In this document: piece after piece, positions 1-64,000 of the stretch
How the letters are laid out: each line of letters opens with the position of its first letter
Position numbering within the stretch: position 1 is the first letter of the stretch
Assembly: GCA_033807695.1 (NCBI GenBank)
Contig: CM066310.1
Coordinates: 744,001-808,000, forward strand
DNA from: Daedaleopsis sinensis
Lineage: Eukaryota > Basidiomycota > Agaricomycetes > Polyporales > Polyporaceae
Direction of reading: 5' to 3'
Length of the DNA stretch: 64,000 nt
Position numbers and translations under genes: made by a program
Notes under the pieces: model-generated
Told to the model about the DNA's origin: nothing
What the model saw: the letters and a program-made list of their open reading frames with translations, nothing else
The model's database searches: none

Positions 1-611
1 GACGACGTGACACTCTTCAAAGTGGTCGACGAGTGCGTGCAGATCGGTGAGGTTGAGACCACAGCAGGTGTAATCGCGACACTGGGATCCATCTAAGCTG
101 ACCGATCCCGCAAATTGGACTCGATGGGGACTCACCAGTTCGTCCTGTCGCTCGATTGTAGCAAGAGCGTTGACTATTGAACCGCGATCACTCTCTATTG
201 ACGAAGACATTTTGCCGAACTTGAACTCGTGGGGACTGCGAAGAGGATGCGTAAGTGGAAGATCATGAGGGAGAAGCGGGGCAGGATGATAAGTATCGAC
301 ATGAGGATCGCAAGAGGTTTGGCACGACTGCGGATGGGGTAGCGTCTTTGGGAAGATCCGCAGGCAGATTGCCAAAGAATGTGCGCGTGCACAGAGAAAG
401 GGACTCACTCTAATGGGCCTAGGAGTTGTCCGGGAGACATGCCAGGGTAGAAACGGCTGCCGTACGAACCCGAGCGAAAGGAAGAGCCGAGTAGATGTCT
501 TGTCAATGAGGACGGTGTAAAGGAGCCGTTCTGACCGGAGAATGAGCCGGAGCCCATTGGGAAATCTTGGGAGTCTGCCGCGGGGAAGGAGATGGGCTGA
601 GCTGTCGCCAT
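1..611 (-). CDS. Sfp1-like C2H2 zinc-finger regulator (5' part, cut by window edge)
   Basis: Partial gene read from ATG 611-609. Exon 1 (409-611) encodes a Ser/Gly/Phe-rich N-terminus ending LLGPL. A phase-2 intron (236-408) joins to PHEFKFGKMSSSIESDRG and then a segment ending IERQDEL. A probable 54-nt in-frame intron (82-135, GTGAGT...CCCAG) leads to CRDYTCCGLNLTDLHALVDH, which continues FEECHVV to the edge. The CxxYxCCGxxLxxLHxLxxHxExxH pattern is the split zinc finger of the Sfp1 family, a nuclear activator of ribosomal-protein and ribosome-biogenesis genes in yeasts. Only the first finger is visible. Because intron 82-135 is a multiple of three, it could be retained without a frameshift. 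The family call rests on the finger motif; target genes are inference. The gene-free 13 kb lies directly upstream. Confidence 0.66.
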
Positions 612-3600
612 TGTGGTCGGGCGAGGAGATGTAAAGTTAGGGGAAGTCGAGTGAGGTCGTGCGAGGGGTCGTTGGGCAAGATGCAAAAATACAGTGGTGG
701 ATGAGGTCTATGTATGCGCGAGCGAGAGGAGAAGGGTCGTCTAAGGAGGAAGGGGCGAGTTGTTCTCGGAGTCGGAGGAGGGGATGGTGAGATCGGCCAA
801 GGGCGAATGGCCATCCGTAATATACGCTCCAGCTCTCTGGCTCCCACCCAAGTCCAGATCAAGCCGCCCCCGTCACCTTCACCCCGATCCCAGACGCCCG
901 TCCAAGCAGGAGCAAACACCGCCAGACGCGGCGCCGGGGGTGTGGCTCCCCGTTCAAACTCAGACGCTGTTCGGCCTTCGGCATCGACCAGTCCCCGAGG
1001 GAGCCGCCGTGAGCGGCCGTGAGCATGCAGCTGCCCACCGGCCGACGCGGGGGCTGGGCAAGGCGGTGCCGCCGACCATGCGCCCCGCGATCTGCAACCG
1101 ACGCCGCGCCTAGAGCGGGCAGCCCGCCAGCCTCGACGGGCCTCCCGCACCGCCTGCGACCCCAGCGTCGCGCCCTGGTTGCACCCTTTGCGGATCCCTC
1201 CCGAGCTCCGCCTCCCGCACCCCTCGCGCGCCCCCTCCGCCTGTCCGCACAGCCCCGGGCATAGCTGCACACAATGCACACGCCCCCCAGCCGCCTGCGA
1301 AGCCGACGTCGCGCTTCCGAGCATTCATTGTCCGCCAACAGTGCCCGGGGGCGCGTGCACGCTCGCGCCGTCCTGCCGTCGACGTCGTGACCACCATCGC
1401 GCGCACCGGGCAGCCTGCGTCGGCTCCCCGGCCCTGGTCCCGAGCCCCGCCTCCCACCGTGATGGACGGCGGAAATGCTGATCTGCGGCGCCCGGCTCGT
1501 GCACTGCGTTCGCACACACCAGATCACCTCCTTGAATTCGTTCTAGTTCGTTCTCCGCATCCGCTTTCCTGCTCCGCTGGTCAGGCTACCACCTGCTAGC
1601 ACCCGTTGCTTGCGTAACCGCCCTCTCGTACAGGCTATAGCAGCAGCTCGCAGTTGCTGGGCCTGCACACCCGTGATGGATCGGAAGGCATGCCGGCGCG
1701 ACTTCCTCGTTTCGTCCCGCTCTGCGTCCCTGGCGTACCCACGCCGCCGTGGTCAGGTATCGCACATCCACGCTGTGGTTAGCTCGTCTGGAACAACACA
1801 CTCGCCATACCCGGCCCAGGGACGTCGGTGGCGCATTCCGACTTTTCCCGCGCACGGGCCCTCCCCCCTCATTAGCCTATACCGCCGCCCCAGTCGGAGG
1901 AAACGACATCCCGCAAGGCTGCTTACCTCTCTGATCGATGATCCCTCTCGTGTCCTTGACAATCGCCCATTCTGCACACTACTTACTTACCACTGGCACT
2001 CGCCAGGCTTTCCAACAGCAACGGGGTTGATCTACAAAGTACTTGCAAGCAGCTGCTGTGTGATCCCGACACTCGACGATCAGGCTGTGCGGCACATGCT
2101 GATCGTGTTTTGGCTTCCGATTGGCACCAAGTAAGTACAGTAAGTGCAACTCCGCCCTGCCTCCGTGTGTCCATCGGAGCCGGCCAGCGGGATGTCCTAA
2201 GTACTCCCGGCGGTTGTCGTCCGGATCAGTCCGCGGACGATCACTTACTGTGCTCACAACAGTGCCTAGTGATTCGTGCGCGTGGACAGTGACACTGACT
2301 AGGGACTAGGGATTCGGGAAGACCGATATGTGCTTGCTTACTAGGTATCGAGTCAACAACCCTCCACGGCGGCGGTAACTACTTAACCTACCAAGAGGCA
2401 CTGTCAGGCAAGTACCCGTGGCACGCCACGCGAGCGATCCCGCTGCACAGTCCGACTACAGATCCCAGATCACGCATAGTAAGTATTGCCAGTGGATGGT
2501 GGCGTCTGCGCCTGCGCTCACGTCCGACTCCCTAGACCTCGCGCCTCGCGTGCCTGTCGCTGGCCAGTGTCAGTGTCAGGAGGTATCAGGACTCAGTTAC
2601 TAGGACTAAGTATCAGGACTTAGTTACTAGGACTAAGTAGTGGCTAGTGCGCACGCGGCGCCACCGTGGCCACGCCGTTGATCTCCTGCAGGCTGCAGCT
2701 GCAGCTGCCGGCGGAGGACGGCGAGCCGCGTCTTCGGAAATTAGAATCGCTACGTTCAGGAGTGTTCGCGCCTCAGCATCAGCTTCAGCCAAGTCCGGGC
2801 GACTCAGGGCGACCCATTCTCAATCTCAATCGGTGTACTACTAGGCACTGATCATGACACTGGCCGCACTGACGTCGCCTCGCGTTGATCCGCCTTCCAT
2901 GGCCATCCCTTGGTCGGCCCCCGTACGTGGGTACCCGTGGGCACTGGGGACAGACAGACTGCTCGAGATGGTCAGAGCTCGCCATATGCATACGTATACA
3001 CGCTCACAGCTCACTACAATGGCAGAGTCAACGTTCAAGTCAGCGTTTCGATGACGCACCAGCTTCCTCAATCTGCGTACGCGTACATGCTACCCACGGA
3101 TCGACATCCCATGGCCACCCACGACTCACCGCCTCTCTCTCTTGTCTTGACGAGGACTGCGCGGAATTGGCCCCCGGGTTGCCGTTGAGGACGGTCTTCT
3201 CCCGGCCGCGGGTTAACACCTTGTTCAAAGTGCCAGTGGGAGCGTACATGCACTTACATGTACTTAAACACGCACCGCTGATTCAGAGCTAGAGGCACAT
3301 ACTTCGTAAGTCACATCATCATCACCCATCATCATGCAACCGTTAACGTTACCATCACTCACTCGCCCACTCGTCGGACTCGCGAGCAGCAGGACCGTCG
3401 CGGACTTGTACTCGGACGCCGGACATCTCCGATCCGCCTCGACGTCGACGACATGTACATCCGCTTTGACTTTCCTGCACCACCTCTTCTTGATCACCTC
3501 TTCTCACCTCTTCTCTCGCTGTTCTCCGACGCCGTCGACTACGTACACCCGCACACCGTCTGCGGGTGTCGCTGCAGACTCCAGAGTCCGGGCCTCCCGT

Positions 3601-6600
3601 GCACTGTTATTGCTTCCTCGTCGGTGCGCACAATATCTAGACGCAGCACCCGCTCGGCGTTCTTGGACTCGCCGACAGCTCGCCAGCTCGCCAGCGACGT
3701 GTGCTTGTGCTTGTGCTTGGGGAATGCCAGCGGTGCACCGGTGTAGGGTGGTGCAGCACCCCGGAGTCGAGAGGCGGCAGCAGAGCCCCGTGGGTCGTAT
3801 ACGTACGCGCGCGTGCTCCATGCGAATCTATCCGTGCACTGTCCGTGCACTACTGCATTTGCGGGTGGACGACTCGGACATGCACCAATGACCGTTACGC
3901 ATATCTCTTTACGATGCCGGTCGTCTCAGCACCCTCAGGCTCGCCCCGGGCCCTCCGGAATCCTCTGCCAATGCCACAGAGCCCCGGGTACGCGTACGCA
4001 TACGTACACCCGCGCGCCCCCACCGGTACCTGCAGGCTGGAGGATGTCCCGGGCCTCCCAGGGCCACGGAGTTCGACTTGGGAGCTCAAGGCAAGGAGCT
4101 GGGGCCTGCTGGAGCGCGCCCGAGTCCGAACGCGTCTACGGTATACGCGCACGAGAAGCTCGGACTCCCGCGGGCGCGGGCGCGGGCTCTCGCGAGCGTC
4201 GAGTGCGATGCCGTCCGGCCGCGGGCTCCTTCATTCAAATTGCGAGCTTCGGTGCTCCGAGTCCAATGCGTCAATGCTCCAACGGCTCCAATGGCTCCAA
4301 CGCGTTAACGAGTCGGGGTCGGCCGCGACTCGGACACGGTTCTGCAAGCTGTGACTCTGAGGCCTGAGGTTCGAAGCTCCAAGTTGTGCTAGCTCCCGTG
4401 CGCAGTACTCACTAGTACTGGCAGCCTTCAGACGCGTGTAAGCATATGCATATGCGTGTCGCGGTTCGACTCCCAGGCGAACCGTGGTGGGTCTGGCCGA
4501 ACGTCACTCGTCGTACTGAACGGCCGGCCAATTTTGGCAGGAGGGGCCATGGGGTGCGCTATTCGCTGTTCGCCCGCCCGTGCGCGAATTCGAGTTCGGA
4601 AGCGTGGGAGGAAGCCTTGACCCCGTACATGCGTTCGCGGAAATTACGCGTGTGCGTATGCCATGCGCAACCCAGAATACTCGGTCGCACAGAGGGGGTC
4701 CTGGCCAGACGGCGCGCTCAACGTAAAGGATCCAACATGCGGCTACGATTGCCCGTCCGCCGTCCACTGTTCTTCCAATCGTGCTCATCGACTCGGATCA
4801 GGGTGTGCTACTTAGTAGCGTACAGAAAGCTCCGTGACAGGTTCCCAGCCATTGTCACTGTTGCCTTTCTTTCAGCGTTCAACGTTCGGCGTTAACTTCA
4901 ACGTTCGTCGTCAAGCTCCCAAGTCGCGACTCAGGTACACACAGAATATGAATGATACGTACGGCGCGCCTTTTCCGGCATCTTCTTTGTTGCCCCGTCC
5001 TCTGCCAGTGGCACGAAACGGAACAAGGCAACGCACACGCTCAAGACCCCGCCTCGGGGCCCGGAGTCTCTTCCCATTCAATACTCATGCGCCAGGATGC
5101 ATGATGCATGATGCATGACCGTGTGTACGTATGTCACTGGTACTACGGGGCGCATGCATGGCGCACGACTGCGACTGCGACTGCGACTCTGGACGCTCCA
5201 GCGGCTTCTCGTCCGACACACTGGCCATGGACTCGTATTGGGCAGGACCCTTAGGCTTGGACGCTGCTGGCTGCTGCTGGACGCCGGACGGGAGGCCCCC
5301 ATCAACTTCGAATTCAACAAGGATCCGCACACCCCCGGACCCTCGGATCGCACGACGCGGATTTGCTGATGGGTGCGTCAGATCCTGCTGCGTACAGATT
5401 TGGAGCCTTTCTCCATATGCATAATGCTGTACATGGCCACACTTACCACGCTTGCTTTGTACGTGGATCCCGGAATGATCCTCGTCGACCTCCGGGTTCG
5501 CGTAGGCTCACTCCAGTCTCCCAGGTCGTCATGGCGCTTTCCGACTTCGAAGATCAAGCGGAGCATTCGCTTCGCCTGGGAGTAAGTATGCGTATGGGCA
5601 GGCCCCAGTTGCAGCTGCCGGTACGGACGCGTGCCACTGCTGAAAGTTGGCTGAAAGAGGGTACGACAGGTCCCTACTGCGTATGTGAACGTTAACACCA
5701 AACCATCTTTACGTGTCTCCAGACTCTACGTAAGCGGCGCGCGCGGTCGGTTGCCGCTTCTTCCGAGTCCCCCAGGATGTACCTCGAAGAATCGACGAGT
5801 CCGAGTCAAGGTTCAACGCAAATCGAGCTGTCAAGGAAGCCGTCGCACGGCATCGTGCATAGTGCATCGTGCATCGTGCACCACGTACCCCAACCTGCCC
5901 TGCCCTGCGGCCCCTCCCAACCTCAACGTTCCGACGTTCCGACGCTCGCACGCCCGCCCAACACAGGTGCGCCCCGTCTCTCTGTACAGTGCACACGCAG
6001 CATCACACAATCTACGCTCATCTGCGTCCGCCTAACGCATAACGACGGGCACGCCACCCGACGGGCCTGCGGCTTCCATTCTGCGAACTCGTGCGAAGCG
6101 GCGGCACTCGCATGTGCACTCGACTCGGAAGCGTAAACGGGGATGCCAGGAATGGGAATGGGAATGGGAGGTCCCCTGCCTCGAAACGGACTTACGACAC
6201 CGTGACGGACCGTGCGCGTGAATGCTGGTACCAGGCCGTGGCCACTGGTCGGCCGGTAGCTGTCTGAAGTCGCGCATGCGCACGCGCACGCGGAAGTATC
6301 GATTCATCCCCGCCCTTGTGCGTCGCAACGCACCCCAGTCGCGTATACCGACGTCGACGTGCGTGCCCGTATTTACGACCACTCGTCTCCCACTGGCGTC
6401 GCGCCTCGTGCAGCCGCTGCCCCGAAGTCTAACTCTCGGCTTGTACTTGTACGTCCTTAGACCGCTGGATCCTCGACTGCCCGGATTCTGGAACTCCCGA
6501 GTTCCAGACTTCCAGACTTCCCGACACGCGGACAACGCGCACCCCGCTCGCCGCCCCGGGCCCCGTCGACCGCTCACCTTCGCATAGTTCGAACCCAAAC

Positions 6601-6999
6601 TCAATCGTAAAACCCAAACCCAAACCCACACCCAAACTCTAGAGGTGGACTTGGACGGCGACTCCTGCATACGCACGATCACGACCCTGGCTCTAGCTGG
6701 CCTGACGAGCAGGCGCACGCTCGCACGCACAAGAGCTACTCTCACGTCAAGCCTGTCGCCGCGCGTACGTACGCGGGATGCACGCCGCCTGCACCTCGTC
6801 GGGTCCGCGTCCATCTTGAACTTCCCAAAGTCTGTTTCGTGCAATGCGCATGCGCGCCGCCAGGCCCGGCATCCGACGTCCTGCAAAGCTTCATCCTCCA
6901 TCGGCACGGGCAACGAACGTCGAAGACACGGTGCTGCCAGTGCGAGCTGGACCTTCCACTGGCAGCGGAAGCCGCCGTGCCGGCATGCTATAGCTCGCG

Positions 7000-7097
7000 G
7001 CTCTGACTCTGCCTCTGACTCTGCCTCTGCCTCTGCCTCTGCCTCTGCCTCTGCCTCTGCCTCTGCCTCTGCCTCTGCCTCTGCCTCTGCCTCTGCC
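7000..7097 (+). repeat. GCCTCT hexanucleotide microsatellite
   Basis: About 15 copies of the hexamer GCCTCT, with a few GACTCT variants at the left end. On the minus strand the run reads as alternating Ala-Glu, which creates a 391-codon open frame (6032-7207) that is otherwise not protein-like. I treat it as a non-coding microsatellite inside the gene-poor interval. Confidence 0.9.
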
Positions 7098-10000
7098 CGA
7101 TGTGACTCGCCAGCTGCAGCTCGCCTCGTGCTTGTGGTCTCCACGCCACGCGCCGCGCGCCTCCCGATCCCGAGTCCCGAGTCCACCTTAGCAGAGTCCG
7201 CGCGCAACCTCCGGATCCCTCAGTACTCAGTACTCAGTACTCAGTCACCGACTGTGGTCCTGGAATGTACCTATACCGAACGCGTCGAGTCCGCGCCTGG
7301 CCAGTGGCCGGTGGTCGCGGAACACGCTCGTCGCTCGCGGTCGCCGCGTTGCGTTGCGCTGCAAGTTCTGACCCCCGCGCGTCCGCGAGTCCGCGAGTCA
7401 GGCCGATGCGCGCAGAGTCCGGGCTTGCGCCAAGCCACAGTGCGTGCAGCGCAACCTGCGGTGCCGGCGTGCACTGTCACTGTCAGAGCCTGTCGGAGTC
7501 TTGTGCGCTCCTGTCCGTCGCAGTGAATTCATTTAGCATCTGCGCTCCCGCACCTGGAGCAGAGTCTAGACAGCCCAAACTTGAAGCTTGAAGCTTGAAG
7601 GCGCCGGGGTCCGCTCCCGCAGGGCCAGGCCCAGGCAGAGTCCGCCCCTCCAATACTTGCTGCATCTCAATACATACCCATGGACTTGCTCGTCGCCCGG
7701 CTCGTTCTCGACGCGGACGTCGCGCACGGATCGGCGCCGGGAGTCGCACGAATCTGATCGAGCCTCAGGTCTCAGGGGCGGGCAACGCCGGGTTGATGGG
7801 GCCCCTTGATGCGGGCCCGCCGTGCCCTGTTTGGACGCAGGGGCCGATCGAGATCGGGCGCATGGAGCTCGGAGGAGGCGCCGAGGGGTGGTCGGGACTG
7901 GTCGGGGATTCGTGAGGGCCTTCCGGGTTTGCCCTTGTGTAATATGTTTCGTCTCGCCTCATCACGAAACTTCGAGCTCGAGTGCGTTGTTCAATGTTCT
8001 GACTGTGACCGTGTGCTAGCAGCTACACTCCCTGTCGCATCTCAGGCTAGCGCAATCTGCACGTCTCGGCGTTGTCGTGAGTAGGACCACCGCGTTTTGA
8101 GTATTCAAAGCTCTATGATAGAGACCCGCCGGCGAGTACGTACTTACAAGAACATTCTCGAGCAGCTGCAGGACGGTCGACCATCAACCTCATGGCCGCG
8201 CACCGCATCGTAATATGAGTTTGCCTACGATTCCCATTCTCGATGAATCACACTCCACGTACACTCCAGCTCGCTCATCCCCGAGTTAGGTCCAAGCTCG
8301 AATTCGTCAACGTTCGCGAAGCACCGGGACAGCCGCAGCTGACAAGCACCGAGGAGTCCTAGTCTATAAGTGACAAGTGACAAGTGGCACCGAAGGAAGC
8401 CCTGCGCAGCACCGCACCGTGCATGCGAAGGAGGAGTCGGACCTCTCCATGGAGCACGTCCTCCCAAACTCCGGTTGCGGGCTGTGCGCGTGTACATAGG
8501 CACGTACGTGTGCCTCGGGCTCGTGTCGTCACGTCCACTCACACTGCAGCGATCATGCCTGCGTTAGGTGAGCAGAACCAGCAGTGAGCACCGTAACGCC
8601 GTAGCGCCCGCACTGCGTCCTTGTACTCATGACGTTGACAGCCTACGTGCAGGCGTCCTGCTCCTAGGCGTCCCGCCGCTGCCCGCTGCCCAGCCGATCC
8701 ATGTGCATTGTGCACTAGTACTGTACAGCAGCGGCGCGCCCCTGCAGTGCGCATCCCGCGAATTGACCGGTCCTGACGCGGACGCGGACTCGGACGCAGG
8801 CATGGACCACGGGCGTGTTGGAGAAACCTAGGATCAACCCAGCCGTGCCCCTCGTCGTCGCACGCGCTCCGGCTCGACGCTCAGGCTGGCTCCTGCGCCA
8901 ACCGTGGCCGGCGACACGCGAGCTCACCAGCGCGCGACGGAATCCGAGGACCGAGGACAGACATCTGACAGCCGGAGCCGGCGGAACACAGTGCACTCGC
9001 ACGCGCCTGCCGCACTGGCATGGTTGCGTCATACCTCCGGTGTCCCTGCGACGCCCCGCGACGTCCGTGTGTATTCCGGACGCAGGATCGTCGGGGCAGC
9101 GATCCCGGAGGCGCGTTCGGTCCACGGCTGCAACCGCAACGGACGTCCTACGCGCGGGCGCCTCGCCTGCCTTTCTCGGCCGGTCATCCGACGTCATCGC
9201 ATACGAGCGCGCGGGGCCCGGGGGCGGACGGGCGGCGGGGGCGAGGAGGGTGCGCCCCCTGCTGACTGAGCAGCCCCTCCGCGCGCGAGGCACGTCGCAC
9301 TCCGGGCCCGCTGCAGCTGCTTCGCTCTTCCGTCGCACCCGACCGGCGATTCGCGCGCGTGCAGGCGCGTCCGGATCCGTTCTTGGCTTACTACGATCGT
9401 CCGCGGGAGCGCCCGGCGTTCGCCGCGCACTGGCACTGGAACCGGTTCGGTGTCTACTCAGCTGCTGCGTCCAGCAGCAGCCCGGCAGCGTGCACATGGA
9501 CTATCTTCGCTGTTCCTCGGCCTCGGGCGGAGGTATGCATTGGTCGCCGCGATTACTCAGCGCAAGGGGCGCGAATGGTATGTCATGCTCCGCAGAGTCG
9601 TTGCCCCGCTGGGCTAACGCATGGCTCTCTCCTTGCGACTCGCAGACACACATACTCCGGGGCGGAGCAGCACTTGCCCGAGGCCGCACGTTTTCCGAGC
9701 TGGCGCGAGTCGCGTATGGCGGAATGTCCCCGACAGTTCTCGATCGAGATTCGACGGACTCGACGACCCACGATCGGCACGGATGCAAACCTTGCTCGAA
9801 CTCGCCGTCGACGTCCGCGTCCTGCAAGTACCGGGTCTGTACTCGTACCTGTACCTGTACCTGTTTGGGACGCATACGTGTGCTCTCTGCCGGTACTGTA
9901 TGTCGTGCTGCGGCACCCAATTGCTCCAGAAGTTCCAAGTTCCAAGTTCCAAGGTCTGTGTTCTATGTTCCGTGTTCCGGGTCTCTCACATCTCACTTGC

Positions 10001-10705
10001 TGACGTTTGCTCGTGTGCAGTCTGGTGCCCTCCACCCGACTGGAGCTTACCAAGAGCATACGCGTCGCTCCTGAAAGAGCTCCGCAGTGCGCATGCGGTC
10101 GACCTGGTGAGTCGTTCGCCCAGGCTACAGCCCCTAAACGTTAACCCAACAACACCCGGTTCTTTCTCCTCCTTTTGGCTACATGACCCGCGTGCACCAC
10201 CACCCTCGTTATTTTCCCTATAGAGCTTTCTGTCATTCATGTTGTTGTCGCGCAGCAGCACCATGGCCACCAATGGCAAGCTTGACTCGCACCCGAACCC
10301 GAATCTGAATCTATCGCCGGGTTCGGGTTCTGGCAGTCCGGGGTCCCTTCTTCCCCGTACCCTCGCCGTACGCGTCTGGATCGGACTTCAGCCGTGCGCG
10401 TAGCCGGTGGACCGTGGACCCTTGTGCCCCGCTCGCCTTCGCTTTCTTGAAGAACGATGAACCGATAAGCCCTGGATGGCCATCCAATCCTGTTGGGGCG
10501 GTACTGCCAGTGGTTCGTGACCGGATGCGCGTGCGTTTCGACTTATACTGTTACAACGTACAATCACAGTGTCCCTGACTCGATCTGGCGGCCCACGTCA
10601 GTCGTGGTCTCAGGCCGCAGGACCCCGATGGATGAGAGTCCGAGTCCGAGTCCGAGTCACGATGCCACTGCATGCCATGCCATACCGAAACCAATGGCAG
10701 GGGGT

Positions 10706-10729
10706 GCGTCCGTCCGTCCGTCCGTCCGG
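10706..10729 (+). repeat. GTCC tetranucleotide microsatellite
   Basis: Five to six GTCC units, followed shortly by a GTTC run (10,738-10,750). It is one of several simple repeats in the gene-poor interval. Confidence 0.8.
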
Positions 10730-13700
10730 TCTTTCATCCGTTCGTTCGTTCGGCGCGCACGCTTCGTGCATACGCTTCATGCAAGCAGGACCCTGCGTAC
10801 GTGGCCCACGGGGTGCAAGATGAACGTTGTCGATGAACATTGCACGTTGCACGGTCGCCGGGATGGCCGACGGCCGACGGTGGTTTTTCCGCGTCCGCTG
10901 CGCCATCTATTCATCCGTGACACGCGTGCGGAACGCGACACGTCGACAGGCTACTGAGGCCTGAGGCCTGAGGCCTGAGCCCGAGAATGGCTGCAGCCTG
11001 CAGCGACCGACCGGGGTCCTCGCGCCACGCACGCTTCACGGTGCACCAGGCAAGACGGCGGCCGGACGTCGCTCACGGTGGTGCAAGATGTGGATGTGGA
11101 TGTGGATGTGGACGAACGTTCACGCGCACGCTCGAACGACCGTCGTTCTCCCGCTCCCCGTCGTGCCCCTGGCCGCTGTCTCCCCCGAAAATAGGCGTAT
11201 TTGCCGGAGACCGTATGCTTATGCGGCCCCGCCCCGCTCGCGGACGTCTGGGTACGAGCACGAGTGCGAGTACGAGGCTACACATCGATCTTCCTTCGCC
11301 CCGCCTCCTCCCCTCGGTTCGACCCGGACGTGTGGCCACGCGGCTGCCCTGAGACCAAGATGCGGGCGACGGTCGACGTGCAGCACGCGGCGCCTCTTCC
11401 CTCCTCAATATCTACTCGCCGTGGTCCTCAGGGCTCAGTACTCAGTGCCGAGCCCGTTTGGCCATGCACGCCGTTCGACAGCTCTACCCCGGGCCATCGT
11501 CCAGTGTTCGCCGCTCGACGTCTCGACGGTCTGAGAAGTTCTGCCTCGCTCGCCCTTCGGGATGTCGAGGGCAGCGAGGGAACCCCTGCGATACCCGCCG
11601 CTTGGGTGATCTCTCATCTCTCATCTCCATCTCCATCTCCATCTCCCATGCGCGACTAGAAGCCCCGCGTGCGCGTGCGTGCTCTGATTCTCGGCAGTGG
11701 GGGAAACATATCCCCAGCCGCCCCCCATGTTGCCCATGTGCTCGTCTCGTCTCGTCTCGTTTCGTTTCGCGCAGCCCTTCTGGCGTCCCGGGCTAGCTGC
11801 GTCGTGGCCGCATGCTGGTGTGTGTGTGTATGCGCTGATGTCTGGTAAGGCTGGGAGCGAAGCAGCCTGCTGAGATAAATATCCTTAGGCTATGAGCACG
11901 GCCGGCTTCCGCAATGTCGCCCGTCGGTGGACTGCCAGTGTTCACCGCTTCCAGGCTCTTCGATTCCGGACGCCGCGTCCATGGTATACCGTATAGGCCA
12001 CGCCCGACAGCTGGATAGCCGCCGTCGACTCAACGTCTTCGAAGGTCGCGGGCAGCGCTGCGTGCCCGGGACCCGGGTGGTTCAAACGTTCAACCGCCCG
12101 GGCTCAACGTTCAACGTTCAACCGTCCTGGTTCAACGTTCAGCGTCCAGACCGAGACGTTCGGAATACTCCCGAGGCCCGGACGCTCCCGCTCGCGCATC
12201 CGCACCGTAGCTCGTGAGTGATGGTCTCCCCGGGCCCGGGCAATTCGGAAGAGGCAGAACTGAGAACGCTGCCAGGACCTACTTACTTGCAACACGCTGT
12301 TCGCAGACGGGATTGTCACTCCGCGATGGGCTCGCGTCGCTCATCATCCACTTACACTATGCCGCCAGTCAGTCTCATGCCAAAGGGACGGACAAGTCTG
12401 CTCACCTGCCACCCGCGGACTGCGACCTCAGGCTCGGACTCGGAGGTCTCTGTTGAGGCCTACTACGATAGGCAGACCGCTCCAGTGACCCTCCCTAGGC
12501 CTGCCCCCCCTCGGGCCCGGGCCGCGACTCCATCAGTCCTGGCCGCCCATCTCCGTCCCCGCTGGACTATTTTCTATTTGACGTATACAGCTGTGCTGTC
12601 GCATCGCTTGTCAACATGTCATCGACAATGCCAGCGACAGCGACAACCACAATGCCAGGGCAGCAAGCCGGGATGTGCACGATCTGCGCACTGCGCTCCC
12701 AGGCACGGGCCCCGGGCCCCGGCCGGGGGTCGAAACGGGTCCGACTCCGTCGCTCGCGCGGACTGACTCGGACGGTGCTGCATGCCTGCGCCGCGGCAGT
12801 GCCATATCCGAGCCAGTGTCTATCAGTGCAAGTGCAGTACAAGCACCCCACGATCATTTCGTGCATTCCATTCCACTGGCATTACATCACATTCCATTCC
12901 ATGCGCACAATGACACCGACAGTAGTACTGACAGGCGTCCGCGTCAGGGAAGTTAACCCGGACACTGCACGATGCACGATGCCAGTGGGCCCCATAGGCG
13001 TACACAAGCTGTCACTGTCACTAGAGTCTGTCGCACGGGCGGGAAGTGGGTGGCGTGTCAATGGTTTCGTCCGTCGCGCGGGTGCGTGCGGGGATGCATT
13101 GGTATTCGTGACAGTCACCTCTTACCTATACTAAGAACGGTGAAACAGCGTACGCTGGCCAGTCAGTCGGTCGAGATTGGAGCCTGTCTTCTCGTCAACA
13201 CATGCATGACTCGCACGCCGTTGTCCAAACGTCTACGGTTCGCGTGCGTATTTGTGTGTGAACGAGCAGCAGGCTGCTTGGACTGGCGCGCCGGGTGTAT
13301 TGTTTGTTTCCCGTCGTCCAATTGAATGTATGGCACTTCGTGTCCCAGTGTGATATCCGCTGAGCACGACGCACAACAGCCTGATAATGGACCGTCAGTT
13401 GGCACTGATTGGCATGCGATAGATATCCATGACTATGCTGACCTGAGGCTGAGCGCGGATGTTCACCGGGACGGTCGCCATGAGAGGACGTCGCGCGCGA
13501 GTAAATGAGGTGACACATAGTGCTCGCGTCACTCAGTCGTATATATCAATACATATCGGAAGCAAAAACACTCGATGCGCAAGCAGAGCGAACGGGAGAC
13601 ACCGGGCAAAGTAAGGAACTTAGAGATGCGCGAAAGAGCGGAAACTGGTAGTACTCCGCCGTGGAATTCTCGAACGGGGGTCAGACGATGCGACAGGGTG

Positions 13701-13929
13701 AGTAGACGAGTGGGTCATTAAGGAAGGCAGGAGAGGAGAGGTAGAACCGGATGCGCGCAGTCGGGAGCGGGGTCAGGTGACGGTGAGAGACCGGGGAGGA
13801 AGGGTCCGTTGGATCCTTGAGGGAGGAGGGAGAGAAGACGTAGTCGCGGGATTGCGGCGACCTCTGGACGAATGCTTCAAGGAAGAGGTGGTAAGAGGCG
13901 GGTCGGGCGACTCTGGTGAAGTTGGCGAA

Positions 13930-15178
13930 TTAGACGGTCTCGACGTTGCCGGATCGCCTCGAAGATACGGATACACTGCGCGATTCGCTGCAAACGGAGG
14001 CTTCAAGCGCGGCGAAACGCCGGCGAGCCTCCGCGAGCCGAAGCGTGCAGTTCTCCAAGCCCTGTGCGACGAGCTGGTCCTGCAAGGAGCGTATCTCTGC
14101 GTCGCGCTGGAAGACGAGCGCAGAAGCGTCCTTGGCGTCTTGGTACACTGGACCCAACAGTCCGTCCTTCGCCACCACCTTCTCCTCGAGGTACCTGATC
14201 CTGTCGGCAGTCTTCTCCTGCAGGCTCAGGAAAGCCTCCTCCGAGAAGCGCGCACGATGCTGCGTGACTGCCACCTTGTCCTGCGAAGTAGTCGGTATAT
14301 GTAATGGCAGCTACACCAAGAGAAAACATGCGTACCAAGAGTTGCATTTTCGCCTCCTCGAGGTAGATAACGTCTGCTTCCAACTTGGCGAGATCCCTCT
14401 CCTTCTCGCTGTTCATTTCCACGAACGCAGCTTGAACTTCTTCTATGTGCTTGACCGCGCACGCAAGATCCTCGCTGACCTCGCTGACCTCCGCCTCCAG
14501 GAGATAGAGCTTCTTCGTGAGAATCTCGTTCTGACGCTTTTGGTCGTGGAATAGGGCCTGAGTGTTCTTGAGTATGCGCACGAGCTCTGCCATTTCCAAG
14601 TGTGAAGCACGTACCCTGAACCTCTGCCTCTCCGCGACCACCCTAGCATTCCTGAGGTGGTGCTTGGTGCATTCGAGGTCCCGCCGCGCGAGCTCCTCCT
14701 TGAAGTGTTCGATATCCTCGGTCAGCACGGAGATCTCTTCCGCATCCGAGACGCCACGCTGCCAGGGCTCAATAACCTTGCTCGCCAACTCGCTCCTGAG
14801 GGCATTGTTGGCCTGCTCGAGCGCGGCCATGTCTTCCTCAAGCTCGATATTGACTTGATATTGCTGCTGCACGCATTGCTGTAGCGCCTTATTGACGGCA
14901 AGGGCGTGCAGGAACGCTTGCACGCGTTCTATCTGCTGCTGCTGAAACGTCTCGATGTAGTCGTGCTGTTGCGGGAGGATGGCCGACTTGGTGGTGGCGA
15001 CCTTCGGGTTTGGGGTGATGTTGTGCCAGAGGAGAACGCAGCCTTCCATGGATGCGATGACGACGGAGATGAAGATGAAGTTGTACAGGTTGACATCGAG
15101 TCGGCCGATGACGTGGAGCGCTGCAGGTGCGAGAGTGTAGCAGGTACGGATGATGAGGGCGAGGAGTTCGGTGGACAT
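13930..15178 (-). CDS. Membrane-anchored coiled-coil protein, unknown function
   Basis: Two exons: 14336-15178 and 13930-14280, separated by a 55-nt phase-0 intron (GTACGC...CGCAG). Start is ATG 15178; the product is about 397 aa. Residues 1-50 contain two hydrophobic stretches (around LLALIIRTCYTLAPAALHVI and NFIFISVVIASMEGCVLLW), consistent with an N-terminal membrane hairpin. The rest is a long, charged, heptad-rich coiled coil with many Glu, Gln, Leu and Arg residues, ending in a Ser/Arg-rich tail (SVSVSSRRSG). I do not recognise a family. The layout suggests a membrane tether or organelle scaffold, which is inference. It is transcribed away from TAF11, and a 20-nt palindrome lies in its upstream region. 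Confidence 0.72.
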
Positions 15179-15262
15179 GGCTGAATGCGCCCGTGCTGGT
15201 GGGGGGATGCAAGCGTGCGAGGAGGACAGCAGTCTGGATTGATAGTAGATATATCCCCGGAG

Positions 15263-15282
15263 CGTGAAGGTCTACCTTCACG
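15263..15282. promoter_or_regulatory. 20-nt palindrome upstream of the coiled-coil gene
   Basis: CGTGAAGGT and ACCTTCACG are perfect 9-bp inverted arms around CT, about 85 nt upstream of the ATG at 15178. It could be a dimeric transcription-factor site or a hairpin in the 5' leader. The position is seen in the sequence; the role is inference. Confidence 0.4.
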
Positions 15283-15883
15283 GTGCTTCAGCCAGTGGCA
15301 GGAACCGAATAGTGCCTACCGCCAACTTCCGTAGAATAACCATTTGAGCAGCAAATCTAAAAAATCTGACATGTACTTCTACCTGCTTGCGTAGTTTTAC
15401 TTTTGGCAGGACAAGGATCAAGTGCCATGGTCATCAGAGGCAAAGACTACGCGCCTGTACTGCCACAGACGTCTCGTATAGTCCAGGTCTGATTTGGCAG
15501 TGTTTCGGTTACAACTGTGTCGATGAAGGTCCAATCACGACCACCGTTACGGTAGCTACATAGTACATCTGTACAGATCAGCATGATATTTGTCTTCTTG
15601 AACGTTGCGTCACATACGTGGATGCATATGATGGCTGCCTGCAACGCGCTCCCTGTAGGTTGCATGCATACCGTTCAAACCTGTATCAGCACGACCGGCT
15701 TGAAAGTCCTGTAATACGCAACAAGACGGCACCGTATATTGGGGCACCGAGTGGTGTGGGGTAGCGTATCTGGCATAATTCCAATGGTGATTGAGCGCCG
15801 CATAGCACGCAGGGATATAAGTACAACTCTGCACGTACTAGCAGAGCAACGTGGCACAGGGAAGAAGAGGGACGTTCGAGAGC
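15283..15883. other. Intergenic region between TAF11 and the coiled-coil gene
   Basis: About 600 nt between the 3' end of TAF11 and the 5' leader of the coiled-coil gene. Several small ORFs occur but none has coding character or splice partners. I see no RNA gene. Confidence 0.55.
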
Positions 15884-16922
15884 TCATCTTACAAAGAGAC
15901 GCCTGGATCTGAGAGGTCGAGCGGCCCCAACTCTCCCAGTCTCTTCCTGATACATGCGATATGCCACGCGAAGGTGATCTGGGGAGAGTGGGCCGGTATC
16001 CCCTCTGCGAGCTTGAACCTCACGTGCTGTCAAAGGATGAGCAGCTGCGTCGGATCTGCGCGGAAGACAGACGATACACACCTTTCTCGACGATCTCTCC
16101 AACGAACACCTTGCCGAATCCAGCGACAATTTGAGCGACAGGTTGCGACACTTGCTGTCCAGTAGCTTGTTGTATGACCTAGGTCATAGCCAACACAGTT
16201 CGTATAACGCTCTATCAGGCAAATATGAGGGGCACGCACCTTTCGCACAGCCTGTTTCGGCAGCGCATGCCTGCGATACGCTTCGAAGCGTTCATACTGT
16301 GCGGGGCTGAAGTTGTCCATGAGGACCCTGCACAGAGATAACACAGCGAATCAGTACGGTGGCGTGCGGTTATCTCAAACACGACGCACTTCAAGTTGTC
16401 CTTCGACTGGCTCTGCCACGACAGCTGGGCCGAGTAGTCGTCATCCGCCATCGCGGGCAGCAGCTCGTCCTCTCCATCGCCCTCCTCCTCAGCTCCGGCA
16501 GCCCCAGGAGCCCCGCTCGCGCCGTTCCCAGTTCCCGCAGGCCCCGGGGTCCCGCTCTCTCCTCCTCCTGCAGCAGACGTCGACGCGGCGGGTTGTGTGC
16601 CCGGCAGACTGAGCCCCTGCGCAAGCAGAGCGGCTTGTGTGTCCTGGTTCGCGGGTGATGGGGTGCTGGACCCCGCCGCGGATTGCGACTTCTGAGCGTC
16701 GACCCACTGTAACCCGGCTTGGGATGATGGTTGCTGGGAGAGTGTGGGTGTGGATGGGACGCTGGTGCTTGCTGCTGCTGCGTTCTTTGGTTTGCGTCCC
16801 CGTTTCGCGCCTGTTCCGCGAGTTCCTTGGGCACCCCCTCGGGCTGGTGTTGGTGTGGAGGGGGCTCCTGAGGGGATGAAAGAGCGTTCGGGGACAGGGT
16901 ATGTCGCGAACGGTGAAGACAT
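15884..16922 (-). CDS. TAF11: TFIID subunit TAF11 (TAFII28-like)
   Basis: Four exons: 16328-side exon 16390-16922, then 16240-16327, 16082-16178 and 15884-16026, with introns of 62, 61 and 55 nt whose phases all match. Start is ATG 16922; the longer upstream frame has no better start. The N-terminus is Pro/Ser/Ala/Gly-rich and disordered with an AT-hook-like KRGRKPK and an acidic patch. The conserved C-terminal histone-fold follows: VLMDNFSPAQYERFEAYRR, then VIQQATGQQVSQPVAQIVAG, then GFGKVFVGEIVEKAREVQ and LSPDHLRVAYRMYQEETGRV. This is the TAF11 histone fold that pairs with TAF13 within TFIID and contacts TBP/TFIIA in the nucleus. It is divergently arranged with the Iec1-like gene across about 300 nt, which probably holds a shared promoter. 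Confidence 0.93.
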
Positions 16923-17218
16923 TCTGAGAGGTCGCTGAGATGGTAGTGCCTGTGTTGATTCTTCGCCCCTTGACAGAGATACAGTGGTTTGGTATGGGCG
17001 TATTACGCAGAGGTGGTGGTAGATGGTGAAGGAGAGAAGGGAATCCGAATGCGGTAGCACAGACGCCGCGAAATCATGCGCGCCAGAGACTCTGCGCCGC
17101 GTTATGGCAGACGCAATCTCATGCGGTGGCGAGACACTCATACTCCCCTTTAACCACCTCCCCAATCTGCTCAACACTACATAGACCCGGACGCCCCCCT
17201 GTGACTGCTCTGCTCAAT
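16923..17218. promoter_or_regulatory. Shared intergenic promoter, TAF11 (-) and C2H2 gene (+)
   Basis: The 296 nt between two divergent ATGs must hold both promoters. I see no clear TATA box, as is common for housekeeping transcription genes. The role is inferred from position only. Confidence 0.45.
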
Positions 17219-18428
17219 ATGGCGCGCAGCGTTTACACCCCATCCCCGTCCCCAAGCTTACGCTCAAGCGTCGACTTATCCGACTCCTCTTCCGACGAGG
17301 ATATCGGTTCGCACGGAGAGGGGGGTGACTATGGCGCCTCAGCGTCGAGACCGGGGTCGCCGGTCACAGCAGAGGCGAATATGCTAGGGGAGGACCAAGA
17401 GGCGGATACCATGACTTGTCAATGGGAGGATTGTGGGAGAGTGTTCAACCATTTACCGACACTCATAGATCACATACACAACGGTACGTAGGCATCATAC
17501 GACACTAGAAGATACATTGATTGAGACTCGCAACCCCCCAAGATCACATTGGGGTGCACAAGTCCAACTACACCTGTGAATGGGCTGGGTGTGTCCGCCG
17601 CGGGATTGCGCAGACGTCCAGGTTCGCGCTCATATCCCACATACGCTCGCACACCGGAGAGAAACCGTTCACTTGTTCAAGACCAGGTGAGCCGCCATGT
17701 TCGCCGTGACGAGAAGCGTCGACGCTAACCCCCGCTCTCCGGCAGAATGTGACAAATCCTTCACCCGCTCCGACGCCCTGGCGAAGCACATGCGCATACA
17801 GCACCAGATCTCCCCGCCCCTCCCTGGCCGCGGCGGGAACCGCAAGCGCAAGCGCGAAATCGAGCCGGAGGTCCCGGTCACGCACCCCCCAGACCCGTAT
17901 GGGTACTCGACGTTCAAGATCGAGCCGGCGCACGAGGACGACGACTTCCGCGCCTCTCCGGTCGACGGCGGCAGCCACGCCAACCGACCGGCGCAGCCCC
18001 CAGTACAGCAGCTCTCGCCCGAGCCGGGTACGTTCGAGTACGACCCGGAGGACGAGCTCCCGCAGCACCTGTTGCGGCAGGCCGACCCGGCAACGGGCCT
18101 GATCAATGGCAGGTCGCATACGCAGGTGCGGTACATGCTCATGAAGGCGAAGCACCGGTGGGTGCTCGAGCAGCACGAGGCGCTCGTCGAGGAGCTCCGC
18201 GTGCTACGGCACGAAGAGAAGTGCTGGAAGGAGCGCAAGGATGCGCTTCTCGACGAGCTGTTGAGGAGGCAGTTTGGGTATGCTCCGCGCTGTTATGCTG
18301 GCGGTACTGTTACTGATTATCCGGATAATGACAGACAGCAAGCAGAGCAGCTCACGAACCCGCTTGTCATGGCGACGCAGAACACGTATGTGTACCAGCC
18401 AGAGCGGGAAGAGGACCCGTATGCGTAA
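17219..18428 (+). CDS. C2H2 zinc-finger protein, Iec1/YY1-like (INO80 complex candidate)
   Basis: Start is ATG 17219; an upstream in-frame GTG is not a start. Exons are 17219-17483, 17543-17686 and 17746-18428. A further probable 57-nt in-frame intron (18278-18334, GTATGC...CTGAT...ACAG) lies in the last exon and would change GYAPR...DR to a junction reading QFGQQAEQ. Three zinc fingers follow a Ser/Asp-rich N-terminus: CQWEDC..HIHNDH, CEWAGC..HIRSH with the linker TGEKPF, and CSRPECDKSFTRSDALAKH. A KRKRK basic patch and a helical, Leu/Glu/Arg-rich C-terminus (HTQVRYMLMKAKHRWVLEQH) follow. The finger spacing and RSDALAKHMR signature fit fungal Iec1, the YY1-like subunit of INO80. That assignment is from memory of the family and not certain; it could be another C2H2 regulator. 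Confidence 0.8.
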
Positions 18429-18857
18429 TCAAGGGGATGTCGTCGGTCGCCTCTGCTCTGCTTGTACCAGTATGTTCAGCTCTCAGTCTGCCTTTATCAT
18501 ATGGACATATTAATTGCACACCTTCATGATCGAGAACGTCTGTGAATAGCCTCGAACTGACAAGTCGCCACTACTTATTACTATTAGCTCGGTAGGGGCC
18601 TCGGGCCACGCCAGGGCCACGCAGTCAAGTCGTGCATCTAGACGCCCGAACAGATCAACAATTGCCACGTGAGTTGATGAGCGCTCCCCGATTTGGCGAA
18701 CAAGAACTTGTACGAGTACAGCCGCTCGCCACTTGTTGTTTCCCAACCACTCCGTTCGGTGGCCCTCTCCCTCCGTCCACCACTTCTATAACTAACACCA
18801 ACCTGTGGGAGTATACAACTTCTCTCCAGCACATTACCTCGATAACCATCGCCCTCA
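18429..18857. other. Intergenic region
   Basis: About 430 nt between the C2H2 gene and the next + strand gene, presumably holding a 3' UTR and a promoter. I see no gene, RNA or repeat. Confidence 0.55.
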
Positions 18858-21042
18858 ATGGCCCCTCCGAAGCGTCAATCCACCACTCTAACCACGGACT
18901 ACGACATACCCATCGCGACGTCAGAACCCCTTCCGCCACCTCCCTCTGTGCGCCGCTCTGCTCGCATTGCCACCTCTTCAAGGGCTCCACCTCTCCGTGG
19001 AGCATCTCGCGCTCGGACCAACACCCTCACGACTGCCGCGACTACGCCTGCCCGTCCCCCACCGCGCACCAGCAAGGGCAAGGGTAAGGAAGTTGCTCGG
19101 CCACAGCGTGCAATATCCGTCGACCCTAACCTGCCACCTTTTCGTGACCCGGCCTACACCGCCGTCAACTATAGTAAGACCCTCATACCCCTCATGCACG
19201 CTGTGGGTTTCCTAACCATGCGGCCACACGATTCAACAGACATCGCACACACCCCTCCCCCTCGCCCTCGTCCTCAAGCTCGTGTAGTCAGAGTCAGCTC
19301 ACCGCAGGGATCCGAGGAGGAGAGCGAGGATGAAAGCGAATGCGAAGTTCCCTACGTAACCAAGACCGGCCTGGTGTACGACTACCCCCCTCCCGACACC
19401 CACGACCCGTACTGGCTCGACGAGATGGTCGGGGCGCTCCAAGGCCGGGATCTCATCAAGGAGCGGCTCGCCACGATCCGCGCGGAAGTCGCGCAGCGGC
19501 TGCTCGACTCGACCATCGCGTCCATCGAGCTCAACGAAGTGCTCAGGGGATACGAGCAGCTGATGGACGAGATCGGGCGCGTCGCTGGGAAGGACTATCA
19601 GCGCTTCCTGAAGGAGCGGGCGGACGAGTGGTCTGTACCGTCGTTTGACCAGGATGGAGTCGTCCAATTCCGGCCTCGTCCGGCGGCTCAGCGTCCCAGA
19701 ACCCCCCAGCGGGGGCCTCCAGTGGAGGGGTCGGGCTACAGGATTCCTGCTATGACCGCGACGATGAACACGTGAGTGTTGTCCGTTCGACCTTTCTTCG
19801 CGATACTCTTTGCTCAAACTACGGCGGTGCCTATCTTAGGCCTCAGCAGGCTCCCGTACCCGCTATCGTCGAGCCTGGCTCGCCGGCTGCGGAGCTGTCC
19901 AGTCCTCCCGTGAGCTCCCCATTGCACAACGCATCTGTCCGTGCACAGACACGCCGTGGTGCGACTTCCGCCGCTACTCTGTGAGTATCTCACCGTGTCT
20001 CTGATCCGCGGCACGACTGACCCCGCCTCCCGCCTCCCCCAGTTTCAAGCCAACCGCCGGCCACCGCATGCTTCCCCCTGCTGTTGCTGGTGCTGTTGCG
20101 GGGCATCAGACCCGGTCGAGCCCCCCAGTCAGCTCTCCGTCCAACAACGCCTCCGTGCGCGCGCAAAAGCGGCGCCGCGCCGCGACCGAGACCGAGACGC
20201 AGACGCAGCCCTTCATCGACTTCAGCGCGCACGTCAGCAAGAAGCGGCGGGCGGACGGCGACCGCCCCCGCCGGTTCGCGTACTCGCCCCTCCCGCCGTC
20301 GTCCCCCGTCCGGACCGAGCGGTCGTCGAGCGAGGAGCCGGCGCCCGCCGTGCGCGTGCTGTCCCCCGTCGCGGAGAAGAGCCGCGAGCAGATCAGCCGG
20401 GAGAGCGACGATGACTGGCTCAACAGCATCGGCCGATCCGAGGCGGTCGTCGACGATAACGGGAACACCCACGCCGACGCCAGCCCCCACGCCAACGCCA
20501 ACGCCAGCATCGGTGCGTCCTCCGCTCCCGCTCCGCCCGCTCCCGCCAACGACCCCGCACCCGCACAGTTTGAAGACGAGGACGAACCATTGACGCCGGA
20601 GTCGAAGCGGCGGGCTGCGGAGAAGATGCTCGAGTTCTGGGAGAAGTACTGGCCGGTGTACATCCCGCCGCCGTCGAGCATGGACATCCAGATGGAGTGG
20701 TCGCCGCTCGCAGACAAGGACGCAGACAAGGGCGCAGACAAAGACGCAGACAAGGACGCGGGCAGCCCCTCGTCCCCCGTTGCGAACGTCGGGAGAGGAG
20801 AAGAGCAGGAGATGGAGGGGGTGCAGCCGCAGGCGGGGCCGAGCACGGGCTTCGGGGAGAGCGTGAGCGGTGCGCTGATGCGCGCGAAGAGCAAGGGAAA
20901 AGGCAGGGCCGCTGAGCCTGAGCCTACGGGGGTGGCTTATACTGTAAGCCCCGGGGCTGGGGCGCCGTTAGCCTGGAGGCAGTATACGCGGGAGGAGGAG
21001 AGGATGTTGTGGCCGGAATATAACTCGAACTTGCTCTCGTGA
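18858..21042 (+). CDS. Large disordered Ser/Pro-rich protein, unknown function, with duplicated exons
   Basis: Start is ATG 18858. Exons are 18858-19173, 19240-19771, 19840-19980 and 20043-21042; phases agree and give about 662 aa. Intron 19174-19239 (66 nt, GTAAG and CTAAC branch) is a multiple of three. The N-terminus has RRSARIA and an SKGKGKEVARPQR basic patch. The middle is ordered and helical (around DEMVGALQGRDLIKERLATI and GYEQLMDEIGRVAGKDYQRF). Exons 3 and 4 share the motif SSPPVSSPxxNASVRAQxRR, an internal exon duplication. Near the C-terminus are a short helix (KRRAAEKMLEFWEKYW) and an Asp/Lys/Ala repeat (ADKDADKGADKDADKDAG). Basic clusters suggest a nuclear protein, but I recognise no domain. 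Confidence 0.72.
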
Positions 21043-21529
21043 GCGTGAAGGTTTGTAGGTGCTGTAGGGTCCACCGTAGTACGTGCTGTGTAGGGTAGCG
21101 GTTAGCGTTGCTGCGTTGAGATTGCTTTGTAACTTGTATACTTTGAAGATCGCAATTCAAGAAAAGTTGTACTTTGTTGAGGGATGCGTGCTAACTGAAG
21201 ACATAGTCGCTGACTGGGATCGGGACGTTCACAAAGCTTGTGCAATTTGCAGGGGGCAGAAGTTCTCGGCCTATTTCAAGAGGTTTCCGCGTTCGATTCA
21301 AGATTTCGGCGTATGCTGCCTTGAATGGGTTTGAATTTTGCCTCTACACACTCATGCCATGTAGGTTAGAGCGATAACATTCGTATCGGCGACCTCCGCA
21401 ATGGTCGCTGTAGACGTCGTGGTCAAGGTAAATATGGATTGGTTCGTCGTTCATGTCCTTTTTGGACTTGCCTTGAACCCCACGACCACACTTAAGGGTA
21501 CTTGTGTGATGTTATTCATCTCTGAAGGG
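21043..21529. other. Intergenic region with one imperfect hairpin
   Basis: Contains an imperfect inverted repeat (about 21,413-21,432 against 21,471-21,488, arms GTCGTGGTCAAGG and CCTTGAACCCCACGAC). It could be a terminator hairpin or a small foldback element. No gene seen. Confidence 0.45.
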
Positions 21530-21725
21530 GGCTCACCAGCTCGGATGCAGGACGAACGATGGAGGATACCGAATAAATAATAAAGTAACAATCGGATCCA
21601 TCGTACACACTAAACAGATATTGTACACTACCAGCTCTCCTGCAGGACACCCAAGTAGAACACCGGTTAAATACTAACAGTCGGGTCCATCGTACACACT
21701 GCATAAATAAGTATTGTACATACAA
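21530..21725 (-). repeat. Tandem ~95-nt downstream element of the secreted-protein family
   Basis: On the minus strand, two diverged copies of a unit run from TGTACAATA through TGTGTACGATGGA to GAGCTGGT. Related single units lie downstream of the second family copy (29,155-29,250) and the third (63,160-63,250, minus strand). The element therefore moved with the gene family. It may be a conserved 3' UTR or processing element; the role is inference. Confidence 0.6.
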
Positions 21726-21809
21726 CTGAAGGGTCCGTCGCACCAAGTCCGTAGGGTGTTACATGCATGGGCGCGGGGCTCACAAGTGCTAACTGGCCAG
21801 TCCATCCCA

Positions 21810-22764
21810 TCAGCGGTTGTACTTGCTGATGTCCATGGGGTTCGAACCTATACAACAGGATATAACAGGTTCAGCTAGTTGGACGTGGATGCGATCGCAT
21901 GACCGACACGTACCGCACTTGCTCTCATAGACGTCGTACTCAACATTGCTCCCGTCGGGCGTGTATCTGGTAATCTTTGCACCGGTGTACCACTGCACAC
22001 GGCACGAACAGCAAATATGAGTGAGAAGGTGCGTCGGCGGTACGTATGACCTGGATCAAAGTACTCACGACGAAGTGGCCCTTCTGGCGGTCGGCGTAGT
22101 TGGCCTGCACGTTGCCCGTCTGGACCTTGTGGTTGACACCGACGACGTAGACGGCCTGTCGCCCAGCCGGGATGCTGAACAAAGTCAACTTGGACTGGGT
22201 CGTTGCCTTTGAAAGGGACTCGGAGATGCCGCCGCCAATGGAGAGGCCTCCGCTTTCGATGCCGAAGGTGACCTCGACGGTGGTGGTCTGGGTGATAGTG
22301 GTCTCGCCGCCAAGAGTGACACGGATGTCCCCCGATGAGCCCTTGCAGCTGTTCGTGGGAAGCCGGTCAGGCAAGGGCCGTCAGACTAGCCGGGAAGACA
22401 ACGTACTTCAGCTGAGCATCGCCGAGGACACGCCAGATCCGCTTGTCGGGGTTGTTGACAATGTTAATCTGTCATCGCAAGCTCGTTCTCAGTATACTGT
22501 GCGTGGTGCGTGGAGACAGGAGCACAATCTCACCAGTGTACACCGGTCCGCTCTTTCTACGTTGGGCGAGCCTGGGCCCCCGGGGCAGGACGCGATGATG
22601 TCCTTGCCAACGACCGTTCCTTGGTGAGTGCGAGACACCAGCCCACCGTCTGCTGGAATCGCGTCAAGCTCTGAGAAGCCTTCAAGTTGCGAGAGTGTGA
22701 GGTTTGCAGGGAGAGCAGATGCAACTCCGAGGAGGGACAGAGCGAAGAGCGTGAAGGCTTTCAT
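21810..22764 (-). CDS. Secreted cysteine-containing protein, copy 1 of a three-member family
   Basis: Five exons: 22534-22764, 22407-22468, 22069-22348, 21914-21992 and 21810-21847. Introns are 58-76 nt and all phases agree, giving 229 aa. Start is ATG 22764, followed by a signal peptide (MKAFTLFALSLLGVASALPA). A short acidic propeptide-like stretch ending LVSRTHQG precedes the mature part. Four Cys residues (ASCPGG, ADRC, NCKG, ESKC) could form two disulfides. The centre is Thr/Ser/Gly-rich with alternating residues (TVEVTFGIESGGLSIGGG) followed by IPAGRQAVYVVGVNHKVQ, an amphipathic beta pattern reminiscent of aerolysin-like beta-hairpin proteins. That likeness is only a hypothesis; no function is known to me. 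The gene lies in the left arm of a large inverted duplication. Confidence 0.82.
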
Positions 22765-22822
22765 GTTGATGGCTCTTGGAAGCTTCTTGAGGTACCCTGA
22801 GGAAGAACGAGACAGGTTCGGA

Positions 22823-22830
22823 CCTTTATA
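22823..22830 (-). promoter_or_regulatory. TATA box of secreted-protein copy 1
   Basis: TATAAAGG on the minus strand, about 60 nt upstream of ATG 22764. The same element with the same flank (GGAGTATAAAGGTCCG) lies upstream of copy 2, so the promoter was duplicated with the gene. Confidence 0.65.
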
Positions 22831-24286
22831 CTCCCTGGCGGGATGGGTGAAGCATTTCCTGATAGTTTTATATTGTGATTTGCCGTCGTCGTACCCGATG
22901 GCAGGCTCAGATTGCGTTTCCGAGTCTCGTCACAGCGTGCACTCAGCAAGCCCCAGCAGCTCCAGTAACTTCGGACCGTCCCTGCATGATGGAGGAGCGT
23001 CAAAGTGATACATTGGAGTGTTGCACGTCGGTCCGGGCGCACAAGCGAGCACTGCTACTCCTTGCTACTCTGATATGCTCATCATGAAGAGATTTGGGCT
23101 GATATGGGGCGACCGTGTGGAGACCTGCTGACACGGGCGATAAGTAGCTTACCGCTATCATGTGTCCACTCGTGGCGGAGGAGGAGGGAGTTGAGTATCG
23201 ATGGTCTTACAGTGCCATCAGGAAAAAGGAGCCCGCGGGAGATGGATCGGAGGTCGACGCTTCACGCGTTAACTTGAACTTTGATAATGGTGAAACGCCT
23301 ACCGAAGCGCTTAGACTCGCCCCGTCGGACGTCCGCGACTCCGCGTCGCCTTGGCGTCGCCCTTTGAGTTGGCTCGTACTGAATGCTGCTACTAGTACTA
23401 CATTGCTACATAGTAGTACAGGCCTGCGTCACCTCGGTATACACCCGGCAGGTCCCTTGAATCATCCTTTGCAAAAGACATAGTGGAACTGTCGTCGCTC
23501 CACCATAATCTCAAGATCAGATTCAAGTTCAACCTCCCGCGATACAGTATCCGAGCTATCCTATTGGCAGTTCTGTCCGCTATCGTCTTTTAGTAGAACC
23601 TGTGTAATGATACAGATCTATGAGGATCTATGCCGTACCTATTACTCGAGGATTCTCAACTCTGACGACGGATGCCAAGTTAATCACCGGACATGCTTAC
23701 ATACTGTCCAGCCAAGAGAAAGCTCGCTCAACCTCAGCCACAACTTCTCTGCGTGCCCTTGCTACCCGCAGTCTCCCGCAGTACGTTTGAGATAAGGGAT
23801 ATGTACGCTGGTGGCGACCCTGTACCCCACAACTGCGGCTCCGACTCGGACATGCGTCGCATCTCCCTGAGACATCGTCTTGATGTTCCCCACCTTGCGA
23901 TAGCTCTTGCGATAGCCTTCGTGCTAGCCGGGCCCATCTCAATGTCGATTTCACTCACCTAGGCGGTTTCTGCACCCTGCGATGGCGAGCTTGCAAGCGA
24001 TTGCAAGTCCTAGCTTGCGCGCTGATGGGACATGATCACTACATTGAACATCCAGCAGTTTACAGGGGCAGACTCAGCCTTGGCAAGAGGTTCCTGTCCA
24101 ATTTGATGTGGCGTATGCTGGGTGCGTTTGGTGCTATACTGACTATAGACTAGGCATATCCCAACCCATGACTAGGTACTGCGCATGATTAGGCATACTG
24201 CGTTTGAGGTGAACATCTAGATGAAGACTATTGATAGACGATAGACGATGTGGTTAAGTTAGCGTAAAAATAGAAGCTGCGCAAAA
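22831..24286. other. Gene-free upstream part of the left arm
   Basis: Between the secreted-protein promoter and the tRNA I see no gene. Patches here match the right arm in inverted orientation (see the arm entries). Small ORFs are not conserved between the arms, which argues against coding. Confidence 0.55.
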
Positions 24287-24388
24287 TGCTCGGAGTGAGG
24301 ATCGAACTCACGACCTCAGGATTGCCCACCGGTGATGGTCATACTTGCGTATGAGACCTGCGCTCTAACCAACTGAGCCATCCAAGCA
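24287..24388 (-). tRNA. tRNA-Met (CAT), elongator type, with intron
   Basis: Read on the minus strand: acceptor stem TGCTTGG pairs with CCGAGCA; the D arm is GGCTCAGTTGGTTAGAGC; the anticodon loop is CTCATA|A with a 27-nt intron after position 37; the T arm is GTGAGTTCGATCCTCAC. The T31/T39 mismatch flanking the loop matches elongator tRNA-Met. A run of T follows the 3' end as Pol III terminator. It differs by a single intron base from the copy at 26,461-26,562. Confidence 0.9.
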
Positions 24389-24834
24389 CACATAACTGGT
24401 TCCTATCGGAATAAGTCTTCCGCTCCCATTGGTAGACTCCCTCAGATTGTGTTCAGTACAGTAACGAAATCGTATGCCGAAAGCTGAGAGTCCTACTCTG
24501 CGGCAGTCTATCAGGAAGATAGGTCAAATAAAAACCGAATGATATCGTTACAAAGGCCTCCCGGTGTCCCGGTGTGCCCACATCCATGAAACGGGCTGCT
24601 GTAAGTGGGTCCAGATTCGCCATTGCAAGGCGTCACGATCACCAGCTGGAACCAAAACCAAGGAGAGTCCCAGACTCCAGTTACGCCGGAGCGGTCGGAG
24701 AGCCGTGCACCGCACCCAACCGGTACGTCGTACCGTAGTCCGTTCGAAGTTCGAACTGCACGTACGCGCGCACCCAACCACACGCATCACGACACCCCCC
24801 ATCGTCCACTCAGCGGGCGGCCAATGCTCAGCGC
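24389..24834. other. Intergenic region downstream of Rab18
   Basis: About 450 nt between the tRNA and the stop of Rab18, likely the Rab18 3' UTR. No further gene seen. Confidence 0.55.
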
Positions 24835-25906
24835 TCAGCACGAGCACCCGCCACCCTCTGCCTCGTCCGGCTCCTTGCTGAGGTCGATGCTGCCGGGCAT
24901 GTCGTCGCGGGCGCCGGCGGCGGCCTGCGCACTGTTCCTGCGCGCGACGGGGTGCGCCTGCCAGAGCTCGGGGGTGTCGAGGATGCGCGCGACGACATCG
25001 CGGAACGCGTCCTGCACGCCGACCGCGGTCTTCGCGGACGCCTCGACGAAGAGCGCGTTCATGCGCGTAGCGAACGCCTGGCCCTCGGCGTAGGGCACTT
25101 GTCGGGAGAACTCCTGCGCGTGCGTCCGGGAAGAGCGGGGGGACCGTGGACATGGGTGGCCACGTCGATGTTGGCAACATGGGCGAGGACGGAGTGACCG
25201 TGCATGCCAGGACAGCACGACATGGGTGGGGCACAGCGAGGATATGATAAGACGGCAGGAGATGGTGAGTGGCGGATAGAGCACGATGTCACGCGCGTGG
25301 AAAGGCGCACCTTGTCCACCTTGTTCCCCACGATAATCTTCACGACCGCACTGGACACGTACGTCTCGAGCTCCGAGAACCACCTCGGCAGCGCGTCGAA
25401 CGACTCCCGGTTCGCGACGTCGTACACGAGGATGATGCCCTGCGCGCCGCGGTAATATGATGAGGTGATAGTCCGGAAGCGCTCCTGGCCCGCGGTGTCC
25501 TGTGCGAGCGTTGAGCGAGCATAGTCAGCGGACAACGCAGCGGGGGGCACGGCCCTGCACTAGGATATCGTGGTGCGTACCCATATACTGAGCTTGACCT
25601 TCTTGCCGTTCACGTCCATCTTGTGCACCTGTGATGCAGGGCGTTCAGCGTGCGGTCTCCGAGTCAAGACTCAAGAGTCCAAGATGGCACTCGTCCCGCA
25701 GGATTTCTGAATCTGCATACGGTGTAGGGACTCACCCGGAAGTCGACGCCTATCGTCGCGCTGGATTCGTCCTCCGGGAGCCACTGCTCGTCCGAGAACC
25801 GGAGCAGCAGGCTGCTCTTCCCGACGGACGAATTCCCGATGAGGAGCAGCTTCACGTTGATGGGCGCGGCCGGCTTATCCTTGCCCTGTGCCTGTGTTTT
25901 CGACAT
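24835..25906 (-). CDS. RAB18: Rab18-type small GTPase
   Basis: Four exons: 25736-25906, 25581-25628, 25311-25499 and 24835-25113, separated by introns of 107, 81 and 197 nt; phases agree and give 228 aa. Start is ATG 25906; the upstream TTG in frame is not a start. All G motifs are present: G1 GNSSVGKS, switch [12 protein letters not shown]3 [12 protein letters not shown]4 NKVD and G5 SAK. The stretches [17 protein letters not shown] and [10 protein letters not shown] are typical of Rab18. The C-terminus ends CSC, a double geranylgeranylation motif. Rab18 controls ER-lipid droplet contacts and ER-related traffic. It is the only gene in the centre of the inverted duplication. The 197-nt third intron is long for this genome region. 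Confidence 0.93.
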
Positions 25907-26460
25907 CTCGTTCTGTGGACGCTGGTATGTATCGTTGTAGTCGTCGGTGTGGTCGTGTTCGAATTCGTTCAAGGGTCAGCGCACAGCTAGGACCAGCACG
26001 GTGCAGAGCTATAATCGTGTATTCCGGGACTCGGACACGCTGTAGTGTCGAAGCAAGGTTGGAGCGTTGGAGAGACTCGGAGACTGGGAGTGTGACTTGG
26101 AGATACGCAGGCTTAAGCAGTTGTAAGCTATGGGTGTTCGTGACTAGGAGACCGGGGAGGATGGTGCATGCAATGGACGAGGAGTAAGGTGGCAAGACGC
26201 AGTGTGCTACGCCGGTGGCTCGGCCCAGCGGCCCAAATAAACGCGTCCTCCTCAAGGCGCTCGTGACATCATACATAGGTAAGGTGCCGTTAAGCAGCGA
26301 GGGAGCTCCAGCAGTACTAGTGCTCGACGGTCGCAATATACTAGTGCTATATTTCATGACCATCTCATGATTTCCGGAGGATGATGTGAGTGAAGAGGAC
26401 AAGCAGTTGCAGTAGGTATGGGAGCAGTATAATGAATACTTATACGAACCTCCCTCGCTG
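25907..26460. other. Rab18 upstream region and right spacer
   Basis: About 550 nt holding the Rab18 promoter and the leader of the second tRNA-Met. No additional gene seen. Confidence 0.55.
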
Positions 26461-26562
26461 TGCTTGGATGGCTCAGTTGGTTAGAGCGCAGGTCTCATAC
26501 GCAAGTATGACCATCAACGGTGGGCAATCCTGAGGTCGTGAGTTCGATCCTCACTCCGAGCA
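26461..26562 (+). tRNA. tRNA-Met (CAT), elongator type, with intron, second copy
   Basis: Same structure as the copy at 24,287-24,388 but on the plus strand: acceptor TGCTTGG/CCGAGCA, anticodon CAT in the CTCATA|A loop, and a 27-nt intron with one substitution (CAACGG instead of CACCGG). TTTTT follows immediately as Pol III terminator. The exon sequence looks identical, so both copies are probably functional. Confidence 0.9.
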
Positions 26563-28018
26563 TTTTTATCACTTTGTTTCCTTTCTATGTTTTTGCTCTA
26601 ACCTTGCACATAGCAAGCATAGTCCTAGTTCTCAGCATGATACTAGACGAAGCCTGTACGGTTTAGTAATAGAAACAGCCAAGCTTGCAATCCCGTGTTA
26701 TAATCTACTGCGCGTCCGACCGTCGACGGCTAGTCCAAGACCACCACCAACATCCTCTTCGCCCTCTTGTTAGCCGAGATCACGATGACGTTAATATTCC
26801 GCCCCCCAGTCTTATAGAGACATCGACACTACTGTATAGGATAGGCTCATACTCACGACGTACGGCTATTCACTCCAGTGACACTGCGTCTTAGTAGCGC
26901 ACTTGTTCGCCTGCTTTATAAATATGCAGATTCTCGCTCTCTCGTTGGACGAGAAACTTGGCCCGAGCGGCGTCAACCAGCGTCAACCTCTCTCCACTGG
27001 CACTCTGATCGGAAACCATTGTGGCGAATCTGAGACGATTCAGGACGATTCACGCACTTGTCAGTGGATATTGCGTGTCTCCTCCAGTCAGCCTTCTTTG
27101 CTGTGCAGGCTTTCCAGCGCACCGCCGGCTCATCCTACTCCGTCAGGTGAGATCGATATCGATATCGAGATGGGGAAGGCTATAGTAACTGTTATCGCAG
27201 GGTGCTATGTATAGGGTGCTCGAGGAACATCAAGACGTTGTCTCAAAGAAATGCGATGCATCATGATGTCGTCGCTGCGACATCCCGCCAGGCCACACTG
27301 TAGTGGGACGCACGTGTATCTTAGATCTTTACTAGATAGCCCGCTCGGCAGCTTCAAAACCGTACGCTAAGGACGTGCCGGCCGGCCCACAGATAACTTG
27401 TTGTGGAGGTCGAGCGAGGAGATCGTTGGACAGTCTTTCTCTATTGCGTCTACATGTAGAATATACCAATTAAAGGCCCATCCTCCTCCTTATATCTGAG
27501 TATGTAGGAGAAGGGGGTGGGGGTCATGTAACCCCGAACCTGCAGTAGTAGTACTATCATAGAGAGTCTAGACAAGTACTAGTAGACGCCAGAGTTACCG
27601 GCGCTTCGTTGAACCCTGAAGCGAGCGTCCTCCTCCCTCCTCCTCCTATCATGGCACGGTAAGACCATCATCTATATTCAACTCACTTCTGCTCCTCCTC
27701 CAGCGAACACATGATAGCGGTTAGCTACTTATCGTCCGGCACCAGGTCTCCGTACCGTCGCCGCATGAGCAGATCTGTAGCAAGGAGTAGCAGTGCTCGC
27801 TTGTGCGCACGGACTCGGACGTGAAACACTCCACTGTGTCATTTTCACGCTCCTCCATCAAATCGGAACGGCCGGGTTTTGCTGGAGCTGCTGGAGCTTG
27901 CTGAGCACAAGGGCTGCTAACATAATCTGACCCTACGCTATCGTCGGGCACCGTCACAACTTCGTCAAACCGCTAATCTTAAACTATCATGAAATGCCTC
28001 ACGCGGCCCGCCAGGGAG
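26563..28018. other. Gene-free upstream part of the right arm
   Basis: No gene seen. Inverted similarity to the left arm occurs in blocks near 27,120-27,300 and 27,680-27,910. The stretch 27,300-27,660 has no counterpart I can see and may be an insertion or simply diverged. Confidence 0.5.
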
Positions 28019-28026
28019 TATAAAGG
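28019..28026 (+). promoter_or_regulatory. TATA box of secreted-protein copy 2
   Basis: TATAAAGG about 100 nt upstream of ATG 28123, within the same GGGAGTATAAAGGTCCG context as copy 1. Confidence 0.65.
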
Positions 28027-28122
28027 TCCGAACTCATAACGGCTCTCCCTTCCTCATGGTCTGAACCTCTCCGACTGTCACTCAGCCTCACAACCAAGCT
28101 TCCAAGATCTTGAGCCACCGAC

Positions 28123-29080
28123 ATGAAGGCCTTCACACTCTTTGCCCTGTCCCTCCTCGGCGCTGCATTTGCTTTCCCTGCCTCAAGCAACATAACCTCT
28201 GAACTTGATGGCTTCTCAGAGCTTGACGCAATTCCAGCAGACGGCGGGCTAGTGTCTCGCACTCACCAAGGAACGGTCGGTGGCAAGGACATCATCGCGT
28301 CCTGCCCCGGGGGCCCAGGCTCGCCCAACGTAGAAAGAGCGGACCGGTGTACACTGGTGAGATTGTGCTCCTGTCTCCACGCACCACGCACAGTATACTG
28401 AGAACGAGCTTGCGATGACAGATTAACATTGTCAACAACCCCGACAAGCGGCTTTGGTCGGTTCTTGGCAATGCTCAGCTCAAGTACGTCGTCTTCCCGG
28501 CTAGTCTTACGGTTCTTGCCTGACCGGCTCCCCGCAAACGTGAACAGCTGCAAAGGCTCGACGAGGGGCATCAACGTCACCCTCGGTGGCTCATCCACTA
28601 TCACCCGGAAAACTACTGTCGAGGTCAAGTTCGGGATCGAATCCGAAGGCCTCTCCATTGGCGGCGGCGTCTCAGAGTCCCTCGAGAGGTCGGTCACCCA
28701 GTCCAAGTTGACCTTGTACGCCATCCCGCCAGGAAGACAGGCCGTGTACGTCGTTGGTCTCAACCACAAGGTCCAGACGGGCAACGTGCAGGCCAACTAC
28801 GCGGACCGCCAGAAGGGCCATTACATCGTGAGCATTTTGATCCTGCGGACCGCCTACGCATCTCACTCGCATTTGCTGTTCGTGCCATGTGCAGTGGTAC
28901 ACCGGTGCAAAGATTACCATGTCCACACCGAACCCAGCTGACGGTATTCAATACGACGTCTATGAGAGCGCGTGCGGTACGTTTCGGTCAAACCATCGCA
29001 TCCGTGTGCAACCAGCTGAACTTGTCATGCCCTAATGTTTAGGCGCGAACGCCGAGGACCTCAGCTCTTTCAATCGCTGA
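28123..29080 (+). CDS. Secreted cysteine-containing protein, copy 2
   Basis: Five exons: 28123-28356, 28422-28483, 28548-28827, 28895-28976 and 29043-29080. Exons 2, 3 and 5 have the same lengths as in copy 1 (62, 280, 38 nt) and all introns sit at the same positions; the product is 231 aa. A signal peptide (MKAFTLFALSLLGAAFAFPA) precedes the conserved SRTHQGT..KDIIASCPGGPG segment. The Thr/Ser-rich beta core reads TVEVKFGIESEGLSIGGG and is followed by IPPGRQAVYVVGLNHKVQTG. The four Cys are kept. The C-terminal tail (ANAEDLSSFNR) is closer to copy 3 than to copy 1. Function unknown; an aerolysin-like fold is conjecture. Confidence 0.82.
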
Positions 29081-29250
29081 CGCGATGGACTGGCCTTTGG
29101 GCCGAGTTCGTGAATGTCACACTCTACGGACTTGGCGCAAGTGACTAATTAGATGTATGTACAATACCCTGTTCAGTGTGTGCGACGGATCCGACCGTCA
29201 GTATTTATTCGACATCCTGCATCGGATGTCTTGAATCGGAGCTGGTGTGA

Positions 29251-31430
29251 CAACCTTTAGGAGAGATTAAGGATTAAAGATTCTGATTGTGTTAAAGTAC
29301 GTCCCGACGATGCATTCGTGGAACTTCCGGCCAAGGGTCGTATGCTGAGCAGTACCATCCCGATGTTATGGTCCACGTCCTGACAGGACGGAAATGCGTA
29401 ACAGAGCTGTTCTACGTTGTCTGACAAGCTAGCTTCCCGGACAATGGAAAGCTCTGCACGTACGCCGTAGCTAGTCGAGCGAAACTCGCGCAGCTTCGAT
29501 CAAGCTTCGACCACCTGAAGCGTTGAAGAGTTGCGAACTCATTGCAGGAGAGTGACGTGATTCCACACATTCCATCGAAGCCGGCAGCGGATGACGCGAA
29601 AAGGTCATGGGATGGTAGGATAATAGGGGGCCAGTACGATCGCGGAATGTACGTGAAGCTTGAGAGCGGACCACCAACGCCACGGGTACCCCAAGCGAAG
29701 AGATCTGATCTGGAGAGTGTTTCATGATCCTCATGAGCGAGTACTCCTCGCGCGCCGTCTCTTGTTTCGACACCGTGACCTAGGACATCCCTCGTGCGAC
29801 GCTCATGTCGCTCAGGCTCAGAGCACGCGTGGACTAGGATGTTGAGAGGGATACCAGTCAGGTCTGCTTGGTGTCGATGATAGACCATAAGGAGGCGGAG
29901 AGGAAGCGTCGGAGACTGGGTGTCGATCCAAAACATCCCCACCCGTCCTCCAGCGCGACTGCGCAACGTCAGCGAATCATGACGGGGTCATATGTCAGAG
30001 AGTCATGACGTCAATCGAGAGCCTGGACGTCTTGGAAGGACTGCTCGTCCGTCTGCCATACATCGTGCATGGGAGGGCTCGAGGATGGCGTATCCGAGTA
30101 ACACGGCAGAAGTGGGAGACAAGCGAAGCGTTGCGGTGCCAGTATTCAATATTCAGCAGCCGCATGGCCTAGCCAGGTTTCCTACTTTAGGGCGCGACGG
30201 GGCTGGGGCTTGCAACCGTGAATACGACGCACCTCTAATTCTTTTCCAATTTGGTGCGTCAACGGACAAGCCTGGGAGCTCGTTGCGACACCCTATGCAT
30301 GTGTGTACCTGTTGTAGCTTTAAAGGAGAAGGTGCTGATATAGCAGTCGACCCGGCGTGCGCTCGAGAACCGACTGCCGACTACACTTGGGCCACACGCT
30401 TTTCGTGCATAAATGGTATGACATTCATAGCTCCCTCCATCGTGATAGAATCAACGATATCGTAGTGATCGTGGTCCTAGAGGGTCTAAGCTGCGTCCGA
30501 GTGCGAATTCCTGTGAGTCAGAGCAACGCACAGACATGGCTTGGAACCTACCTCCCGATGTCACTGTCTTGATGATATATGTCAATGCATATGCTTTTCG
30601 ACTTGCACCACCTGCAGGACTAGTATATGGATGTCAGTGGACGGCAGATAGAGAGAATTCAGCTAGGTACGGCGGGAGTCATGAATGCATATGAGCGTGA
30701 GTTCGATGCTGACCCCGAGCAATTGAGGTGTTCTGAAATACCGTCTTTTGACCGTGTTGTACAGACCGATCATTGCCGCACAACTGCTCAATGAACACAC
30801 ACACCCCTTTCTTTCAAATATTTAACTTTCAAGTTATGTGCTCGGTGTACGTGCGTGTGCCGGAGACGAGGTTGCGGAGTTGACATAGCAGGCGTGCAAG
30901 GTTGTGGAGAGTGGCGCTCTGCGAGAAGAGCATGGTTGTCGTGAGCTTCCGGGGACTAGGATAGGAAAGCTGTTCGAGATCGCAGGAAGTTTACTAGTAC
31001 GTTGCTCAGGCCGGCCTATGTATCTGAGCCGAACTTAGGGACAAGCTCACCACGCAGAGGTCCGTGAATACAGCCTGGAACGCAGATGGATGTCTGATCT
31101 CGACTAGGGTCGACGACAGACAACTGGTGGCATGTAGGAACATGTCCTACCGCGGCATTGCAGCATGCTCAGCGGCGTCGACCGAGTGAGGCCATCACTG
31201 AGGATGTTTCGACTCCCTGAACCTCGGAGGTGTTCGTGAATGATAATGCTGTCGTGGTGCTGGACCGGTGAGAACCACAGGAGTCGAGGCGGTGTTGGTA
31301 CAGATTGAAGTGCGTCGGACTGATCACGCTCACTCACAATGCAGATGATTGACTAAACACGAGACGGTGGTTTCAATTGCAATCAGACGGCAGATTCCTA
31401 GTACGAAACTCGACTCACGATACATTGGCA
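29251..31430. other. 2.2 kb intergenic region
   Basis: I see no gene with coding character. A 184-codon minus-strand frame (29,412-29,966) and short plus-strand frames exist but lack splice partners or motifs. No tRNA or clear repeat found. Confidence 0.45.
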
Positions 31431-33082
31431 TCACTCGTTCGCAAGTGAATACCCTACGTCCCCATTCACGCTCTCCTGCAACCGGACGATCCTCTCCAGC
31501 ATCAGCTTCCCGCGCCCGTCGAGGGTGTTCTCGAACCTGTCCTCCTTCATCCACCCCAGCCCGTGCTGCAGGATGTTCCGCGCGCGGCCAGGGCCCCCCC
31601 GCACGTCGCCCATGCACGCGTGGAGCGTGATGCGCTCCTGCGTGTGGTCGTACGTCGCACAGTGCAGGATGTTATTGTTGTAGAACACGGTCTCCCCGCG
31701 CCGGAGCGTCACCTGCACGGCCCCGGGCATGTCCATCGGGTCCGTGGGCGGGTCGAGCGTGCAGGATTGCGCGCGCTGCTGGGGAGTGCGCGGGATCGTG
31801 TGCGAGCCGGGGACCACGTAGAGGCACGAGTCTGTCCGGAGGGCACTGCGGAGAGTCATTCATCGTGTCCTAGTGAACAAGAGGGGCGACCTACGTGTTC
31901 CATTGCACCTGTGTGAAGGCATGGGCATCGGGGAACGTCGCTAGTTAAAATGTCACACTTACCCCATGGTGCCAGACACCCAGAGCCTGTAGTTCCTCGT
32001 CTTCCATTGCATTCTCCCGGACATCGTCACGGTGCCATCGGAGCGCGAACGAGTTCGAGGTCGGATTGATGAGCAGGTTGAACAACTCTGGCAATCCTGT
32101 CAGTCAACCCCCAACGCTCTATAATGGACACCGGGGCATAATCCAATATTTGTGACGAGCAGAGATATCCTGATCACATCGCAATCCTTGTCCATGATCA
32201 CCATGTATCCTTACAAGAGATGCCTCGCTGCACTTCGGCGCATTGAGCAGATAGACAGAACTGCTGCACGCAATAGCTGCTGAGCAAAGACTAAGAGTGT
32301 GTGCGCAGCTTGTTACGAGCCACAGGCTGCCGTCCATTGCGTTGTTGCATAGATCGAGAGCCTCAACGCCAAACAGAAGTAAACGAGACGGAGAGGTTGC
32401 TTTAATCATACGCAGTATCGCGGACAAAGTTCGCAATATAATCTGGACCGGGGAATGGACTAATATTGTAACAAGTCGTATCATGGTGGTTGATTAAAAT
32501 CCAAATGTTACTTTCCTTTGCCAATGTGTCGCACCCTGGATACGTTGTGGTTACACACAACATTTGAGAAGTATCCAGGATGTTACACAAAAACACAGGA
32601 ACATTTGGACGCAGTTTAGCGTGCCATTGCACCACGACACACGAATGGATTTGACCGTGATGTAACGAGCAGCTACATCGCTCAATGCTCCCGGTGAGGT
32701 ATATGACTGCTAATCACACTGTTTGAAGGCCCCGGAGAAGGCCCCGGAGGATGCACGACTCACCCATCTGCAGCAGATCCTCCTCGCACCCCAGCAGCTC
32801 CTTCACGACATCGATCAGGCCGTCCGAGGTGTACCACTGCGCAAACGCCGATTCGCCCAGGTCCGGATGCATGACGTGCTGCACGCCCCAAGAGTCCGGG
32901 TCGCCGTCGCCGTAGGGTGGAAACTGCCGTCCGACGGTGCGACGATGTGGCCATTCGCCGGAGCGGGTGCTTTTAATGACGTGTGCGCAAGCCTTCTCGA
33001 GTGCGTCGAGGTGGTCAAGGGGCACGAGGCCGGAGACCACAACGTACCCTTGCTCGTCGTACAGCTGCTTGGTGGACGACAT
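31431..33082 (-). CDS. Phytanoyl-CoA dioxygenase (PhyH)-family Fe(II)/2-oxoglutarate oxygenase
   Basis: Four exons: 32764-33082, 31963-32087, 31895-31908 and 31431-31845, giving 290 aa with all phases consistent. Start is ATG 33082. Intron 1 is unusually long (676 nt) and contains a palindromic element; exon 3 is only 14 nt (codes VQWN plus part of T). The PhyH double-stranded beta-helix shows the metal ligands H125 and D127 in RWHRDD and H214 in NNNILHCA, with YVVPGSHTIPRTP and RRGETVFYNNN as typical PhyH blocks. Such enzymes hydroxylate lipid or secondary-metabolite substrates with Fe(II), O2 and 2-oxoglutarate. The substrate is unknown and no biosynthetic cluster is visible nearby. Confidence 0.87.
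32500..32609. mobile_element. MITE-like imperfect palindrome inside PhyH intron 1
   Basis: TCCAAATGTT (32,500-32,509) is perfectly inverted at 32,600-32,609. Nested inside are GTTAC/GTTACAC-type matches and the inverted pair CCTGGATAC (about 32,536) / GTATCCAGG (about 32,571) around a GTTGTG-GTTA-CACAAC hairpin. The 110-nt stretch can fold on itself almost entirely, as in miniature inverted-repeat elements. No target duplication is clear, so the mobile origin is inference. Confidence 0.45.
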
Positions 33083-33911
33083 GGTGGTTTGTCGATAACT
33101 TAAAAGTTCGTTGCCACGCCGGCTGATAGCAGGTGACCACGCTTGAGCTCTAGACTGTGCTGCAGGCCTCGCGGGCAAATAGGACTCTTAGGAGCATGAT
33201 CATGCCGTGTAGCTGCAGCAGAAGTACAGCGCACCACTCAGCAGGTGGCCCGGGTTAGGTTGAAAAGCTTGAGAGTCGAGAAAGAAGGAGGAGACATAGG
33301 ACAAGGGAGGAGGACATGACCATTTCGGACAGGGAGCTTCGGCCCGGACTCATGAATTTGGCGGCCGCCGCATCAGGCCGCATCGCGCAACAGTTGCCTC
33401 TTGACCTCTGACTCTGACCATCACCTTCAAGCTTCAGCATTCTGGCCTCGCCGGTTATATGCAGTAATCGTGAGTCTCTAGTGCTTCTGGAAGTAGAACA
33501 TCGAGGGAGGCAGGGATTGTCTGCTACGCACGTTGCGTACTACACGTTGGGGAGGTCACGTCGGAGCGCACAGCGTGGTGGCTCAGAAACAGTCAAGCAA
33601 ACCCATCTCTCTCCAAGTATGAGCCCGTGGGCTCATAGACCCCTCAAGGGAACTTCTTGACCACGGGGGCCCACCATAGCACACCATTCAGCAGAGCAGG
33701 AGCACGTCGGACAGAAAGCCCCGAGGTAGTGTGTGGACATCTTTGCCAGGTATTCCCATCCTGATTCCACCCAACATCGATGTATATCCTGGGCAGAGAC
33801 GTGCACACATTGGTCGAAGCGTACACTGCTCTGGCCACGCGCCGTTCCCTTTTCTGTTCCACTACTCAGCTACGTCTACTTACTCAATCTTTCCCAGCTC
33901 TCCGGCACCCC
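33083..33911. other. Intergenic region
   Basis: About 830 nt between the divergent PhyH and dsRBD-repeat genes, presumably carrying both promoters. No further gene seen. Confidence 0.55.
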
Positions 33912-36900
33912 ATGGATCCTGTAGCTTCAACCTCCCGACCTGTCGCTGAGAATCACCCAGGTGCCGCATTCACTCGTGTCACTGAAGGTCTCTTCAGCAT
34001 CGGCGCCGTCCCTGTCTCGTCTTTTATCGGCCTTCCTTCATCCTCCCACAGCGTCCCCAGCACATCCACCGCGACCGCCCTTCAACCTCAATCTTCGACA
34101 CTCGTAGATGCAGAACAGCATGTGACACGAGCAGTTGCACGTCTTCATCAAACATGCCAAAAAGCTTTCGGTGACGGGCAGGGTCTACGGTTCGCGTATG
34201 ATGAGGATGAGGTTCAAGGTGCGTCATGTGTGTAATATGCTCCGAGGATGTATTCTCATTTCGTTCGAAGGCAAACGGTGCATCCTCACTGTTACGCGAC
34301 CCGACGGCGACTCACAAACCTACATCTCCCCCGGCTTCCACGCCAGGAAGTATGACGCGAAGGCGAGTGTGTGCACACTTGCGATACAGAGCGGCGCGAT
34401 CGAGTTCATCGTAACCGGCAAGTCCAATCCGTCATCGGTGCCAACATTGTCCACTCCGGAACCCGGCGATGAAGAACCGGACGGCTCCGTGGATAAAATC
34501 GAGGAGTGTTGCTTGGGAGTTACTGGCGGAAGGGTCAAACCGTTCTGGTTAAACATCACGGAACCCAAGTTTGGGAAAAGTGCGGAATCCATACTGCATC
34601 TATATACCGTCACGCTTACTGTTCCTAGCTCACGGGTGTGCGTTGCGTATCCGTCTCGGGGAGCGCAAGTCCCGGGTCTACTCGGTCAACGCCATCTATA
34701 ACAGCCCTTTCGAGGCCAAGAAGGCGTGTGCAGAAGCTGCGCTTGCGGACGGCGTGCTAGACTTTGTCACTACGACTTGGGCTCCATCTGACGCGACACC
34801 GGCTGCTGATGAGAAACCACAGCATACGGCTCTTAACCTGCAAGAGTTCTTCGATTCCCTTCCAAAACCTTTCCCCGAACCGGCAGCAGGCAAGAGTGCT
34901 TTCGACATCAACAGTCCAGCGTGGCTCAATACTGCAATCCAATCAAACCGTGGAGGCAGAATTGTTCCCCGGTTCGTGTGGACTGTGAACCCTCAGAACG
35001 GCCGTGAGTGACCTTCGCTACTTGCTCTTGTTCTACTGACCATCGGTTCAGTGCACGGGTGTCTGCTACGCCTCGAGCGCCCAGGTGAAGTAAAGTCCTA
35101 TCTCGCAGATGCCCGCTTCGCGAAACGCTCCGAAGCGAAAGGTGCCGTCTGTTTGCTTGCCATGTCCGAAGGCGTGGGCGAGTACATCCGTAACGTTGGC
35201 AAAGCGATCGAAGACAAGCTCTCGTCATCGACTCGTTTCCACATCAACAACACACTTCTGCCAACTCTGAACTCTGAGTACCGCAAGGTCCGCGGCCCCG
35301 GGCTCTCTCCTACTTTTGATTATACACTCGACGGTGACGGTTAGTGGTTACTCCTTTCCCACTCGGTACTCGTCTGAGCCTGATCGGCATATAGCTTGTG
35401 GTGCTTCGATAACAATCGAGCTCGTTCCGGAACCGACCCCTCAGCAGGTTCAGAAGTACACTGTGCCTGCTGAGTATCGCAACCGGGCCGACGCGAAACT
35501 CGCTGTTGTGCTCCATGCCGTTGAGCAGGGCGCCATCGAGTTTCTGCGCTTCAAGGGCAAGCCTCCACCGCCGGGCTACGTCCCTCACTACCTGCAACCG
35601 GATCACCAGTCCTTGAACCGGAAACGCAAGAACTGGGAATCCGGTGATGGCTTCCATGGCGGTGGCGGGGGTGGTGAGTGGTCCACCAATGGTTATCAGA
35701 ACGGCTTTGCTGGGAGCGGTCAGTATAAGAAGCCGCGTTTTGCGAGTGGCTCGTTCCAGCAGCAGGGTCAAGGAAACTTCCCTCCTACTCTGCCGCAGGG
35801 GGACAGTGGTTATGGTCATGGTCAGGTCGGGAATGGGGGCGGTTACCATCATAACAATAAGCCTGGTTGGAACGCACAGAAGAAGAAGCAGAGCCAGTAT
35901 CAGTATGGGCCGAAGAAACCGTACGGGCCTGGTCCTGGCCAATTCGGTGGTGGCACAGGTTATCCTGCACCCTCGATGAAGCCTGGGCCGAGGAACGTCG
36001 GTGGACCATCGCGTCCCATGCACCAGCAGTGGCAGCCGCAGTCGTTCGCTCCTGTTCACTTCGGTGGTGGTCCACCACACCTACAGCAGCAGTTCCCCGC
36101 ACCTTCTCCATTCCATCATACAGCCGGTGGTCCCGTCGCCGGTGGTACCCAGCCTCCTCAGGCTCCGTACTTCGGTCCGGGATCACAAGGCTCGTATCTT
36201 CCTTACCAACCTCAGATGGCCGTTGCGCCCGCGCCGTTCATGGCCCCTCCGCCGGCGGCAGGTGGCATGCCCCAACCTCCCTTCCACCATCACCACTCCC
36301 AGCCTCCTGTTGCCGGCGGACAGGTACCTATGCACTACCCGCATACATATCAGTATAACTCTGCCGCTCCGTATGCCCCTCTCCCCGGCCAAGGCCAGGT
36401 CCCAGGATACCAGCCATATCCGCAAACTCCGCTTCCATCTCAGCCCGTTGGGATTTATCCGACACCTGCGACAACGCCCAGACCACCGCTCCCGCTACCG
36501 CCGCCGCCGCCAGCAGCACCAGCACAAGCACCTTTACCAGCACCTGCACCCTTAGGCCGGCCGACTCCGCCTTTCTATCCTGCGGCCCCGACACCAGGCG
36601 TACGACCGTCTCACAGTCCGCCAGCCCCTCCTCCAAACTCCGGGTTCATGCCCTATCAGTCACCTCTCGGTTCTCAACTCCCTCGGTCTGCCCCTCCCGT
36701 AGTACCACCTCCATCGCAGCCAATTCAGCCGCCTACCGTACCCCCGCCCCCTCCGCCCTCTAATCGTGCTCCTCCTCTGCCTCCGACCCCTGGCAACACC
36801 CCCAAGTCGTCTTCTGATAAGGTTGCAGGTACGGAGTCGCAGTCCCAGGCTGCTGCGAAGCCACCGACTATGACTGCGTCTGCGTCTCCTGCAGTGGATG

Positions 36901-37383
36901 TGCAGAAGTCAGCAAGTAGTGCGCCAGGCTCGACCTCGGCATCGAAGGGCGGCAAGGTCGCGATCCACTCCGTGGCGAAGACGAACGTCTCGATACTATA
37001 CGGTACGTCTTTTCACTTCGCCTGCTCTCACATACCATCCCCTCTCAACGATCTGGATCCTGGGCGCTGACATGCGTCCTTTCCCTCGTCTCCGCTCGCC
37101 TTCCTCATCTCCTCCTCCTCCTCCCCGTCCGTCCGCTTTCCCCGTCACATCAGACCTCTGCATGCAGAACAACCAGGGGCCGCCGCAGTGGCGGCACGAG
37201 GTCGTCAAGGCGGACGGCGGCAAGGGCGAGCCGAAGCACAAGGTATGGGTCGTGATCGGGAAGACCAAGTTCGAGCTGCCGGTCACGTTCACGAGCCTGA
37301 GCCAAGGCCAGGAGAAGATCGCGAAGAAGGTCGTCGACCAGTTCAAGGCGAACCCCTCGCAGCTCTCCAAGGCGGGCAAGTGA
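33912..37383 (+). CDS. Multi-dsRBD-like repeat protein with long Pro/Gly/Gln-rich linker
   Basis: Six exons: 33912-34218, 34271-34579, 34629-35003, 35052-35339, 35395-37002 and 37154-37383; every junction is phase 1, total about 1038 aa. Four repeats share the plan beta strand, xxGC/CGA beta strand, then an AK-containing helix ending GxxEFI. Examples are CILTVTRP..DAKASVCTLAIQSGAIEFI, CALRIRLG..AKKACAEAALADGVLDFV, CLLRLERP..AKGAVCLLAMSEGVGEYI and ASITIELV..AKLAVVLHAVEQGAIEFL. A fifth, C-terminal unit (TNVSILYDLCMQNNQ..WRHEVV..KHKVWVVIGK..EKIAKKVVDQF) fits a dsRNA-binding domain best. A ~450-residue Gly-, Gln- then Pro-rich linker separates units four and five. The likely role is RNA binding, perhaps in granules; the dsRBD reading of units 1-4 is inference from pattern. 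Confidence 0.75.
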
Positions 37384-38215
37384 AGGCGCAGTCGCTCCGC
37401 GCCCGCGCGTTTGTCCGACGTCAGGAGGAGGGTGCCGTTGCTAGCGCTGTCTTGTCGCTTCGATTCTCAGTTCTGTATGTGATGGATACTTTAATGTGGC
37501 CATGTAATCTTTCTGGTTATCGCTTCGTCTCTCTGTGTGCGTTGCGCACGCGCGCATTAATCCGTGGTCTATTGGGCATCGTCGCAGCGGTAGGTAAATG
37601 GACTTCCGAACTGCTAGCTACTGAAGGTGAGTGCGCACTGTCCTCCGTGTATAGATCGCTTCGCGAGTGCTGACACCCATGCATGGGTCTTTAGGTGTAC
37701 AACTCGAAAGCGAGGTCTTGACTTGGTCTTGACGTATACAGTCCCTCGTCTCAGCACACATCCACGCCTCCGCCTATACGGTCCTAACGTGGATACTAAG
37801 CCTCCATTTCGTGAAAGCGTGAATGACCGTTGAACGTCCCATGACTTGCCACAATGTTGCATCCATTCGACAGCTGGGAGTCGGAAGCGACCTCGACCGG
37901 TCCGGCATAATACATACAGTCTAGTAGCTGCCCCGACCGCGCAAGGCCGCCCATGCCGCCAAGTACTGAGCCTCGCCATATGATCCAGTGCCTTGCCAAT
38001 GCGTACTGCGCTGAAAGTGATTGCGTGATTTCCTTTCTTGTGTGGCTATTGAGCACGTCATGCTGCCACAACTCTCGCTCCTTCGCACCGCTTTTATACA
38101 CGGGTCTCCACCGGCGATGCGCGTCTTACCTTGTAACTCCTACCACCTCAAAGGAACGATTGTCTTCCGCCTGGTTTAAGCCTATACCATCCGGGTTAAA
38201 GCAACAGCCAACGAC
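37384..38215. other. Intergenic region upstream of sulfhydrylase copy 1
   Basis: About 830 nt holding a 3' UTR and the promoter of the first sulfhydrylase. A TATA-like CTTTTATACACG lies near 38,090, about 120 nt before the ATG. No gene seen. Confidence 0.5.
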
Positions 38216-40294
<2,079 letters not shown>

Positions 40295-42427
40295 TCCAAA
40301 GTCTTTGGTGAACTCGTGGTTATATGATCAGACTCAGATAAGTATCTAAGCGAATCAAGGAAAGGTCTCACTGTATGTAGGAGGATTTATAGTGTAAAAT
40401 ACGATGTGCTTTGGCCCGGGTATGGTTTTGGACCTTGTGCTCATCTACTCATACGCTTCCAGTTGCTTGGAGCTTGCTGGGCGTGACTCAAGACGCGTTA
40501 TGCTGCATCACATGCTCTGTCACGCACGTGTCAGTCACACAGTCCCCTCGTCGCGTCCACTAACTCTCAGGCTCTGGCAGGTTGCCATGGTTCGTCTTTT
40601 GCTACTACCACTACTAGCTTGCTGACCTGTTGCTGACGAACTCCTGATATGACTATTACCAACGTTTGCCCACATGATGCATTGCCTTATCTGAATGCTG
40701 CATATGAACTTCAAGTTTTCAAGTTGTTGTGCCATCGAGTTCGCATGCTGGCAGTCAGTGGAAGCTTGAACACTCCAGCGGCGGCCGCCTCAACATGCTG
40801 CGACACTTGTTCAAACCCGCCGTTTTAATCCGCACGGTCTATGTCAGAACATATCAAATGGAATCAGTTACCATAAGGCGAAACAGAGCGTATCCAAATC
40901 ACGCCGGCGGATAGTAAGTTGTGCGTTGTATGCACGCGTGCGAAGGGTACGGGATTTGTCTGCTGGTGGAACTTGTGTGCTCATTGGGTAATCCAACAGA
41001 TACTAAACAGTAACGTCAAACCGACTGTAGGCCTCGGTGCTCGGCTCAGCAGAGTAGCGGCGAGGCGGCCAGCTGCCCGACGGCGAGCTCCCCCATACCA
41101 AGTCTCTAGGCTATCGTTGACACACAGGGGTATGCGATTGGTCTTCACGAGCTCGGGTATGCCTCGACTACAGAGCTGCCACTCATCTGAGCCGAGCACC
41201 CTCCGCTAGACACCTGTGTCAGAATTTTTTCGGAGTCACTTGCACCTCCTCGGACAGGTCTCACGGTGATCGCTAGGCGTCTCGCACGACCATGGGATCG
41301 AGGCGGATGACACAGAAGGACAGGTGGACCTGGAGCGGAGCATATGTGAGCACCTCATGACTCGAGACGTTCAGAACCGTGTGTCGATGCTCGCTACGTA
41401 CTAACGCTCGTACTCAGCAGGGTCCTAGGTAGCACTCGTTACCAAAGTCTCGCCGTTTACCATGGTTCGCCTCGGAATTATCAACGGGTATATCGTCTAT
41501 CCGTAGGCGAAGATACAACATTGCGGATGGGTGGAGATGAAGCAATGACTGGCCGCTGGCGAGAGCGCGTTCCGACTGGTTGGCGACACTGCCCCGCTAC
41601 AAGGAAGTCTTCCGTATCACGCGTCGGCTTATTTGAACCATGCACTCCGTGCGCCACGTTACGTCTATGTTTCTCTCCTATAAAACCTTCACCGCTAAAA
41701 ACTGTCTCAAAACGCGTTGCAAGTCACAACCTCATCCACGTCGGTCGCTGGCTGCTCTACAACAGGAGAGACCTGCAGACTCGTAATAGATCTCATTTTC
41801 CTGGGATGACGGACAGTACTGGTAGAGTTCACATTACTGACGTGAGATAGCGGACCTAACATTAGCATTAGATGTCAACATTAGCAGCCGCACGCTTTTA
41901 TCCAAACGCCCTCTGGTCTTCTCCGGGTTTGAGGCGTACCCCAAGCACAATAGCTAGTGAACGATGAATCAGCCCATTCCCAGTGCCAAGTACGCCGCAT
42001 CATGCGGACGAGCTCGTCGGACCAGAGAACCTGAATGGGGGTCGAACAGAGAGAAGGTAGCGTGTGCGACTTCTCTTCACTCGAGGCTCCACTGACTATG
42101 ATACTTCTTAATTAAGGGGTTTCTTCTGGCGAGTCATACGAAACAGCCATTCGCACACCGGGAGGTCATTACACCGCTCGCCTATCTTTCACAGGTCTTC
42201 CGGAAGTACAATGCGAACTCGAAGACGAACCTCGAACTCTCCCGTCAACAAAAGATGACACCACAGAGTAATAGAGACAGGGTCGTCTCCAGATCCTGCC
42301 TTGTGCTTCTGCTGCTCGCACGTACCAGCGCAGTAACAATTACGCCGTCATCCTGCGTCCCACAGCCGCATCTCTCTACACCATGGAGCCGTGCATGACG
42401 GTGAACCGCCAGACGCGTGCTCAATTG
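40295..42427. other. 2.1 kb spacer between tandem sulfhydrylase genes
   Basis: No gene with coding character seen. Short ORFs only. It contains the 3' flank of copy 1 and the promoter of copy 2. Confidence 0.5.
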
Positions 42428-42435
42428 TATAAAGG
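42428..42435 (+). promoter_or_regulatory. TATA box of sulfhydrylase copy 2
   Basis: TATAAAGG 40 nt upstream of ATG 42475, preceded by CAATTG. The position is close to the ATG for a fungal TATA box, so a short 5' leader is implied. Confidence 0.55.
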
Positions 42436-42474
42436 CTTCAGAGCCACCGTCATGGCCCCCACAGCAGCATCAAG

Positions 42475-44590
<2,116 letters not shown>

Positions 44591-45291
44591 GCTCGAGGCT
44601 CGCGTTTGCGATGCGCATGCGCATGACAGGTGGCAGCCCACTTGTCACGCGCACGGGTCCGGGTGCGTTCAGATACGTTATCGCGTATCTGACAGTACTA
44701 GTGCGCGAGGCGCAAGGAACGGTTGTACGACAGGACTGACAGTGGTGCTGTACTATTTTGTACTGATACTACGCAACAAGCAGCATAATTGCGGCCGGTC
44801 TGCTCTCCTTCACTGCTGCGCCCTTTGGCAAGTGCGCACTGCGATTTCAGGCGATTGACTCAGAAAGCTCTGCACGTCGGACCCCCTGCGCCACATTGGC
44901 GATTGGTATATATATGACAGGTTCCCCGCCTCACGGTTGTGACCGAACGGCGTCGGCGCGGGCGGCGGCTCTCATTTGGGCTGTCACCGTCGCCGCCCGC
45001 GCTGGAGGCGGGAGGTACAGTGCACTGATACTTATGTACCTTCCTCATCCTACTCTACCAGCCTACCACTTGTCCAGAGTCCTGCTCACGTTGAGACATC
45101 GGTAGCGGTACCTGTGCTCATTAGTACTTAGGCTGGTCACTGGTGGCAGTACGCCAGGCAGCCACTGCCAACCGGTGGCAGTATATGAGCAAGACTTGTC
45201 CGAGGTCTGTGATTGACTACTTACCCCAGGCCGCCACCTCTGAACCTGCCAGGACTTATCTCGCCCTCTGAACCCTTCCACAGGGCTCAAG
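44591..45291. other. Intergenic region upstream of the split gene
   Basis: About 700 nt without a gene. A GGTGGCAGTA/TGGCAGTACGCCAGGCAGCC echo near 45,140-45,190 is the only structure noticed. Confidence 0.5.
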
Positions 45292-45928
45292 ATGATCTTC
45301 TCAAACGCCTCCGGATCAGCCGCAACACCCTCCTGCACATGCGCATGCCATGACAGCGGCCTCCAAGCGCATCCCCAAGCTCAGCACGGTGCTCCCGAGT
45401 CCCAGACGTCCACGGGCACCATCGATTCACCTCCAACTTCCATGCAGCCCGAACCAGAAACGGATCCGCCTCACTGTCACGCTCCCGCACCCAGCGTGTC
45501 CGAGGTGACGCTCGTGGAGGTGACGCTCCTCGGGGATCTCGTGCGCATCCTCGCCGCGGGCGGCGCGCGCCAGGACGCGCTCGTCGCGGAGGAGCAGCGC
45601 GCGAACGCGCACCGCGCCGTGCTCGCTGCGTCCGCGGTCCGGAGGTGCGCCCTCTCCCTCTCCCTTCCCCTTCCGCCTTCCCCTTTTTCTTCCCTGTGGA
45701 TTCTGTACGCAGGCGCGATGCTCACGGTGTGCACAGCGAGCTGCGGGCGTTCAACAGCGCGTCGGCGTGGTGGACGCCGCTGCCGCTGCTGAGCGGGGAG
45801 CCGTTCCCCGCGGGGGTCGCGCACCCGTCCAGTCTGTGGGCGCTCCGGCGGATGTCTGGTGCGTCCGCCTCCCTTGGCCTGTTTTTCGAGTTCGTCTGCT
45901 GCCGGTGCCTGTCGCTGACTGTGACTCC
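45292..45928 (+). pseudogene. 5' half of a host gene split by the Mutator-like element
   Basis: Start ATG 45292. Exon 1 (45292-45644) and exon 2 (45713-45858) are joined by a 68-nt intron (GTGCGC...CGCAG) in matching phase. The product starts MIFSNASGSAATPSCTCACH and continues to a conserved-looking block: VSEVTLVEVTLLGDLVRILA, then EEQRANAHRAVLAASAVRR, then SASAWWTPLPLLSGEPFPAG and SLWALRRMS. Intron 2 starts with GTGCGT at 45859 and is broken at 45,929-45,937 by the element. Exon 3 lies 10.8 kb away at 56,694. I do not know the family. A partial second copy at 57,694-58,080 carries exon 2's end through exon 3 without the insertion. Confidence 0.72.
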
Positions 45929-45937
45929 ATTACGTGG
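45929..45937 (+). repeat. Left 9-bp target-site duplication of the Mutator-like element
   Basis: ATTACGTGG, repeated exactly at 56,661-56,669 on the other side of the element. The uninterrupted copy at about 57,790 reads TTTATGTGG at this place, followed by the same GGATATGATG as the right flank. Confidence 0.85.
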
Positions 45938-47132
45938 AGGGAGTGACAAAAACAAAAACTACAACATACCGTGGGTGTGGGAGCGAGTGATCCCCCTCAG
46001 CGGCATCTCGGCAATGTACCACGTCTGCTCTTGGCGTCGGAAGAGTGTCGGCTTCTGCTCGCTGTCGGGAAGGTGCTGCTCGCTGTCTGGCACAGCGATC
46101 AAACTCCGTCTCGATTTGGATATTTAGACGCCGGAAGCACTATACTCAACGCTCCTTCGAAAGCGTCCGGCGCTTAGTTTGATTTGTCTTCGACATCACT
46201 TGTACGCTGCATGTAAACAGTTGGGATCAGGATAACACCTTTAGTACACGGATATAGATGTAATATGCGGGATAGTAGTGTCAGTAAGCTCCCCCCAATC
46301 TTACAGATATCGCAGGAACAGAAGTAAGCTTGGTTGTTCTCCCATAGTGTCCGAAGCGACGTGGATGTAGCAGAGAGGTATATTGGCCTGCATATTAAGC
46401 TATCTAATGCATTAGGTACTCTGTCTATAGGGGACGTTTACTAGAGCCCTGAATAAATTCTGACTGGGCAGTATCATAGGTGAAAAAGTCGTAGTCACTA
46501 ATATTAGTAAACGAAATGTGCGGTTGAGAGCGAGGATCTGCATCAGGAAATGCTGCTGGAAGAGGAATTGGAGGAGGAACTGAACGTCAACAATGTATTA
46601 GCTCGGTGTCACTGGTAGACTCATGTCAAATGAATGGACACACCGTGTTGATATTTGGCTTCCTTACGACGCTTTTTGGGTGTCGAAGCCTTGACTTCCT
46701 TCAGTCGCTCACTCACTACCTGTTTCTCTGTCTGAATAGCCTTGAGACGAGCCTCTAGAGCGGCCTGCTCAGCATGCTGCATTGCGCATGCAGTCTTCTT
46801 CTTCTTGCCAGAAGCATGCCGTTGAGCCTGTAAGGTGAAATGTTGCTCGACCGTCTTCGGACCATTGGGAAGAATCCCGGATTGAAGCATGTCTTGAATA
46901 CGTTGAGCAGTACGCTTATCATGCTCGCAGTATCTGCAAGTAGACATTTAAATCCTCAAGACCAAGAAAAGTAAAAAGGAACAACGCACAATAGAATACT
47001 ATCGGCGAGGGGGAGATTTGTCGGAACTGCGCGGTTGTCATCTGCATGACTACCTTCTAATGCGTTGGTATTCGCAGGTAGCAGATCCCAATATTTCTGA
47101 GGCATCTTGGTGAGATATGGGCTGATCGACGG

Positions 47133-48412
47133 TGATGGGAGGGCACCGGCGATCTACTAGGAAAACCCAGCAGATACAACACCGGGCAGACTCTCCGAAG
47201 GGTGCGAGGTGGACCTCTGGTTCCCGAGCAGCTGGAACGAACAACGATGTCGAGACGCGCACGTCAAGCATAGGAGCGCACGTCAAGCATAGGAGGAAGA
47301 CAGAACTCGAACACCGGGCACACAGCGAGCAGAGCACGAAGGAGATCGTACCAACATCCAGCCTAACAATGGGATCGTCTTGTCCGTCTCGTAGAAGGCC
47401 TGCCTCCGTATGGATATGGGGGATGGGGGATCGCCTGCATCGTCGGCTCGCCGTAGTGGGGACACGTCACTACCGTATGTCGTCGTCGAAGGGAGTCAGA
47501 AGGCTACGGGGTCGCAGGGAAGAAGGGGGAAAGATCGCCCGATTGCAGAGAAGGAGGAAGAAGGGTGCTGGGTCACAGAGCCAGAGAAGGGAGGGTCCGA
47601 GCCGCTCCACACGAAGAGGAAGGGTCGCCAGATGGCAGGGAAGGTGATGGTACTACGGTAAGCTAAGGAAGAGGAATAGCGCTCGAGCGAGCGGTAAGTA
47701 TGGGAGCTATCTAACTAAATATCCTAAATACATGGAAAATATACACTAAGTAAGTGCTGTGCCTACAACACGGTACGTACGTAGACATCGTGCACGTAAA
47801 GAGAAAGAGACAACAGCATGACACGCACGTAGATGTAGCAGCACTGAGCCTGGCTATATGTCCCTTGTACATCCACGTAGTCATCCTCGTAGGAGCGCCT
47901 AGCCTCGCTGTACCGTAATCCATCGCACATCGATGTAGGCTGATCACTCATCCAGCGTGTGTCGATGTAGTCGTCCAGGCCGAAGCATCCAGCCTCTAGG
48001 CTACTGGTGGGAGATGTCGAAGGAAATGGGGCTTGGAGAAGCTACTGCATGCATCTGCGGAAGGGGCGGTCTCCAATGAAAGGTGCACTTGTCTACTACC
48101 GCCTCTGCGCGTTGGAGGAAGGGAATGGCTGGTGTGTTGTCCTCATGCATAGCACGAACCTGTAATGGAGGGGCAGCTAGGGTCCTCTATGGCTGAGGCG
48201 GGAAGAGGACATCCAGGCTCCATCACGGGCGGGTCGAAGGCGTCGGAAGGGTGCTTGCTCTCCTGCTACGGTCTCTGCATGTCGAAGGGTGTACGCTCGC
48301 GCGGACCAGGTAGTATGGCAAAGGCTGAAGCTCTGTAGTGGGTATGTTGTAGACATTGTCGGTATCGACAATGGTGCGAAAATCGGAGCTGGCACCGCTA
48401 GGGGGCACATCA
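47133..48412 (-). repeat. 3' LTR (left copy)
   Basis: Starts TGATGGGAGGGC and ends GGGGGCACATCA, a 5-bp TGATG/CATCA terminal inversion. Differs from the right copy at only a few bases I noticed (for example GATCGTCTT against GATCATCTT near 47,372, and GAAGGCGTC against GAAGGTGTC near 48,240). ORFs inside are the same in both copies and not protein-like. Confidence 0.88.
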
Positions 48413-48421
48413 TCTCCCCCC
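48413..48421 (-). other. Polypurine tract of the LTR element
   Basis: GGGGGGAGA on the minus strand directly abuts the 3' LTR, as expected for plus-strand priming. Confidence 0.7.
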
Positions 48422-48899
48422 AACTGAGATTGGGACCGTCCCCGGTCCCTCCGCTCGGCGCACCTTGAGGGACAACACTGTTCCGCATGCCGACGTAGTA
48501 GAAGAGTAGAGCAGGGAGATTGATGGTCGCTCGCTCGTAGCTGGAGAGGAAGGATAGGGATACTGATGACTCGCTGGCCGTGCTGTACCGCTGTTCTGCG
48601 CGCTGGTTGAGACGTAGGACTCGCTGCTTCGCTGTACTGCGCGTGCACTGGAGGAGGGAGGACTCGAGGAGGAAGTACATCGATGGCTGCTTGCTGTCCA
48701 CTCTGTGTCGACGTTCCACGCGCTGCCTGAGAAGTATAACGGCGAGGGCCGCTCGCTGTATCGCTGTTTGATGTGCCGGTCGAGACAGAGGAAGAAGACA
48801 GCCGTTTGCCATCCACGCCGAAGTCTCCATTTGACGTGCTGTTCTAGATGTAGGCAGTAGACGGGTTGCCCTCGAGACGTAGGGCACAGACCAGTCGCC

Positions 48900-50600
48900 G
48901 TTGAACGTGTCGCTTGAGATGTAGGGCACAGATGGCCACCCGCTATCCGTGTCTTCGTGCTGGTCGAGAAGGAGGACACAGACAGCCGCTTGCCGTCCAC
49001 GCCGTATCACTGTTCCGTGCACTGGTCGAGAAGAAGGACACGGATGGCCGCTTGCCGTTCGTGCCGGTCGAGAAGCAGGAGGTAGACAGCCGCTTGCCGC
49101 CGACACCATATTGCTAGTCCACGTGCTGGTCGAGAAGAAGAATGCAGGCAGCCACTTGCCGCGATGGTCGAGGAGGATTCTGTGCGCTGGTCAAGATGGA
49201 GAACATAGATGGACGCGTCACCGGAGACATAGGGTGCTGAGGGCCGCTTGCTATCCGCACTGATATCTCCGTTCGACGTGCAGTCCAATGTGTCGCTCGA
49301 GATGTAGGGCACAGACGGCCGCTTGCCATTCGTGCTGAAACTGCCGTTCGATGGGCTGTTCGAGACATAGGGTGCAGGCGGCTGCTTGCTGTTCGCGCCG
49401 GTCGAGAGGGAGGACGTAGACGAACACTTGTCGTCCAAGCCGGTCGAGAAGAAGGACGTAGACGGCCGCTTGCCGTCCGCGCCGTATCGCTGTTCCGCAC
49501 ACTGGTCGAGGAGAAGGACATAGACGGCCGCTTGCCATCCCCGAAGGACGTAGACGGCCGCTTGCTATCCACGCCGGTCGAGAAGAAGGACGTAGACGGC
49601 CGCTTGCCCTCCACGCCGGTCGAGAAGAAGGACATAGACGGCCGCTTGCCATCCACGCCGGTCGAGGAGAAGGACGTAGACGGCCGCTTGCCGTCCGCGC
49701 CGTATTGCTGTTCTGCACGCTGGTCGAGGAGAAGGACATAGACGGCCGCTTGCCATCCCCGAAGGACGTAGACGGCCGCTTGCCATCCACACCGGTCGAG
49801 GAGAAGGACGTAGATGGCCGCTTGCCGTCCGCGCCACATCGCTATTCTGCACGCTGGTCGAGAAGAAGGACGTAGACGGCCGCTTGCCATCCCCAAAGGA
49901 CGTAGACGGCCGCTTGCCATCCACGCCGGTCGAGAAGAAGGACGTAGACGGCCGCTTGCCGTCCGCGCCGTATTGCTGTTCTGCACGCCGGTCGAGAAGA
50001 AGGACGTAGACGGCCGCTTGCCATCCACGCCGGTCGAGAAGAAGGACATAGACGGCCGCTTGCCCTCCACGCCGGTCGAGAAGAAGGACATAGACGGCCG
50101 CTTGCCATCCACGCCGGTCGAGGAGAAGGACGAAGACGGCCGCTTGCCATCCACACCGGTCGAGGAGAAGGACATAGATGGCCGCTTGCCGTCCGCGCCA
50201 CATCGCTATTCTGCACGCTGGTCAAGAAGAAGAACGCAGATGGCCGCTTGCCGTCCGCGCTGTATCGCTGTATCGCCGTAGATTCTGATAGCCGCTTGCT
50301 ATCATCCTCGTTATCGCCGCGCGCTGGTCGAGAAGGAAGATGCAGACAGTCGCTTGCCGTGATGGTCGAGGAAGGATTACGCGCGCTGGTCGAGAAGGAG
50401 GACGTAGATGGTGGTTGAAAAGGAGGATTCCGCGCGCTGGTCAAGGAGGACGTAGACGGCCGCTTGCCAGACACGCCACATCGCTATTCCGCACGCTGGT
50501 CAAGAAGGAGAATGCACTGCGCGCTGGTCAGGAAGGAGGATGCAGGTGGCCACTTGCTGTCCGTGCTGTATTGCTGCTCTAGGCACTGCACTGGAGGACG
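48900..50600 (-). repeat. 42-bp minisatellite inside the LTR element (14-residue period)
   Basis: Core unit GACGGCCGCTTGCC plus ATCCACGCCGGTCGAGAAGA and AGGACGTA, 42 nt long, nearly perfect between about 49,430 and 50,280 and degenerate outside. Some units carry a longer insert with CGTATTGCTGTTCTGCACGC. Because 42 is a multiple of three, all frames stay open; on the minus strand the unit reads STGVDGKRPSTSFF. The array may encode a repetitive protein or be a passive expansion. Confidence 0.85.
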
Positions 50601-51448
50601 AAGACCTCGGATGGATGCTGCATGTAGTGTTGTAGAGCTGGGATGCGCAGGATGGCACATAGCTGGAGAGAAAGGGGGTGAGGTGTGTACCTCCGTCATC
50701 TGTGGATGTATGGGGACGGGATCTAGGGGGCGCATGGATTCTAAGTGCAACATCGTGTGTGCCGGATCGCGTGCAGATTTGTCCGGCCGTTCGTCCTCGA
50801 GGTCCGGTCCAACATCAGGATAAGCGCGAAGTAGGGGGGGAGGAGTTGAGGTCTTGATATTGCGGCAACGCCGGCGCGCAATCTCTCGCAGTTGGGTAGA
50901 GGGAACGAGGGCATACTGAGGAGCCTGCGCACCAATTTTCAACCCACACCACCCGCTCCTGCCTGCTTCACTCTCTCTCCAACTCCAGGGGCCTCTGAAG
51001 CGTCTATGTCCCCATTGATGACTCGGTATCTCGGGATCGGCGCGCTAGATCTGCGTGGGAGCTGGACGACGGGTAGATCGAGGTATGTGAAGAGTGTGTA
51101 CCGGGTTGTGCGCTGATCCGCGTAGGGAGGCCTCCGCAATGCAGCCTCGAAGTGCGGGAGTCCAACAGCGGGTTGAGCGGGAAGGAAGCGAATGCAAGGG
51201 GAGCAAGCCTGAAGGATTGTGGGTGGAGAGAGGTCTGGGTCGATAGAAGAGAGGAAGTGAAGGATGGAGGGAGGAGAGACATCCATATTGAGGGAAATTT
51301 GGAAAAAGAGGTGGAGGTCCAGGTTGATCTGCTGGTGGAACCTTGATGCTTCAGCTTGAGGGGGTGCGGGGTCGTGGACCGGACATCGAGTAGGTTGCAG
51401 CTGGAACTCAGTGGTAGCAGAGAAAATCCCCTCGCGGTGGGCTCCAAG
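50600..51448. other. Non-repetitive interior of the LTR element
   Basis: Between the minisatellite and the primer-binding site there is about 850 nt without retroviral-type motifs. A 164-codon minus-strand frame (51,004-51,498) runs into the LTR and looks Ser/Pro/Leu-rich by composition only. Confidence 0.5.
51422..51446 (-). other. Primer-binding site of the LTR element
   Basis: On the minus strand, two nt after the LTR end, the sequence starts TGGAGCCCACCGCGAGGGG. Its complement ends GGTGGGCTCCA, like a tRNA 3' end with CCA. I could not name the tRNA from sequence alone. Confidence 0.6.
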
Positions 51449-52728
51449 TGATGGGAGGGCACCGGCGATCTACTAGGAAAACCCAGCAGATACAACACCG
51501 GGCAGACTCTCCGAAGGGTGCGAGGTGGACCTCTGGTTCCCGAGCAGCTGGAACGAACAACGATGTCGAGACGCGCACGTCAAGCATAGGAGCGCACGTC
51601 AAGCATAGGAGGAAGACAGAACTCGAACACCGGGCACACAGCGAGCAGAGCACGAAGGAGATCGTACCAACATCCAGCCTAACAATGGGATCATCTTGTC
51701 CGTCTCGTAGAAGGCCTGCCTCCGTATGGATATGGGGGATGGGGGATCGCCTGCATCGTCGGCTCGCCGTAGTGGGGACACGTCACTACCGTATGTCGTC
51801 GTCGAAGGGAGTCAGAAGGCTACGGGGTCGCAGGGAAGAAGGGGGAAAGATCGCTCGATTGCAGAGAAGGAGGAAGAAGGGTGCTGGGTCACAGAGCCAG
51901 AGAAGGGAGGGTCCGAGCCGCTCCACACGAAGAGGAAGGGTCGCCAGATGGCAGGGAAGGTGATGGTACTACGGTAAGCTAAGGAAGAGGAATAGCGCTC
52001 GAGCGAGCGGTAAGTATGGGAGCTATCTAACTAAATATCCTAAATACATGGAAAATATACACTAAGTAAGTGCTGTGCCTACAACACGGTACGTACGTAG
52101 ACATCGTGCACGTAAAGAGAAAGAGACAACAGCATGACACGCACGTAGATGTAGCAGCACTGAGCCTGGCTATATGTCCCTTGTACATCCACGTAGTCAT
52201 CCTCGTAGGAGCGCCTAGCCTCGCTGTACCGTAATCCATCGCACATCGATGTAGGCTGATCACTCATCCAGCGTGTGTCGATGTAGTCGTCCAGGCCGAA
52301 GCATCCAGCCTCTAGGCTACTGGTGGGAGATGTCGAAGGAAATGGGGCTTGGAGAAGCTACTGCATGCATCTGCGGAAGGGGCGGTCTCCAATGAAAGGT
52401 GCACTTGTCTACTACCGCCTCTGCGCGTTGGAGGAAGGGAATGGCTGGTGTGTTGTCCTCATGCATAGCACGAACCTGTAATGGAGGGGCAGCTAGGGTC
52501 CTCTATGGCTGAGGCGGGAAGAGGACATCCAGGCTCCATCACGGGCGGGTCGAAGGTGTCGGAAGGGTGCTTGCTCTCCTGCTACGGTCTCTGCATGTCG
52601 AAGGGTGTACGCTCGCGCGGACCAGGTAGTATGGCAAAGGCTGAAGCTCTGTAGTGGGTATGTTGTAGACATTGTCGGTATCGACAATGGTGCGAAAATC
52701 GGAGCTGGCACCGCTAGGGGGCACATCA
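51449..52728 (-). repeat. 5' LTR (right copy)
   Basis: Direct copy of 47,133-48,412 shifted by 4,316 nt without indels that I can see. In minus orientation this is the 5' LTR, followed after two bases by the primer-binding site. Confidence 0.88.
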
Positions 52729-55700
52729 ACGGCAGTAGCCACGAGTGCATCTTCTTCTGTGACCACCAGTCTGCATGGGCATTCACACACCACATTAGAA
52801 CAGTCTCAGAGTCTAGATATCGTACAGTACCTCGTAGCTCCTTGCATGGGTGAGATGAGCAGTAGATGTTGTACTGCTCCCGGTCCTCGGGAGAGGATAT
52901 GTACGGGTAACTCTGGAGGTAGTTACGGACATCCGAGCCCACAAGGTGGCTGAGCTTATCAATACCTCTAGTATATGTCAAGCACAAACAGAGATCAGCC
53001 GGGAGATGTACATGTTGGAAAACGTCGGACGTACCTCATCCAATGGACTCTGCAAGTGCGATACACATAGAGCAACAACTCAGGGCCGGACACTGCTGCA
53101 ATTCCACTGACGGACGGGCAGTTCACCTGTTGGTCAGCTAGAGCGGCACCGGTACCAATAGCTTGAGCAGCTTCGCCATCAGCTAAGATGCCAAGCAGGT
53201 TCCCCTTCTTGTCGAACAGCTTGAAGAGGAGACGCCGTCCTGTACTTGTTTCGATCGCCTTGAATAGATCGTTCCATACATCCCGATAGACTGAGTTGTC
53301 TGCTTTGTTAAGCCACACTCGTGCTGCAACCACACCTGTATGGTAAGAACACCGTCAGCTACTGACACATGATACTATAACTCGGATACAAGTCAGACAG
53401 AGGCTTACGGATATTTAACTCCGGAATCCATATCAGGAGCTTCCATTGGTTGACGTCGCCATGTACGCACTTGAACGTAGTGTCGATCATGACCCACGGA
53501 GATCTATGAATAAGTGTGGCGATGTACGAGTTCAAACAGACAGTGAGATGTGTGTTGTCACCGAGAATGCGTGTGGAGCGTATGTATCGCATGTCGATCT
53601 TCGTACGTTCATATTCATTCTGTTCCTTCTCCTTTTGTGCGATTACGGCTTTGTGACGATGGCGGACAAGAGATTGAAGTGAGTCTAACATAGTCTATGA
53701 ACGGCTGCATGATTGAGTAACATACCATGAATGCCGGTCATTGGACGTTGTGCCACCTTTGCGGCCTTCACTACTTGTCTTCTTCGTCGGTTGTCTCCAA
53801 GTGCCGGATGAACTTGGGATGGCAGGCGGCCCTCCAGTATATCCTTGGTCGAAGGTGCTATTAATAAGAATGTAGCATCAGTGTTGGCGGTGCACGTTGA
53901 CTCAATTTACTGCAAGACATACCAAGGTCGACACGAAGCGGTGTAGCCCCAACCAACCCATGTGCTTCTACACACTGCTTGTATGATGCGCGTGCAGAAA
54001 ACGGAACCTTCGCAGGCGGAGGTATGGGGTGGTTATGCGGATCACCTGGTCGCGGAAAAACTATTGCGCGACGATCACTAGGGTCCATAGGCACCCATAT
54101 GGACAGTGCAGCTTCGCATGCACGCTTCTCCATAGTCCCTATAACCAGCTGTCCGTCGTTAAAGTGAGTGAAGGCTACAAAATATTTGATTAGTACGAAT
54201 AGCATTACTAGCCAGACATGCAGTACATCGACTACTCACGGCATGTTCTTGCATTCTCTCCTCGTCGTGTTCGCTGAGGATGAATAACATAGGGACATCC
54301 AGAGTCCCCTACGGCTTCCTCGTCGAGATCGCTGTCGGAAGCGTCTTCTACGGCCTCTCCGGCGAAGAACTTCTCCAGAATCTCCAATGGAACATTGGTC
54401 GGGATGGCGGTGAATCGATGATGTATCTCGAGAGCACGGTCATGTGCTGACCAGTTAGAACATCCAACGAAATGTGTTTTGCCATCTCGCGGGCCCTATG
54501 AAACAAACACAATGGGTACCGGTAGTATACAGTGCGAACGCTTGCTGGGCGCGTGATTCATACCTTGGCATACTGACGCAGAACTGCTCTTCCACCGCAG
54601 CGCTGTCCTTCGAGCTGTGCTTGACAAGTCGTCCGGAGAGCAGATCTGTAGAAGCTATACGACAATAACCTAAGTCAGCAGTAGCACGCAGTAGCAGAAA
54701 GAGTCGAACACAATAAGAGAGCTTACTTTGCACTCATCCGCGCTACAGTTGCTCGCTCGCGGGCATACGCAGCTTGCAACGGCTTGGTGATCAAGCGTTC
54801 ACGCTCGTTTGGATCTGCATCCCATCGTCGATGACCGTACAAGCTGTCGTGGTGCTCCGAGCAAACAAGAACACCGTTGCAGTAGAGTATCGAGTACCGG
54901 CACTCCACCAATTTGCCGTGCTCGTCCTTGAGTAGAGGAATGGTGACGGTCCTCTGAGTAGATCCAGTGCTACCCTTCCAAGAGTCCTGACACTAAGCGT
55001 ACATCATGAGTAATAGAACAGCCCATAGAACAGGAAACATTGTACCTGCAGTTTGATATAAGCGTCCACTTTGAGACACTCCCGAGTCCCCGTTTGACTG
55101 AACTTGCTGTCATGCTCCGGCCCGCGCAGGTCAAGGATGTAGGCAACCATAGGCTGACCTGGACGAGGGACCGACCAGATCTCAGGTGCGTCGTCAATTG
55201 TCACGCATATATCCGCTGTGTTTTTCTTGTTCAAGCGGACGGGTTGGTGAGTAGCTTGAGCCGGTGCCCGATGTTGGTCTGCACCGTCTGAGTCCGAGTC
55301 ACGACGGCGACGTTTGCGTGAAACCCCTCGCTGTCCGAGCTTCGGAGGTGCCAGCCCGTGAGATCTCACGTCCTCGGACGAGTCGGATAGGACGATAATG
55401 GTATGGTGGAGTGCTGTGGTTTGCGACGGCGGCAGTGCTGAGGTAGGACCTGGACTTGCGGTGGAATTCGGGCTCGAAACCGGTGGAGGGCCCGGGGGAG
55501 AAGCGGGGTCTACCTGAGAGGAGAAATCATACGGCGCTGGAGACAATGGACCACTGAGAGAGGCGGGCAGACGTCCAGGTGACTGAGAGAACGAGGGTAT
55601 CTGTCCTTGGCCGGTGAGATCCCACCCATTCGCATCAAGCCAGGTGATCATCTTGAGCGGGTCAATCCAATCGGTGGTAAGTAGGATTTCGGGATGCTCT

Positions 55701-56660
55701 GCAACGATTGTATCCCCAAATACCTGATACATATCGCAGCCAGAGTCAATACAGAGTTTTTGAAGTCCTGCCCAGTGGCATACTAGTATGCTCACTCACC
55801 GCGCATGCATACCGATGTCTGTCTCCGAGTGAGACTGCATCTGTAGTATGAGATCAGTCACCGTGGACTAGTAGCAGAGGAGGATCACTAACCTGCTGAG
55901 AATACACCACTACTTGGTGGTCCGTAGCATGCATCGAGATGGGAGGGTGGGTTTAGCTCCTAGAGGGTGTTAGACAGATAAGTACGACTGGCAGTGTGCC
56001 ACAGCATTCAATGAAGCGGAGCCTTGAATATGAGAACTCACCATACGGAAAGAACTTCAAGGCCAGTGAATCTACGCAATGTTGCTGGGGAGCCGAGCGG
56101 GAGGTGATCATCGACTCGCTCCGACTTATACATTGCCCGTGCATTGGGGCCAGCCCCCAAATCTCCTGCCTAGCATCCCGCGACCTCCCTCTCGCATATT
56201 GCTTGTCTACCGATCGTTGGCCACCTACCGTGTTTGAGATCCTATTGGTCACTAGCCGTCGATATACTGAGGTCGGCTGGGCTGGAATGTTACCGATCTG
56301 GTTTAACCGAGTCCATCAATTGCTAGAGAGGTGCGGCCCGGCGGGGACGCACTACATGGCAGGACTAGATACAGAGTAATCGAGCAAATGAATAGGATCT
56401 CACCAGTAGTCGGACCATCCACACGATAGAGCAGGTCGCCAGTGACTGGAATGTGTGGTAGAGGGAGGCTGGAGTATTATTACGTAGCCGCAGAGGCGGG
56501 GAATAAGCGCCAACGCCTCCTCCCGCCCCGCCCAGCGCTCCACACGTCGGGCGCCGAGCGAGCCCAATTTGATGCGCCTATGGTTGCCGACGATTTCATC
56601 TGCTATTCCCACACACACGCTTTGTCGTAGTTTTCATTCTTACTACTACTCATCCCCACG

Positions 56661-56669
56661 ATTACGTGG
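56661..56669 (+). repeat. Right 9-bp target-site duplication of the Mutator-like element
   Basis: ATTACGTGG, identical to 45,929-45,937. It is followed by GGATATGATGTGTGCGCGG, the continuation of intron 2 of the split gene. Confidence 0.85.
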
Positions 56670-56935
56670 GGATATGATGTGTGCGCGGCGCAGATGAGGA
56701 GCTCCGGCGCGTGGCTGCGGCGTATGGGATCGGGGACGGGGACGGGGAGACGAGCGGGGACGTGCTTAGGGATAGCGTTGCGCTGTTCCTGACTGGGAGG
56801 CGTGCGTGAGCGGAGCTCGGAGCTGCATTTGTCGACGAGACGGCTCCGGGCAAGCGTGCGTGCGTTGGTCTCGAGGTGTGATAGCCGGATGAGGGAGTTG
56901 GCAAGGATGAACGGAGCAGAGTTGGGACGTTATCA
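56670..56935 (+). pseudogene. 3' half of the split host gene
   Basis: Intron 2 ends with GGCGCAG at 56,693. Exon 3 begins 56,694 in the phase left by exon 2 and reads DEELRRVAAAYGIGDGDGET, then SGDVLRDSVALFLTGRRA with a TGA at 56,807-56,809. A further helical stretch (VRALVSRCD, MRELARMNGAEL) follows in another frame and would be joined by a possible 49-nt intron (GTGAGC...GCAAG). Similarity to the second copy (57,790-58,070) ends near 56,935. Without the MULE, intron 2 would be only about 103 nt. Confidence 0.65.
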
Positions 56936-57257
56936 CTATGTGTTTAGGTTTGAGGGAAGTTCACTTTCAAGATCTCGGGCAATGGTAGTTGATAACAGAT
57001 TCTACGGACCGTGTAAGTATATCGTAAAGCAGATGTAGAGGTACATAAATGTAGAATGAACCATAAACCACTGCCCCCACTTCCCTCCCAGCTACAGCGG
57101 GCCCGGACGCTTGCTCTTGTCAAGTACACATTAAGATGACATGAAGCGGTCAGATGAAAGGCATGCAAGAGTCGTGACCAGCAATCATCAATCAAGGATT
57201 GTGTACTTTCCCCACAGTCATCTGGCACCGCTCCCGAACTTTGGGGTGCACAGTGAA
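56936..57257. other. Intergenic region
   Basis: About 320 nt, no gene or repeat recognised. Confidence 0.5.
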
Positions 57258-57344
57258 TTTTCCCGCGCTGCGCCATGCTGATCAGGGACGAACACGCCGA
57301 CCGAGTGCGCGGACAACGCACCTCCGCCTGAGGACCCTGCTCCG

Positions 57345-57385
<41 letters not shown>

Positions 57386-57693
57386 CTGGCCGTGGGTCAT
57401 GTGGGTCATCCAGAAGTCGTCGGCCTTCCCTCTGTGGAGGTGGTGAGGGTGTGCTTCGGCACCAGATGCGTCCGGCCGCGCCCGCGCATCCCTACGATCG
57501 CTGGCACCCTGTCCTCGCGCGCGTTCGGCGCGGGCACGAACGCGGTCCGCGCGGGCGCGCCTCTGTGCGTCTGCGGCTGGGCTGTCGTTCCGTTTGCCAT
57601 GGCGCATGAATGTTCGAATCGGATGCGAGGATGTGGCGGGGTGTGCTGGAGCCTGGTTGTACTACTAGATGCTTGGATGATCTGCTTTTTGTT
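57258..57693 (+). pseudogene. Duplicated 3' end of the fungalysin gene
   Basis: Nearly identical to 62,047-62,498: it contains the last fungalysin exon from about TECADNAPPPEDPAPG, the Asp run, WPWVMWVIQKSS and FPLWRW, plus about 250 nt of 3' flank. A short deletion removes the intron's acceptor (GTTAGGGCCACCGCAC). No other part of the gene is present, so it is a dead fragment. At 57,693/57,694 it is fused to a fragment of the split host gene. Confidence 0.82.
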
Positions 57694-58080
57694 GTGGGCG
57701 CTCCGGCGGATGTCTGGTGCGTCCGCCTCCCTTGGCCTGTTTTTCGAGTTCGTCTGCTGCCAGTGCCAGTGCCCGTCGCTGACTGTGGCTCCTTTATGTG
57801 GGGATATGATGTGTGCGCGGCGCAGAGGACGAGCTCCGGCGCGTGGCTGCGGCGTATGAGATCGGGGACGGGGACGGGGACGGGGAGACGAGCGGGGACG
57901 TGCTTAGGGATAGCGTTGCGCTGTTCCTGACTGGGAGGCGTGCGTGAGCGGAGCTCGGAGCTGTATTCGTCGATGAGACGGCTCCGGGCAGGCGTGCGTG
58001 CGTTGGTCTCGAGGTGTGATGACCGGATGAGCCTGAGGGAGTTGGCAAGGATGAACGGAGCAGAGTTGGAAGATGGCCAG
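57694..58080 (+). pseudogene. Second, insertion-free copy of the split host gene's 3' part
   Basis: Begins with the end of exon 2 (TGTGGGCGCTCCGGCGGATG), continues through intron 2 and exon 3 (DELRRVAAAYEIGDGDGDGE) to LARMNGAELEDGQ. At about 57,790 it shows the uninterrupted site CCTTTATGTGGGGATATG. Exon 1 and most of exon 2 are missing, so it is not a complete gene. Confidence 0.78.
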
Positions 58081-59525
58081 TACTTGGGAAGCATCTAGAG
58101 GAAGTAGTCTATATAGCGCGAGAGTCGGAACGCTGGCTGGTGGACAGGCATCGATCGGACTGCGGTTGGAGGGACATGGCGTTGGCAGCAAGCTAGCATG
58201 ATCGTGTACGTACTGAGTACTGAGTACTGAGAGGTTGAAATCATAAGACAAATGAGAAGAGAGTCGGCTGCTCGAGTTGACCTGAGGAACATCGAATCGG
58301 ACAAGTTAGTGAAATTTCGCGTCACGCCACTGGAGGAGGAGGAGGAGGAGGAAGGTAAGTTCAGTCGCACCGAGTATGTCGGGGCTTCGGTAAAGCGTTT
58401 GTGCCGCTCCTCCCTCCGACCGGTAGCGCGCTATACTCACCGCTCGCCACGAGGCTCACTTAGAAAGTGTCCCCGCGAGCCGTCTCCCTTGTGCATGTGA
58501 GCACCAGTCGATAGCTCGCCTTGACGTCTTCGCACATCACGTAACGAAGGCTGTCCAGGTCCACTACAACCAGGAGGCGCGACGGAGTGCTTCGACAGTA
58601 TGATGATTTGGCTAGCAACTCGCGAGTGGTCGAATGTGCGGCGCGTGAGCTGAGTCGTATAGATGCCTCGCAGTAGCTCGCACAGTGCAGAGGCAGACTG
58701 TCGCTGTCATGCTGGACATGTGGTGTCGTCCGACAGAGTCCCCACATGTAAAGTACGGTGGGGCTTGCACGGTAGACAAGGTAGCAAGCGCTCGCAGGTG
58801 GGGTTCATTCCGGATCCTCACGCGGGTGTTCTTTGCAGAGGACGGAAGGCAAATTGGCGTGAGAGATATGATACTCACCGGGAGGAGGCTGGAGGAGGTG
58901 AGGACTGTCAACTGTAATCTATAGTAGTATGAGACTTGGAGGTCTCACCGCTTATCGTGGGTCGTCACCGAGTCAGAGGGAGGATGACTTATGACTTAGA
59001 GCAGGTGTAGAAAAAGGGTTGATAGTGAATGTGGTCTGGCAGGGACCCCAGCTCGTGTGATACACGCAAGCGGGCACGAAAGTGGCATGGCTGCGGTTTC
59101 CGAGGACCCCGGCGCCCGTCGAGTATGTGTTGCTAGCGTATCAGTGCATGACAAGATAGGGCATGCGGAGAGGCTCTCAAGGCGATTGGTGTTGTAATGA
59201 CTTGTCAGTTGCTGTATGTAGCTGTTGCTGTACACGCCATCAGAGGCCATCTCGCTCTCTGGGGCGCAGTCGGGCAGAGTAGCAAAGAGCGCCTGTGTGA
59301 AGTGCTGTGAAGGGCGAATGCGGACCCATTTCGGGTAAACGAGCAGCCAAATATGGGTAGCCACCGGGGGCTGGCGCGTCGCCATCCGAGCCCGAGGCGG
59401 ACAGATAAGAGGAGCCCTCCCCCGCTCTCTCTTTCCCCCCAACCATCACCTCCCCCTCTTCGCCGTTGGGGAGCTCACTCAAGTCCGCTACTCTCAACCA
59501 CCACCACCGTCTCTCCTTCTACAGC
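58081..59525. other. 1.4 kb intergenic region upstream of fungalysin
   Basis: Contains GTACTGAGTACTGAGTACTG (near 58,208), a GAG trinucleotide run (58,333-58,353) and two weak ORFs (58,252-58,500 and 58,685-58,924) that I could not join into a gene. The last few hundred bases should hold the fungalysin promoter. Confidence 0.45.
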
Positions 59526-62245
59526 ATGCGTCGTTTGTTCGTCGCCGCTGTCGCTGCCGCCGGCCTCGCCGGCGTTCTCGCTCATGACTCGCATGCTATC
59601 TCTCGTCGCAAGACCCTTAGCTTCGGCCCTGTTCTCCCTCACGCAGCCTACCACACCAACCCCGTATACCACTCCAGCCTCCTCGCCGCCAGTGAAGATC
59701 CGCTCGAGGTCGCGCGACTCTTTGTGGAGGATCTCGTAGGTGGCATCAAAGGTGGCTCTTACCAGGTCCGCAAGGACTCGTACACCGACGCCGCCACCGG
59801 TGTCACACATGTGTATGTCCGCCAGTACTACAACGGTATCGAGGTTGCCGACGGAGATATCAACGTCAACGTCAAGGACGGCGTCGTCCTCTCATACGGT
59901 GATTCGTTCTTCCGTCCCAACGGTCCCACGCCGTTCGTCGCCCAATCCAATGGCGACATCAACCCTCATGCCGACTACTGCAACTCTCTCCAGGCTGAAA
60001 TCAACGAGCAGCTTGAGCGTGCTGACAGTTCCTGGGACGAGAGTGACGAGCGTCGCGAGTCTCTCGTTCAGCTCGGCCTCCTCCGCGGCTGGAACTGCAT
60101 GTTTGTTGATGCCCCCGACTTCATGTCCCAGCACCCGCAATTCGCGGACGAGGACCAGGCGTCTACAGATGTCTCTCGTGCTGTCCTCCAGTTCATGCTC
60201 GCTGCCACTCCCAAGCCCGCTCTCAGCGCAGAGATCATGGAGAACCCAGCCAAGTTCCTCCCCGACATGAAGGTCATCTTCGACCACCATCTCGCTGGCG
60301 ACCACCCTCCCTCCTTCGTGGTTCAGAACGTCCCTGACGCCGTCAACCCGGTCAAGGGTCGCCTCGCCTTTGTCCAGGTCCCTTCAGGTGACTCGACCAC
60401 GCTGCAGCTCGTCTTCAAGGTACGCGTATACCTTGATAGTGTTAGGGTATCATATTGACATCGCCGCAGTTGGAAGTCGAGATGCAGGACAACTGGTATG
60501 AGGCTGCTGTCTCCGCGGAGGCGCCCCACCGCATCATCTCGGTTGTTGACTGGGCGTCTGACTCCCCGATGCCCGTTGCTCCTGTCCCCAAGGACCCCAA
60601 GGGTGCGACTTACAACGTGTTCGGCTGGGGTATCAACGACCCGTCGGTCGGCGAGCGTTCCATCCAGAAGGAGAACTTCGACGCATTGGCGTCTCCCCTC
60701 GGCTGGCACTCTCTTCCTTTCGCCAACGACCCGCAGACCGCGAACATCCGGCTTCGCAAGGATGCTCCCAAGTTCCGCAACACCTCGACCACCTGGGGTA
60801 ACAACGTCTTCGCCCACGAGGACTGGGAAGGCAGGAACAACTGGGTCAACAACTACCGTCCCGACGGCGGTGACGACTTGGCCTTCGACTACAAGTACAA
60901 GCCCAAGCAGACCGAGACCGAGGACGCGCTCGAGGAGGCGAAGAAGTACATCAACGCCACCGTGACGCAGCTCTTCTACACTTCCAACATGGTCCATGAC
61001 CTGTACTACCGGTACGGTTTCACGGAAGTGGCAGGCAACTTCCAGCAGCACAACTTCGGGCGTGGTGGTCAGGAGAACGACGCCGTCATCGCGAACGCGC
61101 AGGACGGCAGCGGTTACAACAACGCCAACTTCATGACCCCGCCTGATGGTCAGAACGGGCGCTGCCGGATGTACCTGTGGAACACCGCCAACCCCTACCG
61201 CGATGGCGATCTCGAGGCCGGTATCGTCATCCACGAGCTGAGCCACGGTCTGAGCACTCGTCTTACTGGTGGTCCCGCGAACTCCGGCTGCTTGGGCTGG
61301 GGTGAGTCGGGAGGAATGGGTGAAGGCTGGGGTGGTACGTACACACAGACAAATGATACAAATGCTAGCAGACTGATAAATACGCAGACTTCTTGGCTAC
61401 GACTATCCGGAGCAACAAGACCTACTCAGACTACGCGATGGGTTCGTGGGCTGCGAACATGGAGAAAGGTATCCGTAACTACCCGTACTCCCTGGTATGT
61501 GTGTTCGTGGGACCTCCTCCGTGCGCGTGCTCATTTTCTCCTTCCGTCCGCTCCAGAACGAGACCATCAACCCGTCCACGTACAAGACGCTCGACAAGCC
61601 CGGCTACTGGGGCGTGCACGCGATCGGCGAGGTCTGGGCGCAGATCCTCTGGGTCGTCTCCCAGAAGCTCATCGAGAAGCACGGCTTCGTCGACGACCTC
61701 TTCCCGCCCAAGCCGCTCGAGGACGGCACCATCCCCGAGGGCGACTTCTACCGCAAGCAGGATTTCACCGCGGAGGGCAAGCCGAAGCCGCTCGTGCCCA
61801 AGCACGGCAACTCGCTCATCGTGCAGCTCGTGCTCGACGGCATGAAGCTGCAGCCGTGCCGCCCCTCGTTCTTCGACGCGCGCGACGCGATCATCGCGGC
61901 CGACAAGGCGCTCACCGGCGGCGAGAACTTCTGCGAGCTCTGGGAGGCGTTCGCCTCGCGCGGCCTCGGCGTCGACTCGAAGGTCGAGGGCCGCACGCCG
62001 TGGGGCGGAGGCGTCCGCTCGAACGTGAGTAGTCCGCCGTCGTCTCCCCGCGCCGCGCCATGCTAATCAGAGATGAACACTGTTAGGGCCACCGCACGCC
62101 GACCGAGTGCGCGGGCAACGCACCTCCGCCTGAGGACCCTGCTCCGGGCGACGGCGACGACGACGATGACGACGACGACGACGACTGGCCGTGGGTCATG
62201 TGGGTCATCCAGAAGTCGTCCACCTTCCCTCTGTGGAGGTGGTGA
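59526..62245 (+). CDS. Fungalysin, secreted M36 zinc metalloprotease
   Basis: Five exons: 59526-60419, 60470-61334, 61388-61494, 61557-62024 and 62087-62245, about 830 aa; phases agree. Start is ATG 59526. A signal peptide (MRRLFVAAVAAAGLAGVLA) is followed by an FTP-type propeptide (GSYQVRKDSYTD, THVYVRQYYNGIEVADGDIN). The M36 catalytic domain has the zinc site HELSH (H553, E554, H557) and the third ligand Glu583 in GMGEGWGD. Other marks are FAHEDWEGRNNWVNNYRPDG, NMVHDLYYRYGF, NNANFMTPPDGQ and WGVHAIGEVWAQILW. It digests extracellular protein for nitrogen nutrition after propeptide removal. The last exon is unusual: a run of about 12 Asp followed by WPWVMWVIQKSS and FPLWRW. A copy of that exon lies at 57,258-57,693. 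Confidence 0.93.
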
Positions 62246-63160
62246 GGGTGTACTTCGGCACCGGATGCCTCCGGCCGCGCCCGCGCATCCCTACGATCCC
62301 TGGCACCCTGTCCTCGCGCGCGTTCGACGCGGGGACGGACGCGGTCCGCGCGGGCGCGCCTCTGTGCGTCTGCGGCTGGGCTGTCGTTCCGTTTGCCATC
62401 GCTCATGAATGTTCGAATGGGGCTCGGATGCGAGGATGTGGCGGGGTGTGCTGGAGCCTGGTTGTACTACTAGATGCCTGGATGGTCTGCTTTTTGTACT
62501 ACTACTACTAGTACGTTGCTGGATATACATGACGCTGTTTAATGGGAGCGCGGTTGGGAGCGGCGAGGCAGATATCCGTTTTACTGTAGTATCCCAGAGT
62601 ATCCCCTTGTCTGCTCGTGCGCGAGTGCTTCTACTGCCAGACCGGCAGTTCCCGAGCTACGCATCGTCTCGGATATCCTGCCAGAGGGGTTGGGTACTTA
62701 CCGGGTGTTCGTTGGACGGAGTTACAGGTGCTAGTGTCGTGTCGGGCGCGGATATCATTAGGAGGAAGGTGGCCTCCACAGATCATTAATGATAGAGTTG
62801 GAGTTCGACAGATGAATTCCTCCCACGCGCGCGCAGGATATCTGGATAGTCACACCCACAGCGGGCGCGCGCGTTTTGCAGGTCGCCGCTTGCTGCGGAC
62901 TCGTGGTCTGGGCAGCCCGTGGTAGTGACTAGTACACTGTAGGAGCAGAAGAGAGCAGAAGGCCGGACTTGTTCGGACATCAGTAGCTAGTGAAGTAGTC
63001 GAGCAGGTGTCGGATATCGTTCAACATGTTGCGCAGCCGAGTGTTGGACGCTGCTGTACTAGTACTTCGCGTCGACGGTGCAGGGACGCACATGGACGTG
63101 GACTGGAGCCAACATTGCCAGTACCTCCGAGTCGTACCAGCTGCAGCTCCGATGCAGGAC
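62246..63160. other. Intergenic region downstream of fungalysin
   Basis: The first ~250 nt are the source of the duplicate at 57.4-57.7 kb. After that no gene is seen; short ORFs only. Confidence 0.5.
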
Positions 63161-63250
63161 ATCCGATGAAGAACGTCGATTATTTAAATACTGACAGTCG
63201 GATCTGTCGCACGCACTGAATAATAGTAGGTAGTGTACATACAGGTAAGC
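63160..63250 (-). repeat. Downstream element of the secreted-protein family, third copy
   Basis: On the minus strand shows GTGCGACAGATCCGACTGTCAG, split here as GTGCGACAGATCC and GACTGTCAGTATTTA, then GTCCTGCATCGGAGCTG. It matches the elements after copies 1 and 2 in order and spacing. Confidence 0.55.
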
Positions 63251-63326
63251 AGTCCGTCACGGCTGCGCCCAAATCCGTAGAGTGGTACATCTAGTACGGA
63301 CTCGGCGCACAGGCCAGTCCATCCCA

Positions 63327-64000
63327 TCAGCGGTTGAATTTGCTGAGGTCCTCGGCGTCCTCGCCTATAGCATAGGGCACAAGAGGTTCAGCGAGTTGCA
63401 CACGGCTGCGATCGCAGGGCTGACACGTACCGCACGCGCTCTCATAGACGTCGAATTCAGCCCCATCCGGGACCGGCGTGTATATGGTGATCTTCGCACC
63501 GGTGTACCACTGCAAAACACGGCGCGAGCGGTGAGCAGGTGCGCAGGGGGTGCGGAGAGCTGGGTCTGTGTGCTCACGACGTAGTGGCCCTTCTGGCGGG
63601 AGCTGTAGTTGACCTGCACGTTGCCCGTCTGGACCTTGTGGTTGACACCGACGACGTACACGGCCTGTCGCCCGGGCGGGATCATGTACAGGGTCAACCT
63701 GGACTGGGTCGTTGACTTTTCGAAGGCCTCGGAGACGCCGCCGCCGATGGAGAGGCCCTCGGACTCGATGCCGAAGGTGACGCTGACGGTGGTCGTGCGG
63801 GAGACGGTGGTCGAGCCACCGAGGTAGACATTGATGCCCCCATCCGAGCCCTTGCAGCTGTTCGCGGGGAGCCGGTCAGGCAAGAGCGGTCAGACCAGCC
63901 GGGAAGACGACGTACTTGAGCTGGGCAGAGCCGAGTTTCGACCAGATCCGCTTGTCGGGGTTGTTGACGATGTTGGTCTGCCGTCGCGAGCGCGTTGTCA
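63327..64000 (-). CDS. Secreted cysteine-containing protein, copy 3 (partial, exon 1 off the window)
   Basis: Exons 2-5 are visible: 63916-63977, 63578-63857, 63431-63509 and 63327-63364; lengths 62, 280, 79 and 38 nt equal those of copy 1. Intron 1 starts at 63,978 and runs past the edge, so the signal-peptide exon is missing. The core reads TVSVTFGIESEGLSIGGGVS, then IPPGRQAVYVVGVNHKVQTG, and the end is GEDAEDLSKFNR. Three of the four family cysteines fall in or near the visible part. Splice sites look intact, so it is probably a real gene about 34 kb from its relatives. Confidence 0.78.

Follow-up and report, generated by a model that had tools for sequence, protein, structure and literature searches.

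An intron of a predicted gene in a 64,000-nt stretch of the Daedaleopsis sinensis genome (hereafter the window; C11:744001-808000) carries two elements, one inside the other. We consider it highly probable that a ~5.1-kb DNA transposon entered the host intron and that a 5.6-kb LTR element later entered exon 12 of its transposase gene. In this account, the transposon would have integrated into a 103-bp intron and duplicated a 9-bp target, ATTACGTGG, after which a 5.6-kb LTR element, non-autonomous and of Ty3/Gypsy type, would have integrated into exon 12 and duplicated ACGG. Both insertions, both duplications, sites lacking each insert, a second copy of the transposon and conservation of its reading frame were directly observed. 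Genome searches covered 51.6 Mb in 24 contigs, and coordinates are collected in Table 1.

Table 1. Features of the interrupted host gene, the DNA transposon and the nested LTR retroelement (window coordinates).
Feature	Coordinates	Strand	Basis or remark
Host gene, predicted exon 1	45292..45644	+	Sequence reading; 204-aa model; no Pfam match
Host gene, predicted exon 2	45713..45858	+	Donor at 45859
Left 9-bp target duplication ATTACGTGG	45929..45937		Sequence comparison
DNA transposon, ~5.1 kb without nested retroelement	45938..56651	- (transposase strand)	Ends from C8 copy and end symmetry
Left imperfect terminal inverted repeat	45938..45982	+	32/45 identical to right end, ungapped
Transposase exon 13	46621..46933	-	Exon-by-exon comparison with C8 copy
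Transposase exon 12, remainder	46990..47132	-	After nested element; 1 difference in 143 nt from C8 copy
Target duplication ACGG, left	47129..47132		Flank reading
Nested LTR retroelement, LARD-like and most likely non-autonomous, inside transposase exon 12	47133..52728	-	Absent from C8 copy
3' LTR (element sense), 1280 bp	47133..48412	-	Genome LTR family
Polypurine tract GGGGGGAGA adjoining 3' LTR	48413..48421	-	Sequence reading
Minisatellite arrays, mostly 42-nt units	48954..50199		Inside nested element
5' LTR (element sense), 1280 bp	51449..52728	-	Genome LTR family
Target duplication ACGG, right	52729..52732		Flank reading
Transposase exon 12, first 38 nt	52733..52770	-	Before nested element; identical to C8 copy
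Transposase exons 1-11	52831..55934	-	No inner stop, no frameshift relative to C8 copy; one in-frame 9-nt difference (exon 3)
Right imperfect terminal inverted repeat	56607..56651	-	32/45 identical to left end, ungapped
Nine extra bases ATCCCCACG	56652..56660		Between transposon right end and right duplication; absent from C8 copy
Right 9-bp target duplication ATTACGTGG	56661..56669		Sequence comparison
Host gene, predicted exon 3	56694..56809	+	Acceptor end 56693; frame kept across joined flanks
Partial host-gene paralog with empty site	57694..58069	+	Genome search and alignment

The host intron and its empty counterpart

The host gene model comprises three exons whose translation, 204 aa, contains a single stop codon, at its end; compared with Pfam, the three exons gave nothing above cut-off. 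A first-pass annotation of the window had proposed that the insert is flanked by a 9-bp direct duplication and that joining its flanks reproduces intron 2. We found ATTACGTGG on both sides of the insert, and joining the flanks restored a 103-bp GT-AG intron together with the 204-aa frame, free of inner stops. The present length of this intron is 10,835 bp, and an intron of 10.8 kb would be expected to abolish normal splicing of the predicted gene.

The same annotation had pointed to an uninterrupted version of the site in a nearby paralog. Alignment of the joined flanks (45836-45937 plus 56670 onward) with 57694-58069 agreed: of the 376 columns, 345 are identical, 13 mismatched and 18 gapped. 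The paralog carries the site once, as TTTATGTGG, which differs from ATTACGTGG at two bases, and it has no insert. Used as a query against the whole genome, the paralog returned three matches, namely itself and the two flanks. It begins within exon 2, ends downstream of the stop codon and has the form of a short, nearby duplication of ~376 bp.

Elsewhere in the window, positions 22500-28390 hold a degenerate inverted duplication of six arm pairs that are 81-99% complementary. Its inner arms each bear a tRNA gene (24287-24387, minus strand; 26462-26562, plus strand; Rfam RF00005), neither of which was called by ARAGORN in its bacterial setting.

A second copy defines the DNA transposon

The search for further copies sharing the ends, suggested by the first-pass annotation, yielded one, on contig C8 (C8:1325624-1330741; hereafter the C8 copy). 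It is 5118 bp long, has the same left end, lacks the nested retroelement and aligns with the window copy in two blocks that are 98.3% and 98.7% identical. Both of its ends abut a perfect direct 9-bp duplication of its own, GTGAACGCA. Both copies of the transposon are flanked by a 9-bp target duplication, and for each a site lacking the insert was found. Since 47133-52728 is a separate, later LTR retroelement, the transposon proper measures ~5.1 kb (5114 bases when the nested retroelement and one copy of its duplication are excluded).

Only these two copies were found in the whole genome, so the right end is placed from one other copy together with end symmetry. With the right end at 56651, the inverted ends match at 32 of 45 ungapped positions, a value reached by none of 20,000 shuffles and the best among 40 end positions tried (next best, 20). 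When the C8-defined ends are used, the motif AAAACTAC lies at positions 18-25 from both termini. The claim that inverted motifs occur at equal spacing in both ends therefore held, while the claim that the right end abuts the duplication did not, the end lying at 56651 and not at 56660. A pattern search with the shared end motif for shortened copies (up to 3 mismatches) recovered nothing beyond the four known ends, two per copy. When the genome was searched at the protein level, all 8 matches of one search and all 14 of another fell within the two transposon loci. Taken together, these findings support reading the insert as a cut-and-paste DNA transposon, low in copy number, that ends in inverted repeats, encodes a transposase and duplicates 9 bp of its target.

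The insertion site of the C8 copy allowed a second comparison with empty sites. One flank matched an integrase zinc-binding domain, with the integrase core below cut-off, and the other matched SH3_Tf2-1 and a chromodomain; judged from these domain matches, the target is a Gypsy-type integrase frame that the transposon has cut in half. Since this target lies within a repeated frame, related copies could be examined for the insert. The joined flanks returned 19 matches, 15 of which cross the junction (67-76% identical), 2 of which are the flanks themselves and 2 of which stop short. Six loci were inspected, and in every one a 35-base stretch spanning the junction was free of gaps and 74-76% identical; these empty sites are related copies at 67-78% identity, not the same locus. 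The C8 locus (L013, C8:1324900-1331500) therefore shows a transposon inside a retroelement, and the window transposon itself hosts one. The core of the first-pass observation is confirmed, and the C8 copy, with a duplication of its own and related empty sites, reinforces it.

The nested LTR retroelement

The first-pass annotation had treated the 10.7 kb as one element, of which over half proved to be an LTR retroelement that the C8 copy lacks. This nested element is 5.6 kb long and is bounded by LTRs with TG..CA ends that differ at 3 positions (1278 of 1280 positions compared). On the minus strand, GGGGGGAGA precedes the left repeat, where a polypurine tract would be expected, and CTTGGAGCCCACCG follows the right repeat, as would a primer site. 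Searching the genome with the LTR gave at least 55 matches with 40 of 58 candidates scored, at least 15 of them full-length, including the two LTRs in the window. Three other elements of this LTR family were inspected, and their 4-bp duplications read ACGT, TCGC and, if one changed end base is allowed, CCGT.

A single 10.7-kb Mutator-like element (MULE) whose ends abut both duplications would account for the duplication and the motif symmetry visible in the raw sequence, and its 9-bp duplication would lie inside the 8-11 bp that passages of PMC6446971 give for MULEs. It would not account for a C8 copy without 47133-52728, unless the nested element and one ACGG had been precisely lost there, nor for the LTRs, separate duplication and genomic relatives of that segment, and end symmetry is 12/45 at 56660 vs 32/45 at 56651. 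We therefore regard a single element as extremely improbable, and treat the locus as a DNA transposon carrying a later LTR insertion.

Six of the longer minus-strand frames in the interior of the nested element were compared with Pfam, and none gave a match. A Gypsy-type relative elsewhere in the genome (L044/L045, C8:1626500-1639600), whose LTR starts lie 12.65 kb apart, shares with the nested family no more of the LTR than its outer 136 bases (95% identical), plus the adjoining tracts. A minus-strand frame of this relative exceeded the cut-offs of the RNase H and integrase zinc-binding models and stayed under that of reverse transcriptase (25.2 vs 29.6 bits). The nested piece is therefore most likely non-autonomous and of Ty3/Gypsy type, with its sense on the minus strand as judged from the polypurine tract, the primer-site-like sequence and this relative. 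L044/L045 is likely the autonomous partner of the nested family, and may supply its proteins. The nested element resembles LARDs in its long LTRs and repeat-rich interior without a Pfam match among the six frames, and in sharing LTR ends and primer and polypurine regions with this Gypsy relative. It differs from them in its 4-bp duplication and its interior of 42-nt minisatellites.

Nine inverted bases at the right junction

The window copy carries nine bases, ATCCCCACG, between its right end and the right duplication. They are the exact reverse complement of CGTGGGGAT, a target sequence at the insertion, and equal the target duplication in length. When random 9-mers from the window were compared with random 50-nt targets, such a match occurred in 0.03% of trials, a probability of ~0.0003.

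One reading takes ATCCCCACG as the true right end of the transposon, lost by the C8 copy. In favour of this reading, the nine bases lie where the element meets the right duplication, and only two copies were found for comparison. In the C8 copy, however, a perfect 9-bp duplication abuts both ends; moreover, end symmetry is highest without the nine bases, and an exact inverted copy of target sequence is not readily ascribed to chance. We therefore consider it very unlikely that these bases belong to the transposon. They may instead have arisen at insertion, if target DNA was copied in inverse orientation while gaps were being filled. Alternatively, they could represent an older 9-bp duplication that the transposon brought with it after an earlier integration into nearly this site.

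The transposase gene and its constraint

In keeping with the coding capacity proposed for the insert, a transposase gene is present, and in the C8 copy it comprises 13 exons joined by GT-AG introns that encode a protein of 1001 aa (1001 codons without an inner stop). All exons of the window copy are colinear with those of the C8 copy; apart from the split in exon 12, they differ in length only by 9 nt within exon 3. The window reading frame is thus interrupted, because the LTR element integrated into exon 12. Across 930 codons taken from the 12 exons other than exon 12, with boundary-spanning codons and the 9-nt indel also set aside, we counted 18 synonymous and 10 non-synonymous differences between the two copies. 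The resulting dN/dS of 0.17 (Fisher P 5e-6) indicates that the transposase was under constraint while the copies diverged.

The C8 protein contains putative catalytic motifs, namely D667, D744 and E876, with a C-x-x-H from position 786 and a T-N-x-x-E. The D, D and E residues and the C-x-x-H are conserved in three of the relatives described below (P0001, P0002 and P0004). These motifs suggest that catalysis relies on a D-D-E triad and that cleavage proceeds as in MULE transposases.

Comparison with Pfam gave no match for the spliced C8 protein, and nothing above cut-off either for ten window-copy frames, including the nine coding frames of exons 3, 4, 6-11 and 13, or for six relatives (P0001-P0006). 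Weak Pfam matches among the frames and relatives (best E 0.0049, AurF) look like chance. Two frames searched against PHROGs gave no match, and the one NCBIfam match obtained with three relatives was likewise taken as chance. Against solved structures, a two-sequence profile produced one weak match (E 0.37), to an rRNA-processing protein, and the AlphaFold models of P0001 and P0002 (mean pLDDT 38 and 42) are too poor to show whether the catalytic fold is RNase H-like.

Is the transposon a MULE?

MULE terminal inverted repeats span 14-500 bp, and some families have none. The transposon resembles MULEs in its short, imperfect inverted ends (32/45) and in the D-D-E pattern of its transposase, with a T-N-x-x-E and a C-x-x-H between the second D and the E. 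Its 9-bp duplication likewise falls within the MULE range (8-11 bp in passages of PMC6446971). It differs in that the transposase has an upstream cysteine/histidine-rich region without a Pfam match. The MULE model PF10551 matched neither the spliced C8 protein, nor the ten window-copy frames, nor P0001-P0006; in the genome it gave at least 4 matches, and the four listed lie outside the transposon.

Profile comparisons added little. With profiles of 2-4 sequences, hhalign scored the transposase at noise level (E 0.34-0.51) against two MULE proteins of the same genome, taken from the PF10551 matches, and HMMER, also with few-sequence profiles, gave a non-significant E of 0.67 against one of them, L029. 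The hhalign controls were noise as well (transposase profile vs KDZ, E 0.22; MULE vs KDZ, E 0.13). Because the profiles hold only 2-4 sequences and few relatives were found, this negative comparison with MULEs is a weak one.

An alternative reading is a separate, undescribed D-D-E lineage that is not MULE and happens to make 9-bp duplications. Such a lineage would be consistent with the lack of a match above cut-off to PF10551 or any other Pfam family, with the failure of the two MULE proteins to align, and with the offset of the C-x-x-H, which lies 42 residues past the second D here vs ~19 in L029. The D-D and D-E spacings, in contrast, are close to those of L029 (77 and 132 vs ~80 and ~138), and resemblance to MULEs extends to the T-N-x-x-E, the C-x-x-H, the short inverted ends and the duplication length of 9 bp; the small profiles also lessen the force of the negative alignments. 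We consider a separate lineage possible, if somewhat doubtful. A more specific combination, in which D-D-E transposons that duplicate 9 bp form an undescribed lineage in mushroom-forming fungi, perhaps ranking as a superfamily, and ATCCCCACG stems from a double hop at nearly one target that carried along the inverse of an old 9-bp duplication, appears unlikely.

Membership in the KDZ (Kyakuja-Dileera-Zisupton) group was also weighed. The KDZ model PF18758 has at least 175 matches in the genome (150 of 193 candidates scored), and the profile scores against KDZ proteins (hhalign E 0.22; best HMMER match, KDZ L008, E 0.35) equal or exceed the MULE scores, although none rises above noise. Nevertheless, none of the PF18758 matches listed falls inside the transposon, the spliced C8 protein and the window-copy frames lack a KDZ match, and the duplication is 9 bp, vs 7 bp for Kyakuja and 8 bp for Zisupton in passages of PMC12730594. 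Assignment to KDZ is therefore scarcely credible.

Genome-wide, matches to the KDZ model are far commoner than matches to the MULE model (at least 175 and at least 4, respectively).

The earlier label 'Mutator-like' thus agrees with duplication length, ends, and motif pattern and spacing, but finds no counterpart in a PF10551 match or, in the underpowered profile comparisons, a significant alignment with MULE proteins. We therefore describe the transposon as working like a MULE, which is fair, and as no more than a possible member of that superfamily.

Relatives in other fungi and significance

A large protein collection contained at least six relatives of the transposase (P0001-P0006), each search having scored only the ~8000 candidates that share the most words, such that further relatives could have escaped notice. 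Over 93% of query region 470-960, P0001 (Trametes versicolor, 899 aa) shows 58% identity, and P0004 (Mycena leptocephala, 964 aa) is 39% identical to the core of the C8 protein. P0003 (Mycena metata) is similar in the upstream part only, and P0002 comes from a metagenome. The Trametes and Mycena relatives are deposited as single hypothetical proteins, and similar hypothetical proteins are common in Agaricomycetes. In the literature searched, we recognised no publication that describes this transposon. The transposase belongs to a barely catalogued lineage that occurs in mushroom-forming fungi.

Mechanistically the locus is unremarkable; what deserves notice is the transposase lineage, together with the nine inverted bases. 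The locus places the events in order, with the DNA transposon first and the LTR element second, and the host segment is also present without either. Exact ends and a full gene structure are thereby defined for transposases of a lineage that escapes Pfam, and annotation based on such libraries will miss these elements or label them as host genes.
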